Part shown: positions 1 through 64,000 of the stretch, in pieces
Layout: every line of letters begins with the position of its first letter
Numbering within the stretch: the stretch's first letter is position 1
Source of the DNA: Sulfuricurvum sp.
GTDB lineage: Bacteria > Campylobacterota > Campylobacteria > Campylobacterales > Sulfurimonadaceae
Direction of reading: 5' to 3'
DNA: 64,000 bases
Assembly (NCBI GenBank): GCA_030694265.1
Contig: JAUXYP010000001.1
Coordinates: forward strand, 496,001-560,000
Translations under genes and position numbers: made by a program
The notes under the pieces: generated by a model
Databases searched by the model: none
Seen by the model: only the letters and a program-made list of their open reading frames with translations
What the model was told of the DNA's origin: nothing

Positions 1-2
1 TT

Positions 3-299
3 TATGATACGCTCTGCCATCCCTCACAGCTTTATGAAGCGTTTATTGAGGGGATAGTCGTATTTGTGATTATTTACGCTTACCGAGCTCGTAAAGCATT
101 CGAGGGAGAGTTAATACTTCTCTATGGATTTTTATATGGCATCGGACGGGCTAGCGTTGAATTTTACCGTGCACCCGATGCGCAAATCGGTTATATCGTA
201 GGTAATTGGATGACCTTGGGAATGGCACTAAGTTTAGCGATGGCAGTTTTTTCTATGGCTATTTGGTTCGTACTTCAAAAACGTATACAAAAGGTATGA
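3..299 (+). CDS. lgt: Prolipoprotein diacylglyceryl transferase, C-terminal part (5' end outside window)
   Basis: Frame is open to the window edge; reads YDTLCHPSQLYEAFIEGI...GFLYGIGRASVEFYRAPDAQIG, typical of Lgt C-terminus. Confidence 0.9.
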   Translation, partial: YDTLCHPSQLYEAFIEGIVVFVIIYAYRARKAFEGELILLYGFLYGIGRASVEFYRAPDAQIGYIVGNWMTLGMALSLAMAVFSMAIWFVLQKRIQKV

Positions 300-1480
300 A
301 CTCCTTCATCGTACGTGTAGTTGAGATGAAATCCATGCATTTCGCAAACAGCTTGTGCAATATACAGTCCCAAACCTAATCCTCCCTCGCTTCTTTCGGT
401 AACAAAAGCTTCCAGCGCTTCTTCTACAGGGCGCTTCAACGGCTCACCTTTATTTTGGATGCAAATACTTCGCTCGTCACACTTAATATGTATTGGTAAA
501 GAGGTTGCATGACGTACGGCATTATCAATAAGATTTTGCAACGCACTGGTAAAGAGTTCCTGATCAACGGTGATGAATTGATTGCATTGATAAGAGCTAA
601 TTTTCTCATGACGTATGACTAAGCGCTCAATTGCGGTTGTGATCATAGTTGCGATGGATACAGGGGTACGCTGCAGATGAAAAGCGTGCATTTTCTCTAT
701 CTGAGCCATTTGGATGATAAGATGTTCCATTCGTGAAAACAGTTTGCCTAGCAGGGTTGTGTTGGCACTGGGTTTTTCGAGTTCAACGATGAGTTTACCC
801 TTCATAATGGGGGTTTTGAGTTCATGCATAATGTTGCGTAAAAAGAGTTCTCTCGAAGATTTGAGTTTATCTTGCTTTTCCAATGCACGGTAAAAAGCAT
901 TGGATATGAGGGCAATTTCATCTTTTCCATTGCTGATGGTATGGGGTATTTTTTCACCTTCTCCATAGCACTTGATCTGTTCATAAAGATGTTTTAACGG
1001 TAACAAATTGCGCCATAGCAGCAAATACATACTGATCAGACCGCCCATAAGTGCAAAAAAGAAAAACCAAACAAAATAGTAAGTTTGATCTTCGGCAGTA
1101 TCACGATAAAACATCGTACAGTGTTTTCTTGCAAGAGCGTAGATAACTTTATTGTCCTGATGGTAAATCGATACCTGAATATTATTGAGACGGAGTTTCT
1201 CTTCTAAAAACGAGGGAAGGGTAAGACGTTTTGCTTTGGCGTCAATACCATTGATAGCTTGAAATCCTAAGATTTCGAGTTTGTGATTTTGCGTAAAACA
1301 GGTATGTTGCTGTATTTGTTCAAGCGCATTGGAAAGTTCTATGCAACGATGAACCAAAACCTGCTGTCGCTGTGTTTCTTGTTCTTGATAAGCTGAAGTT
1401 AATAGCAAAATTAAGACGATGGAAGCAATGATAAAAAAAGCGTGGAGTTTGAAAAAAACGGAATGACGACGAGCTATCAT
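275..1480 (-). CDS. Sensor histidine kinase, ArsS-like family
   Basis: TM segments, HELKTPIMKGKL H-box, NLIDNAVRHA N-box, GGLGLGLYIA G-box; start taken at MIARRHSV, overlapping the upstream regulator by 4 nt. Confidence 0.85.
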   Translation of the reverse strand: MIARRHSVFFKLHAFFIIASIVLILLLTSAYQEQETQRQQVLVHRCIELSNALEQIQQHTCFTQNHKLEILGFQAINGIDAKAKRLTLPSFLEEKLRLNNIQVSIYHQDNKVIYALARKHCTMFYRDTAEDQTYYFVWFFFFALMGGLISMYLLLWRNLLPLKHLYEQIKCYGEGEKIPHTISNGKDEIALISNAFYRALEKQDKLKSSRELFLRNIMHELKTPIMKGKLIVELEKPSANTTLLGKLFSRMEHLIIQMAQIEKMHAFHLQRTPVSIATMITTAIERLVIRHEKISSYQCNQFITVDQELFTSALQNLIDNAVRHATSLPIHIKCDERSICIQNKGEPLKRPVEEALEAFVTERSEGGLGLGLYIAQAVCEMHGFHLNYTYDEGVHTFCIRF

Positions 1481-2139
1481 AACGTGAACTGATATCCCAT
1501 ACCGCGTACTGAGCGTATGAGGGTAGGGTGTTTTGGATTGGGTTCTATTTTTTGGCGTATACGACTGATGAGGACGTCGATGCTGCGCTCTGAGCTTTCC
1601 CATTGGATTGAAACGGCATTGTTGGCGATAAAATCACGAGAGACGATTTGATGATGATGCTTGATCAAGAGTGCGAGAACCTCAAACTCTGCACGTGTCA
1701 AAGGTAGAAGCTGCCCCTCTTTGTAAATACCGGTTTCATCAACCCGAAACATCTCACTGCTTGCTTGTATCGTTTTACCACTGCTGCGCCGAAGAAGGCT
1801 TTGGATTCGGGCAACCAACTCACGCGGTTCATAGGGTTTTGGGAGATAGTCATCGGCGCCCAATTCGAGGGCAACTACTTTGTCTGTTAAATCACTGCGT
1901 GCAGAGGAAATGATGATGGGAATATCACTGCGTTCTCGTAAAATACGACAAACATCCAAGCCATCAATGTCAGGTAAAGTCAGATCTAATAATACTAAAT
2001 CATAGGATTCGATTGAAAGGGAATTAAGAGCGGATTGCGGATGGGCATAACTGATAACCTCCATACCAAAACGCTCCAGATATTGTCCGAGTAAATCGGA
2101 AATTTCCAGGTCGTCTTCGATGAGGAGGATTTTAATCAT
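1477..2139 (-). CDS. OmpR-family response regulator
   Basis: Receiver (LLIEDDLEI, LLDLTLPDIDG) plus winged-helix output (RSIDVLISRIRQKIE...RSVRGMGYQF). Confidence 0.92.
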   Translation of the reverse strand: MIKILLIEDDLEISDLLGQYLERFGMEVISYAHPQSALNSLSIESYDLVLLDLTLPDIDGLDVCRILRERSDIPIIISSARSDLTDKVVALELGADDYLPKPYEPRELVARIQSLLRRSSGKTIQASSEMFRVDETGIYKEGQLLPLTRAEFEVLALLIKHHHQIVSRDFIANNAVSIQWESSERSIDVLISRIRQKIEPNPKHPTLIRSVRGMGYQFTL

Positions 2140-2142
2140 TCT

Positions 2143-2505
2143 CTATTTTTTATTGCAGTTTTTGCATCCCATACCAGCTGCAGGCATTTTCATCCCTTTT
2201 TTAGGACATGCTGCAGGTAGTGCCATATCGATTTTTTTTGCTTGTTCAGGAGTAAGAACAGCCATCATTTTCTCGTGCTGTTGATTGTGAAATGCTTTTC
2301 CATCTTCACGAATCTTTTGTACTTCTACTTTTTGTGCATCACTCAAACCCAATGCTTCTAGGCGTGGAGGAAGTTTTGAGGTATCGCACTGGCATTTTTG
2401 TCCCATACCGCCTTGACAGCCTCCATTCATCATCCCACCGTTCATAGGGCAAGCTAATAATACTGTAGCGCTGAGGGCAAGTGCTAATGCTAGAATCTTT
2501 TTCAT
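2143..2505 (-). CDS. Cys/Met-rich periplasmic protein, Spy/CpxP-like
   Basis: Signal peptide, Met/Cys-rich motifs, LTPEQAKKIDM motif. Confidence 0.6.
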   Translation of the reverse strand: MKKILALALALSATVLLACPMNGGMMNGGCQGGMGQKCQCDTSKLPPRLEALGLSDAQKVEVQKIREDGKAFHNQQHEKMMAVLTPEQAKKIDMALPAACPKKGMKMPAAGMGCKNCNKK

Positions 2506-2586
2506 GGTATTCTCCGTCTTTTTATATTTGAATAACGTATCATAATCTATTTTTTAAAATTTTAGGACAACACTATGTTAACGATA

Positions 2587-3594
2587 TTAATCAATCAGGG
2601 ATAATGGTGGATGCTCTAATTTTAGCAACTCATAGGTTTTGGACGTTGCAAGACGGCCGCGCGAAGTTCGCTCCAAATACCCATTAGCGAGAAGATAGGG
2701 TTCAAGGACATCCTCAATAGTCCCTTCATCTTCACTCAGTGCCGCTGCAATAGTGCTTAATCCCATGGCCCGCCCATTGGCATCCATAAGAAGTTTTAGT
2801 AGACGAATGTCCATTTCATCAAATCCATGTGCATTGATTCCCAATTGATTGAGTGCATACTGCGATCGTTCAAATAAAATGCTGCCTTCGTTTGCAACTT
2901 CGGCAAAATCACGGACCCGTTTTAACAGTCGTAATGCGATACGTGGAGTTCCCCTTGAGCGTTTTGCAATTTCAAGAGCCGCTTGCTTATCGATGGTTTT
3001 ACCCAGTTTTACAGATGCTTGGATAATAATTGTACACAGTTCTTCTGGAGTGTAAAATTGGAGGCGAAAATTCATACCGAATCGATCACGCAGCGGATTT
3101 GAGAGCATTCCGGCACGCGTTGTTGCTCCAATCAGGGTAAAGCGTGGCAGATCAATTTTCACCGTCTGGGCAGCGGGGCCAGAACCTATAATAATATCGA
3201 GACGAAAATCTTCCATGGAGGGGTAAAGTATCTCTTCAACTGCAGGAGAGAGGCGATGTATCTCATCGATAAAAAGGATATCACCCTCTTCAAGATTGGT
3301 CAGTAAAGCTGCCAAATCACCGCTTTTTTCAATCATTGGTGCCGCAGTAACTTTGATATTACTTCCCATTTCATTGGCAATGATGAGGGCAAGGGTCGTT
3401 TTTCCTAAACCCGGAGGGCCGTAAAAGAGGACATGGTCGAGGGCTTCATTACGTTTACTGCTGGCTTCTATAAATACGCCTAGATTTTTTTTAATTTGCT
3501 CTTGACCGATGTAGTCTTGCCATGCGCTAGGGCGCAACGATATTTCAGTTGCCTCTTCAGCTGTAAATTTTTCGATTTCTATGATGCGCTCCAC
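2587..3594 (-). CDS. ruvB: Holliday junction branch migration DNA helicase RuvB
   Basis: [54 protein letters not shown]. Confidence 0.97.
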
Positions 3595-3606
3595 TACATC
3601 AACCTT

Positions 3607-4395
3607 TTAATAAATGTAGTTTTCATCGGGAAACTTTCGGTCTTTGACCTCTTGGGCATAAGTTGCTGTTGCCTCTTTGACCATTTTTGCACCATTGGCG
3701 TATTGCTTTACAAATTTAGGGACAAAAGCTTCATACAGCCCTAACATATCGGAAAAAACCAAGACTTGACCATCGACACTGTTTCCTGCACCGATACCTA
3801 TGACGGGTATCGATACACTTTGTGCAACGCGTGCGGCAACATCGGCTTTTACCCCTTCGATAACAATGATAAAAGCACCTGCTTCTTCGATTGCACGAGC
3901 ATCAGCGATCAGTGAAAGTGCATCGTCTTCTGTTTTTCCTTTGACTTTGTAGCCTCCCTCAGCTCGAACGCTTTGTGGCAGCAGACCAATATGCCCGCAT
4001 ACGGCAATGCCGTTTTGCGTTAGATGCTTTACAAGGTGGGCTTTATTAGCTCCCCCCTCGATTTTTATGGCATCAGCTTGGGTTTCTTGATAAACACGAA
4101 GAGCATTTGCAAATGCCGTTTTTTCATCGATATAGGTGCCAAAAGGCATATCGCAAATAACAAAGGTATTAGGAGCACCTTTACAAACGGCACTGGTATG
4201 ATAAATCATATGATCCATCGTAGCACTGAGGGTATCCGTATTACCGCCAAAGCTCATAGTCAGACTGTCACCAACGAGCAATATATCGGCACTCTCTTCA
4301 AACAGTCGGGCAAACAAAGCGTCATAGGCTGTAATCATGACCAACGGATCGCCGTTTTTACGTTTTACAATGCTGCTTATTGATAGTTTTTTCAT
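3607..4395 (-). CDS. panB: 3-methyl-2-oxobutanoate hydroxymethyltransferase
   Basis: MITAYDALFARLFEES, LLVGDSLTM, CGHIGLLPQSV, IGIGAGNSVDGQVLVF. Confidence 0.96.
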   Translation of the reverse strand: MKKLSISSIVKRKNGDPLVMITAYDALFARLFEESADILLVGDSLTMSFGGNTDTLSATMDHMIYHTSAVCKGAPNTFVICDMPFGTYIDEKTAFANALRVYQETQADAIKIEGGANKAHLVKHLTQNGIAVCGHIGLLPQSVRAEGGYKVKGKTEDDALSLIADARAIEEAGAFIIVIEGVKADVAARVAQSVSIPVIGIGAGNSVDGQVLVFSDMLGLYEAFVPKFVKQYANGAKMVKEATATYAQEVKDRKFPDENYIY

Positions 4396-4530
4396 AATTA
4401 GCCTAATGTGTACATAATTGAGATAGATAGTTTAGCGAAAACTTTTATGGCCTGCGCTTTTATAGGCATTTTGAATATGGATATTAAAGAAAACAGAGGT
4501 ATAATTCCCGCACATAGGAGTTCAGAACAC

Positions 4531-4935
4531 ATGGGTATTCGCAGCGATCTGGAAAAGAATTTTGATTTTGAGATTATAGATGAATTTCTCGATCATTATT
4601 CGATGATGGTTGAGATTATGGAACCTTTGATTGTTGAGTTGGGTAACATAAACCGTTATCATCGCAGTATCGAGGAATTGTTTCGAATTTTTCATAATAT
4701 CAAATCTGCATCAGGGTATTTGCAAATAGCCTCTATGGTGCGTTTAGCAACGTTGGTTGAAGATGCGTTTGAACAGCTAAGAGATCGTGATACAGTGGTA
4801 AATGAAGAGACGATTACATGGTTAATCAGTATTTCAGATGTGTTTATGCAGTGGCAAGAAGATTTCAAAATGGACAATGAACTAACAAAAATTCATTTTT
4901 CACTATTAATATTACCTGATATGGAGAAAGCGTGA
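4531..4935 (+). CDS. Hpt (histidine phosphotransfer) domain protein
   Basis: RIFHNIKSASGYLQIASMVRLATLVEDAFEQLR helical Hpt pattern; start placed at MGIRSDLEKNF. Confidence 0.6.
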   Translation: MGIRSDLEKNFDFEIIDEFLDHYSMMVEIMEPLIVELGNINRYHRSIEELFRIFHNIKSASGYLQIASMVRLATLVEDAFEQLRDRDTVVNEETITWLISISDVFMQWQEDFKMDNELTKIHFSLLILPDMEKA

Positions 4936-5672
4936 AGCACCTAGTAGCTTACATAACTGCGGGATATCCCGACACACAATTTACGATTGATTTGGCTTTA
5001 GCATTGGGGCAAAACGGCGTTGATACGCTGGAACTTGGCGTTCCTTTTTCAGATCCAGTAGCCGATGGTCCGGTCATTGAAGAGGCCAATGAGCGTTCTT
5101 TGGCAAACGGCTTTCGTTTTGCCGATATTTTGACTATTTCCGAAGCCATTGCCCCTTCCATCGATACGTTATGGATGGGTTATTTTAATCCGTTTTATCA
5201 GTTTGGTATGGAAAAATTACTCGACCGTGCAAAACAAATCGGTGTTAATGGATTGATCATTCCCGATGTTCCGTACGAAGAAGCGCTTGCCTATCACGAT
5301 CTTTTTGAAAATCGCTCTTTGGCAAATATCTCTTTTGTCGCTCCAACAGACAGTGAAGATCGTATAGCTACTATCACAGCCAATGCGCGCAAGTTTATTT
5401 ACCTTGTAGCGTATGCGGGGATTACCGGAAGCGGTAAGGCTGAGGATTTGGGTGCAGTGCTTTCGATGATTAAGCGCCATTCTCAGACACCTGTTTACGT
5501 CGGATTCGGTGTAAACGAGGCAACGGCACGTGAAAAAGTGCAGGGGGCCGATGGTGTTATCGTTGGTTCTGCAATAGTCAATGTGTTATTGGACGACACC
5601 CTCAACCACACGCAAAAAATTGCCAAATGTTGTGAGATTACCCGAAATATTAAATCAATAATAAACGACTAA
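4932..5672 (+). CDS. trpA: Tryptophan synthase alpha subunit
   Basis: VAYITAGYPD, LELGVPFSDPVADGPVIEEAN, GLIIPDVPYEE, GFGVNEATARE; GTG start overlaps upstream stop. Confidence 0.96.
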   Translation: MKHLVAYITAGYPDTQFTIDLALALGQNGVDTLELGVPFSDPVADGPVIEEANERSLANGFRFADILTISEAIAPSIDTLWMGYFNPFYQFGMEKLLDRAKQIGVNGLIIPDVPYEEALAYHDLFENRSLANISFVAPTDSEDRIATITANARKFIYLVAYAGITGSGKAEDLGAVLSMIKRHSQTPVYVGFGVNEATAREKVQGADGVIVGSAIVNVLLDDTLNHTQKIAKCCEITRNIKSIIND

Positions 5673-5700
5673 TATTCAAGTCGCTATAAAGAAATGGAAC

Positions 5701-6585
5701 ATGCGGATGCATTGGTATGCTCTGCTGCTTTTCTATACGGCTTTACAGGCCAATGACACGCTTTATGAAGCACTGATACGGCCACAAATGCAATCAGACA
5801 GTGTTCGACAGCTCCCATTTTCACCTGTTTTCAACTGCATGCAATCTATCCCTTTATTACCACAAAATCAGGATTATGTTCCCATCCAGATCAATGTTAA
5901 TAATTCCTTAGCACCCAGGTATGGTCCTATTGTAGATGATACGATTTATCTTCAAGGAGTGATGCTCTCAACGATAGGAGCACTTTCATTGATGCCAGAA
6001 AGTGTCACAAACTGGAGTGGGGCTAAACTCAAAGATAAAAGCCTTTGGACCCGTTGGAAGGAGCATGTTTCATCCAGACCGGTATGGGATGATGATGCTT
6101 GGACTATTAATTATATTGGACATCCCATCTCAGGTGCCTATTACTATACGATGGCACGTAATGATGGTATGAGCATATCTGAATCGGCGGCTTTTTCTAC
6201 TCTGATGTCGACATTTTTTTGGGAATACGGGTATGAAGCGTTTTCAGAGATTCCATCAATACAAGACATCATTCTTACACCGCTTATTGGATCGCTATTA
6301 GGAGAACAGTTGTTTGTCTTACAGCACAAACTCGATGAAAATGGAGGGAATGTATGGGGATCGAAAAGAGCAGGGGATATCGCCTATTTCCTGATTGATC
6401 CACTGGGACATATCGCTGATGGGCTTAAGCTCATTTTACTGTCGTGCGGTTTTGATGCAAAAGTGACGATGAATATCCGTACATATCCGCATGCATTCGG
6501 TGTAAGAGAGATTCCAGTTCCGACAATGCAAGATAATATATTAAACAGTGAACGTGAATACGGTTTTGTCATCACGATTGAATAA
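5701..6585 (+). CDS. DUF3943 domain-containing protein
   Basis: INYIGHPISGAYYYTMARN...FFWEYGYEAFSEIPSIQDIILTPLIGSLLGE. Confidence 0.75.
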   Translation: MRMHWYALLLFYTALQANDTLYEALIRPQMQSDSVRQLPFSPVFNCMQSIPLLPQNQDYVPIQINVNNSLAPRYGPIVDDTIYLQGVMLSTIGALSLMPESVTNWSGAKLKDKSLWTRWKEHVSSRPVWDDDAWTINYIGHPISGAYYYTMARNDGMSISESAAFSTLMSTFFWEYGYEAFSEIPSIQDIILTPLIGSLLGEQLFVLQHKLDENGGNVWGSKRAGDIAYFLIDPLGHIADGLKLILLSCGFDAKVTMNIRTYPHAFGVREIPVPTMQDNILNSEREYGFVITIE

Positions 6586-6613
6586 TTGATAGTTTATTTT
6601 TACGCTAATAAGC

Positions 6614-6619
6614 TATAAT
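6614..6619 (+). promoter_or_regulatory. Candidate -10 box (TATAAT) upstream of ssrA
   Basis: TATAAT about 19 nt before the mature tmRNA 5' end. Confidence 0.5.
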
Positions 6620-6637
6620 TTCGTATTCTCTTCTTTT

Positions 6638-7009
6638 GGGGCTGACATGGCTTCGACGGGAGCGGGATGCTTTAGGTTGCATGCCGGACTGAGCACCTCC
6701 GTTATACGGCTCACACTTGCTTAAACGCAAACAATACTAATTACCGTCCTGCTTACGCTGTAGCGTAAGTTTTAATTTAATTTAGGACTGCTCTGCCATT
6801 CTATGCTATAACTGAATGGAATTGGAGTATAACCCCCGTGATAGCTATATTCCTGGAATGTCTCGGACAGGAATGAATTTAGAGGATTGGGCGATGTAGC
6901 TTTGCACGTTGTGCGATAGTCGTCTGAAATTCAAACAACGTCTCTAAGCATGTAGACGCCTCTTGTGGCCCGTTTTCGGACTGCGGTTCGATTCCGCACA
7001 GCTCCACCA
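6638..7009 (+). ncRNA. ssrA: tmRNA; tag ANNTNYRPAYAVA encoded at 6727-6768
   Basis: 5' GGGGCTGACATGGCTTCGACGGGAG and 3' GGTTCGATTCCGCACAGCTCCACCA; internal tag reading frame ending in TAA. Confidence 0.96.
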
Positions 7010-7138
7010 ATAACTCCCTCTTTTTCGGACTTTTAATTCATTTTAAACACTATAATAAAACATCGTAAAAATAAAATAGCCTTTTAAGCAGTATAGTCCT
7101 ACACTTTCAGCAAATTTCATCACATTTAGGAACTTCCA

Positions 7139-7489
7139 TTGACCTACTATATAACAAAGCTCATTATCACAACGATTTTGATTGTTTTAATATCTGAAAT
7201 ATCCAAAAGAAGCAGTTTGGTAGGTGCGCTATTGGCGGCTATCCCACTCGTGTCAATATTGGCTATGACATGGATGTATGTGGATACCGATAGTAGTACC
7301 AGTGCCGTTGAATTTTCAAATAGAATTATTTGGTTAATCGCTCCATCGATGACATTGTTTATCATCTTCCCTATCTTGATAAAAAAAGGGGTAGGTTTTT
7401 ACCCGAGTATGGGTGTGGCAATTATTGCGACTGTTACTGCGTATTATTTGATGATTCTAATGTTAGGAAAATTTGGGATCAAGTTGTAA
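7139..7489 (+). CDS. DUF3147 family membrane protein
   Basis: Small TM protein with EISKRSSLVGALLAAIPLVSILAMTWMY. Confidence 0.7.
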   Translation: MTYYITKLIITTILIVLISEISKRSSLVGALLAAIPLVSILAMTWMYVDTDSSTSAVEFSNRIIWLIAPSMTLFIIFPILIKKGVGFYPSMGVAIIATVTAYYLMILMLGKFGIKL

Positions 7490-7526
7490 ACTAGAATAGA
7501 TATAATTTCTAAAAAAGGAAATTGTA

Positions 7527-8324
7527 TTGAAGCACTCGCTACTCTTTTTATTCATACTATTTATTTTTGCTGGTTGTACCACAGCTCCAATACCTTCGGT
7601 ACAAAAATCATGTATCAATGGCGAAAGATTAAATGCATATGGATTTAATCATTTAGAACAAGTAGGCAAAGTATTGCGGGAAGAGAAACAAAACAATAAA
7701 TCTTTTGAAATTAGTATGTTCTTGTTAAGTAAGACCGTAACTGAGTATTCTGATATGTTTAAATCAAGTGCTCAAATCAGCAATGTAGCACGATTTCTCC
7801 CGATCCCCTATGCCGGAGAGGTGTGTACTACGACGAAGCTAATCTCAAAAACCGCCCTCAATCTTGGGCAAGCTGCAAATGCATTTAATCAATACAAACT
7901 AAGTTCCAATACGTTTTTAGATGAATTTGAAAAACTCAATCGAACGACGGCTACATCAGCAGAGATTTCAAAACTGGCCGTATATGGGGATACTAGATTG
8001 CTCTCGGATGCGAGAAATTTAGAAGTTTCATTAAAAGAGATCTCTGAATCAACCGTTGCAATGGCGTCTACAATGCAGTGTATTTCTGAAGCATTGGAAA
8101 CCACTAACGGCTATGTTAATAATATGAAAAATTACGTAGGTATGAAGAATGATGTAAGTGCAGAAGATAAGGGAAAAGTGGTCAAAAATCGTAGTTCTAT
8201 GATTACATCATTGACTCAACTGAACCAAAAAATAGGGTTGCTTGCAAAAAGTGGACAAGTGTATCGATACAATATTGCTAAAGCTCGAGTATATTCGGAA
8301 CTAGCGCTTGAATTAGGAAAATAG
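7527..8324 (+). CDS. Putative lipoprotein of unknown function
   Basis: Lipobox-like FIFAGCTTAP; helical remainder. Confidence 0.55.
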   Translation: MKHSLLFLFILFIFAGCTTAPIPSVQKSCINGERLNAYGFNHLEQVGKVLREEKQNNKSFEISMFLLSKTVTEYSDMFKSSAQISNVARFLPIPYAGEVCTTTKLISKTALNLGQAANAFNQYKLSSNTFLDEFEKLNRTTATSAEISKLAVYGDTRLLSDARNLEVSLKEISESTVAMASTMQCISEALETTNGYVNNMKNYVGMKNDVSAEDKGKVVKNRSSMITSLTQLNQKIGLLAKSGQVYRYNIAKARVYSELALELGK

Positions 8325-8334
8325 AATATATATT

Positions 8335-9573
8335 TTATGCAACAGACAATTCAAATTTGTTGACATTCATGATCGTTTCTCCCATAAGTGAAAAAACTGA
8401 TTGTGGATTTAACTGGTATTTTTCAATAAATCCCTGAACTTTTTGTACTTCAAATCTCTCAATATTCCCTACTAATGAGAGTAATTCTCCCAATATTCCC
8501 TCATGGTTCAACAAGGCCATAATTAATTCTATAGAGAGACTCATGTCTTTTAATATCAATGATAATGGTAGCGACATAACGGCACTGGATAAAGACATGA
8601 TTGCAACGAAGAAAACCTTGCCTTCCTCCTCTTTATTGGCGTTTGGATGTATCAGTTTGTAGAGTTTCCCCATCATGATAATTCTATTTTGCACCATCAA
8701 GAGTAGTGGAGATTGATATTTTGAATTGTTGATTGACTTTCCATAGATTAGGAGCATTAGCCAGCTTCCAAGAGCTTTTCGTCCTAACAAGGTTAAGACT
8801 TGCTGAATGGAAGATACCTGATTTTGTAAATTAAAATGCTGAGAGTTAATATAACGAAGCAGTTGAAGGGTTAAATCAGAGTGAATTTCAAACATCCGAA
8901 CCAACTCTTGTATCTCCACATCAGACATAAGCATGTTATAAAGTTGAATGATTGTAAAGGTATTGGCATCTTGAGTTTCATGCTTAAACGATTCGGGTTC
9001 ACAGAAGTAGTTTCCCTGAACATAGCGAAAGTCGAGTCCAAGAGTAGTACCGTAGAGATTATAGTTCTCTATATGGGTACCGATAACATGGATGGAGTAG
9101 GGCGCAAGAACTTTTTTGAGTTTAACCAGGTATTGCTCAGAAAAGTCTTTCATATTAATTTTCAAATAGCTTATATAGGGAAATATATGTTTTAATTTTT
9201 TTAATTTTGGGATGGAATTTAACGTGATATCATGCAGTGCAAGCTGATACCCTTCATCATATAAATGTATGATTTTATGATAAACCTGTTTGTCTAAGAT
9301 TGTGGAATCAAGTATCGAGAGAATAAAATGTTCTTTTTGGATTGATTCAACCATATCACTCAGTAACACAGTATGATCGACTTGAATAAAGCCAGGGCGC
9401 TCACCTAAAATATTTTTGATACCGTAAGTATTTAATAACGTAGATATCAAGGTAGATACGGAGGCTCGTAGTGAAATAGGTTTATCACCTGTAATAGAAA
9501 AATAAAGGTCATAGGCAAATATATCCCCATCATGATCAATAATAGGTTGCCTGCCGATAAAGTGAAAATCCAT
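8335..9573 (-). CDS. EAL-like/HDOD signalling protein (degenerate EAL)
   Basis: FIGRQPIIDHDGDIFAYDLYF plus HDOD-like LLRYINSQHFNL...QQVLTLLGRKALGSWL; start at MDFHFIGRQ. Confidence 0.8.
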   Translation of the reverse strand: MDFHFIGRQPIIDHDGDIFAYDLYFSITGDKPISLRASVSTLISTLLNTYGIKNILGERPGFIQVDHTVLLSDMVESIQKEHFILSILDSTILDKQVYHKIIHLYDEGYQLALHDITLNSIPKLKKLKHIFPYISYLKINMKDFSEQYLVKLKKVLAPYSIHVIGTHIENYNLYGTTLGLDFRYVQGNYFCEPESFKHETQDANTFTIIQLYNMLMSDVEIQELVRMFEIHSDLTLQLLRYINSQHFNLQNQVSSIQQVLTLLGRKALGSWLMLLIYGKSINNSKYQSPLLLMVQNRIIMMGKLYKLIHPNANKEEEGKVFFVAIMSLSSAVMSLPLSLILKDMSLSIELIMALLNHEGILGELLSLVGNIERFEVQKVQGFIEKYQLNPQSVFSLMGETIMNVNKFELSVA

Positions 9574-9766
9574 TCGGTCCCGTTTGTATGTAAATAAGAT
9601 AAAGTATGATAAATAATAGTATGACATAAAACTAAATAAGATTAGTAGATATAGTCACGTAACTTCTTGAACAATGTTTTGAGCTTAATGTGACCTCTTT
9701 TATCAGAGAAGCTTATTTCTTTTGTTATAATTTATCAATAATGCAATTTTGATAGGACGGTTTGAA

Positions 9767-10297
9767 ATGAAACGCTTTGCTTTTACATTGCTTGAACTGG
9801 TATTTGTACTTATCGTTATAGGAATTTTGGCCGTACTGGCTATGCCGAATTTTAGGGGGCATCCGTTACAAGATGCAGCGCAACAAGTTGCAGATCATAT
9901 CCGTTACACACAGCATTTAGCCATGATAGATGACAAATATGACCCGTCAGATACAACTTGGTGGCAAACAAGATGGCAACTTACCATCGCCGGAACTTCG
10001 TATGATTTATATTCTGATAGAGATAAGGATGGGGCATTAACTGCTGGAGAAGCTGCCGTAGATCCTTTGACTAAAACGCCTATTGCTGCTATTGATTTAG
10101 GAGCTGATTATGGCATTACTGCAATAACAGCTGCTACGATTGCATTTGATAATATGGGACGACCCTATAACGCTCTTGCAACCATCTACGGCGGATTGAT
10201 TCAAGCTGATACGAATATTACGTTGTCCCATAATGATGGACAGGCAATTATTACCATTCACCCGGAAACCGGATATGTATCGGTGACGTACCCATGA
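9767..10297 (+). CDS. Prepilin-type cleavage/methylation domain protein (pseudopilin)
   Basis: N-terminal MKRFAFTLLELVFVLIVIGILAVLAMPNF. Confidence 0.85.
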   Translation: MKRFAFTLLELVFVLIVIGILAVLAMPNFRGHPLQDAAQQVADHIRYTQHLAMIDDKYDPSDTTWWQTRWQLTIAGTSYDLYSDRDKDGALTAGEAAVDPLTKTPIAAIDLGADYGITAITAATIAFDNMGRPYNALATIYGGLIQADTNITLSHNDGQAIITIHPETGYVSVTYP

Positions 10298-10370
10298 TCA
10301 ATTGTATGAAAATAAATGAGGTATAAAATAGAGAAGAAAGTTGGATTAAACGGCTGAATAAAGGAGAAGA

Positions 10371-10394
10371 TATGCTCCCAATTTTAGGAGCATA
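10371..10394. terminator. Candidate hairpin downstream of the convergent pseudopilin and SOR genes
   Basis: TATGCTCC-caatttta-GGAGCATA, 8-bp stem; no strong T-tract. Confidence 0.35.
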
Positions 10395-10405
10395 CAGGTG
10401 ATGTG

Positions 10406-10825
10406 TTAGCTACAGTGTCCGCCGCCGCAACAAGTGCTTTCTTCAGCAACTTCTACGATAATCGGGGTTGATTCCCAAATCCCGTGTTTGGTGCAGTAAC
10501 CGTGTGCAACAAGTGTTAATTTTTTACCCATTGGGCGGATGTTGAAAGTTACTTCAGCATGAGATTTTTCATTACCTAGTGTACCAGGAACAAAAGTGGT
10601 CATTGCCAATTTAGTCTCACCATTGAAAAGGGTGATGCTCTCGATGTAGTGATCAAAATCATCCGGGTGAGTGTACTCTTGACCCATTTTTACATTTACT
10701 GCAAGCATCTCACCTTTTTTTGCTTCACCAAGAACAGTGATAAACGGTGAATGACGATCGATAAGATCTTTTTTAGCTTCTCTTTCTACTGTGTCAATAT
10801 CAACGTATTTGTTAATTGTTGGCAT
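10406..10825 (-). CDS. Class II superoxide reductase-like (SORL) protein
   Basis: HSPFITVL, YTHPDDFDHYIESITLFN, YCTKHGIWES, C-terminal CCGGGHC. Confidence 0.85.
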   Translation of the reverse strand: MPTINKYVDIDTVEREAKKDLIDRHSPFITVLGEAKKGEMLAVNVKMGQEYTHPDDFDHYIESITLFNGETKLAMTTFVPGTLGNEKSHAEVTFNIRPMGKKLTLVAHGYCTKHGIWESTPIIVEVAEESTCCGGGHCS

Positions 10826-11002
10826 GTTGATTCTCCTTATGTTTTTTAATTATGAATGGGGCATTGTACACCGTCAAACTTTTAAACTTCCCTAATGAGG
10901 ATTGTTTATATCTTATTTAATTTTTATCAAAGCAACAGCCGTTTTTAACCAATATAGCGATAAAATAAAGCTCTTATTAAAATGATATTTGGATGAATTA
11001 TT

Positions 11003-13042
11003 ATGTTAAAACCTCTCTTAATTGAAATCGGTGTAGAAGAACTTCCTGCCGTTCCGTTGCTTAAAGAATTGAACGAAATTGAAAAAAAATGGTCCATTTT
11101 ACTCGATAAGAATGGCCTCTTAGGTCAATTTGAATTTTATTACACTCCTAGACGTTTGGTCTTGTGGCATCGCGAGTTTAAAACTCAACAAGATGACCGA
11201 GTGGAAGAGTTTTATGGAGCACCTGTTGATATGGCGATTAAAGACGGTGTTCCAACCGCAGCGGCAATCGGATTTGCAAAAAAATGCGGTGTAGAATTTG
11301 ATCAGCTTTCTCATGCTCAAAAGGGTGGTAAAGAGGTTCTTTATTTTAGCCGTACAGTCCAAGGAAAGCCAAGCAGTGAAATTTTGGGTGAAATGATCGA
11401 TCAATGGATTAAAAGCCTCAATTTTGGAAAATCAATGCGATGGGGTTCATCGACGGAGAGTTTTATTCGACCGATTCGCTGGGTTAATGTTATGTTGGGC
11501 GAAAACGTTGTGGATATTGAGCTTTATGGAGTAGTGTCTAAGGCACATACTTATGTTCACCGAACCAGTCATTTTGAAGCAAAACCTGTACATTCCATCC
11601 ATCATTATTTTGATCTACTTAAAGAAGGGTCCGTTACGCTGTTTCCGCAAGAGCGTCGTGAACATATCCTGAACAGTTTTAAAAAACTGGAAGTTGAACA
11701 TGGGATTACTATTGAAATAGACGAAGACCTTTTGGACGAAGTTGTTGCAATTACGGAGCATCCGACGCCGTTGCTTGGAAGTTTTGATGAATCATTTTTA
11801 CAGCTTCCGCCTGAAGTGATTATCACGTCGATGAAAGAACATCAGCGTTATTTTCCTGTCTTCAAAAACGGAAAGCTGATCAATGCTTTCGTGGTCGTTT
11901 CCAATGCCCTGTGTGATGATTTTGACAAAGTAATCGAGGGTAATGAACGTGTGCTTCGTCCGCGCCTGAGCGATGGTTTATTCTTTTATAATAATGATCT
12001 CAAAAAAGGGCTTAGTACCAATGGCTTAGAGAAAGTCGTCTTTATGAAAGGGCTAGGAACGTTAGCTGAAAAAATTACACGTGAAAAAAGTGTTGCCAAT
12101 GTTCTGTTTGATCTTGTAGCACCTCGCATGAATTGTGATAAAACTACATTGAACCGTGCTATGGATTTGGCAAAAGCAGATTTGATGAGCGAAATGGTGT
12201 ATGAATTCACAGAGCTACAAGGACTTATGGGTCATTACTATGCATTAGCTCTTGGTGAATCAACGGACGTGGCTATCGCAATCAAAGAACAATATCTTCC
12301 AACAGGTGAAGAAAGTGCACTGCCAAGTACGTTGTTAAGTGCGATCGTAGCGATGGCAATCAAACTTGATACTCTAATCGGTATGTTTAGTATTGGTGAA
12401 ATACCGACGGGTTCACGTGATCCGTTTGCATTGAGACGTGCGGTTAACGGTCTGGTGAAAATTGCATTGGCATATCAAATTCCGCTCAATTTTTCTACGT
12501 TACTCGATGTATTAAAGCCTATCTATCCCTCATCAAAAGATTACAAGCAAAATGTGCAGACGTTTATTATTGAACGTCTAATGGGGGTTTACCCGATCAA
12601 TCCGTCAATTATCCATGCGGTTGTTTCTAAAGATACGGATGTTGAACTGAATATTCTAGCGATTGACCGAAAAATAAGTGCTGTTAATGGTATTGCTTGT
12701 TCAGAGAAGTTTATAGAGGCATTTGCTACTTTTAAACGGGTTTCTAATATCCTGAAAGATGAAACGATGAGCACAAAGTTTATTGTTGACCCTGCATTGC
12801 TTCAAGAAGAGGCCGAGCGTCTCTTATACGAAGCTGCGTCTTTAGTCATTATGGATCAGCATACAACACTGGAAGAGCGTTTGGATGCGCTGTTTGGATT
12901 GAAAGATTTATTGAACAGCTTTTTTGATAATGTCATGGTAAATGCGGAAGATTTACAAGTACGCGCCAATAGAAAGGCACTTGTAGGGATGATTTATCAA
13001 GAGATATACGCAATTGCCGACATCAAAAACATTACATTATGA
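11003..13042 (+). CDS. glyS: Glycyl-tRNA synthetase beta subunit
   Basis: LLIEIGVEELPA, MRWGSS..FIRPIRWV, GSRDPFALRRA. Confidence 0.97.
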   Translation: MLKPLLIEIGVEELPAVPLLKELNEIEKKWSILLDKNGLLGQFEFYYTPRRLVLWHREFKTQQDDRVEEFYGAPVDMAIKDGVPTAAAIGFAKKCGVEFDQLSHAQKGGKEVLYFSRTVQGKPSSEILGEMIDQWIKSLNFGKSMRWGSSTESFIRPIRWVNVMLGENVVDIELYGVVSKAHTYVHRTSHFEAKPVHSIHHYFDLLKEGSVTLFPQERREHILNSFKKLEVEHGITIEIDEDLLDEVVAITEHPTPLLGSFDESFLQLPPEVIITSMKEHQRYFPVFKNGKLINAFVVVSNALCDDFDKVIEGNERVLRPRLSDGLFFYNNDLKKGLSTNGLEKVVFMKGLGTLAEKITREKSVANVLFDLVAPRMNCDKTTLNRAMDLAKADLMSEMVYEFTELQGLMGHYYALALGESTDVAIAIKEQYLPTGEESALPSTLLSAIVAMAIKLDTLIGMFSIGEIPTGSRDPFALRRAVNGLVKIALAYQIPLNFSTLLDVLKPIYPSSKDYKQNVQTFIIERLMGVYPINPSIIHAVVSKDTDVELNILAIDRKISAVNGIACSEKFIEAFATFKRVSNILKDETMSTKFIVDPALLQEEAERLLYEAASLVIMDQHTTLEERLDALFGLKDLLNSFFDNVMVNAEDLQVRANRKALVGMIYQEIYAIADIKNITL

Positions 13043-14063
13043 TGTAATCATTGTCGGTGCAGGGATTAATGGCTGTGCTGTCGCTTATTATTTATCGCAA
13101 GCAGGGTTGAACGTTGCATTAGTCGACAAAACAGGTATAGCCAGTGGAGGCAGTGGTGCTGCCGGTGCTTTCATCTCTCCGAAATTTCACAAGCAAGGCC
13201 CTTTAAAAGAACTTATGGATGTGGCATACGATGAAGCCATGACTTTTTATAGCACGGTCTTAGCCTCTCAAACCCTCTTAAAACCTCTTTTACATATGAG
13301 TCAAAATAATGATGAAGAACCTGTTTATCTTGAACAAAGTGCTGTCGTTGAAGCACGTAGTGCATGCGAGAAGTTAGCAGAAGGGATCGATTTTTATGTT
13401 CTGGATGTGCAAGCACCCATATACAGCAAAGATAAATGGCATTACGAACATTTACAGTCATCTCATCTGGTATTAACCATAGGGGCGTATCCAAAGATTT
13501 TACCCATTGATTATGTAGGATTGCGTGGCATTTGGGGTCATCGTATCGATATTACGACATCCAGTGATGTGCCGCATATTTTTCATCATTTTGTTTCTAT
13601 TTCTCCAACAATAAAAGAGGGTATAGTTGCTATTGGGGCAACGCACGATGTTCATTATTCTCCATTTGATTCAGATGCTACGTATGACATTGAATCAGGC
13701 AGGGCCTTCCTGCTTGATAATGCTTCCAAAATATTAAAATTAAATAATATTAATATTTTAAGAGACTATACTGGGCTTCGTTCAGGATCAAATGACTATA
13801 TGCCGATGCTGGGAAGTTTGGTGGATGCTAATGCAACATTGGCATTGCATCCACACCTACAACACGGTAAAGCCATTGATCCTAAAGAGTTCGTTTATTA
13901 TCCCAATTTGATAATGATAAATGGTTCAGGCGGGTATGGGTTTGTTTTGGCGCCGTACCTTGCAAAACGACTAAAAGAGTATTTAGTGGATGGGATACCA
14001 CTGGATAAGATGATTTCACCTTCACGATATTTTCCAAGGTGGGCTAAACGTAAAAAAGATTAA
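13014..14063 (+). CDS. FAD-dependent oxidoreductase (DAO family)
   Basis: YDVIIVGAGINGCAVAYYLSQAGLNVALVDK, C-terminal MINGSGGYGFVLAPYLA; TTG start overlapping glyS. Confidence 0.85.
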   Translation: MPTSKTLHYDVIIVGAGINGCAVAYYLSQAGLNVALVDKTGIASGGSGAAGAFISPKFHKQGPLKELMDVAYDEAMTFYSTVLASQTLLKPLLHMSQNNDEEPVYLEQSAVVEARSACEKLAEGIDFYVLDVQAPIYSKDKWHYEHLQSSHLVLTIGAYPKILPIDYVGLRGIWGHRIDITTSSDVPHIFHHFVSISPTIKEGIVAIGATHDVHYSPFDSDATYDIESGRAFLLDNASKILKLNNINILRDYTGLRSGSNDYMPMLGSLVDANATLALHPHLQHGKAIDPKEFVYYPNLIMINGSGGYGFVLAPYLAKRLKEYLVDGIPLDKMISPSRYFPRWAKRKKD

Positions 14064-14524
14064 TCGTATACTACGACACCATAGTTGTCGTCAATACGGT
14101 AAAAACGTGAATCCACGGTAATAGATAAATCATTAAGCCGTCCCAAATGAACATAGCTTTTTTTAGTGAGGGCAATGCCGTTTTCGGTAAAAAAACGTTT
14201 TAGATTTACAAATTTGATCTCATTAACATATTTGTATTCAAACTGATTGTACAGACGCATCTTTTTATACGCAAAAATATGACTGTCCATACTAAGGCTT
14301 GAGGCTGCGTAGTTAGTTGGAAGCCATCCAGAGAGATCAGTCAGTGAAGATTCAATGTATTCGTATTTTTTTGGGAGGGTCTTTTTTTCAATAAAGACGT
14401 AACGATTGAGTTTTATATGACGACTGTCATTCCAATAAGTGTAGGCAGGACTACTCAACTCTAGCTTGCTGTTAATCTCTTTCCAGAGCCAATGCTTATC
14501 AAGAAGTGAGTATAAAGCGGACAT
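14060..14524 (-). CDS. Hypothetical protein
   Basis: ORF between convergent neighbour and NlpC gene; no family recognised. Confidence 0.5.
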   Translation of the reverse strand: MSALYSLLDKHWLWKEINSKLELSSPAYTYWNDSRHIKLNRYVFIEKKTLPKKYEYIESSLTDLSGWLPTNYAASSLSMDSHIFAYKKMRLYNQFEYKYVNEIKFVNLKRFFTENGIALTKKSYVHLGRLNDLSITVDSRFYRIDDNYGVVVYD

Positions 14525-14543
14525 GCTAGTAAATATTTTTCAT

Positions 14544-15341
14544 TTATTCGTTTGACGCATCATGGTTATTAAGAGCAAGTCGTTTTGCATACATAAAGCG
14601 CTGTTTATAATATCCCTTGTCAATAGCATCATATTGAACACGTTTATTTTTATACGATGCATGAATGATCTGTCCATCTCCTGCATAGATAGCGACATGT
14701 GAAGGCTCATCTTTGTAGGTATGATAAAACATCAAATCACCCACTTGTAAATCATTTCGGTCCACTTCTTTACCAAAGGCTGCTTGCTCTGCGGCGCTGT
14801 GGGGAAGCGATACGCCAAACTGACTAAAGACTTGTTGTGTAAAACCGGAACAATCGGTTTGAGTAGCTTCTTTATTTCCAAAACCGTACGGAGTTCCAAG
14901 AAGTTGTTTTGCACGTGCCATAATGCGATCTTTGACTGAATGTATGTTTTCAAATAAGGATTTTTTAGGTTTATCTTCAGCTTTGGCCATGACTGGAGTG
15001 TCAGGGGTTATTGGACAGCTCACAGGGGTAATATTTGACGGTGAAACAGGTTTGGTTATCACAAGAAAAGGCAATGCATCATTTCCAATTTCTGGTTTAT
15101 CGGATGCTGGGAGTGTTTTTACAGGTTCTGTGAGTGCAACTGGTCGTACAGTGGGAGTTTTAACGGTGATAGGAGCCATTATTTTCTTAAAAGGATTCGG
15201 TTCATCTTGAGTAGTATCAATCGTTCGAGTTACTTCGCGTTCATATTCTAAAAAAAGGGACGGCTCACGCCGCACATTTGAATCAGCGTGCAGTGTACTA
15301 TTGAGGATTAATAACGATAGGGTTAAACACCTTTTTATCAT
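14544..15341 (-). CDS. NlpC/P60 family cell-wall hydrolase
   Basis: GTPYGFGNKEATQTDCSGFTQQVF...GDLMFYHTYKDEPSHVAIYAGDGQIIHAS. Confidence 0.9.
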   Translation of the reverse strand: MIKRCLTLSLLILNSTLHADSNVRREPSLFLEYEREVTRTIDTTQDEPNPFKKIMAPITVKTPTVRPVALTEPVKTLPASDKPEIGNDALPFLVITKPVSPSNITPVSCPITPDTPVMAKAEDKPKKSLFENIHSVKDRIMARAKQLLGTPYGFGNKEATQTDCSGFTQQVFSQFGVSLPHSAAEQAAFGKEVDRNDLQVGDLMFYHTYKDEPSHVAIYAGDGQIIHASYKNKRVQYDAIDKGYYKQRFMYAKRLALNNHDASNE

Positions 15342-15482
15342 TCTTCCTCCTTGCTGTGCAGAATCGTTTATTTTACTTCTGGTTCATTATAAGCTAAAAA
15401 GCTTTACGATTTATTATAATTAACAAATTTCATAATGCGTTATGGTACACTACGAGTAAAAACAAACAGTTAATGAGGCAAG

Positions 15483-16430
15483 ATGAAAGAAGCAATCGTT
15501 CTCCTAAATATGGGTGGTCCCAATAACCTGCGTGAAGTAGAAATGTTTTTAACTAATATGTTTAATGATCCTGCAATTATTCGTACCAAAAGTACGTTAT
15601 TGCGACGTTTTATTGCAGGAATTATTACTCTGCTTCGCACCGAGAAATCGCAAGAAATTTACCGTAGTATTGGTGGAAAATCTCCTATTGTTGATCATAC
15701 AAAAGCATTAATAGAGAAATTACAATCGCAAATAGATCCGGAAGTTGTCGTTGATTTTGTTATGCGTTATACTCCTCCAATGGCGCAAGAAGTTTGCAAA
15801 AGGCTTAAGCAGCAAGGGATTCAAAAAGTCTATATGATTCCTCTGTACCCTCAGTATTCCAGTACTACAACGGCTTCATCCATTGATGATTTTGAAGTCA
15901 ATGCACGTGCCCTCGGATGGTTTCCGATCATGGTGGAGATCAAACATTTTTTTACCAACTCAACGTATAATGAATGTCTTCTTTCTCTTATAAAAGACGC
16001 TTTAAATAACGATGATTCGCATGAATTTGAACTCATCTTTTCAGCGCATGGATTGCCGCAAAAAATTGTTGATGAAGGTGATCCTTATCAACGTCAAGTA
16101 GCAGCCCATGTAGAGATTATGAAAGATATATTCCACCGTGAGGGTATCTACTTTCGTGGCGTTCATTTAGCCTATCAATCTAAAGTAGGGCCTATGAAGT
16201 GGCTTGAACCTTCTTTGGAATCTATGCTGCATTCTCTTACAAAGAAAAAAGTGATTATTGTGCCTCTTGCATTTACGATTGATAATTCAGAAACCGATTA
16301 TGAACTCTCAATTGAATATGCAGAAATTGCCCATGAGCTTGGATTTGAAGAATATCGTGTTTCTCGATGTCCAAATGATCATCCTTTGTTTGTGCAAACA
16401 CTTAAAGAGCTTTTTGAAAAGATGCGATAA
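15483..16430 (+). CDS. hemH: Ferrochelatase
   Basis: VLLNMGGPNNLREVEMFLTNMFND, IFSAHGLPQKIV, DNSETDYEL. Confidence 0.95.
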   Translation: MKEAIVLLNMGGPNNLREVEMFLTNMFNDPAIIRTKSTLLRRFIAGIITLLRTEKSQEIYRSIGGKSPIVDHTKALIEKLQSQIDPEVVVDFVMRYTPPMAQEVCKRLKQQGIQKVYMIPLYPQYSSTTTASSIDDFEVNARALGWFPIMVEIKHFFTNSTYNECLLSLIKDALNNDDSHEFELIFSAHGLPQKIVDEGDPYQRQVAAHVEIMKDIFHREGIYFRGVHLAYQSKVGPMKWLEPSLESMLHSLTKKKVIIVPLAFTIDNSETDYELSIEYAEIAHELGFEEYRVSRCPNDHPLFVQTLKELFEKMR

Positions 16431-17086
16431 TGCAGCGTATTGTGATTTTCGATATGGACGGGACGTTAATCGACTCTGCTACGGATATCACACTTTCTAT
16501 TAATTATGTTCGAAAACACTACTATGCCTTAAGTGATTTGAGTGAACAATTTGTGGTTGATGCCATCAATGCTACCCAGCGTAATCTTGCATTCCTTTTC
16601 TATGAAACACACTCTTATGATGAGCAAGCCAAAGCATTATTTGAAGAGCACTACCACACACAATGTATTCAAAATGTACGTGCATACAGCGGTATTGCCG
16701 AAACCTTAGTTAATCTTCATTCTCAAGGGTGCATACTGGGTGTTGCTACTAATGCACCGAGCCGCTTTGCAAAACGGATGCTTTCACATCTAAATCTCTC
16801 AGAATATTTCACCCATATTATTGGCGCTGATAACGTAGAATTTCCTAAACCGCACCCTCAAATGATTGAAATACATTTGGAAAATCACGGCTTTATACCC
16901 ACACGAGATCGCGCATGGATGATTGGAGATAATAATAAAGACATGGAAGCAGCACGCAACGCAAAAATTACCGGTATCTTCGCAGCATGGGGATTTAGTG
17001 AGCATGGAAACGGTGATTATTGTGTTACCGATCCATCTGAGTTAACGGCAATTATTTTAGAGGAGGTATGTGATGCTGCAAGTTGA
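16430..17086 (+). CDS. HAD-family phosphatase
   Basis: IFDMDGTLIDSA, GVATNAPS, MIGDNNKDMEAARNA. Confidence 0.9.
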   Translation: MQRIVIFDMDGTLIDSATDITLSINYVRKHYYALSDLSEQFVVDAINATQRNLAFLFYETHSYDEQAKALFEEHYHTQCIQNVRAYSGIAETLVNLHSQGCILGVATNAPSRFAKRMLSHLNLSEYFTHIIGADNVEFPKPHPQMIEIHLENHGFIPTRDRAWMIGDNNKDMEAARNAKITGIFAAWGFSEHGNGDYCVTDPSELTAIILEEVCDAAS

Positions 17087-18308
17087 TTTGTTAATTGCTA
17101 TTGTGATGATGTCATTGCTTTTTTTACGCCATATCAACGTGTATAAAGACCGTAATAAAATTAATTATACTCCTATCGTTATAGGGATCGGCATTATCGC
17201 GGGTTTGCTTCATTTTGTTATGATGGGTGATAGTGAAGGGTGGTTATTTGCTCTTCGTGAGTCATTATTGACGGTTATTGTAGGGGTTGTTTTCTCTGCA
17301 ATAATGAGTGTTATGAGTCAAACTCAGAACGTCGCGAATCAATTTACTGATAATATGCGTATTCAAAATATTGATGATGAAATCGGATCGCTTAAAATGC
17401 TCATTAGCAAAGTTACCGGGCAGTTAGGCCAAGTGACTCAAATGGAAGACTCTACGCAATCACAACTCAAAGATATTTTTAAAGAAGAGATAGATGCATT
17501 AAATCTCATTCAAAGCAATCAAAAGCTTTTTATCCATAAAATCGAGTCTATCTTGGCAAAGCAGCAAGACTCCATGGAAAAGTTTGAGGAGTTTACCCTT
17601 AATGAACTGCCAAGTTTGGACAACATTGTGCACCGCCACATTGATCTTTTACGTATTTCTGAACAGGACCATTTTAATCAGCTAAAAAATGCGGCAAAAG
17701 TATTATCTGAGGATAAAAAAGCAGTTAATGAAGAGTTGATGCAAATAAAACTCCTTCTTGAAAAGCTTCAAAAATCTCACTCAATGGAGTCTGTGGTCGG
17801 ATATCTTGAAAATGAGTTTTCGCGTATAATCCATGAGTTCTCACGTCATATTCAGACAATTGGTTCAAAGAGTGAGAGCATTGTAACGACGTTGTTGGAA
17901 AATGAAAAAATACTTAAGGGATCAAGAGATCAAAGTGAACTTATAATGCAACAAATGGTTCTGTCGTCGAATCATATGCGCGAAATGACTCAAAACAGTA
18001 AAGAACTCAACGAATCCATTAAACCGCTCGGAGATCTTTTTGGCTCTGCCCAATTGTTACATAAAGAGTTCATGCTGGCAAAAAGCAAACTCACAGAACT
18101 TGTGGTGACCCTTGAGGGGTATGAGAAACATGAACACCGTGAACTTCGTGAACATTTGGAAAATGTGGCCAATGAAGCAATTGTACAAATGAAGTTATTT
18201 ACCAAAACGTTTATGAATGAAGATCAAAATCATCATCATGTTTCTTCTAAAGAAGTTTTGGATTTAACCCATAAAGTCAAACTGCACCAAAGCTACACCG
18301 CCGAATGA
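17073..18308 (+). CDS. Membrane-anchored coiled-coil protein of unknown function
   Basis: Three N-terminal TM segments followed by long coiled coil. Confidence 0.6.
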   Translation: MLQVDLLIAIVMMSLLFLRHINVYKDRNKINYTPIVIGIGIIAGLLHFVMMGDSEGWLFALRESLLTVIVGVVFSAIMSVMSQTQNVANQFTDNMRIQNIDDEIGSLKMLISKVTGQLGQVTQMEDSTQSQLKDIFKEEIDALNLIQSNQKLFIHKIESILAKQQDSMEKFEEFTLNELPSLDNIVHRHIDLLRISEQDHFNQLKNAAKVLSEDKKAVNEELMQIKLLLEKLQKSHSMESVVGYLENEFSRIIHEFSRHIQTIGSKSESIVTTLLENEKILKGSRDQSELIMQQMVLSSNHMREMTQNSKELNESIKPLGDLFGSAQLLHKEFMLAKSKLTELVVTLEGYEKHEHRELREHLENVANEAIVQMKLFTKTFMNEDQNHHHVSSKEVLDLTHKVKLHQSYTAE

Positions 18309-18349
18309 GGGATGTTTGGATAAAATATCAAAAAAATATGGAATGATGA

Positions 18350-19060
18350 ATGATAGAATTTTATGAATTTACGGACGAAGAGGGGTGTGAAGCTCGTTGT
18401 GAGGTTGATCTCTCTTTGTTTGATGATGCTCCTCAAGTGGGAAAACCCTATGTATTATGGCTTTTTGTTAAAAATAGCGACCCTTTAGACGCTAATTTTA
18501 TTGCTTTTCGTACAGATCTCATCAATACCCTAAAATCGCAGCTTGATGCTCCCTATGCAGGTACCATTGCACGAGACGGATGGTGTGAACTTTATTTTTA
18601 TGCTTCTTCCCCGAAAGTTTTTGAACATTTAGTAGCACAAACGATGGCTCGGCATCAATCTTATCCTTATGAGCGTGCGTCTGCTAGAGACAGCAAATGG
18701 GAGATGTACCTTGAGCGTTTATATCCCGATCCCTATATGACATTAACCATCCAAAATCGTCAAACGATTGATGCCCTTTTGGAAGCGGGTGATGACCTAA
18801 GTATAGAACGTGAAGTGGAACACTATTTTTATTTTCAAACCAAAAGTGCACTGGAGCGTTTTCTACAATCTCTTAGTTCTCATGGCTTTACTCTCAAAGA
18901 GTACGTTGAGGATAACGACAGTGACCATACCTATGGTGCGGTTGTGGTTAAGATAGAATCCATTACACGTGAGCAAGTCAAAGAAACCACATTGATGCTT
19001 TATGATGCTGTTTTGCAAGAGCATGGAAACTATGAGGGGTGGAGCACGGTATTAGGGTGA
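18350..19060 (+). CDS. DUF695 / RraB-like domain protein
   Basis: N-terminal KPYVLWLFVKN...GTIARDGWCELYFYA and C-terminal RraB-like EHYFYFQTKSALERFLQSLSSHGF. Confidence 0.7.
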   Translation: MIEFYEFTDEEGCEARCEVDLSLFDDAPQVGKPYVLWLFVKNSDPLDANFIAFRTDLINTLKSQLDAPYAGTIARDGWCELYFYASSPKVFEHLVAQTMARHQSYPYERASARDSKWEMYLERLYPDPYMTLTIQNRQTIDALLEAGDDLSIEREVEHYFYFQTKSALERFLQSLSSHGFTLKEYVEDNDSDHTYGAVVVKIESITREQVKETTLMLYDAVLQEHGNYEGWSTVLG

Positions 19061-20892
19061 AAACGGCGCTATGGAAGAGTAGGGGAGTTATTCCCTATAC
19101 ATTTGCTCTTTTTCTCAATGCCTTTACCGATTTAGGGCATAAAATCGTTATCCAAAATACGGTATTCAAAATCTATGATGGTCATGAACAAATAGTTCTG
19201 ACTTCCATACTCAATGCCCTTATTCTTTTGCCCTTTATTTTTTTATTCACTCCTGCCGGTTTTTTATCCCAACGTTTTGCTAAAGCGCGCGTTATGCAAT
19301 ACGGAGCGCTTGCTGCTGTCGTTATTACTTTAGGAATTACTCTGTCCTATTACCAAGGGTGGTTTTGGTGTGCTTTTGCCCTTACATTTGCACTGGGAGT
19401 TCAAAGCGCCCTTTATTCCCCTGCAAAATACGGATACATTACCGATTTGGTCTCTACGAATCGTATCAGCGGATTAAACGCTCTTGTTCAATCGGTCACA
19501 ACCGTCGCCATACTCTCCGGTATTATGGTTTATACTTATTTATTTGAAACCACTTTGACTCAAAACTACACGGATGAATCCGCTATATTACGTCAGATAG
19601 CACCTTTGGGATGGCTGTTGGTGATTGGATCATTGGTTGAATACACCTTAACATTTTACTTGCCATACATACACCCAATAAAACAACCTCTATTTGATAC
19701 AAAAAAGTACCTAAGCGGTGTTTATCTGCGCAATAATTGGAGTTCGCTGCGTACTAATAGCACTATTTTTGAAGCGATTATTGCATTGTCCCTTTTTTGG
19801 TCCATATCTCAGGTGATATTGGCTTCCTTTGGTGCTTATGCAAAATCAACGTTGCATGAAGATAATACGATTATTGTGCAAGGGCTTATGGCATTGGCTG
19901 CCTTTGGCATCATTATCGGTTCTTTTATCGCTTCTCATATTAGTAAATATTATTTACATTACGGATTGATTCCACTGGGTTCACTCATTTTGACCATTAC
20001 CTTAGGTGTATTACCGCTAACGCACTCTTTTTTGACTATCGGGATTGTCTTTTTATGTTTTGGAATTGGTGGTGCATTGATGATTGTCTCGCTCAATGCA
20101 TTGATACAATCACGTGCTCCTAGTCAAGAATTGGGATACATACTTGCGGGCAATAACTGGATTCAAAATATTTTTATGACGGTATTTTTAGCTATCACTA
20201 CCTTTGTAGCAATGGCAGGGTATGAGAGCGTCCCTCTGTTTTGGACTATGTTTGGTGTTTCATTGATTATGAGTTTTTGGTTGATTATCCGTCATGCTGA
20301 TTATCTGTTGTGGCTGTTTTTTGAGAAGATACTGACGCTTCGTTATGAGATTATCCCCGTAGGTCATCATAATATACCAAAGAGTGGTTCTGTTTTATTG
20401 CTAGGAAATCACATCAGCTGGATAGATTGGATCTTGGTTCAAATCGGTGTCGAGCGACGTATTGGCTATATGATGGAACGCTCTATTTATGAAAAACGTT
20501 TTATTCGTCCCATTATGAAACTAGGCCGTGTTATCCCCGTATCCTCTACAGCCGCTAAAGATGCATTTAGATCCGCAAAAAAACGGTTGCTACAGAATGA
20601 AATTATTGGTGTTTTCCCAGAGGGCAGTATCAGTCAAGATGGTAAGATAGGAAAAATATACCCAGGATTTCAGATCATTGCACAAGGAATTGATGGAGTG
20701 ATCATTCCATTTTATATTGATGGTATCTACGGCAGCATTTTTTCACGCGCACAAAAGCGTCATGTTCCTATGGCTAACTTCTTACGTCGCCGTATCCGTA
20801 TCATTTATGGTGCACCGTTGAGTATAGACAGCGATGCAAAAACAGTATATGATGCTATTACTCATCTAAAGGAAACCCATGGCTCTCAATAA
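19039..20892 (+). CDS. MFS (LplT-like) transporter fused to PlsC-type acyltransferase
   Basis: 12-TM MFS segment followed by LLGNHISWIDWILV and GVFPEGSIS acyltransferase motifs. Confidence 0.88.
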   Translation: MEHGIRVKTALWKSRGVIPYTFALFLNAFTDLGHKIVIQNTVFKIYDGHEQIVLTSILNALILLPFIFLFTPAGFLSQRFAKARVMQYGALAAVVITLGITLSYYQGWFWCAFALTFALGVQSALYSPAKYGYITDLVSTNRISGLNALVQSVTTVAILSGIMVYTYLFETTLTQNYTDESAILRQIAPLGWLLVIGSLVEYTLTFYLPYIHPIKQPLFDTKKYLSGVYLRNNWSSLRTNSTIFEAIIALSLFWSISQVILASFGAYAKSTLHEDNTIIVQGLMALAAFGIIIGSFIASHISKYYLHYGLIPLGSLILTITLGVLPLTHSFLTIGIVFLCFGIGGALMIVSLNALIQSRAPSQELGYILAGNNWIQNIFMTVFLAITTFVAMAGYESVPLFWTMFGVSLIMSFWLIIRHADYLLWLFFEKILTLRYEIIPVGHHNIPKSGSVLLLGNHISWIDWILVQIGVERRIGYMMERSIYEKRFIRPIMKLGRVIPVSSTAAKDAFRSAKKRLLQNEIIGVFPEGSISQDGKIGKIYPGFQIIAQGIDGVIIPFYIDGIYGSIFSRAQKRHVPMANFLRRRIRIIYGAPLSIDSDAKTVYDAITHLKETHGSQ

Positions 20893-21259
20893 ACCGAAAT
20901 ACACTTTGTTTAAAAACACCCGCTATGCGCTGGAAGGTCTTGTCGAAGTAACACGCAATGAACCCTCTTTTCGTTTGCAAATCGTTTTATTTGCATGTGG
21001 AATGATCACTGCGTATCTTTTGCCGATCGCCTACCACTACAAGGCCATTTTGGCAACCTCCCTTTTTATTCCTGTTATTGCCGAGATTATCAACAGCGCG
21101 ATTGAACGAACGGTTGATTTGGTCACCTTTGATCACCATGTACTTGCTAAACGTGCTAAAGACGCAGGTGCCGCTCTTGTCTTTATTTCCTTGATAATGC
21201 TCGCCTTTATATGGGTTTTGACTCTGAGTGCTGCTTATGGATGTGTAACACTATCGTAA
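20879..21259 (+). CDS. dgkA: Diacylglycerol kinase
   Basis: ALEGLVEVTRNEPSFRLQ, EIINSAIERTVDLVTFDHH, AKDAGAALVFI. Confidence 0.93.
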   Translation: MALNKPKYTLFKNTRYALEGLVEVTRNEPSFRLQIVLFACGMITAYLLPIAYHYKAILATSLFIPVIAEIINSAIERTVDLVTFDHHVLAKRAKDAGAALVFISLIMLAFIWVLTLSAAYGCVTLS

Positions 21260-21310
21260 GAGAGGATAGACTATAATCATACACTTTTATTATTATTTGA
21301 GGAGTTATCT

Positions 21311-22495
21311 ATGGCAACAGTATTGATTATCGGAGCAGGCGGAGTAGGGCGCGTTGTTGCGCACAAATGTGTCATGAACAGCAGTACATTTGACCGCATT
21401 ATTTTAGCAAGCCGTACACTAAAGCGCTGTGAAGAGATACAAAGCGAATTGCCGACAGGTGCCATTGAAATTGTAACCGTTGATGCAGACAACACTCAAG
21501 AAGTAATCGATCTTATCAAGCGTGTGAATGCGGATATCTTGATCAATGTGGCACTTCCGTATCAAGATCTCACAATCATGGATGCGTGTATCGCTACGAA
21601 TACGCCGTACTTGGATACGGCTAACTATGAACATCCAGACGAAGCAAAATTTGAGTATAAACTCCAATGGGAAAAAGATCAGGCATTCAAAGATGCAGGG
21701 ATTATGGGGTTATTGGGAAGCGGTTTTGATCCGGGTGCTACTAACGTTTTTTGTGCCTATGCTCAAAAACACTATTTTGATGAGATTCACACCATAGATA
21801 TTCTAGACTGTAATGCAGGTGATCACGGCTATGCGTTTGCAACCAATTTCAATCCTGAGATCAACCTACGCGAAGTAAGTGCAAAAGGGCGTTATTGGGA
21901 AAATGGGAAGTGGATCGAAACTGAGCCTATGGAGATTATGCAAGTATGGGATTACCCGGAAGTAGGTCCAAAAGACAGCTATCTGCTCTATCATGAAGAG
22001 ATGGAATCTCTCGTTAAACATATCAAGGGACTGAAGCGCATTCGTTTCTTCATGACGTTTGGTCAAAGCTATCTTACTCACATGAAATGTTTAGAGAATG
22101 TGGGAATGCTGGGGATTAAAGAAGTGGAGCATAAGGGGATGAAAATTGTCCCGATGGAATTTTTGAAAACATTGCTCCCAGACCCTGCTTCATTAGGACC
22201 TCGTACCAAAGGTAAAACTAATATCGGTATCGTAGCTGAGGGTATAAAAGACGGTAAAAAACGTAAAATATACATCTATCAAATCAAAGATCATGAAGAG
22301 TGTTACGCGGAAGTAAAAGCGCAAGGTGTCTCATACACAACCGGAGTTCCTGCTGTTATTGGTGCAAAACTGATGGTTGAAGGAAAATGGAGCGGGAAGG
22401 GTGTATTCAATATGGAACAGCTTGATCCGGATTTCTTTATGGAAGAGATGAACGTCCAAGGATTGCCGTGGAATGTTCGTGAAATGGAGTGCTAG
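21311..22495 (+). CDS. Saccharopine dehydrogenase family; carboxynorspermidine/carboxyspermidine dehydrogenase
   Basis: VLIIGAGGVGRVVAHKC, GFDPGATNVFCAYAQKHYFDEI, GMKIVPMEFLKTLLPDP. Confidence 0.88.
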   Translation: MATVLIIGAGGVGRVVAHKCVMNSSTFDRIILASRTLKRCEEIQSELPTGAIEIVTVDADNTQEVIDLIKRVNADILINVALPYQDLTIMDACIATNTPYLDTANYEHPDEAKFEYKLQWEKDQAFKDAGIMGLLGSGFDPGATNVFCAYAQKHYFDEIHTIDILDCNAGDHGYAFATNFNPEINLREVSAKGRYWENGKWIETEPMEIMQVWDYPEVGPKDSYLLYHEEMESLVKHIKGLKRIRFFMTFGQSYLTHMKCLENVGMLGIKEVEHKGMKIVPMEFLKTLLPDPASLGPRTKGKTNIGIVAEGIKDGKKRKIYIYQIKDHEECYAEVKAQGVSYTTGVPAVIGAKLMVEGKWSGKGVFNMEQLDPDFFMEEMNVQGLPWNVREMEC

Positions 22496-22510
22496 AAATT
22501 ATTTTCTAGC
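22491..22510. terminator. Candidate hairpin shared by convergent genes
   Basis: GCTAGAAA-ttat-TTTCTAGC, 8-bp stem overlapping the stop of the upstream gene. Confidence 0.4.
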
Positions 22511-23743
22511 TCAAGCGGCTTGAATTTCAAATTCATTAGCCTTACAATAGAGTGCATACAATTTGGCCGGAGATAAATTGATCTTCGGGGCCAAATGCTC
22601 TATCATGCTCTGTATTTTCTCTGTTTTTTCTAATTTTTCAGTGATTGCCAAAAAGCGGCCAAGATACCCTTCTCTGCTTAAAAGAGCATCTTCCATTGAC
22701 TTGCTTAATTGAATTTTTTTTACTATTTCATGCATATCTACTTGTAAATAGGTATCTATCAGTGAAAGACTGCCTGTTAAAAAAGCTTCATCACACAGTT
22801 CCGGCTTCCCGTGTGCATTGACCAGCTCGCGCATCATGTTAGCTCTAAAAGTTGCGGCAGCCGAAATGGCATTGTGGAATATACGCTCTTTTGTACCTCC
22901 ATACAAAAACAATCCCAACCATGAACGCAAGCGCGATGGCCCCAACAGATTGAGTATTTGTTTGATACTCGTAATCTCATTTTTAAAATTGTATTTTGAT
23001 GAGTTTATGTAGCGCAATAAATTAAAAGTGAGATCCGGATAGAGTGAAAACTTTTGGGTAACAATATCCATATCGGTAGTCGTATAAAGGGTGTTGATTA
23101 AATCCATCGCATTTGTTACGGATGGTTCTATTTGCTTACCTTCGATAACCGTTGGTTTTTCAAAGAAATAGCCTTGAAAAAGTTCAAAACCTGCTTTTTT
23201 ACAGATTTCAAATACCTCTAAATCTTCAACTTTTTCAGCTAATAAAGTGAGTTTATATGGCTTAAATTTTTTTACTATTTCATCAATTTGTGTAATATCT
23301 GTAGCCATTAAATCTATTTTTATAATGTCGACAAATGGAAAAAGTGTCTTGAAATACTCAATGTTATCATTATCGGGAGAAAAATCATCCAAAGCAAAGC
23401 GGTAGCCAATGTCATGAAGTTGACGCACCCGTTCGGTAATAGCAACTGACATTTTTGTATATTCTAAAATTTCAAAAACAAATTGATCTTTAGGTATCGA
23501 GAGAAGCGCATCGCTTAAAAGAGTATGATCATCAACATTAATATAACCGATTCTATCCCCTATGAGCGAAGAGACACCGATATTATGAACTAAATTTATG
23601 ATTACTCTTGTTGTTGCTTCTGTATCATCTTTGAAAATGGCTTCTGTTGTTCCCTTACTGCGATAGAGAAGCTCATATGCGACACATTTGCCTTCCAAAT
23701 TTAAGATAGGCTGTCTTCCAATAAATGTTTCCAATTGAGTCAT
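22511..23743 (-). CDS. EAL-like/HDOD signalling protein (degenerate EAL)
   Basis: FIGRQPILNLEGKCVAYELLYRS, FALDDFSPDND, HDOD segment LLRYINSSKYNFKNEITSIKQILNLLGPSRLRSWL. Confidence 0.85.
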   Translation of the reverse strand: MTQLETFIGRQPILNLEGKCVAYELLYRSKGTTEAIFKDDTEATTRVIINLVHNIGVSSLIGDRIGYINVDDHTLLSDALLSIPKDQFVFEILEYTKMSVAITERVRQLHDIGYRFALDDFSPDNDNIEYFKTLFPFVDIIKIDLMATDITQIDEIVKKFKPYKLTLLAEKVEDLEVFEICKKAGFELFQGYFFEKPTVIEGKQIEPSVTNAMDLINTLYTTTDMDIVTQKFSLYPDLTFNLLRYINSSKYNFKNEITSIKQILNLLGPSRLRSWLGLFLYGGTKERIFHNAISAAATFRANMMRELVNAHGKPELCDEAFLTGSLSLIDTYLQVDMHEIVKKIQLSKSMEDALLSREGYLGRFLAITEKLEKTEKIQSMIEHLAPKINLSPAKLYALYCKANEFEIQAA

Positions 23744-23831
23744 GAATATAACCTTTTATGTAGCTATAAATTTTATCTAATTATTGTCATATTTATGTAA
23801 TAAAATGTTAATTTCTATTAAGTTAAGACAC

Positions 23832-24641
23832 TTATAATTTTTCTTGAAAAAGTGCGCTCATATATCCTACGACACTTGAAGTATCGCCATTAGCATCAGC
23901 ACTGGTTGAATAGTCAAGCAATATACCCTCTAAATCTTCTTTTTGGGCTGCAAGTAATAAAGCTTTAACCCCGATTGCTCCACATGCTTCACAACCATCT
24001 TCAAATAACTCAATATTTCCTTGTCTAATTGCGTCAATACACATTGCATCAAGAGCGTTGGCATCTTCTTGTGTATGAAAGTGACTGAGATCGGTACTGA
24101 TAACTACCGCATACCGGCGATTTTCGAGCAGATAGCTTATAATCGGCTCCAAAGATTCAACGGTTGCAAATCCATAGACCAACTCCACAACTTTTGCATT
24201 GGGTAAATAATGATGTATAAATGGCATTTGCACTTCTGTACTGTGCTCACTATGTGCTAGTGGATAGCTTACAACATCAAAATTATTTTTAATGTATTGC
24301 ACAAGATTTGTGTCAATTGCTATATCACCCATTGGCGTTTCATAGAGTTCATCCTCCGTAATACTAATGCCTTTGAGGCCGACATGATGGGACGGTCCGA
24401 TAACCACGACGGTATCAACAGGAGACCCTGCGAGAACGCGATATGCCATATTAGCGGTAAAACCAGAAACTTCCCACTCTCCATGAGGTACGATAATGCC
24501 ATAGGTTACTAACATATCCAGTCGCCACATCATTTCTGGAGTTTCTTCAAGTGTACGGGTAAAATGATGAAGCATTTTGGTTATTAACAGTGGATCAGAT
24601 GAGTATAAATTATCTGCGTAATGCATATGACGTTTTCTCAT
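23832..24641 (-). CDS. AmmeMemoRadiSam system protein B (Memo family)
   Basis: VIGPSHHVGLKGISI, HSTEVQMPFIHHYLP, VISTDLSHFHTQEDA. Confidence 0.9.
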   Translation of the reverse strand: MRKRHMHYADNLYSSDPLLITKMLHHFTRTLEETPEMMWRLDMLVTYGIIVPHGEWEVSGFTANMAYRVLAGSPVDTVVVIGPSHHVGLKGISITEDELYETPMGDIAIDTNLVQYIKNNFDVVSYPLAHSEHSTEVQMPFIHHYLPNAKVVELVYGFATVESLEPIISYLLENRRYAVVISTDLSHFHTQEDANALDAMCIDAIRQGNIELFEDGCEACGAIGVKALLLAAQKEDLEGILLDYSTSADANGDTSSVVGYMSALFQEKL

Positions 24642-24810
24642 CTATCCTCCTAATATTTTAAATATTCTATCACAATTAATTATCTGATGGTATTATGGAA
24701 CTGAACTTGCTGATAAAAATAAAAGATGGCATAAATAAGTAATGAACTAAGTCAAAAAATTGATTTTTACACTACAATATGCTTTATAAATACGCAGGGG
24801 ACTTGGTAAA

Positions 24811-25566
24811 GTGGATAGAAGAACGTTTATGGCCCTAAGTGCTTTATCTGCTGGAAATGCCTTATGGGGTACGATGGAAGAAGTTGATACGACTGTAACA
24901 GGTGGACGTATTGATTTTACCGTTAGATCCCTTCTTAATAAACTCACCATCGTTCAAAATCAAGTGGGCTATGTTCAGTTTAATATACTTAGTTTCGATG
25001 AACTTTTAAAAACTGCAGCACGTTGTAAAAAACCATTGACGAGAGATGAAATTGCATTTATTGAATCTATTTTTTATGGCGACCCTCGCAAGTATGGTTT
25101 TTTCGGTGAGCGAACCGTTCCTCAATTAACGGTAGTCACCCCGAAAAAAGATGTTGTGTATGTTGATAAGACAGGACATTTCCTTATGAAGGGAGCTGCT
25201 ACTGAAAAATATGCGCAGATTAAGCGTCTCATTGGCCCTGATCTCGTCCTCACTTCTGGCGTTCGGTTACCGGTCAAACAACTTTTATTATTTGTCAAAA
25301 AAATGGCCAATTCAGGTGGAGATCTTCGTCTAGCTTCCAATTCTATTGCACCTCCAGGATTTACCTTTCACAGTGTCGGAGATTTTGATATTGGAAAAGT
25401 GGGGCTTGGACAATACAATTTCACCGAAAAATTTCAAGAAACAGATGTATTTAAAAAACTTTACGATGGCGGGTATATTGCTATTCGCTATACCGCCAAC
25501 AATCTCTTTGGTGTCCGTTATGAACCATGGCATATCAAAGTTACCGGTGGATTTGAAACAGCCTAA
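24811..25566 (+). CDS. M15B-type D-alanyl-D-alanine carboxypeptidase family protein with RR-containing signal peptide
   Basis: MDRRTFMALSALSAGNALWG; IAPPGFTFHSVGDFDIG...RYEPWHIKV (VanY-like metal-ligand layout). Confidence 0.7.
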   Translation: MDRRTFMALSALSAGNALWGTMEEVDTTVTGGRIDFTVRSLLNKLTIVQNQVGYVQFNILSFDELLKTAARCKKPLTRDEIAFIESIFYGDPRKYGFFGERTVPQLTVVTPKKDVVYVDKTGHFLMKGAATEKYAQIKRLIGPDLVLTSGVRLPVKQLLLFVKKMANSGGDLRLASNSIAPPGFTFHSVGDFDIGKVGLGQYNFTEKFQETDVFKKLYDGGYIAIRYTANNLFGVRYEPWHIKVTGGFETA

Positions 25567-25613
25567 TCTGTGAGTATGGTACAATCACGCCATTAAAACT
25601 CAAGGATTTTCGG

Positions 25614-26759
25614 ATGGCCGGTATCGATTTCTCTCAACTTTCCCACACTCCCTGCTATATTTGTGAAGAGGCTCTTTTAGAAAAAAATCTTCAGCTTTTA
25701 AACCGTGTTCAAAAAGAGTCCGGTGCCAAAGTTATCCTTGCGTTGAAAGGATTTGCTATGTGGTCGACATTCGATCTTGTAGGCAAATACTTACAAGGGT
25801 GTACAGCAAGCGGTCTCCATGAAGCTAAACTAGCCCGTGAAAAGATGAATAAAGAAGTTCATACCTATTCACCCGCATTCAAAGAAGATGAGATTGATGA
25901 AATTGCTCGCATTAGCGATGATATAGTCTTTAACTCGCCGGCACAGTTTCATCGCTATTATGAGCGTGTAAAAGCCATCAACCCATCAATTTCTGTTTCT
26001 TTACGCGTTAATCCTGAGTATTCCTCTTCTCCTGTTGATCTGTACAATCCATGCGGTCTATACAGTCGATTAGGGACAACTATAGCTAATTTTGATGAAT
26101 CACTTGTATGTAAACTGGATGGTTTGAATTTTCATGCTTTATGTGAACAAAATGTGGATGCTCTAGAAGGTGTTTTGGAAGCATTTGAGGCTAAATTTGG
26201 TCCGTATATTGATGGTTTGAAATACGTTAATTTTGGAGGAGGGCATCATATTACACGCATTGATTATGATGTTGATCGTCTAATTTCTGTTATCAAAGCA
26301 TTTAAAAAACGTCACAATAATATTATGGTTTATCTTGAGCCGGGAGAAGCTGTAGGCTGGCAGACAGGGCCGTTGGTAGCTTCTGTTCTTGATATCGTTC
26401 ATAACGGTATGGATATCGCTATTCTTGATACGTCTGCTGAAGCCCATATGCCCGACACACTTGCAATGCCGTATCGTGCAGCTATTAGAGATGCAGGAGA
26501 ATCAGGTGAAAAAGCGTATACGTATCGTTTAGGCGGTAATACTTGTCTTGCAGGGGACATAATGGGGGATTATTCGTTTGATACGCCCTTAACCATTGGT
26601 GATAAGATTATATTTGAAGATCAAATCCATTATACATTTGTTAAAAATACGACTTTCAATGGTGTAAAGCTTCCATCTATTGCCCTATGGACAAAAGAGG
26701 GAGAAGTTAAAATTATTCATGAATTTGGGTACGAAGACTATAAAAATCGCCTTTCATAA
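25614..26759 (+). CDS. nspC: Carboxynorspermidine decarboxylase
   Basis: ALKGFAMWSTFDLVGKYLQGCTASGLHEAKLA, LNFHALCEQ, GEAVGWQTGPLVASVLDIV, GNTCLAGDIMGDY. Confidence 0.94.
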   Translation: MAGIDFSQLSHTPCYICEEALLEKNLQLLNRVQKESGAKVILALKGFAMWSTFDLVGKYLQGCTASGLHEAKLAREKMNKEVHTYSPAFKEDEIDEIARISDDIVFNSPAQFHRYYERVKAINPSISVSLRVNPEYSSSPVDLYNPCGLYSRLGTTIANFDESLVCKLDGLNFHALCEQNVDALEGVLEAFEAKFGPYIDGLKYVNFGGGHHITRIDYDVDRLISVIKAFKKRHNNIMVYLEPGEAVGWQTGPLVASVLDIVHNGMDIAILDTSAEAHMPDTLAMPYRAAIRDAGESGEKAYTYRLGGNTCLAGDIMGDYSFDTPLTIGDKIIFEDQIHYTFVKNTTFNGVKLPSIALWTKEGEVKIIHEFGYEDYKNRLS

Positions 26760-26774
26760 TATAAATGCTTTCAT

Positions 26775-28172
26775 CTATCGCTTGGTCAGTACCAATGCCA
26801 GTGCGTTCGCAATACGTTGGTAGGTTTCTTTGAGCGGTTCAATTTGTTCGTTAAGTATTATTTTGGCTTCTGATTCATGTCTCAATTTTTTTTGTTGTCG
26901 TGCGAGTTCAATGGTTGTATTCGCAATACGGTTTTTGATCAGATAAAGTTCATTTTCTTCTGTTCTTCTCATAGATAAAAGCTCTTCATGACGCTTTTGC
27001 TGTGATAAGTCACTATCATTTTTATTTTGAAAATTGATTAAATCACTGTCAGCTACTTGTTTAATGATTTTATCAATTTTAGTTTCTTGTAATTCTTCAT
27101 TATTTTTTTCAGATAAGAAATTTTTATTTGATTGTGCCAGCTGCTCTTTAACACCCGATATAATATTATTTTGCGAAATGATTCGTAATTTAGCTTGTTT
27201 ATACTGCATTAAAATAGACAAAATAGTAACATAATTCCATGTTTGCTGCTTTGAGTCAACAATGGCGTATTTCTTTGTTTTCTTCCCAGTGGCATCAATT
27301 AGTACATTGTCAGAAAAATTTTTAATAAATAGTTCCGCATTTTTATCCCTATTTTCAATAAAATTCAAAAGATTTTTTGCCGTATACAGTAGGATTTGAT
27401 CGAAATATTTACGTAAAACATACCCCGTAAAACCCTCTATTTTATCTCGATCAACAGGAGAGATAACATCAATAAGGAGTATCTCGATCATCCCACGAAA
27501 TACTGGGATAAATGTTTTGGTAAAGGTCGCATTGTCAATTATTGAAAAGTTTAGTTTTTCATCCAGAACTTCACCTAGAATGGATTCAATATCTTTCCAC
27601 ATTCCATTTGGAAAATATGTCTGATACAGTGCATCTAGCTCTTCTGCAGATTCTCCGGCGAATCGTTTGTCTTTTCCATTAGGGAGTTTTTTGGGAGGGG
27701 TGAAATAGCGTATCCACATACGACCGCGTAAAAAGAAAATAATATCTTTGTCACTAAGTCCAAAAATGGCCTGTGTTTGACTACGTGTGAGCGTACGAGC
27801 TTTTGATATGGTTATGTTTTTATCTAAAAACAGTTTGAATAATGAATTTTTAATTTCTTCGGGTATCAATAATAAAAAGGGGAGAACATTATAGTTCTCT
27901 TTTTGATTTGCTATGTTTATTAAAAGTTTTGAATTATTGTAAAGTAATCGGTCAAATTGTTCGGAACCGGTATCATCAAGAAAATATTTTGTTATTGAGC
28001 AGTTATGCAAAGTGATATCGACAGAAACGCGTTGAAAACTCAGATTAAAGTAGTCTACAATGGCCTCTATCATTGTCCCTTTTTTAAGATCAAAAAGCTG
28101 TTCATCATTAGAAATATTAAGTTTATTGAGTAAAGTGTTGTAGTGTGTTTTAGTGAAATCCAATGCATACAA
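26775..28172 (-). CDS. Large hypothetical protein with C-terminal coiled coil
   Basis: 465-aa ORF; no family recognised. Confidence 0.6.
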   Translation of the reverse strand: MYALDFTKTHYNTLLNKLNISNDEQLFDLKKGTMIEAIVDYFNLSFQRVSVDITLHNCSITKYFLDDTGSEQFDRLLYNNSKLLINIANQKENYNVLPFLLLIPEEIKNSLFKLFLDKNITISKARTLTRSQTQAIFGLSDKDIIFFLRGRMWIRYFTPPKKLPNGKDKRFAGESAEELDALYQTYFPNGMWKDIESILGEVLDEKLNFSIIDNATFTKTFIPVFRGMIEILLIDVISPVDRDKIEGFTGYVLRKYFDQILLYTAKNLLNFIENRDKNAELFIKNFSDNVLIDATGKKTKKYAIVDSKQQTWNYVTILSILMQYKQAKLRIISQNNIISGVKEQLAQSNKNFLSEKNNEELQETKIDKIIKQVADSDLINFQNKNDSDLSQQKRHEELLSMRRTEENELYLIKNRIANTTIELARQQKKLRHESEAKIILNEQIEPLKETYQRIANALALVLTKR

Positions 28173-28234
28173 GTCATGAGGTAGATAGGTTTTTAAAATA
28201 TCTATTATCTGAACGACAGCTTTAGCTTTAATGG

Positions 28235-29145
28235 TTAATCCTTTATTAATCGAATAGCCGCATAAACAGCATTTACATAACTTGCGGTAGCTGCTTTGTG
28301 TTCATAGGCGATATCAAAGGCTGTTCCATGATCCACCGACGTGCGGATAATCGGAAGTCCCAGAGATACATTGATGCTTTCATCAAAATAGAGTGCTTTC
28401 AGCGGTCCTAACCCTTGATCATGATACATGGCAATGTAATAGGTGAAACGATCTCTCTGATGTGGAGTAAAAGCAACATCAGGGACCAATGGACCTGTGA
28501 AAATATTTTTACCGATTTTATCGTTGACATTTAAAATGGCCTCTTCAATAAAGCGTTCTTCATCCCCTAATACACCGTTATCACCTGCGTGAGGATTTAG
28601 CCCAAGAACTCCAACGGATTGGGCACCGATACTGTCATAAAAACGGATCATAAAATCACTGAGTTGTGCAACATTAACATGCTCCATTACTTCTCGCAGT
28701 GGGATGTGCTCGGTAAAAAGTGCCACGTACATTTTTTCGCATCCCAGCATCATGATCGCTTCTTGCTTGAAGATATCCCTGAGTGCATCTGTATGCCCCA
28801 CATAATTGATTCCAGCCATCTTCCATGCTTCTTTATGGATGGGTAGCGTTACAATCGCATCTACGGCACCTGATTTTGCCAAATTTACAGCACTCATAAA
28901 AGAATCATAACTGTATTTTCCACTAAACTCAGAGACTTCTCCTGGAATAATCGTAAATTCACCTGAGACTTTGTACATATGAAAATCATTAGGAATCTGT
29001 CTTTTTAGTATGCCGGCTGATTGGTGTGCCATCGTATAATTGATACAATACATCGGTTCACACAGTGTTTTTATATGTTCGTGTGCTTTGAGAATGATTT
29101 CAAATCCTACACCGTTGAGATCGCCCACGCTTATGGCAATTCGTT

Positions 29146-29158
<13 letters not shown>
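28235..29158 (-). CDS. pdxA: 4-hydroxythreonine-4-phosphate dehydrogenase
   Basis: ISVGDLNGVGFEIILKA, YVGHTDALRDIF, GLNPHAGDNGVLG, YHDQGLGPLKAL. Confidence 0.95.
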
Positions 29159-31078
<1,920 letters not shown>

Positions 31079-31124
31079 TTATCGAACTTGGGTAAAATTC
31101 ACGTATTTAAAATTAAGAGCATCA

Positions 31125-32927
31125 ATGAATCATAAGTACAAAGTACTCAAAAGCGTTTTCGGACACGCTTCTTTTAGAGCATTTCAAGAAGAAGCCGTGG
31201 ATGCTATCGTGGACGGCCGAGATATAATGATGATACTTCCTACTGGTGCTGGGAAGTCTCTATGTTATCAGCTTCCCTCATTGCTTATGAATGGGGTTAC
31301 TGTAGTTATCTCACCACTTTTAGCCTTAATGCATGATCAGATTACGGCATTAAGCGCTTTTGGAATAGACGCTGCAATGATCTCTTCGATGCAAACTCCG
31401 GATGAAATACGAGCAATTGTTCAACGTGCCAAAGAGGCTAAACTTAAGTTTTTATACGTCGCACCCGAGAGGTTGAAAAGCGGTGAATTTATACATTTCT
31501 TAACCACTATACCTATCGATTTTTTTGTAGTAGATGAAGCACACTGTGTGAGTGAATGGGGACATGAATTTAGAGAAGATTATCGTCAATTACACCGTTT
31601 ACGTGAATTATTCCCTACAGTTCCTATAGCCGCTTTTACCGCAACCGCAACGCATCTTGTAGAACAAGATATACTCACGCAGCTTCGTCTTAATAATCCG
31701 GTGTTAATACGGGCAAAGGTACGTCGTGACAATCTGCATATCAGTGCGCACCATAGAAATGGAAACGGCAGAGAACAATTACTCGAATTTCTCTCAAAAT
31801 ATGAAAATGAATGCGGTATCGTATATACATTTACACGTAAAGAGGCCCAAAGTATTGCCGAATTTTTATCTGCCAAAAAAATTCCTGCACAAGCTTATCA
31901 CGCGGGATTGCCTACAGAGCAAAAAAACGAAACTTACCGTGCCTTCTTAAATGATGAAATTAGGGTAGTAGTGGCTACCGTAGCATTTGGAATGGGAATC
32001 GATAAAAGTAACATTCGTTTCGTAGTCCATACAACCCTTCCCAAAACGATAGAAAATTATTATCAAGAAATTGGAAGGGCTGGCCGTGATGGATTGGATG
32101 CTTCAACATTGCTCCTTTTTTCTGCGTCTGATTTTTCTGATAGAAAACGGATGATCGATACACAAAGTGATTCTGCCTATAAAAAGCTGGCATTTGATAA
32201 ATTGGAAGCAACCGCTAGATTTGCCTCCTCAGAAATATGTCGACATATGCTGATAGCCGAGTATTTTGATGATAGTTCGTCAGCTTGTGCCACACAATGT
32301 GATAACTGTTTAGAAAAAGATAAGCAAAGCGTTGACATCACTCAAGATGCTCTTAAACTCCTCTCATGTGTTTATCGCAGTGGTCAGCGGTTTGGACTGC
32401 ATTATGCAGTGGATATTTTGTTGGGACTTGTAAATGAAAAAATAGAACAAAATGGTCACGATACACTAAGTGTATACGGCATAGGTAAAGATAACAGCCG
32501 TCATTACTGGTTAACACTGGGGGATAGACTTCTAGAATTAAAAGCGTTAAGGCAGGGTGACTTTAGAGTTCTACTCCTCGATTCGTATGGTATGGACATT
32601 ATTAAAAAGTCACTTAGTGTTACGATACGTGAAGAACGATTAGTAGAGCAAAAACGACATATGAAACCATCAAGAGCAACAGACTCTTCAGATGAACAAC
32701 ACGGTATTTTTGAACAATTAAGAGGGTTGCGTTCTGCAATCGCCAAACATAATGGCGTGCCGCCATATGTCGTTTTTAGTGATAAAACACTTCAGGAAAT
32801 GGCCCAAACACTTCCTCAAAGCAAAACCGAGATGTTGCAAGTAGGCGGAATAGGGGATGTTAAGTTTGAAAGATACGGAGAAGAGTTTTTAGCGTTGTGC
32901 GGATCTATAAAAGAGCTGGCTCTCTAA
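31125..32927 (+). CDS. recQ: ATP-dependent DNA helicase RecQ
   Basis: LPTGAGKSLCYQLP, DEAHCVSEWGHEFREDYRQL, VATVAFGMGIDKSNIR, YYQEIGRAGRDGLDA; start at MNHKYKVLK. Confidence 0.94.
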   Translation: MNHKYKVLKSVFGHASFRAFQEEAVDAIVDGRDIMMILPTGAGKSLCYQLPSLLMNGVTVVISPLLALMHDQITALSAFGIDAAMISSMQTPDEIRAIVQRAKEAKLKFLYVAPERLKSGEFIHFLTTIPIDFFVVDEAHCVSEWGHEFREDYRQLHRLRELFPTVPIAAFTATATHLVEQDILTQLRLNNPVLIRAKVRRDNLHISAHHRNGNGREQLLEFLSKYENECGIVYTFTRKEAQSIAEFLSAKKIPAQAYHAGLPTEQKNETYRAFLNDEIRVVVATVAFGMGIDKSNIRFVVHTTLPKTIENYYQEIGRAGRDGLDASTLLLFSASDFSDRKRMIDTQSDSAYKKLAFDKLEATARFASSEICRHMLIAEYFDDSSSACATQCDNCLEKDKQSVDITQDALKLLSCVYRSGQRFGLHYAVDILLGLVNEKIEQNGHDTLSVYGIGKDNSRHYWLTLGDRLLELKALRQGDFRVLLLDSYGMDIIKKSLSVTIREERLVEQKRHMKPSRATDSSDEQHGIFEQLRGLRSAIAKHNGVPPYVVFSDKTLQEMAQTLPQSKTEMLQVGGIGDVKFERYGEEFLALCGSIKELAL

Positions 32928-33137
32928 TTACTTTTCCCACGCAGATTTTAATTTTTTTGTATAGTATGCTAATGCTTCTTCACGTTGCATACGTTTTGGC
33001 TTGTCTTTGATATGAAGCGTGGAAACAAATTGACCATGTATCATACGTATAGATAGGAATTCATCATGCAGGCATTCACCCAATGTTCTTCCGTTTGGAC
33101 TTTCGATTGTAATGAGGTCATCTTTTTTAATTTTCAT
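32928..33137 (-). CDS. Small hypothetical protein
   Basis: 69-aa ORF abutting recQ stop. Confidence 0.5.
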   Translation of the reverse strand: MKIKKDDLITIESPNGRTLGECLHDEFLSIRMIHGQFVSTLHIKDKPKRMQREEALAYYTKKLKSAWEK

Positions 33138-33332
33138 GCGTTATCGTGATAACCTTTTCTATCGGAGTTAAACTTAATTATTTATATAGAATAATACTCT
33201 ATTTTTTACGATATAGTTGAAATTGATAAATATATTGGCTAAATTTTAGTCTATTTAGGGTAAATATTCAAAATTATGTTATTAATTAATTAATGATGTT
33301 GATTTATAGTAATAAATAAAGAAGAAATGTGA

Positions 33333-33407
33333 TGGTGACTCCAAGGGGATTTGAACCCCTGTGACCAGGATGAAAACCTGGGATCCTAACCGTTAGATGA
33401 TGGAGCC
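33333..33407 (-). tRNA. tRNA-Glu (anticodon TTC)
   Basis: Minus strand GGCTCCATCATCTAACGGTTAGGATCCCAGGTTTTCATCCTGG...GGTTCAAATCCCCTTGGAGTCACCA, complete cloverleaf with encoded CCA. Confidence 0.96.
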
Positions 33408-33536
33408 ACTTAAAAGTGAATGCGGTTTTAAAGGAAGGATCAATTCCTGAGCCGAAATTATAGTGAACGATAACTAAAATAAAACTAAAACCTGTAGAAA
33501 AATTACAGATTTTAGCAGGAGAATAGGGGAGTGAAA

Positions 33537-34085
33537 TTAATCGTTGTAGAATGAACGCAATGCGCGGATAATAACAGCATTTTTTGAGATACTCTCAGCT
33601 TTTGCATTATCATCAACCAACTCATAGACATCAAGTGGCAAAGAAATAGAGAAGGTTTTTGTTTCAATTTTTTTACGTTTTGCTATCATTGCCGTAATAT
33701 TTTGAAGCATTTCTAGGATTTTTTTCGTATCAATAGGCTTTTGAATAAAACTATTAACACCAACTTCAATCGATTCAGAAATTTTTTGGATGTCATTACT
33801 TGCAGAAATAACAATAATGATTTGTGATGGATTGATAGAACGAATACGACGAGCAAGCTCGATCCCATCAATTTCAGGCATTACGATATCAACAAATACG
33901 ATATCCGGATTGAATTTTTCATACATACGTAATGCTTCAGCACCATTATAAGCCGATGTTACATCAGCAAAAAAGTTTTTGAAAGTAGAACTTAGAAGGT
34001 CATTCGCGACAACTTCATCCTCTACGATCATCGCAGTGAGTTTTTTGGTTTGCTCAGTTAACTGAATTAAATCAATATTCGACAT
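33537..34085 (-). CDS. Response regulator with short C-terminal ribbon-helix-helix-like segment
   Basis: Receiver DMP (AMIVEDEV, VFVDIVMPEIDGIEL) plus ETKTFSISLPLDVYELVDDNAKAESISKNAVIIRALRSFY, CopG-like. Confidence 0.75.
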   Translation of the reverse strand: MSNIDLIQLTEQTKKLTAMIVEDEVVANDLLSSTFKNFFADVTSAYNGAEALRMYEKFNPDIVFVDIVMPEIDGIELARRIRSINPSQIIIVISASNDIQKISESIEVGVNSFIQKPIDTKKILEMLQNITAMIAKRKKIETKTFSISLPLDVYELVDDNAKAESISKNAVIIRALRSFYND

Positions 34086-34230
34086 AGATAGTTCCCCCAA
34101 TTTTTATACAATGATATCAATACGACACCATTGTGTTATATAGTGAAATTATATAACACAACCATTATTAACAACTTAAAGAAAAGAAATTACCATTCAA
34201 AATCTACCTTATTAGAAACATAATAAACAG

Positions 34231-34458
34231 TTATTGATATTGTTTAAACTGTTCCAGCCATTCCAGATTGTCTTTATTGGTGTTCTCTTGCTGCTTTAAA
34301 ATTGATGATATTATCTGTAAAAGTGTTGGACGATCCATGAATTCTAAAAGTGCAGGGTTAATAGTAGTCGGAGATAATCCTTCATAACGATTTAGAAGGT
34401 TTTGTATATCATTTATGAGTTGTTCTTTTGTTGATTCCATACTAAAATTATAACTCAA
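34231..34458 (-). CDS. Small hypothetical protein
   Basis: 75-aa ORF. Confidence 0.45.
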   Translation of the reverse strand: MSYNFSMESTKEQLINDIQNLLNRYEGLSPTTINPALLEFMDRPTLLQIISSILKQQENTNKDNLEWLEQFKQYQ

Positions 34459-34487
34459 ATATTTTGTTAATGGAGTGTATTCATCTC

Positions 34488-35036
34488 TTAATCCTCCTTG
34501 ATTTTTTCAACTTGATAGGTATACACTTCAGGATGATAGCTCAATGGATCACTTCCGATGCCGGCTTTCATACCAAGATGAGCGAAAAAGCTCTCGAAAT
34601 CGCTCAATTCTTCCCACACTTGTGGCAAAAATGTTGCCTGATGGTTTCCAAGTCGAATAATGATCCCGTCATAATTGGGATGAATTTTTGATTTTAGATC
34701 GACTCCATCTGAATAATCTACTAATTGAGGCTCAGTCAAAAGAGAAATTTCTATTTTAATTTTATTGAATTCTTCAAAAGTAAGTGGAGAAAAACGAGGA
34801 TCTTCAAACGCTGCGGATTGGGCATTGGAGATTAAATCATCTATAAAAGGTCTATGTGCAATTAGGGAACCGATACATCCACGTAATTGCCCATGCATAG
34901 TCAGTGTTACAAATGTTGCTTTAGGAGTACTCATCTGTGGATACTGCTGTATAATAGAGTTTTTATCCACTATAGAGCCATCAAAATGGCTACGGATTGA
35001 ATCTCTTGCTATTTTTAAATAAGTATTATTAGACAT
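34488..35036 (-). CDS. AmmeMemoRadiSam system protein A (AMMECR1 family)
   Basis: TLTMHGQLRGCIGSLIAHRPFIDDLISNAQSAAFEDPRFSPLTFEEF. Confidence 0.93.
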   Translation of the reverse strand: MSNNTYLKIARDSIRSHFDGSIVDKNSIIQQYPQMSTPKATFVTLTMHGQLRGCIGSLIAHRPFIDDLISNAQSAAFEDPRFSPLTFEEFNKIKIEISLLTEPQLVDYSDGVDLKSKIHPNYDGIIIRLGNHQATFLPQVWEELSDFESFFAHLGMKAGIGSDPLSYHPEVYTYQVEKIKED

Positions 35037-35183
35037 ATTAACTTCCTTTTATATGCTATAACAAAAAGTATAGCTCAAATAGATGATATTTTTATATTGG
35101 TTAACATAATATATATTCTATTTAAAATTGCTTCACACCGATTTAGGTTATAATTACAAAAACAATTCAAGGCTTTTCAACTC

Positions 35184-36098
35184 ATGGCAAAATATCCGAC
35201 ACTCTTACAACAATTTCGCTCCTTCTGTTTTCAAAATAATGCTACCGATTTTGAAGAGGCTGTCAAGTATTTTGCTGTCTTTGGCGGTATGGGTTGGAGT
35301 GTGGATATGAGCAAACCGTTGGATGAGCTCATCGAAGAAAAAGTCTTGAAAAACTACCGCTATATTCATGGTGATATTGCGAAAATCACCCAAAGCAATC
35401 AAACGCATCATGCTCTTCTCAGTGCTTTGGCGGTTGGTGATCGCAGGGAGTTTTCAGCATTCAAACGTGCCGGTGCAGTACGTGAGGACGGAAGAGCTTC
35501 TATCAAGTTTTTATTGGATAATGGACTTTTAATTCGTGATGTATCTCAAGACCAGCCTGTGGATGAAAATGAAGTCGTTTCTGATAAGTTTCATTTTACC
35601 CTCCCCTTTATGCGGTTTTGGTTCTCTTGCGTATCCCCATATTACAAAGGTATCAAGGAAGGCGATTTTACCGAGGTAAAAGAGCACTGGGGGCACTTGC
35701 AGCACGAATTTAACGATCTTATTTATGATCAATTGGTCATGGAACTGGTCAAACTCGATTTCCCCAATGATCCAATAGATAAAATCGGTTCTTACTGGGA
35801 TAAAAAGATCGATATAGATATTTTGGCACGTACAAAGTCGGGTAAAGTTATTGCAGGAGCATGCAAGTATTCCAAGGCAAAAGCTAATAAAAGTGAACTC
35901 ACCAAGCTCAAAGAGAAATGCGAACAAGCACAAATTGATATCAATGTTTTCGTCATCTTTTCAAAAAGCGGCTTTTCAAGCGAGCTGAAAAAGGAAAAGG
36001 GAGAGGCTGTGCGACTAATGTCTCTGAAAAATCTCACCTATTTGATGGACAATCTAAAACCAAAAGACCTTCTCGTCAATACTAACAAAAAGTACTAG
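35184..36098 (+). CDS. DUF234-type protein (C-terminal region of archaeal-type ATPases, no ATPase domain)
   Basis: DKFHFTLPFMRFWFSCVSPYYKGIKEGDF...IGSYWDKKIDIDILARTKSGKVIAGACKYSKAKANKSEL. Confidence 0.75.
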   Translation: MAKYPTLLQQFRSFCFQNNATDFEEAVKYFAVFGGMGWSVDMSKPLDELIEEKVLKNYRYIHGDIAKITQSNQTHHALLSALAVGDRREFSAFKRAGAVREDGRASIKFLLDNGLLIRDVSQDQPVDENEVVSDKFHFTLPFMRFWFSCVSPYYKGIKEGDFTEVKEHWGHLQHEFNDLIYDQLVMELVKLDFPNDPIDKIGSYWDKKIDIDILARTKSGKVIAGACKYSKAKANKSELTKLKEKCEQAQIDINVFVIFSKSGFSSELKKEKGEAVRLMSLKNLTYLMDNLKPKDLLVNTNKKY

Positions 36099-36104
36099 AC
36101 CCTT

Positions 36105-36935
36105 TTAAAGCGTGGTTTTCCCATGCACATGGACATCACGCTGTGGGTATGGAATGGTAAGTTTGGCTTCATTTAATGCTTTATACACTGCAAGATTCAC
36201 CTCATACTGTATTTTAAAAAACGATCGCGTCGGAACCCAGTATCGCATCCCTATTTCGAGAGCATTATCACCGAATTTTTCGATGCCTACAATGGCTTTA
36301 TTATCGACTGACATGTTTTCAAAACTATCAATAACGTCTTTGATAATCGTGATTGCTTGATTAATATCATCATTGTAGGAAATCCCTACCGTTGATTCAA
36401 CAATACGATATTTAAATGAGTTAACGATTACCTCTCCGATCATATTTTTGTTCGGTACGGTAATGAGTTCTTCATCTTCGGTACGTAACACTGTATAGGC
36501 AAGCTTGATCTCCTCGACTTCCCCATAGATATTATTGATCAAAATCGTATCGCCTATTTTAAACGGACGGCTGATCACGAGTGAAATACCCGCTGCAAAA
36601 TTCGCAACACTGCCTTGAATCGCCAAACCTGCGGTTAAAAAAATCGCACCGATTGCGGCAATAAATGGGGCAACAGAGATACCAAGTTTGCCTATTGCTA
36701 CAACAATCATGGCTCCTAATATGAGTATTCGTACGGCATTGGCAGCAAATTTACCCAACGTTGTGTCAAAATCATGGTTATCAAAAAATTTAATCAGTAC
36801 ATTGTAAATATATTTTGAGAGAAACCACCCAATCAGGGTTATGATTAACGCACCGATTATTTGAAAACTGTAATTTGCCACAAATTCGATTGTTTGATTG
36901 TAAAATTCTTGAACGTAGTGTAATTCTTGACTCAT
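36105..36935 (-). CDS. Small-conductance mechanosensitive channel, MscS family
   Basis: GLAIQGSVANFAAGISLVISRPFKIGDTILI, VPNKNMIGEVIVN. Confidence 0.93.
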   Translation of the reverse strand: MSQELHYVQEFYNQTIEFVANYSFQIIGALIITLIGWFLSKYIYNVLIKFFDNHDFDTTLGKFAANAVRILILGAMIVVAIGKLGISVAPFIAAIGAIFLTAGLAIQGSVANFAAGISLVISRPFKIGDTILINNIYGEVEEIKLAYTVLRTEDEELITVPNKNMIGEVIVNSFKYRIVESTVGISYNDDINQAITIIKDVIDSFENMSVDNKAIVGIEKFGDNALEIGMRYWVPTRSFFKIQYEVNLAVYKALNEAKLTIPYPQRDVHVHGKTTL

Positions 36936-36954
36936 AGATTTATATCCTGTTTAT

Positions 36955-37293
36955 TTATTTACTGCGATTTAAAATTTTTTCTTTTTCGGTATCAAATTCT
37001 TCTTGAGTGATGGCTCCATTGTCCAAAAGTTCTTTTATTTTTGATAATTGATCGTATATTTGATTTGTTTTATCGGGAGAAATATCATTAGGTATCTGCA
37101 TAGACTTACCTATTAATAAATACAATATTACCCCAATGAAAGGTAAAAAGAAAACGACAAGAAGCCAAACTATCTGCATCAAATTTTCTTGAAATTTAGA
37201 GGTGATAATATCCACTAACGCCCATAACCAAAGGACAAAAACCCCAATAATCATGGCATAGAACAACAAGACAAATCCAAACATCATTTCCAT
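36955..37293 (-). CDS. Membrane protein with PLDc_N and SHOCT-like regions
   Basis: FFLPFIGVILYLLIG; LSKIKELLDNGAITQEEFDTEKEKIL. Confidence 0.75.
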   Translation of the reverse strand: MEMMFGFVLLFYAMIIGVFVLWLWALVDIITSKFQENLMQIVWLLVVFFLPFIGVILYLLIGKSMQIPNDISPDKTNQIYDQLSKIKELLDNGAITQEEFDTEKEKILNRSK

Positions 37294-37454
37294 GAATTAT
37301 CCTTTTAAAATTTAATAATAGTAATTATTGCACTATTTTCGTTTATTTTCTCTATGTATTTGTATTTAACAAATTGGTAACCTCACAGACGCTTAGCTAT
37401 AATTCGTTAACGAGAATAGAACAATTATGATAATAGACTCAGTAAGGAAGAATA

Positions 37455-38507
37455 ATGGATGGTAACTTGAACTTCGAACACAAGTATGAAGAATTAATTG
37501 TAAGTGCAGAAGAACATTTGAAGGGTCTTTTGAACGAAGTGTTTCATCATACGAATCAAGAACGTGCAGTGGTGGTCTATGACACGGGATGTCTGCTCTC
37601 TACCATATTGGCATATGGGTATAAACGCTGTTTGCCGGATGCTGTATTTATCGATTTTGCTGCGAAAACTTCAGATGAAATATTAGAGATACTCAATTCA
37701 CTGCAACCATCAGATTTCGTGGCATTAGTACAATCAACGAGTTTTCGTTTGAATGATTTTCGAATGCGCATTGAGTTGTTTAAGCGCAAGATAAAAGTCA
37801 TTGAGCATCCTCATCTAAGTAGAATGTCGGATGATGAGGCGCCGCATTACATTGATTCACTTGCCTATGACTCTGTCTATTATCGTGGTGTTGGCCATAC
37901 ACTCAAGGAAAAAATAGATACCGCACCCTCAGGTGTATTAGACACTGGCGGCGAATTGCTGGTATATGGATCACCGTTTGAATCCGCTAAACTGAATATT
38001 GGCGATTATTCACAGATGACCAATGTTGGCGGTCAGTTCCCCCTTGGTGAAGTGTTTACCGAAGCACAGGACTTGCGAGCCGTAAATGGGCGTGTGAAAA
38101 TTTTTAGTTTCGGTGATGTTACGTACAAACTTAATTACCCAAAAACGCCTATAACGCTTACCATAGTAGAAGGTCAAGTAGTGGAGTGTGAAAATTCCAC
38201 TCCGGAATTTGATCAAATACTTTCGAACATACGCAGAGATGAAGGCGGTGTCGTTTGGATGCGCGAATTAGGTTTGGGTCTTAACAGAGCATTTACCAAA
38301 ACACGTACCGTTGCTGATACCGGTACCTATGAGCGTATGTGTGGCGTACATTTGTCGTTAGGTGCCAAACATGGGATATATGGCAAGCCCGGTTTTAAAC
38401 GCAGAGACGGCAGGTATCATGTAGACGTTTTTGCTGATACACACTCTTTTACCCTGGGAGATGAAGTTGTCTATAGAGACGGTGCCTGGGTTATTAACTA
38501 TAAATGA
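37455..38507 (+). CDS. Putative M29-like aminopeptidase-related protein
   Basis: GGQFPLGEVFTEAQDL, ELGLGLNRA, CGVHLSLGAKHGIYGKP, HVDVFAD. Confidence 0.5.
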   Translation: MDGNLNFEHKYEELIVSAEEHLKGLLNEVFHHTNQERAVVVYDTGCLLSTILAYGYKRCLPDAVFIDFAAKTSDEILEILNSLQPSDFVALVQSTSFRLNDFRMRIELFKRKIKVIEHPHLSRMSDDEAPHYIDSLAYDSVYYRGVGHTLKEKIDTAPSGVLDTGGELLVYGSPFESAKLNIGDYSQMTNVGGQFPLGEVFTEAQDLRAVNGRVKIFSFGDVTYKLNYPKTPITLTIVEGQVVECENSTPEFDQILSNIRRDEGGVVWMRELGLGLNRAFTKTRTVADTGTYERMCGVHLSLGAKHGIYGKPGFKRRDGRYHVDVFADTHSFTLGDEVVYRDGAWVINYK

Positions 38508-38522
38508 AATAACACCTATAAT

Positions 38523-38927
38523 TTGAATATAATGATGCACTCAGAAAAGGATTATGCCATGCCATTTACTCCAGAACAACGTCTTATTATTAAAGAATCG
38601 AGTGAACTTTACGCTCAAGAGGTTACACGTATCAACGATTTATTAGAAAATGAGAGTGATGACAGTCGGTGTGATAAACTTTATTTACTTCGTGCTATCG
38701 CTACTATCGAGCATACCCAGCGTATCGGGCTCTTAAATAACGACGAAATGACGGATAAACATCTCGAAGCACTTATGCAAGAAGTCAACCGCTCTTTCCC
38801 TCAAAAAGATGACTCAGAGTTATTTGATGACATCGCCATTTTAGAAGATGATATAAAAGCTCGCTTCTTTAATAATCCAGCCAAAGAAAAACAAATGCTC
38901 TTAGCTGCATTGGGGATAACGCTTTAA
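38523..38927 (+). CDS. Hypothetical protein
   Basis: 134-aa acidic ORF. Confidence 0.5.
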   Translation: MNIMMHSEKDYAMPFTPEQRLIIKESSELYAQEVTRINDLLENESDDSRCDKLYLLRAIATIEHTQRIGLLNNDEMTDKHLEALMQEVNRSFPQKDDSELFDDIAILEDDIKARFFNNPAKEKQMLLAALGITL

Positions 38928-38954
38928 AGGAACTGATAGTATTACTTCAAAATA

Positions 38955-40100
38955 TCAAGCATATCCCAATATGTCTTCGATACTTTGAACACAATAGGCA
39001 TCTCCCATGCCCCACATTTTAGCGAGACCGTAAGCGTTTTGTGCAATCTCCGGTATCGCTTCTCTCGGGATATTTCCTTTAGGTAACGACACCGGTGCTC
39101 CAATGAAGTCAAACCATCGTTGCAACGATGTGATTCCCTCGTCAGCTGAGTCTTTTCCAAATACTTCTTTAGCAAAGCGTTCAAACTGGGTAATGTTTTT
39201 ATCTTTGTACCATTTCATCCATGCTGGGATGACAATAGCGAGCCCTGCCCCGTGTGGAATATTAAACAATGCAGAAAGTGCGTGCTCAATCATATGATTT
39301 GGAAAGTTTCCTCCGCCAGTCCCTGAGCTAGTCAAACCGTTTAATGCCTGAGAGGATGCCCATGCAAATTCTGCCCGTGCGTCATAGTTTGCAGGATCTT
39401 CTATTAGTATTTCGGTTGTTTCAATTACGGTTTTAATAATCGACTCTACCAACCTAGATTGAAAATTAGGATGATCGGTAGCCGTAAAGTATACTTCAAT
39501 CGAGTGGGCAATAATATCAACGGCTGAATAGGCTAAATACTCTTTTGTGACGCTCATCATCAGTTCTGGATTGACGATCGAGATCTTTGGATTTAAGTGC
39601 ACTGATGCAATCGAGTATTTTTGTTTTGTGGCTTCATTGGTAATAACTGAATTGCCATTCATTTCACTAGCGGCAGCTGCAAGGGTTACAATTGAATATA
39701 CAGGTAGAGCTTTGTCTATGGAAGCTTTATTGATGAAAAAATCCCATACATCCGTTTCAACAACAGCCCCTGCCGCTATCGCTTTGGAAGAATCAATAAC
39801 TGAACCTCCTCCAACACCTAATACGGCATCAATTTTGTTTGATTTAACAAGTTCGATTCCGTGATAAACGTCTGATAGGAGAGGATTACTGACAATGCCA
39901 CCCAAATCAACGTATTCAACACCTGCTTTCTCCAACGATGCAATAACACGTTGATATAATCCAATCTTTTTTATTGAACCCGTTCCATATACGAGCAATA
40001 CTCGCCCAATACCATCATGTGCAAGCAGTTCACCGACAGTATTTTCTTTATCACGTCCAAATTCAATACGAGTTGGGTTATAGTAGGTAAATGAATCCAT
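38955..40100 (-). CDS. Iron-containing alcohol dehydrogenase
   Basis: NPTRIEFGRDKE, VLLVYGTGSIKKIGLY, LGVGGGSVIDSSKAIAAG, HALSALFNIPHGAGLAIVIPAWMKW. Confidence 0.93.
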   Translation of the reverse strand: MDSFTYYNPTRIEFGRDKENTVGELLAHDGIGRVLLVYGTGSIKKIGLYQRVIASLEKAGVEYVDLGGIVSNPLLSDVYHGIELVKSNKIDAVLGVGGGSVIDSSKAIAAGAVVETDVWDFFINKASIDKALPVYSIVTLAAAASEMNGNSVITNEATKQKYSIASVHLNPKISIVNPELMMSVTKEYLAYSAVDIIAHSIEVYFTATDHPNFQSRLVESIIKTVIETTEILIEDPANYDARAEFAWASSQALNGLTSSGTGGGNFPNHMIEHALSALFNIPHGAGLAIVIPAWMKWYKDKNITQFERFAKEVFGKDSADEGITSLQRWFDFIGAPVSLPKGNIPREAIPEIAQNAYGLAKMWGMGDAYCVQSIEDILGYA

Positions 40101-40236
40101 AAATTATCCTTGATCATGTCAATATTTATCGGATTGTATAGGGCTTGGACTTCGCTATGGCTGAAGTTCTGGTGCTATAGCTATGTTATACTTATAAACT
40201 TTATACTACCTACTATACAAAGATAAGTCATAATTC

Positions 40237-40527
40237 ATGAAAGCTTTTATTATTCTATTTATTATTTTCAATCTAATTACCTTTTTCATGTTCGGTATTG
40301 ACAAATTACTTGCACGTACAAGTCGAAAACGTATAAGTGAAAAAACACTTATGACTATGGCAATGGTTGGCGGAAGTGTTGGAGCTGTATTTGCCCAAAA
40401 ATTATTTCGTCATAAAATACGTAAATTTCCATTTATACTATGGATTATTTTAGTCATGCAGTTTGTTGTTTTTGAAGCTATTTGGAATTACCAATTTATT
40501 CAGAAATTCTGCGGCAGTATGCTCTGA
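40237..40527 (+). CDS. DUF1294 family membrane protein
   Basis: FFMFGIDKLLARTSRKRISEKTLMTMAMVGGSVGAVFAQKLFRHKIRKFPF. Confidence 0.85.
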   Translation: MKAFIILFIIFNLITFFMFGIDKLLARTSRKRISEKTLMTMAMVGGSVGAVFAQKLFRHKIRKFPFILWIILVMQFVVFEAIWNYQFIQKFCGSML

Positions 40528-40547
40528 CATATTTTGACACACCGATT

Positions 40548-40955
40548 CTAGTGATCATCTCGATCGCGGATTTTAAAATTCGCGAAAGCCCCTTCGACAC
40601 TCATAGCATTTTTATAGTTTGACGGGGTGAACTTAACGGTTTTATTCTTTAAATTACATACGGCAATACGAAAATATGATCCCATAAATGGTTCAACAAT
40701 ACATATAATATTTCCATCGATTTCCCGTGTTGCATGTATTACGCCTTGTAGATTAGGAAAAAAATATTTAGGATAACTCAGTGGGGTAATTTCTACAACC
40801 TCCGCATATCTATTCTTATCAAGAGTACTGGCAATCGTTCTAGCGTCATCGAAATCATCAAATTTCACACACCAATCATCGAATATTTTGTTAAAGTGTT
40901 TTAAATCTTCATCTAAAAACCCACCTGCTGGTGATTGTAAAGCATAGATACTCAA
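40548..40955 (-). CDS. Hypothetical protein
   Basis: 135-aa ORF. Confidence 0.45.
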   Translation of the reverse strand: MSIYALQSPAGGFLDEDLKHFNKIFDDWCVKFDDFDDARTIASTLDKNRYAEVVEITPLSYPKYFFPNLQGVIHATREIDGNIICIVEPFMGSYFRIAVCNLKNKTVKFTPSNYKNAMSVEGAFANFKIRDRDDH

Positions 40956-40989
40956 TTTATACAGCCTTAAATTTATTGGATATTTATCA

Positions 40990-42585
40990 TTATTTTAGTG
41001 CATGCTTCACAAGTAGATCTGCTACTTCAAAGCTGGCGTCGACGAATTCTAAGTTAGCCAAATCTCTTAAGCTCTTTCGCTCTTCAGCATTGTCAATTTT
41101 AATTATGACATTTGCTTCTTTGCTATAACCAAGTACCGCTTCACTAATAAGTCGTCTGTTTTGTTCACTGCTCATCGTGATTATGACTGCCTTTGCCTCT
41201 TTGATCATCAAAGACTCCAAAACTGGAAGTTTATTTAAGTGCCCAAAATAGGCCATATAACCGAGTTTCCTAGCATGTAAAACGTGTTTTAAGTTATCGG
41301 AAATGATGATGAAATTTGCCCCTTTCGCCTGCAAGGAAGCGGCAACAATTTTACCAAGCATCGCAAAACCGGCAACGATAATATGATCTTTACGCTCAAT
41401 TGGTGTGATGACGTCAGATTCGAAGAATTCTTTTTCAAAATAGGATGAAAGTTTATAGATATTACCGACAATAAATGGCGTTAATATCATAGAAATAACA
41501 CTTACTAGTATCAAAAAACTTGTCATTTCTTCACTAATAAGCTTTTGCCCCCCTGCAAGGGTAAAAATGGCAAATGAAAACTCCCCTACTTGAGCCAGTG
41601 ATAATGCCGTTTTTGCGGATGTATTTTTGTCGGAATTGCGTCGTATAATCATGTAAATGACGAATGCTTTGAATAACATCGCAAATGCGAATACAAATAT
41701 AATGATATGGATATTTTCCAAAAAATAAAAAATATCGATCTTTGTCCCTACCCCAAAGAAAAAAGCTCCCAGAAGAAGATCTTTATAGCTTGCAATATCA
41801 GATTCTACTTTGACGTTGTAACGTGTATCAGCGATGATCATCCCTGCAATGAAAGCTCCCAAAGAATAGGTAAAACCCATACTGTGTGCAAGAAGTGAAG
41901 CACCGATCAAAATTGAAAATACGGAGCCTAAAAAAAGTTCTTCCAGCTCTGTTTTTGCTGAAAACTGCAAAAGTGCATTGACAATCTTTTCCCCTACAGT
42001 AAACATGAATACAACGACAAAGATGGCGGAGAGAATCGTTTTCCATAGGACTTCACCCAGAGAGAGGGTATCATTGGATAAAAAAGTGATGAGTAATAAA
42101 ATAGGGATGACGGCGAGATCTTGAAAGATTAAGATCCCCATCGATTTTTGACCATACGGGGTATGGATATCTTTGGACTCTTTGAGATACGTCAGGACAA
42201 TGGCAGTCGATGAGAGGGAAAAAGCCAAAGAGATGATAAGGGATGTATTGAAATTGAGTCCAAAAAGATAATAAGAAAGAATAAAGATCACCGCGACGCT
42301 GAACACGACTTGAAGCAGACCGTTTGTGAGGAGTATCTCTTTCATCTTTTTGATTTTCTCTAAACTCAGCTCCAGTCCGATGGTAAACATCAAAAAGACA
42401 ATCCCAAACTCTCCGATTAAGTCTAATGAATCGTTTCTAAATCCATTAAAGCCAAAAAGAGTGCTGATGATGGTTCCAGTTGCAATGTAACCGATGATAT
42501 GAGAGATACCAAATTTTTTGAGGATGATGTTCAAAACGGTCGCAATAGAAACCGTTAAAAAGATTGATAAAAGTAAATTTTCCAT
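40990..42585 (-). CDS. Kef-type cation:proton antiporter with TrkA-N domain
   Basis: Multi-TM CPA2 antiporter followed by HIIVAGFAMLGKIVAASLQAKGANFIII. Confidence 0.9.
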   Translation of the reverse strand: MENLLLSIFLTVSIATVLNIILKKFGISHIIGYIATGTIISTLFGFNGFRNDSLDLIGEFGIVFLMFTIGLELSLEKIKKMKEILLTNGLLQVVFSVAVIFILSYYLFGLNFNTSLIISLAFSLSSTAIVLTYLKESKDIHTPYGQKSMGILIFQDLAVIPILLLITFLSNDTLSLGEVLWKTILSAIFVVVFMFTVGEKIVNALLQFSAKTELEELFLGSVFSILIGASLLAHSMGFTYSLGAFIAGMIIADTRYNVKVESDIASYKDLLLGAFFFGVGTKIDIFYFLENIHIIIFVFAFAMLFKAFVIYMIIRRNSDKNTSAKTALSLAQVGEFSFAIFTLAGGQKLISEEMTSFLILVSVISMILTPFIVGNIYKLSSYFEKEFFESDVITPIERKDHIIVAGFAMLGKIVAASLQAKGANFIIISDNLKHVLHARKLGYMAYFGHLNKLPVLESLMIKEAKAVIITMSSEQNRRLISEAVLGYSKEANVIIKIDNAEERKSLRDLANLEFVDASFEVADLLVKHALK

Positions 42586-42636
42586 ATGATTATTATAGTG
42601 AATAAGAGGATTTCAAGCAAGAAGAAAAGCTATTAC

Positions 42637-42849
42637 TTAATAGCTCCCCTCCCCCACCGAAATCACATAATTATCATCCACTTCAACAGCCGTAAATGAA
42701 TGTTGCCCGCAAAAGCTTTCATTCATCTCCTGCGCCCACGCACGTGCTATACGCATTGCATTTTCTTTGTCATCCAAGGTTTTGATTTGAGGCATTTGTT
42801 TACGTCTTGCGCAGGCGCATAGTTTTTCAACAACAACATGATGATCCAT
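42637..42849 (-). CDS. Small nif-linked Cys/His protein, paralogue 2
   Basis: MDHHVVVEKLCACARRK...FCGQHSFTAVEVDDNYVI. Confidence 0.75.
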   Translation of the reverse strand: MDHHVVVEKLCACARRKQMPQIKTLDDKENAMRIARAWAQEMNESFCGQHSFTAVEVDDNYVISVGEGSY

Positions 42850-42860
42850 ACTATCCCCTT

Positions 42861-43082
42861 TTACTTACAGCCACAGCCGCCGCCGACCATACCGATAACA
42901 AAATTGTCATCAACACCGACAAGTTGAAACGTGTGTTTACCGCAAAAGTTTCCATTCATAAATGCGAGCTGAGTTTCTGCTGCTCCCAATGCATCACTTT
43001 TACTCTCATAAGTAGCGATTTGGGACAATCCCTCTTTTTTTGCACAGCTGCACAATTTTTCGATTACTACGTGATGTTCCAT
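42861..43082 (-). CDS. Small nif-linked Cys/His protein, paralogue 1
   Basis: MEHHVVIEKLCSCAKKE...FCGKHTFQLVGVDDNFVIGMVGGGCGCK. Confidence 0.75.
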   Translation of the reverse strand: MEHHVVIEKLCSCAKKEGLSQIATYESKSDALGAAETQLAFMNGNFCGKHTFQLVGVDDNFVIGMVGGGCGCK

Positions 43083-43127
43083 AATGTTTCTCCAATGGTG
43101 ATTTGAAGAATTAATGCATTTGGTGTT

Positions 43128-43313
43128 CTAGGAAAGGGGTGTTGTTTTAAAAACGAAATAGAGTTCATCTTTGAGAATATTGAGGTGTTTGATGACATTG
43201 TCGCGACGGGGTTCATCGAGAATAAAATGTTGATCGATTGAATCGTAAATACGGTCGATATTTGCATACGCTTCTTGAAGTAATTCGGCTTTTATTTTCT
43301 CTTGGATAGACAT
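43128..43313 (-). CDS. Small hypothetical protein downstream of nifK
   Basis: MSIQEKIKAELLQEAYANIDRIYDSIDQHFILDEPRRDNVIKHLNILKDELYFVF; same strand and spacing as nif operon. Confidence 0.55.
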   Translation of the reverse strand: MSIQEKIKAELLQEAYANIDRIYDSIDQHFILDEPRRDNVIKHLNILKDELYFVFKTTPLS

Positions 43314-43361
43314 TCTGGAATCTTTTTGTGTAGGTATCTCCCACAAGGGGAGAAGGAGACC

Positions 43362-44906
43362 TTAGCGGATAAGATCGAAGAAATAGTCAGTGGTTGCGAT
43401 ACCTTTGGTATCTTCATCCAACTGGTCAAGAACTTTGTTCGTGATCCAAGTAAGAAGGTTCAACGCACCGTCGTATCCACTGATAGAGTAGCGGTGTAGG
43501 TGGTGACGGTCAAAGATAGGGAATCCGATATAGATCAACGGAGTACCAGTATCGCGCATCAACTCTTTACCGTAGCTGTTACCGATCATGAAATCGACAG
43601 GCTCAGTGAAGAGAAGTGAACGCATGTGCCACAAATCTTTTTCAGCCCATACATTCAAGCTGTCTTTTGCCGGAGAAGTATCAAGCAATGCTCTCATCTC
43701 TTCTTCCCAACCCTTAGGGGCATTGTGACAAAGAACATGAGTAGGCTCAGCACCCATCTCTAACAAGAATGAAACGAGACCTAGAAGGAAATCAGGATCA
43801 CCCCAGATAGCGAATTTTTTACCGTGCATGTACGGATAGCTGTCTTGCATCGCATCAACCAAACGGCCGCGCTCTACTTTGAGTTTTTGAGGAACTTCGG
43901 TTCCTGTCAACTCTGCAAGTTTCATAACAAACTCATCAGTCCCTTTGAGACCGACTGGGTTGCTGAATCCACCAGCATGCTTCCATCGTTTCTCAACCAT
44001 TTTCATAGTTTTTGATGTAGCGTATTTTTGCAATGAGATCGTTGCGCTGGAGTTGATACAATCTTTTGCATCGTCCAGTTTTGTTCCGCCTTGGAACATT
44101 TCGTATTGACCGGCTGGCATATCCCACTGATCAGAGTGGTCACCTAACATGATATAGTCGGTTCCGAATGCTTCAACGATCGTTTTTACCGAGCGAAGTG
44201 AACCGATATATGTTTCAAATCCTGGGATAATATTGATACGTTGTTTCTTCTCACCTTGTTGACCTTCCGTGAGTTGTGACATGATACCGTGCATCATGTT
44301 GTCATAACCCGTGATATGGCTACCGACAAATGAAGGTGTGTGCGCGTATGGAATCGGATATTCTTCCGATAGGAATTCTCCGCCATCTTCTTCTTTTGCA
44401 GCGATAATAAACGCTTGCAAGTCATCCCCGATAACTTCCGCCATACACGTAGTAGAAACAGCGATCATTTTAGGCTTATACACTGCTGCACAGTTTTTTA
44501 AACCCTCTTTCATGTTCACCAATCCACCAAATACCGCAGCATCTTCAGTCATAGAATCCGATACACATGGAGTCGGCTCTTTGAAGTGACGAGTGAAATA
44601 TGAACGGAAATACGCAACACATCCATGAGAACCATGAACATACGGCATAGTCCCTTCAAACCCGAGTGCAACCATAACCGCACCAAGAGGCTGGCATGCT
44701 TTTGCAGGGTTGACAGTGATTGCTTCGCGGGCCAAGTTTTTCTCACGGTAATCCCATGACTTAGTCCACTCTGCGATCTCATCTACTTTTGCAGGGTTAA
44801 CTGCAAGCATAGACGATTCGAATTGCTTTTTATTTTTGAGCACCTCTTGGTACTCAGGACGTTTAAAGAGATCTTTTCCGTTTACAATTTTTTCTACTTC
44901 TTGCAT
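43362..44906 (-). CDS. nifK: Nitrogenase molybdenum-iron protein beta chain
   Basis: NPAKACQPLGAVMVALGFEGTMPYVHGSHGCVAYFRSYFTRHFKEP, SMTEDAAVFGG, STTCMAEVIGDD. Confidence 0.98.
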   Translation of the reverse strand: MQEVEKIVNGKDLFKRPEYQEVLKNKKQFESSMLAVNPAKVDEIAEWTKSWDYREKNLAREAITVNPAKACQPLGAVMVALGFEGTMPYVHGSHGCVAYFRSYFTRHFKEPTPCVSDSMTEDAAVFGGLVNMKEGLKNCAAVYKPKMIAVSTTCMAEVIGDDLQAFIIAAKEEDGGEFLSEEYPIPYAHTPSFVGSHITGYDNMMHGIMSQLTEGQQGEKKQRINIIPGFETYIGSLRSVKTIVEAFGTDYIMLGDHSDQWDMPAGQYEMFQGGTKLDDAKDCINSSATISLQKYATSKTMKMVEKRWKHAGGFSNPVGLKGTDEFVMKLAELTGTEVPQKLKVERGRLVDAMQDSYPYMHGKKFAIWGDPDFLLGLVSFLLEMGAEPTHVLCHNAPKGWEEEMRALLDTSPAKDSLNVWAEKDLWHMRSLLFTEPVDFMIGNSYGKELMRDTGTPLIYIGFPIFDRHHLHRYSISGYDGALNLLTWITNKVLDQLDEDTKGIATTDYFFDLIR

Positions 44907-44910
44907 CTTA

Positions 44911-46377
44911 TTATCCTTCCTTTTCCCATGGTGCTTTTGAGTGCGCCCATACTGGTGAATTGATCGCTAAATCCATATCTTGTGCGAAGATAGCAAATCC
45001 GTCGTACCCGTGGTACGGTCCGCTGTAATCCCATGAGTGCATCTGACGATACGGAAGACCCATTTTTTGGAATACATACTTCTCTTTGATCCCTGAAGCT
45101 ACAAGGTCAGGTTGAAGTTTTTTCACGAATGCTTCAAGCTCATACTCATTGACGTCATCGTAGATAACGGTTGAGCGGAAAATCTCTTCTTTGGTACGTT
45201 TGTAGTCGTCATCATGAGCGAACTCATAACCCGTACCGATTACTTCCATACCCAAATCTTCATAGGCACCGATAACGTGACGAGGACGTAAACCGCCGAC
45301 GAACAACATAACCGTTTTGCCTTCAAGACGTGGTTTGTATTTAGCGATAACCGCATCGATCATCGGCTGATACTTCGCGATAACTTCTTCACATTTAGCT
45401 TGTACACTTTCGTCAAAGAACGCCGCGATTTTGCGTAGAGATTTGATGGTTTGTGACGGTCCGAAGAAGTTGTACTCGATCCAAGGAATCCCGTACTCTT
45501 TTTCCATGTGACGGCTGATGTAGTTCATTGAACGGTAGCAGTGAAGCAAGTTCAATTTTACTTTTGGTGTCAATGCCATCTCTTTAAGAGTTGCATCCCC
45601 AGACCATTGTGCAACAACGCGAAGACCCATTTCCTCTAAAAGGATACGGCTTGACCATGCATCACCACCGATGTTATAGTCACCGATGATCGCAACGTCA
45701 TAATCAGTAGCCGTAACATCACTGATGTCAACATTTACTTTACCATCAAAAATGTAGTCACGAACCGTGTCGTTTGCGATGTGGTGACCCAATGACTGAG
45801 ATACCCCACGGAAACCTTCACAGTTGACGGGAACGATGACCTTGTCGATCTCTTTTGCTTTTACTTTGGTAACGGCACCGATATCATCACCGATCAAACC
45901 GATCGGGCACTCTGATTGAACCGTAATACCGTTATTCAATGGGAAAAGCTGCTCGATTTCATCGATACATTTACCCAATTTTTTATCTCCACCGAAAACG
46001 ATGTTGTTTTCTTGGAAATCCGAGCTAAAGTTCATCGTTACAAACGTATCAACACCGGTTACACCGATATAGTAGTTACGACGACCTGCACGGCTGTATT
46101 GACCGCATCCGATAGGTCCGTGGCTGATGTGGATCATGTCTTTGACAGGACCCCATACAACCCCTTTTGAACCCGCATAAGCACAACCGCGTTGGCTCAT
46201 AACACCTGGAACGGTCTTCTTGTTTGAGCGTACATCGCCGCACGTTTTTTGATTTTCATCATTTGGAGATCCGACACCGAGGTGTTTCTCACGGTTTTTC
46301 GCCGCTTTCTCAGGATACGCTTTTAAGATCTCTTCAATGGCCGCTTTTTGTTTGGCTTCTAGTGATTCTGGTCCCAT
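44911..46377 (-). CDS. nifD: Nitrogenase molybdenum-iron protein alpha chain
   Basis: [79 protein letters not shown]. Confidence 0.98.
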
Positions 46378-46391
46378 AATACACCTCTTCC

Positions 46392-46751
46392 TTACGCGAC
46401 TTCAATACGGAACTGTTCCATATTATCGAGGTGATGACACAATTTCATTGTTTCATCATCAGCTGCATCAACACGTTTTGAAATGGCTGACATTTGATAA
46501 CGGTTCATGTAGATCATGTACTTTTGCAATTTTTCAGGGTTCTCTTCTTTGAAGTAATGAACCATTGCTCTAAACAAAAACGTATCTTTGTTTGTGTAGC
46601 TCAACCACTCTTTATCTCTCTCTTTTGTACCCATCAAAAGTTTGATCTCTTTGACATCACTGATATCAACATCGGCAATTTTTTCTGCAACTAATTCGTC
46701 TGGAATTTGATTCCCCATTGAAGCTGGGAAGTGAAAACCTAATACAAACAT
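46392..46751 (-). CDS. Unknown nif-operon protein between nifH and nifD
   Basis: 119-aa [58 protein letters not shown]; no PII features. Confidence 0.75.
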
Positions 46752-46824
46752 CTAATCTCCTTTTTCTGTTGTTTTCTTTTCATTATTAACAAGATGTTAT
46801 TGGTCATTTTCATGACGGCCATTG

Positions 46825-46848
46825 AAGATTCCTCAAAAGAGGAATCTT
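46825..46848. promoter_or_regulatory. Perfect stem-loop in the intergenic region after nifH
   Basis: AAGATTCCTC-aaaa-GAGGAATCTT, 10-bp perfect stem. Confidence 0.75.
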
Positions 46849-46857
46849 TGTATTAAA

Positions 46858-46870
46858 GGCGCAAAGCGCC
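46858..46870. promoter_or_regulatory. GC-rich short hairpin in the intergenic region after nifH
   Basis: GGCGC-aaa-GCGCC, 5-bp perfect stem. Confidence 0.5.
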
Positions 46871-46944
46871 ATGAGCTTTCTGCTGAAGAAAACCCAAGCG
46901 TTAGCGTAGGACTCGGGGCTTTGCCTCGTGTCCGTTCAAATCAA

Positions 46945-47868
<924 letters not shown>

Positions 47869-47960
47869 TTATTTTTTAACTTCATCCTCCTAGATGCAAA
47901 GGGTGTTCTATGGTTTTTGGGACATTTAGCTAAAGATAAGTGACAAAAGGCGACGAGTAA

Positions 47961-47972
47961 GACAAAATTGTA
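47961..47972. promoter_or_regulatory. 12-bp motif GACAAAATTGTA upstream of nifH, shared with nifB upstream region
   Basis: Core ACAAAATTGT, identical on the opposite strand at 54115-54126. Confidence 0.35.
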
Positions 47973-48107
47973 GGAATGAGTTTTGCAGGGGTGTAAAAGG
48001 ACTAATATAAACCGTTTAAATATCAGGCTGGCCGCTATATTGCATTTATAAAGTAGGTAAATGGTAAAATTACATACTTATCACATTTTTAATACTACAG
48101 AGGTTGA

Positions 48108-49673
48108 ATGCTACATTTTATTGACTATATCTATTTTTTCTATGGCCTTGCATTTTTTTTGTTCGGCTTTAGTATTCTTCACTACCCCATTGAAAATTCT
48201 ATTTTTAAATTTACACGTGAGTTAAAGTATTTAGGTACTTTTGGAATTTTACACGGAATATCTGAATGGCTGGTTATGTTTCAACTGCATGAAACAGGAG
48301 AAACAAAGGAGTTTCTTCACCTAGCTTACTTCATTGCAATGACGCTTTCTTATGGAGTACTTCTGTATTTTGCTTTACGCGTTATTTGGAATCGCTCTTT
48401 TGCAATGAAGCTTCTGATATTACTTATATTGGGCTCATTTATATTAATGACCTGCTTTGATCTTTTATCATTGGAAAACGCCAATATTTTGGTTCGCTAT
48501 ATTTTAGGCACTCCGGCAATTTTCCTTGCTGCTTATGTATTTGCTCATCCATCCTACCTGATACAAGGGTCAACTTATCCCTCTATAAAAAATTGTACCT
48601 ATCTCCTTTCAGCAGCTTTTTTTATGTATGGTATATTCGCAGGACTCATTGTCCCTGTAGGAACTTTTTTCCCGGCATCCGTACTCAATACAGAAACATT
48701 TCAATCCCTAATTGGTCTCCCCGTTCAACTGTATCGAGCGCTGTGCGCCATCGCTGCAAGTTACGCTATAACTAAAATCCTTCAACTTTTTAAGAATCAG
48801 ACAGACTTCCACCTTCTTAAACTCTCCAAAGCACTCGAAGAGAGTGGCGATACCGTCGTGATAACCGATATAGAGGGAAAAATTGAGTATGTGAATCGTG
48901 CATTTGAAGAACAATCAGGATTTTTAGCTCAGGAAGTTATCGGTAATAAACCTAGTATTCTCCGTTCCGGCGAGCATCACAACTCTTTTTATGAACATTT
49001 ATGGCAGACAATTCTCTCAGGAGAAACCTATCGGGGAGTTGTTACGAATAAGCGAAAAGATACAACGTTTTACCATGAATTTAAAACCATAGTTCCCCTA
49101 AAAAACAAGCGTGGCAAGCTTGCCAATTTCATTTCTACGGGTAAAGATATCACCTCTCACATACTTTTTGAACACGAACTGGAGAAAGTTGCATCTACCG
49201 ATCCTTTGACCGGTGCGGCAAATCGCTTGCAATGTGACAAGTGGCTCAAATCGGCAACCGAACAAGCTCGAGTCTTTAATACCCCACTTTCGCTCATACT
49301 TTTTGATATCGATGACTTCAAAAGAGTCAATGATACCTTTGGGCATAATTCAGGAGACACTGTCTTAATAGAAATTGCTCAAATTGTCCGCAGTATGGTA
49401 CGAAACAGCGATATATTTGCACGATGGGGTGGAGAAGAGTTTGTTATTTTACAAATAGATACCCCATTCGAGGGGACTATAGCGTTTGCCGAGCGACTCA
49501 GAAAAGAGATCGAACACTCAATCTTTAAGGATGTAGGCTGTATTACTATCAGCCTTGGCGTAGCACAATACAATGTGAGTGAAAGTATTGAATCCTTCAT
49601 CAAAAAAGCCGATGATTCGATGTATGAAGCAAAGAAACAAGGAAAAAACAGAGTAGTAGTGGATAATCAATAG
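48108..49673 (+). CDS. PAS-GGDEF diguanylate cyclase with N-terminal membrane domain
   Basis: TM region, PAS (DTVVITDIEGKIEYVNRAFEEQSGF), GGEEF (ARWGGEEFVIL). Confidence 0.9.
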   Translation: MLHFIDYIYFFYGLAFFLFGFSILHYPIENSIFKFTRELKYLGTFGILHGISEWLVMFQLHETGETKEFLHLAYFIAMTLSYGVLLYFALRVIWNRSFAMKLLILLILGSFILMTCFDLLSLENANILVRYILGTPAIFLAAYVFAHPSYLIQGSTYPSIKNCTYLLSAAFFMYGIFAGLIVPVGTFFPASVLNTETFQSLIGLPVQLYRALCAIAASYAITKILQLFKNQTDFHLLKLSKALEESGDTVVITDIEGKIEYVNRAFEEQSGFLAQEVIGNKPSILRSGEHHNSFYEHLWQTILSGETYRGVVTNKRKDTTFYHEFKTIVPLKNKRGKLANFISTGKDITSHILFEHELEKVASTDPLTGAANRLQCDKWLKSATEQARVFNTPLSLILFDIDDFKRVNDTFGHNSGDTVLIEIAQIVRSMVRNSDIFARWGGEEFVILQIDTPFEGTIAFAERLRKEIEHSIFKDVGCITISLGVAQYNVSESIESFIKKADDSMYEAKKQGKNRVVVDNQ

Positions 49674-49674
49674 A

Positions 49675-50127
49675 TTATCTTATCCGATACATCAATCCGA
49701 TATTGCTGGGTTCAAATCCAAAAGCACGGTAAAAGCCGATTGCAGTATCATTTCGTCTATCAGCTCCAAGAGACAGACGTGCATAACCTAATTGTTCTGA
49801 TTTATGAATCACATTCTGCAACAACAATCTGCCCACACCTCTTCTGCGAAAATCAGAATTAACAATCAGATCTTCGATTAATCCGACGTTTTCTCCCATC
49901 GCCGTAGAAACCAGTCGTTGCATCGTAATCATACCAATGACGCGATTTTTATGTTTTGCAAGATACAAGAATGCATTGGGTGTTTTCAAGAGTAAAGACA
50001 ATCCACGAATCTGTTTTTGTGTATCTATAACAAAATCATCTTCAATCGTAAAAAGCTCTTCTAGCAAAATAGCCATGGGTTGTATATCAGCGTAGTGTGC
50101 TTTTCGAATAATAATATTATCGGCCAC
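49675..50127 (-). CDS. GNAT family N-acetyltransferase
   Basis: LIEDLIVNSDFRRRGVGRLLLQNVIHKSEQLGYARLSLGADRRNDTAIGFYRAFGF. Confidence 0.9.
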   Translation of the reverse strand: MADNIIIRKAHYADIQPMAILLEELFTIEDDFVIDTQKQIRGLSLLLKTPNAFLYLAKHKNRVIGMITMQRLVSTAMGENVGLIEDLIVNSDFRRRGVGRLLLQNVIHKSEQLGYARLSLGADRRNDTAIGFYRAFGFEPSNIGLMYRIR

Positions 50128-50395
50128 TTTTCATTCTTTCGAGTATTTCTCCAAGTTTGTCATGTCGCAACTGGATCAGTCGAGCGATCTCATCGTAATC
50201 AAAATTACCAAAATAGGCCATATCAAAAAGTCTGGTAATAGCTGCACGGCAGCAGCTCTTATCACACTCAGTGACGAGTTTTTTGGCTTTTTTATACGGA
50301 AGCGAGGTTTCTTGAAATATTTTAATGGCTTGGGCAACACTTTTACCGCCGCATTCACATATCTCGAAATCCAATACTTCTTCTTTGGTAGGCAT
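50117..50395 (-). CDS. Small Cys-rich protein, possible BFD-like Fe-S protein
   Basis: CxC ... CDKSCC spacing: ICECGGKSVAQAIKIFQETSLPYKKAKKLVTECDKSCC. Confidence 0.55.
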   Translation of the reverse strand: MPTKEEVLDFEICECGGKSVAQAIKIFQETSLPYKKAKKLVTECDKSCCRAAITRLFDMAYFGNFDYDEIARLIQLRHDKLGEILERMKSGR

Positions 50396-50406
50396 GACAG
50401 CCTCCT

Positions 50407-50595
50407 TTACAGAGAATGCTCTGCCTTGTAGCTGTTTGCTTTTTCAACAGCAGTATATAGTTTTTCAGCCAGTTCCGGCATTTTTACGTGATTGGTCCAA
50501 ACCGTATCCTCAACTATATCATGAATTTCTGAGGCAATTTCAATTGCCAGACGTTTGAGTTTTGCTAACTCTTTTTTGTGCTCTACTTCAGTCAT
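50407..50595 (-). CDS. DUF683 / CCE_0567-like nitrogen fixation-associated protein
   Basis: AKLKRLAIEIASEIHDIVEDTVWTNHVKMPELAEKLYTAVEKA. Confidence 0.8.
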   Translation of the reverse strand: MTEVEHKKELAKLKRLAIEIASEIHDIVEDTVWTNHVKMPELAEKLYTAVEKANSYKAEHSL

Positions 50596-50633
50596 TGTCG
50601 GCTCCTTCTTTTTAGCTCAAATGCAATTTTTAT

Positions 50634-51461
50634 TCATAACGAAAATGCGTAGATATTCTCAAACTTGACAAGACGATCTACTCCGTAGGTCATGTGTAAG
50701 AATGTCCCTTTGTTCTGAAAATGGTACTGTTCATATAACCCGACTGCTTGAGTGTTTCCCATCGGTACATCGGCAAGGACTTTTTTTAGACCTCTGAAAT
50801 AGAGGACTCCCTGCATCATTTTCTCTGCTTCTTCTTCATGTCCGGCTTTGCACTGCCAGGGGCCTAAATAGACTCCCCGTGCATTAATGACACTGGAGTG
50901 TTGAAAAGAGTTTGGAAGGGCAAATTTCAGTGAGCTGTTTCGCTCCATCTCATCGAGCATGAAATTCATACGGTTTTCACCGAATGTCTCAAAATCAATT
51001 TTACGGATGATCGCGTCAAAATTTCCGCCATCAAGCTCTTTGGCTTGTGCATTGGTAAAACTAAATGGGGGTACTTTTCCGACATTTAAAAATCGCCCTA
51101 CTTCCATCACCGATTCAAAGCCGTACTTCTCAAAAAAACTTTTGAGCTGCGGATTCGCGTGCAGATAGATAGAGGGGTGTTCATTTTTTAGTACACCAAA
51201 TAGTGTTGTGAACAACCGCTTACCTACCCCTTGTTTTTGATGAGACGGTTTAACCATAAAATACTTGATCATGGCAGATACTTCATATTCGATTGCTAAA
51301 ACGGCACCTACTAATACACCGTCATCATACGCGCCATAGCACAAATGCGGTGCATGCATCATCATGAGCTTTACATGATGGCCATCTACCAACCAACCGG
51401 TCTCTTCTGCAATTTTAAGAAGCTCTGGGACATCAACATACTTTAGCCATCCTATATACAT
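50634..51461 (-). CDS. GNAT acetyltransferase with second acetyltransferase-like C-terminal domain
   Basis: KYFMVKPSHQKQGVGKRLFTTLFG; C-terminal LKKVLADVPMGNTQAVGLYEQYHFQ; 10-bp overlap with nifV. Confidence 0.8.
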   Translation of the reverse strand: MYIGWLKYVDVPELLKIAEETGWLVDGHHVKLMMMHAPHLCYGAYDDGVLVGAVLAIEYEVSAMIKYFMVKPSHQKQGVGKRLFTTLFGVLKNEHPSIYLHANPQLKSFFEKYGFESVMEVGRFLNVGKVPPFSFTNAQAKELDGGNFDAIIRKIDFETFGENRMNFMLDEMERNSSLKFALPNSFQHSSVINARGVYLGPWQCKAGHEEEAEKMMQGVLYFRGLKKVLADVPMGNTQAVGLYEQYHFQNKGTFLHMTYGVDRLVKFENIYAFSL

Positions 51462-52567
51462 GCTGCATCCTGATAGAGTGATTTTAGTTCATACGATTCG
51501 AGTACCCGTTTACGTGATGTCACTATCTCTCGGATTTTAGGCAGTAGATCACTAAGAATTCCGCTATCAGCCATAATACCCATTCGCTGGAGATGGTACC
51601 GTATCGTTGCACTACCTGAGTGTTTTCCGATGGGATAAGAACTCTCTAATCCAACTTCATGTGCTTCATAGGGCTCATACGCATGGGAATCTTTCATCAT
51701 TCCATCCGCATGTATGCCGCTCTCATGGGCAAATATCCTTTCACCTACGATCGGGGCATTGGTTGCCAAAGTCATATCCGCGGCATTGGCAACGGTTTGG
51801 ACTAAAGTGCGGATCAAGACAGGGTCAATAGCACGTTTCTCCCCGTACAGATGTTTCAATGCCATTAGAATCTGTTCAAATGAGGCATTTCCGGCTCTCT
51901 CTCCTAATCCCATGACCGTCGTGTTCATGCTGATTGCACCTGCATCTATTCCGCTAAGAGCATTTGCATTGGCTAAACCAAAATCGTTATGGGTATGCAT
52001 TTCAATTGGAAGAAGATTTAAATCAGACAACGACTTGATTTCTTTATATGTTTGCGTAGGTGTCATAATACCTATCGTATCGCAATAACGAAAACGGTGT
52101 GCGCCACATTCGCGTGAGAGTTCCATGACATCACGGATAAATTCATGACTTCCGCGTGAACTGTCTTCGCCACCAATGCAGATAAAAAGACCCTCTTTTG
52201 AAGCGGCGGTGACAACTCGTTCGAGCTCAGTAAGGACTTTGAGTTTGCTACCGCCGAATTTGACGCCGATCAGTAGATCAGAGATAGGAATGGAGAGGTC
52301 GACCACTTGGATGCCACAGGACAACGAGGCATCAAGATCATCCATCTTCATCCGATTCCATGTCATCATTCGAGCGCGCAAGCCAAGTGATAGGAGTGTT
52401 TTAATATCATCGCGCTCTTTGACACCCATACACGCAATACCGATTTCGAGCTCATCCGCTCCGCACGCATCCAACAGTGTTGCAATACGAACTTTTTCCT
52501 CGGTATTGAATGCGACGTAAGCCGCTTGCTCACCGTCGCGTAATGTCGTGTCATTGATGAGTGCCAT
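51452..52567 (-). CDS. nifV: Homocitrate synthase
   Basis: INDTTLRDGEQAAYVAF, HTHNDFGLANANALSGIDAGA, GLGERAGNASFEQ, HESGIHADGM. Confidence 0.93.
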   Translation of the reverse strand: MALINDTTLRDGEQAAYVAFNTEEKVRIATLLDACGADELEIGIACMGVKERDDIKTLLSLGLRARMMTWNRMKMDDLDASLSCGIQVVDLSIPISDLLIGVKFGGSKLKVLTELERVVTAASKEGLFICIGGEDSSRGSHEFIRDVMELSRECGAHRFRYCDTIGIMTPTQTYKEIKSLSDLNLLPIEMHTHNDFGLANANALSGIDAGAISMNTTVMGLGERAGNASFEQILMALKHLYGEKRAIDPVLIRTLVQTVANAADMTLATNAPIVGERIFAHESGIHADGMMKDSHAYEPYEAHEVGLESSYPIGKHSGSATIRYHLQRMGIMADSGILSDLLPKIREIVTSRKRVLESYELKSLYQDAACI

Positions 52568-52577
52568 AACAGATTCC

Positions 52578-54014
52578 TTAATTCACTTCCGCGTTTTCAT
52601 CCACACCGAAATATTTGCGTGATGCTTTGAGTACCGAAATCTCAATCGGCTCATACGCATAGCTTTGATCCGCAACAATTCCCGCCGCTTTTAGATCGTC
52701 TTGTGGACATCCGCCTATTTTTGCGGTTAGAACCATCTGTACGTCTTTGAGTTTTTCCAAAATAGGTGCAAGAGGATTGGTACCATCAGGTCCCGCACAA
52801 TATTCTGTGTCCACTTTACGGTGATGGATAAAGCGTATTCCTTTGTCCCCTGCTTCATAGATCAAGAACTCTTTGACACTTCCAAAGTGCATATTAATCA
52901 TACCTTCGCCCGCAGTGGTAACCGCAACGAGGATCGTCACACCGGTTGAGCTAAGTTCTTCTTTTTCTTTTCTCACACGATCATTTGCACGATCGAGGAA
53001 GAATCGGAACTCTTCGATCTTCGCCTGAGCCGCTTGACGTGCTTCCAAATCGTATTTGATTTGTAACTCATCAAAACTAAGACCTGAGAAGGTATCTTTG
53101 GTAAACTCTCCGCCGCGGTCTTCACCGATAAGCCCTACCGCATCGGCACGACATTGTCGGCAGTGCTGCATGAGTTTCATATCATGACCACACGCTTCTT
53201 GTGCTGCCATTTGCTCTTGATCCGTAGCACTTGGTACTCCAGCAAGGGCAAACGCTGTTCCGAACTCAGGCTCGGAGAGGATTGGCATAATATTATGTAA
53301 AAACACCCCGATCTCTTTGAGTCTTCGTGATACTTCCGGTAAATGCTGATCATTAATGCCTGGTATCAATACCGAATTGGCTTTGATCAAAATCCCTTTT
53401 TCGACACATTTACGCATCCCCTCAAGCTGGTTTTCGAGGAGGATTTTTGCCGCCTCTTTTCCATAGATACGTTTATTGTTATGAAAAATCCATGGATAGA
53501 TTAAACTACCGATCTCACCTGTCTCATCAACACTGTTAATGGTAACGGTGATGTGATCGATGTTGTACTCAACCATCTCATCGACGAAGTTCGGTAATTC
53601 CAAACCATTCGTAGAGAGACACAGTTTTAGATCCGGCGCAAATTCACGCACCATTCCAAAGGTCTCAAATGTCTTTTTCGGATTCGCTAACGCGTCGCCG
53701 GGACCTGCAATCCCAAGTACGCTCATACGCTGGACTTCTCCACCGACAAACATAACCTTCTTCGCCGCTTCTTCAGGTGTTAGACGCTCAGATGTGACCC
53801 CCGGTCGGCTTTCATTTGAACAGTCGTATTTACGGTTACAATAATTACATTGGATATTACACGCAGGGGCAACGGCTACGTGAATACGGGCATAGTGGTG
53901 GTGTGCTCCTTCTGAATAGCATGGATGATTGTGGATTTTTTCCTTGATGTCATCGGGCATAAAAGCTTCAGTTCCAGTTGATGAACAGCTCATAGTAACT
54001 CCTTCGTATGTCAA
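52578..54014 (-). CDS. nifB: Nitrogenase cofactor biosynthesis radical SAM protein NifB with C-terminal NifX-like domain
   Basis: HVAVAPACNIQCNYCNRKYDCSNESRPGV, GIAGPGDALANP, C-terminal MHFGSVKEFLIYEA...GGCPQDDLKAAGI; alternative start at MSCSSTG (53996). Confidence 0.97.
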   Translation of the reverse strand: MTYEGVTMSCSSTGTEAFMPDDIKEKIHNHPCYSEGAHHHYARIHVAVAPACNIQCNYCNRKYDCSNESRPGVTSERLTPEEAAKKVMFVGGEVQRMSVLGIAGPGDALANPKKTFETFGMVREFAPDLKLCLSTNGLELPNFVDEMVEYNIDHITVTINSVDETGEIGSLIYPWIFHNNKRIYGKEAAKILLENQLEGMRKCVEKGILIKANSVLIPGINDQHLPEVSRRLKEIGVFLHNIMPILSEPEFGTAFALAGVPSATDQEQMAAQEACGHDMKLMQHCRQCRADAVGLIGEDRGGEFTKDTFSGLSFDELQIKYDLEARQAAQAKIEEFRFFLDRANDRVRKEKEELSSTGVTILVAVTTAGEGMINMHFGSVKEFLIYEAGDKGIRFIHHRKVDTEYCAGPDGTNPLAPILEKLKDVQMVLTAKIGGCPQDDLKAAGIVADQSYAYEPIEISVLKASRKYFGVDENAEVN

Positions 54015-54083
54015 TAATGTTTAATGATCTTGCCTCATCCAGCACCAACCATTTCTGCAGAGTGTTATGCAACTGGCGTTCTT

Positions 54084-54096
54084 GTCATTTAATGAC
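54084..54096. promoter_or_regulatory. Inverted repeat in the nifB / NifX-like divergent intergenic region
   Basis: GTCATT-t-AATGAC. Confidence 0.35.
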
Positions 54097-54114
54097 CAAT
54101 TAACCGACAATCGT

Positions 54115-54126
54115 GACAATTTTGTA
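54115..54126. promoter_or_regulatory. 12-bp motif GACAATTTTGTA shared (reverse strand) with nifH upstream region
   Basis: Reverse complement TACAAAATTGTC; located about 100 bp upstream of the nifB ORF start. Confidence 0.35.
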
Positions 54127-54227
54127 CTTTTTTAGAATAATTGGTTTGACTCTTTTGTAGCAAGGAAAAGTTGCAGTCTATCGAGAACAAGAGTTGCATT
54201 TATTGTAGAACTGTAAGGAGCCTATTT

Positions 54228-54674
54228 ATGATAGTAGTAGCTATACCATTGGATGCCATGAAACGTGTTTATCATGAAAACCCGTGTACGGCAACCATGT
54301 TTGCACTCTACGAAGTCACAGGCCATCGTAAAGACGTACGCTATCGTCTTATCGACACGCGATTAAACCCTTGGGAAAAAGCGGGCGGTAAAATGGTTCA
54401 AGACCCTGATATGAAAGCGTGCGAGTGTCCCAGTGATCTCTCAGCAGATGCCTACCATGTCAGTGAACACTATATGGTATTACAAGCGATAGGTAAAACC
54501 GACTACCTCCTTGTCGACAACTATTGTCTCAATACATTGTATTCGCTCAAAAATGTAGGGATCAAGATCTATAAGATTCCTCCGTTTGCCAAAGATGTTG
54601 AGACAGCGATCAACCATTTTATTATAGGAGTCGAAATTGCAGATAATTTACAACACATCCACCCTGCATCTTGA
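54228..54674 (+). CDS. NifX/NafY-type dinitrogenase iron-molybdenum cofactor-binding-like protein
   Basis: MIVVAIPLDAMKRVYHENPCTATMFALYEV...LQAIGKTDYLLVDNYCLNTLYSLKNVGIKIYKI; strong RBS-like aaggag before ATG. Confidence 0.7.
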   Translation: MIVVAIPLDAMKRVYHENPCTATMFALYEVTGHRKDVRYRLIDTRLNPWEKAGGKMVQDPDMKACECPSDLSADAYHVSEHYMVLQAIGKTDYLLVDNYCLNTLYSLKNVGIKIYKIPPFAKDVETAINHFIIGVEIADNLQHIHPAS

Positions 54675-55152
54675 GGATATACCACTGGGTGTCGGATATG
54701 CCTCTGACAAAGTGACCCTCAAAGACATGAATGATCAACCGTTTACCATCGGTGGGCAAAATGGTCACACACAGCTTATTATCTCTACACCTTTTGTCGA
54801 TGAGATGCTCATATCACAATTAAGACAACTGGATGAGTTGCTTGCACTAAACACATTTGTCATTGGAAAATCATTGGTCGTCGCTACCAAGGAACATCCT
54901 AACCCACAGCTCTCAGAGTGGAATTACGGTTATGACTATGATACGCAGTTCGGGGATTATTACGGTGTTCGACTGGGACAGGGAGAGCTTTGCGGAGAGT
55001 TTGCCAAAGCGCTGTTCATCGTATCCAAAGACGGAGCACTCTTTTACGATGAGATACCAAAAGACCTCAATGAACCTTTTTCGATGGAAAAAGCAATCAT
55101 CAAAATAGCCGCAGCAGTTGACTGCTATACAGGACATGGGTGTCACGGGTAA
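54637..55152 (+). CDS. Thiol peroxidase (Tpx)-like protein lacking the peroxidatic cysteine
   Basis: DKVTLKDMNDQPFTIGGQNGHTQLIISTPFVDEMLISQLRQLDEL...DYYGVRLGQGELCGEFAKALFIVSKDGALFYDEIPKDLNEPFSMEKAI. Confidence 0.65.
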   Translation: MQIIYNTSTLHLEDIPLGVGYASDKVTLKDMNDQPFTIGGQNGHTQLIISTPFVDEMLISQLRQLDELLALNTFVIGKSLVVATKEHPNPQLSEWNYGYDYDTQFGDYYGVRLGQGELCGEFAKALFIVSKDGALFYDEIPKDLNEPFSMEKAIIKIAAAVDCYTGHGCHG

Positions 55153-55205
55153 GGTCAAGGTTACACTTTGTATAATCTCCCTAAAAAGATTTAGGAATAG
55201 ATTAT

Positions 55206-55979
55206 ATGTCCCTCTTCCCTCTTGAAAAAGTCAAACTTCTACGAAAAGAACTCGCCACCAATCCTGTCTATGCCGCTGTATCGGATATGGACCATCTAAC
55301 CGCTTTTATGCAGCACCACGCTTACTCTGTTTGGGACTTTATGTCGCTTGTTAAATACCTCCAAAACGAATTTGCACCCGCAAAAACTCCATGGCTTCCA
55401 CACGGTGATGTACAGGTCAGACGATTTATCAATGAAATCGTCCTAGAAGAAGAATCAGACGAAGCACTCCCTGCCCAAGACGGCAGTGTCGTTTATACCA
55501 GCCATTTTGAGCTTTATCTCACGGCTATGGAAGAAGTGTCCAAAGGCAGCAGCACCGACATCAGAGATTTTGTCAATCTTGTCGCGACTACGTCATTAGA
55601 AAATGCTATGCAAAACTTCACGATACCACAACCTGCCAAAGAGTTTATGTCCACAACGTTTGGTTTTATAAACAGCGGCAAACCGCACGTCATCGCTGCC
55701 GCATTTGCACTGGGCAGAGAACACATCATCCCAGAGATGTTTCGGGCACTACTGGACACCATGAACATAACCAAAGATCAAGCGGCAGTGTTTCATTACT
55801 ATTTGGAGCGCCATATCCACCTAGATGCCGATCAACATGGACCGATGTCACTGCGGATGTTAGAGATTCTTTGTGATAACGATCCCGTAAAGATCGCAGA
55901 AGCCGAAGAAGCAGCTATCAATGCCGTAAAAGCACGAATCCGTTTTTGGGACGGAGTCTTATTGGCCATCAACAAATAA
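55206..55979 (+). CDS. DUF3050 family protein (haem oxygenase-like fold expected)
   Basis: LTAFMQHHAYSVWDFMSLVKYLQNE...PWLPHGDVQVRRFINEIVLEEESDEA...SHFELYLTAMEEV. Confidence 0.85.
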   Translation: MSLFPLEKVKLLRKELATNPVYAAVSDMDHLTAFMQHHAYSVWDFMSLVKYLQNEFAPAKTPWLPHGDVQVRRFINEIVLEEESDEALPAQDGSVVYTSHFELYLTAMEEVSKGSSTDIRDFVNLVATTSLENAMQNFTIPQPAKEFMSTTFGFINSGKPHVIAAAFALGREHIIPEMFRALLDTMNITKDQAAVFHYYLERHIHLDADQHGPMSLRMLEILCDNDPVKIAEAEEAAINAVKARIRFWDGVLLAINK

Positions 55980-56002
55980 CGCTCAAACTCTTTTTCACAC
56001 CC

Positions 56003-56027
56003 CTATAGGTGGCTAGAACACCTATAG
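56003..56027. promoter_or_regulatory. Perfect stem-loop upstream of the SIR2-like/clpP/clpX genes
   Basis: CTATAGGTG-gctagaa-CACCTATAG, 9-bp perfect stem. Confidence 0.65.
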
Positions 56028-56099
56028 ATATATCACCTCCTCATTCTCTACAAGAACACAAAATGCAATCCTCTATCCAAAGTATCAAAAGGGATCAGA

Positions 56100-56930
56100 A
56101 TGGACAACATTATTGAAACAATAAAAAAAGAGATACGCAATCAAACCACTATCCCCTACTTCGGGCTAGGGGTATTTGAGGGTGTCATGACAAAAGAAGG
56201 TGAAGCCGTACCTCATGACAGTGATTCACTCATCCTTGCCATGAATGGCGGTCGTCCTATGGCACCACGGCTGATGTTTGAGTACTCACGTGCGGCAATG
56301 CACCTAGAACAGCGTCGTGGGGTTGAATACATGACACAGCTCATCAACCATATCTATACGAAACCGTTTGATCCAACACCGTTACATAAAGCTATCGTCG
56401 ACATGTTGCCACGCTATATCGTTGATACCAACCGTGATACCAAGTTCCAAGAGCTGTTGGCGTTTACACCGCATTGTCTACTCATCGGTAAATCACGTAT
56501 CATGGGTGATCTTAACCGTTATGAGACCTATGAATACGATGTAGAGAACCAAAAATACTTCCTAGTAGAAGATGAGGTACTCGATAACGCCAAAAGGATC
56601 CTCTTCAAACCGATGGGTTCACCCCTTCCTAATCCCACCTTTGTCATCTCCGATGCCGACTATGTCGATTGGCTCACTGAGGCAATGGGAGGATTTGCAG
56701 TACCAAAAGTACTAAAGACCTATCGAAAAGCAAAAAAATACCTCTTTTTAGGGACATCATTCGGTCACGATACGGACCGTATGGTTGCCAATGAGTTGAG
56801 CTTTGATCTCGAGGGCGGCTACGTTGTCACCGATGGACCACTGGGTAAAAAAGAGCAGAAGTTCATCGACAAACATCATATTGAAGTGATCAACATGTCA
56901 CTTCAAGAATTCATCCAATCATTTGTGTAA
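56100..56930 (+). CDS. SIR2-like protein, nif-linked
   Basis: PYFGLGVFEG..., LPRYIVDTNRDTKFQELL, VISDADYVDWL, KYLFLGTSFGHDTDRMVANEL. Confidence 0.65.
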   Translation: MDNIIETIKKEIRNQTTIPYFGLGVFEGVMTKEGEAVPHDSDSLILAMNGGRPMAPRLMFEYSRAAMHLEQRRGVEYMTQLINHIYTKPFDPTPLHKAIVDMLPRYIVDTNRDTKFQELLAFTPHCLLIGKSRIMGDLNRYETYEYDVENQKYFLVEDEVLDNAKRILFKPMGSPLPNPTFVISDADYVDWLTEAMGGFAVPKVLKTYRKAKKYLFLGTSFGHDTDRMVANELSFDLEGGYVVTDGPLGKKEQKFIDKHHIEVINMSLQEFIQSFV

Positions 56931-56939
56931 GGAGCTAAA

Positions 56940-57533
56940 ATGCCATATCTACCTACTGTTAAAGATGTTTCACCACGCGGAGAACGCTATTTTGATCTGT
57001 TTTCCAAACTTTTAGGCGACCGTGTCATCGTTATCACCGAAGCGATCGATGATCATATGATGGGGATCATCGTCTCTCAACTGCTGTATTTAGAAGCGAT
57101 GGACTCCGATGAACCTATCCATATCTACATCAGTTCACCAGGCGGATCAGTGATGAGCGGCTTGGCCATATTAGATACTATGAACCTGATTAACGCACCT
57201 GTTTACACCTATGCTATGGGGCTTGTCGCCTCTATGGCGGCTGTTTTGTTCACCTGCGGTGAAAAGGGTCATCGCTACATGCTCCCTAATGCAGAAGTAA
57301 TGATCCATCAGCCCTTGGGCGGTTATTCAGGACAAGCCAGTGATATAGAGATCCATACGAAACATATCCTCAATCTCAAACGCAGACTCTATGCTATCTT
57401 GGCAAATGCTACTGGTAAAAGTGCGAAGATCATCGAGAAAGAGTCCGACCGTGACAACTACATGGAAGCAGAGGCTGCCATCGAGTTTGGCTTGGCAGAC
57501 AAGATCTTGACAAAATTTAGTGCAAAGGATTGA
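56940..57533 (+). CDS. clpP: ClpP-type serine protease, nif-linked
   Basis: IYISSPGGSVMSGLAILDTM, GLVASMAAVLFTCG (Ser), VMIHQPLGGYSGQASDIEIH (His), SDRDNYMEAEAAIEFGLAD (Asp). Confidence 0.92.
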   Translation: MPYLPTVKDVSPRGERYFDLFSKLLGDRVIVITEAIDDHMMGIIVSQLLYLEAMDSDEPIHIYISSPGGSVMSGLAILDTMNLINAPVYTYAMGLVASMAAVLFTCGEKGHRYMLPNAEVMIHQPLGGYSGQASDIEIHTKHILNLKRRLYAILANATGKSAKIIEKESDRDNYMEAEAAIEFGLADKILTKFSAKD

Positions 57534-57535
57534 AG

Positions 57536-58750
57536 ATGAGTACCGAAAAAACCTGCTCATTTTGCGGACGCCCTCAAAGCGAAGTCAAAAAAATGTTCTC
57601 TTCAGAGACAACCAACATCTGTAACGAATGTGTCACCACCTGTTCTGCCATATTGCAAAAAGAGGTGCGCTACGAACAGCGTTCACAGATGCAGCAACAG
57701 CTCCCTACTCCCGAGAAGATCGTCGAGTTTTTGGACAAATACATCATTGGTCAAGAAGATGCGAAAAAAGTGCTCGCCGTTGCGTTGTACAACCACTACA
57801 AACGTATCGAAAATCCGGTTTACAATAATGTTGAACTGGAAAAAAGCAACATCCTTCTACTGGGACCTACGGGTAGCGGTAAGACATTGCTTGCCAAATC
57901 ACTCTCCAAGATCATGCAAGTCCCTTTTGCCGTTGCGGATGCGACTGCATTGACCGAGGCAGGATATGTGGGTGAAGACGTCGAGAGTATCCTCTCTAGG
58001 CTACTTGCTGCGGCAAACTATGACATCGAGTTGGCACAGCGCGGTATCATCTACATCGATGAGATCGACAAGATCGCCCGTAAATCAGAGTCATCCACCA
58101 TGGGTCGTGATGTATCGGGTGAAGGGGTACAGCAAGGACTTCTCAAAATACTCGAGGGTGCAGAGGTCTATGTCCCTGTAAAAGGGAGCCGTAAGAACTC
58201 CACGACAGAGACGGTTTTGTTTAACACCACTCATGTCTTATTCGTCTGTGGTGGTGCTTTTGTCGGACTTGTACCTGATACTCATACTAAAAAATCCAAC
58301 AAAGTCGGATTTGGAAAAATGAACACGTCAATCGAGGTCAAAACTAAAAAGATAGATGCCAAGGCACTCGTACAGTTTGGTTTGATCCCTGAAATGATCG
58401 GTCGTATTCCCGTCATCGCTCAGCTCAAAGAGCTCAGTAAAGACCAAATGGTCCAAATCCTCCAAGAGCCAGATAATGCGCTGATCAAACAGTATCAAGC
58501 GCTCTTTGATATGGATGGTATTCAACTGAACTTTGATCCAAAAGCTCTCGATGCCGTTGCCCAAAAAGCGATCGATCACGGTGTCGGTGCTAGAGGATTG
58601 CGCAGTATCATCGAAGAGGCTATGTTACCGCTACAGTTTAGCTGTCCATCGAAAAAAGATCTACAAAGTGTCACTATTACCGAAGCGGTCATTGAAGACC
58701 CAACCCAAGAACCAATCTACGTCTACAAAGAAGAACACGCGGAAGCATAA
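57536..58750 (+). CDS. clpX: ClpX ATPase, nif-linked
   Basis: [30 protein letters not shown] zinc finger, [47 protein letters not shown]. Confidence 0.95.
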
Positions 58751-58777
58751 GACTTCTGCTATTCTTCTAAAAACTTT

Positions 58778-58836
58778 CCGTTCGTGGTGAGCTTGTCGAA
58801 CCATAAATAACCCTTCGACAAGCTCAGGGCGAACGG
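58778..58836. repeat. Imperfect inverted repeat downstream of clpX
   Basis: CCGTTCGtggtGAGCTTGTCGAAcc ... ttCGACAAGCTCagggCGAACGG. Confidence 0.8.
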
Positions 58837-58874
58837 TAAATCTTATAACAAATCTCCCCTCCTAAAATATCCGT

Positions 58875-58903
58875 TTGACATTCCCATTTAGAAGATATAT
58901 AAT
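58875..58903 (+). promoter_or_regulatory. Consensus sigma70-type promoter of the toxin-antitoxin operon
   Basis: TTGACA (58875-58880), 17-bp spacer, TATAAT (58898-58903). Confidence 0.85.
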
Positions 58904-58916
58904 ACTATAGTATTAT
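58899..58916. promoter_or_regulatory. 18-bp perfect palindrome, candidate antitoxin operator
   Basis: ATAATACTATAGTATTAT overlapping the -10 box. Confidence 0.75.
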
Positions 58917-58935
58917 TTTAATTCGGAGGTCTACC

Positions 58936-59181
58936 ATGCGCCAGACTACCAGCATCAAACTCGATCCGACAGTAAAGCAAGAAGCCCAAAAAGTGTTCAA
59001 TGAACTCGGTCTTTCACTCGGTGAAGCAGTTAATTTATTTTTGAATCAAGTGCGTCTTCGCAAAGGAATCCCTTTCGACATCGAAATTCCAAACGAAGAG
59101 ACACAACAAGTCTTTAGAGAAATTTTAGCAGGTCAAAATATCGAAGATTTTTCCATCGAAGAACTAAAACGTCATGGCTAA
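58936..59181 (+). CDS. RelB/DinJ-family antitoxin
   Basis: MRQTTSIKLDPTVKQEAQKVFNELGLSLGEAVNLFLNQVRLRKGIPFDIEIPNEET. Confidence 0.9.
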   Translation: MRQTTSIKLDPTVKQEAQKVFNELGLSLGEAVNLFLNQVRLRKGIPFDIEIPNEETQQVFREILAGQNIEDFSIEELKRHG

Positions 59182-59443
59182 ACTGCGCCGTCACAAAGAA
59201 TTTTTAAAAGACTACGCAACAGTACGCCTCACCGACACCCAGTTTGAAAAACTGATCTCGTTTCTTAACCATCTCAAAGAAGAGATTAAACTTCCACCCG
59301 AAGCAAAAGACCATGCACTCAAAGGTGACTGGAAAGGTTTCAGAGAATGTCATCTTGGAGGTGATACCTTGCTCGTCTACACTATCGACAGTGATACTAT
59401 AATATTGGCACGAATCGGCACACATAGCCAATTATTTGGCTAA
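59174..59443 (+). CDS. YafQ/RelE-type mRNA interferase toxin
   Basis: FLKDY...LPPEAKDHALKGDWKGFRECHLGGDTLLVYTIDSDTIILARIGTHSQLFG; 8-nt overlap with antitoxin. Confidence 0.9.
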   Translation: MAKLRRHKEFLKDYATVRLTDTQFEKLISFLNHLKEEIKLPPEAKDHALKGDWKGFRECHLGGDTLLVYTIDSDTIILARIGTHSQLFG

Positions 59444-59469
59444 TCAAGAGTACACACAAGAGAGAGGCT

Positions 59470-60642
59470 TCATATTTCTTTCACTCTTCTTATCTCAAAT
59501 TCTTTATTCGTATCAATTATAAATTCACCATTTGTTATATCAAGCCATTCTTCAATATATTTAAAAAGTTGCAATATATTTTCAGAATATTCATCATAAT
59601 AATATGGATTTAGTTTGAAATAATATAGTTGTTTTTCAATCTTCATTTTTTCAATAAAGTCACCAAAATCAATTACTCTACCTTGAATCTTATCAATTGA
59701 TTCTAATAATAAGTATCCATTTTTGTCATTGTTAGGGTTCATGTCTGGTCCATATACGACTTTACATGTTTTATTTTTTTTATTTGTAGCTATGAATAAA
59801 CTTGGGGAGGTTCGTACGCTATTCAATTTTTCAAAACTTCCAATCCATCGAATAATTTTGATTAATGGTGAAATAACATCTTTATCATAATGACTTGAAG
59901 AAAGTGCCTTATCTACTAATTCTCTTATTTCATCTTCTATTTTTAGATATCGTTTAAATATTTGAAATCCAATGTATGTGTTTTCCTCAACAAGTTTTTT
60001 TATTTCATGAGATTCTAAATTAAATAAATCATTAATAGATTCTAATGTTTTGTATCCTGTATATCCAAATAAAATTTTGGCAATATGACTTAGTAATCGC
60101 AATATTTTAGTATCAATTTGAACTTTAAAATAATCTTGTACTTCATTATCCATCAAACCTTTTTGATATAGTTGCTCAACAGTCCACTGTATAGTTTTAG
60201 ACAATTTAATAATTTCATTTTTTTTACTATTTTCATTCAAAGAATAAGTCAAAATTCTTTTTTGTCTTAAATCAAATGGTAAATCTTCAATTTTTCCATA
60301 ATCCGTGTTGTAAATACAAATAATTTTTTCTGATCCTAATGAACTAAAAGCAAATCCTAATTCAAATAAAACATTTGGGTTAGAAGTTTTTCTATCAGAT
60401 GAATCTTTGTTTATGATTGAAATGTCAGCTATAAAAATCGTGCTCTTTCTAATCTTTTGAAATATTGTATCTACTATTTCAGGTGTCCCGATAATACCGT
60501 TTGTATCTTTATCAAATGAAAGTTCAAGTTTAAAACTATCTTGAAAATTTTCAAGAGCTTTTTTAATAGAATCTTCAATTACATTGCGATTAGTATTATT
60601 AGGTAAATCAGATTGCCATGAGTAAAAAATTGTCCGTTTCAA
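59470..60642 (-). CDS. TIR-like nucleotide-binding protein
   Basis: MKRTIFYSWQSDLPNNTNRNVIEDSIKKAL...IADISIIN...NPNVLFELGFAFSSLG; AT-rich gene. Confidence 0.7.
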   Translation of the reverse strand: MKRTIFYSWQSDLPNNTNRNVIEDSIKKALENFQDSFKLELSFDKDTNGIIGTPEIVDTIFQKIRKSTIFIADISIINKDSSDRKTSNPNVLFELGFAFSSLGSEKIICIYNTDYGKIEDLPFDLRQKRILTYSLNENSKKNEIIKLSKTIQWTVEQLYQKGLMDNEVQDYFKVQIDTKILRLLSHIAKILFGYTGYKTLESINDLFNLESHEIKKLVEENTYIGFQIFKRYLKIEDEIRELVDKALSSSHYDKDVISPLIKIIRWIGSFEKLNSVRTSPSLFIATNKKNKTCKVVYGPDMNPNNDKNGYLLLESIDKIQGRVIDFGDFIEKMKIEKQLYYFKLNPYYYDEYSENILQLFKYIEEWLDITNGEFIIDTNKEFEIRRVKEI

Positions 60643-60781
60643 AATAACCCTTTTATTAAAATGAAATATTACATCAAGGTCAGTTAGAAGTTATCATTGT
60701 ATAACGATTATGTATTTTAGTACATTTCACATTCCTCTCGAACAAATCTTGCATTCTTTCTCATAATAACCTACATTATGA

Positions 60782-61975
<1,194 letters not shown>

Positions 61976-61988
61976 TTCCCTCTTCTGA

Positions 61989-62330
61989 CTAAAGTGTATT
62001 TTGAGCAATAAGAAGTGAGATACGTACCGAAGATTTGAATGCTTTCATACGATTTTGAGTGATGATATCCATCGCCATTTCACGTTGTTTTTTTATACGA
62101 TTATTGAGATCAGGAGCAGGTATTCTACGTGCCTCACGAATCAAATCATGAACACTCTTATCAAATATTGAACTTTCATAAATGGGCAGTACATCATACA
62201 GTGACATGAAAACAGCACGCTGCTCTTCGTCCATTTTACAGGAGTTATCACTGATTTTCAATGCGACTGTAACTGCACAATCACGTTCAAAGGTGTCGAG
62301 TTTAGCGGCAACTTTGACGAAAGGATTCAT
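61989..62330 (-). CDS. Hypothetical nif-linked protein
   Basis: 113-aa ORF, 2-nt spacing from the upstream ferredoxin gene. Confidence 0.6.
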   Translation of the reverse strand: MNPFVKVAAKLDTFERDCAVTVALKISDNSCKMDEEQRAVFMSLYDVLPIYESSIFDKSVHDLIREARRIPAPDLNNRIKKQREMAMDIITQNRMKAFKSSVRISLLIAQNTL

Positions 62331-62332
62331 CT

Positions 62333-62728
62333 TTACCCTACTTCTACCAGTTCATCAGGCTCTTCTTGGACAATTTTGCCAACGCCACGATCTTCATTTA
62401 GGATGTCTTTACGGTATTTTTTTTCTCTGAATTCCGGAGATTTAGGTATACCGTTTTTCTCACTGAGTTTATAGACCTCAGTGTTGAGATAATGTCCATC
62501 GAACTCTTTTGTATACGGCATATCCCACGTGATACATCCGATACTTGGACAAATAGCCGCACATTGTGGATCATCATAGACACCGACACACTCGATACAC
62601 TTTTCAGGTTGTACATAATAGCGGTTATTCCCCATAGGATTATTGCTATCATCTACAATCGCATTGACGGGACATTGTTGCAAACAAGCATCACACGTGA
62701 TGCACGTATCATCTATAATTACTGACAT
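62333..62728 (-). CDS. 4Fe-4S ferredoxin-type protein
   Basis: CITCDACLQQCPVNAI ... CIECVGVYDDPQCAAICPSIGCI. Confidence 0.9.
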   Translation of the reverse strand: MSVIIDDTCITCDACLQQCPVNAIVDDSNNPMGNNRYYVQPEKCIECVGVYDDPQCAAICPSIGCITWDMPYTKEFDGHYLNTEVYKLSEKNGIPKSPEFREKKYRKDILNEDRGVGKIVQEEPDELVEVG

Positions 62729-62731
62729 TGT

Positions 62732-63112
62732 TTATTCCTTATCTTTTGTTGTGTGGACAATTCGAAGAAGCCACGGAGGAGGATTACCCAGCAACAATGC
62801 TTGAAGCTTTACGATTGCTTCATCAATTCGCTCATTCTCCGCTGCACGCATAGGATAAATCTTAGAGGCGAGAACCATTTTGGAAGCTGTAGGACCGATT
62901 TGAGAGCAGTACATAATGTCTGCTTCTTTTACAGTACCGATCTTATAGGCCAATTTTTCATGTTCATCTTCGATCGCATCTTGTGAACTGTCGAGTTTTT
63001 TTAGATACTCGGCATCGCCTTCACTGACACGGTACAGATCAAAACTTTTTGACCAACCAAAATGCTCATTTACATGAACTCCGTCTGATGAAGCAAACGC
63101 GATAAGCATCAT
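62732..63112 (-). CDS. NifX-type dinitrogenase iron-molybdenum cofactor-binding protein
   Basis: IAFASSDGVHVNEHFGWSKSFDLYRVSEGDAEYLKKL...ADIMYCSQIGPTASKMVLASKIYPMRA. Confidence 0.85.
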   Translation of the reverse strand: MMLIAFASSDGVHVNEHFGWSKSFDLYRVSEGDAEYLKKLDSSQDAIEDEHEKLAYKIGTVKEADIMYCSQIGPTASKMVLASKIYPMRAAENERIDEAIVKLQALLLGNPPPWLLRIVHTTKDKE

Positions 63113-63121
63113 AAATCCTTT

Positions 63122-63496
63122 TTATACCGCTACAGCTTCTCTAGCTTGGCGCATCTCATCAGAGATATCATCTCTAAATGTTTGCGGTGCCACTTCAGGA
63201 GACAATAGACCCCGTTTTTTGCTAGAGCTGATGACATAATCACTGCTGTTGACATAGTAATCATTATGTTCAGCCGTGTACGGCATATCCCAAACAATAC
63301 ACTCTTCTGTCGGACACGCTGCAGCACATGCTGGTGTTGACGCATGTTCGACACATTCAATACATTTTTCAGGTTTAACATAAGTGTATTCCCAATCACC
63401 GCGAGGGGAATCATCCACGCTTGCAATCGCACCTACTGGACATTCATCGATACATGCATCACAGTTGATGCATAGGTCTGTAATCATAACTGCCAT
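63122..63496 (-). CDS. 4Fe-4S ferredoxin-type protein, paralogue of 62333-62728
   Basis: MAVMITDLCINCDACIDECPVGAI ... CIECVEHASTPACAAACPTEECIVWDMPYT. Confidence 0.9.
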   Translation of the reverse strand: MAVMITDLCINCDACIDECPVGAIASVDDSPRGDWEYTYVKPEKCIECVEHASTPACAAACPTEECIVWDMPYTAEHNDYYVNSSDYVISSSKKRGLLSPEVAPQTFRDDISDEMRQAREAVAV

Positions 63497-63507
63497 AATA
63501 AAACTCC

Positions 63508-63954
63508 TTAATTGACGTTGTATAATTTGTCTTTGCATTTTTCATACGAGGTTGAATCCATAACCTGAATCAGTTTGATATCCACTGCCCTTAGCAGCAA
63601 AGTTACCTCGCATCCATCGCACAATTCCATCCGTTCAAAAGCATCCGTCGTAATAAGCGAATTCATCATCCCGCAAGGTGTATCGACACTCACTTCACTC
63701 AAAACAACACCCTTACGAAAATGTCGCAGTTCGCCCTGAAGATGATTCTCAATCGAAACACTCCCCTCTTTTGCACCCTTACAAATGGAGATGGCCGCCT
63801 CTTGAATATGACACTCTACTTCATCGCCAATACTGAGCCATTTAGGTGCTTTCGTTTTTAAAAGCTTAAACAGCTTGTCTTTTGCACGTATAGTAATACA
63901 GCTAAAAAACTCATCGCTTTTTATCGATTCGACCCGTGCGGCAAAAGCATTCAT
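63508..63954 (-). CDS. TOBE/Mop-like molybdate-binding protein
   Basis: WLSIGDEVECHIQEAAISICKGAKEGSVSIENHLQGELRHFRKGVVLSEVSVDTPCGMMNSLITTDAFERMELCDGCEVTLLLRAVDIKLIQ. Confidence 0.7.
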   Translation of the reverse strand: MNAFAARVESIKSDEFFSCITIRAKDKLFKLLKTKAPKWLSIGDEVECHIQEAAISICKGAKEGSVSIENHLQGELRHFRKGVVLSEVSVDTPCGMMNSLITTDAFERMELCDGCEVTLLLRAVDIKLIQVMDSTSYEKCKDKLYNVN

Positions 63955-64000
63955 ATGATCTCCTTACCATAGATAGATAACAATCTTTTTATCAATCACA

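Follow-up and report, generated by a model that had tools for sequence, protein, structure and literature searches.

Nif-associated paralogues with an invariant Cys/His set in Sulfuricurvum: predicted accessory proteins of a sigma54-type nif regulon

Two small tandem genes a short distance downstream of nifK

The window analysed here is a stretch of 64,000 nucleotides from Sulfuricurvum sp. (contig JAUXYP010000001.1, positions 496,001 to 560,000 of the forward strand). On its minus strand, two small genes, named here B and A, lie a short distance downstream of nifK. The first of the pair, B (42861‒43082, minus strand), encodes a protein of 73 aa of the form HHVV...CSC...FCGKH...GGGCGCK, which begins with MEHHVVIEKLCSCAKK and continues as ...NGNFCGKHTF...GGGCGCK. 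The second, A (42637‒42849, minus strand), follows 11 nt after B and encodes a protein of 70 aa of the form HHVV...CAC...FCGQH...GEGSY, beginning with MDHHVVVEKLCACARR and continuing as ...NESFCGQHSF...GEGSY. The two proteins share 34 identical residues out of 69 (49%, E = 2e-25). Upstream of the pair on the same strand, NCBIfam equivalog models identified nifK (43362‒44906; TIGR01286, 803 bits), nifD (44911‒46377; TIGR01282, 829 bits) and nifH (46945‒47859; TIGR01287, 418 bits). The arrangement given in the original prediction, that is, two tandem small ORFs after nifK with the protein of the first ending in GGGCGCK, was thus recovered. Two further conserved ORFs of the minus strand occupy the gaps of this region: orf61 (43128‒43313; approximately 61 aa, MSIQEKIK...) between nifK and B, and orf119 (46392‒46751; 119 aa) between nifH and nifD. 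Neither matched a Pfam or NCBIfam family.

Using exact peptide patterns, which recover close relatives only, we found B orthologues at 22 loci among approximately 85,000 species genomes. Nearly all of the carriers are labelled Sulfuricurvum or Campylobacterales; a single carrier is labelled Arcobacter and another Helicobacteraceae. The median dN/dS values (A, 0.063; B, 0.093) indicate strong purifying selection. Orthologues occur in over 20 genomes of Sulfuricurvum and relatives, which together with these low dN/dS values shows that A and B are real genes. The A gene of one Sulfuricurvum MAG (L009 3191‒3343) looks broken past the first 30 codons, due to either a frameshift or an assembly error. 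Where B lies away from nifHDK, it is often near the same gene, which by eye is aldo/keto reductase-like (four genomes; L086, L087, L092 and L097).

A family of approximately 70-aa proteins with invariant Cys and His residues

A and B belong to a family of approximately 70-aa proteins that occurs widely across Campylobacterales, and many of its carriers are non-diazotrophs. In a sample of the order, 118 of 299 genomes carried at least one member, and under phylum-wide sampling the family matches were confined to the same order. The Sulfuricurvum sp. genome itself encodes two further paralogues, which lie next to an argF-like gene and within a signalling-gene operon, respectively. For the members outside the nif-associated clades described below (hereafter, general members), no gene neighbour was common across families, and a conserved position was detected in one family only. 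No viral carriage of the family was found; one distant general member is carried on a plasmid, a Sulfurovum mangrovi replicon, outside any nif context.

In alignments of 45 and 43 members, the residues C11, C13, C47 and H50, together with A31, F52 and I63, were invariant, and both alignments showed the spacing CxC-x33-CxxH. As an early step had filtered on the motif, 20 extra short stretches were fetched in order to test the Cys/His invariance without this filter; the CxC and CxxH pairs were kept in all 21 of the more divergent members obtained. The conservation of the Cys/His positions, originally proposed from A and B alone, therefore extends across the family. The C-terminal tails, in contrast to this shared core, differ between groups: many general members end in CCGGGHC-like sequences, B in CGC and A2 (a third nif-associated type) in EACEL or EACEI, while A contains no Cys beyond the invariant set.

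Neither A nor B gave a convincing match to a Pfam or NCBIfam family, in agreement with the lack of a recognized named family noted at the outset. When the 45 relatives were scanned singly against the same collections, only scattered, chance-like matches were obtained, and these weak matches of single members were set aside, as any one family matched at most three of the 45 members. A literature search found no description of A/B-type genes.

A, A2 and B form an old clade associated with nif

In a tree of 91 members, built on an alignment of only 74 columns and hence with uncertain deep forks, A, A2 and B each formed a single clade (support of 92/86, 87/89 and 100/97, respectively), and the three were jointly split from the general members with support of 98/96. 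A divergent A2-like sequence located beside nifK in genome G089 grouped with A2. By this tree, the three types are paralogues of long standing. Since they fall into separate ancient clades, the tandem arrangement, for which a dosage effect had been suggested earlier, is not the product of a recent duplication for dosage.

We then compared the distribution of this clade with that of nifD. Within the sample of the order, nifD was present in all 15 genomes carrying A, A2 or B versus 55 of the 284 others (Fisher p = 1e-10), and the association was also detected within the host's own family (Fisher p = 3.5e-5), although both p-values are optimistic because the genomes are related. Phylum-wide sampling added eight clade-bearing genomes, seven of which contain nifD; the eighth, G478, carries nifE, and its contig ends at the place where the related genome G102 has nifK. 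Altogether, 23 of 23 carrier genomes are nif-positive. In contrast, the genomes with general members only (103 of 299) showed no association, with nif in 22 of 103 versus 33 of 181 (Fisher p = 0.54). Co-occurrence with nifHDK, which had been proposed as a check, is thus a property of the A/A2/B subfamily, found only in nif-positive genomes, and not of the family as a whole. Likewise, the original prediction named wide occurrence in non-diazotrophs as evidence against a nif role; such an occurrence is seen when the family is taken as a whole, whereas the nif subfamily does not show it. The converse relationship fails: many nif-positive genomes are without the clade, for example G159, G170, G248 and G276, which possess nifHDK but no A/B. 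The subfamily is therefore not essential for nitrogenase in general. Given that general members show no such link to nif, the core biochemistry of these proteins may be generic.

A sigma54-type promoter element upstream of B

Upstream of B, we identified a sigma54-type ‒24/‒12 element, TAGAACACCAAATGCA (43115‒43130, minus strand), which extends from 48 nt to 32 nt ahead of the start codon of B; the last bases of orf61 overlap this element. The same type of element was found in the window upstream of nifH (TAGAACACCCTTTGCA, 47895‒47910, minus strand), upstream of nifB, recognized by its NifB domains (AAGAACGCCAGTTGCA, 54068‒54083, minus strand), and upstream of a SIR2_2-domain gene at 56100‒56927 (AAGAACACAAAATGCA, 56052‒56067, plus strand). 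A weight matrix trained on nifH promoters only, taken from eight nif loci outside the host's family and without A/B nearby, picked the same element 45‒54 nt upstream of B.

Compared with known sigma54-dependent nif promoters, the element shows the expected GG-N10-GC spacing, and its form RGAA-N6-WTGCA is close to the Campylobacter jejuni sigma54 consensus GGaa-N6-tTGCTt (PMC3847290). It differs in that the ‒24 GG is often AG, the ‒12 element ends in TGCA, and there is no accompanying enrichment of TGT-N10-ACA. Within positions ‒62 to ‒25, the sequence RGAAY-N5-WTGCW was present in the upstream DNA of 32 of the 34 B genes and in that of no general member (0 of 22), against an expected 0.17% in random stretches; in these B genes the element (RGAAY-N5-WTGCA) lies approximately 48 nt before the start. 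The element was kept in genomes where B lies far from nif, at a distance of approximately 1 Mb (G102), 104 kb (G436) or 33 kb (G264), or on another contig (G089). Most A genes are located close behind B without an element of their own, and several A genes outside B‒A pairs carry the element or a near match. Across the whole 2.15-Mb genome, the strict form gave 12 matches. Seven of these, outside coding regions, lie in a 40-kb part of the nif region and precede B, nifH, nifB, the SIR2_2 gene, a Sel1-NifU-like operon, a PII-like gene and a sigma54 gene, while the other five are located within or at the start of ORFs.

Because B has its own sigma54-type element at 43115‒43130, the B‒A pair is probably transcribed as a nif-regulated unit of its own and is more than the last part of the nifHDK operon. 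A further correction to the original prediction is the presence of orf61 between nifK and B. The nif-specific expression of A and B is a well-supported prediction from these promoter patterns.

The nif region encodes the expected regulators, namely, sigma54 (Sigma54_AID/CBD/DBD domains) and a NifA-like activator of the GAF-AAA-Fis type (GAF-Sigma54_activat-HTH_8). The NifA-type site TGT-N10-ACA was detected upstream of two of 34 B genes, which equals the background rate and indicates no enrichment; the activator may use another site. The Sulfuricurvum sp. genome contains two sigma54 genes. The second is located in the nif region (L127 2‒1174, minus strand, near 577 kb) and has a nif-type element upstream. 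Two sigma54 genes were found in 14 of 20 nif-positive genomes versus none of 11 nif-free relatives, which suggests that the second sigma54 is nif-dedicated.

Predicted structure and comparison with known proteins

The AlphaFold models of A (pLDDT 89, pTM 0.76) and B (pLDDT 84, pTM 0.71) showed the same order of strand, short helix, strand, long helix, strand and strand, giving a compact beta-beta-alpha-beta-beta arrangement. In both, the loop that follows strand 1 carries CxC, and CxxH is placed between the long helix and strand 3. Foldseek searches against the PDB gave no significant match for either model. The best matches for both were Protein L B1 domains (TM up to 0.55), which share the beta-beta-alpha-beta-beta order of a beta-grasp-like fold, but the similarity is not significant (E of 0.03‒0.1 and worse) and the immunoglobulin binding of Protein L is unrelated. 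In a beta-grasp-like fold, the first hairpin turn and the loop from the helix to strand 3 are at the same end of the molecule. As both Cys/His loops would be at this end in a Protein L-type fold, C11, C13, C47 and H50 could plausibly meet in one site in the modelled proteins.

Three known protein types were compared with A and B. NifT/FixU (PF06988) is also a protein of approximately 70 aa of the nif regulon, and in classical nifHDKT operons NifT follows nifK. However, no PF06988 match was detected in A, B or any of the 45 members, and the genuine NifT, encoded elsewhere in the nif region (L126 13511‒13720; PF06988, 62 bits), is without the Cys/His set. The C-terminal zinc domain of Hsp33 (HslO) resembles A/B in its CxC...CxxC/H spacing (CxC-x(27-32)-CxxC in Hsp33 and CxC-x33-CxxH in A/B), but the last ligand is His and not Cys in all members of the A/B family, and A/B are stand-alone proteins of 70 aa. 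Homology to Hsp33 was rejected because the HMM matches were not significant (E = 0.061, and 0.17 for 1xjh) and the best 50 Foldseek matches listed for either model included no Hsp33 structure. The CDGSH/mitoNEET [2Fe-2S] proteins have the same ligand order, C-x-C...C...H, with three Cys and one His. They differ from A/B in having CxxxH in place of CxxH and approximately 8 in place of approximately 33 residues between the pairs. Membership was rejected on this spacing, which departs from CxC-x2-[ST]-x3-P-x-C-D-G-x-H; no family match was obtained either.

Possible roles of A and B

Taken together, A and B are most likely metal-binding accessory proteins of the nif regulon, the metal binding being predicted from the Cys/His set, and their biochemical role may lie in assembly, protection or electron transfer. 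To the full form of this interpretation, in which ancient nif-clade paralogues are switched by sigma54, hold one C3H metal site and play an accessory role for nitrogenase, we assign a probability of roughly one half. The sigma54 factor and the NifA-type activator of the nif region would switch on B‒A together with nitrogenase. The three Cys and one His would form a single site at one end of the domain, for either Zn2+ or an Fe-S cluster. More speculatively still, A and B may be dedicated accessory factors that help nitrogenase to mature or to stay active in microoxic cells, and may carry or sense metal or redox state at the C3H site. The extra Cys tail of B (CGC), absent from A, could then reflect a division of labour.

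Among the alternatives, we regard as possible, at appreciably lower odds, that the C3H set serves only as a structural site for zinc and that A and B are small adaptors binding nitrogenase or a nif regulator, with no Fe-S or redox chemistry. Three Cys and one His in CxC and CxxH pairs are compatible with tetrahedral zinc coordination. In sequence, the zinc domain of Hsp33 comes nearest, though not significantly (E = 0.06 and 0.17), and the family is widespread without linkage to redox partners. A structural site nevertheless leaves unexplained the extra Cys tails (CGC, EAC and CCGGGHC) of B, A2 and many general members. These tails would be in line with a role in trafficking or buffering of Fe, Mo, Cu or Zn at the higher metal demand that nitrogenase synthesis brings, and the regulon partners, some assigned by eye, include a Mop-like ORF and NifU-like and ferredoxin-like genes. 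We nonetheless consider such a role unlikely, as A has no Cys beyond the invariant set and the predicted fold is well ordered and not metallothionein-like.

A more specific version of the accessory role, in which A and B, made together with nitrogenase under the nif-dedicated sigma54, form a protection or maturation system whose C3H [Fe-S] or redox-zinc site allows N2 fixation with O2 in sulfur-oxidizing Campylobacterota, is at present doubtful. Sulfurimonadaceae isolates with nif clusters fixed N2 at 4% and 20% O2 (PMC11474244), and Sulfurimonadaceae is likely the same family as that of the host of A/B. A protective role is therefore worth testing. The same isolates, together with the spacing and weak HMM matches shared with Hsp33, could point to a thiol redox switch of the Hsp33 kind, in which the protein protects nitrogenase once oxidation has opened its metal site; with the Hsp33 matches not significant, and no Hsp33 structure among the best 50 Foldseek matches listed, we find this improbable. 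That A and B are housekeeping paralogues placed beside nifK by chance, as the general members in many nif-negative genomes might suggest, is very hard to reconcile with a separate clade whose 23 carriers are all nif-positive and with a nif-type element kept upstream of B even in genomes where nifD is 33 kb to 1 Mb away or lies on a different contig.

Nif accessory proteins govern which organisms are able to run nitrogenase and how much oxygen may be present when they do. The Campylobacterota nif clusters have apparently not been examined before for lineage-specific accessory genes, as the available parts of two reports on them (PMC4674564 and PMC11474244) discuss the standard nif genes and not A/B-type genes. 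A and B are ordinary as one more case of an uncharacterized accessory gene; their interest lies in regulatory and phylogenetic evidence of unusual clarity for a nameless protein family. They offer an invariant set of potential metal ligands, a compact predicted fold without a significant PDB match and a clear promoter signature. With a natural set of nif-positive genomes with and without A/B, their role can be tested directly in strains of Sulfuricurvum or Sulfurimonadaceae held in culture.

Other genes of the nif region

The operon of the nif region referred to above as Sel1-NifU-like is headed by a gene for a fusion protein of Sel1 repeats and a NifU-like domain (L126 1968‒2693, minus strand), and by eye it holds ferredoxin-like, Mop-like and NifX-like ORFs. 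In other nif loci, orf61 homologues are neighbours of A, A2 or B, and some have an element of their own. An ORF of the orf119 type (115‒125 aa) was present in the nifH‒nifD gap of every Campylobacterales nif locus examined with a complete nifH‒nifD interval, including those of families without A/B.
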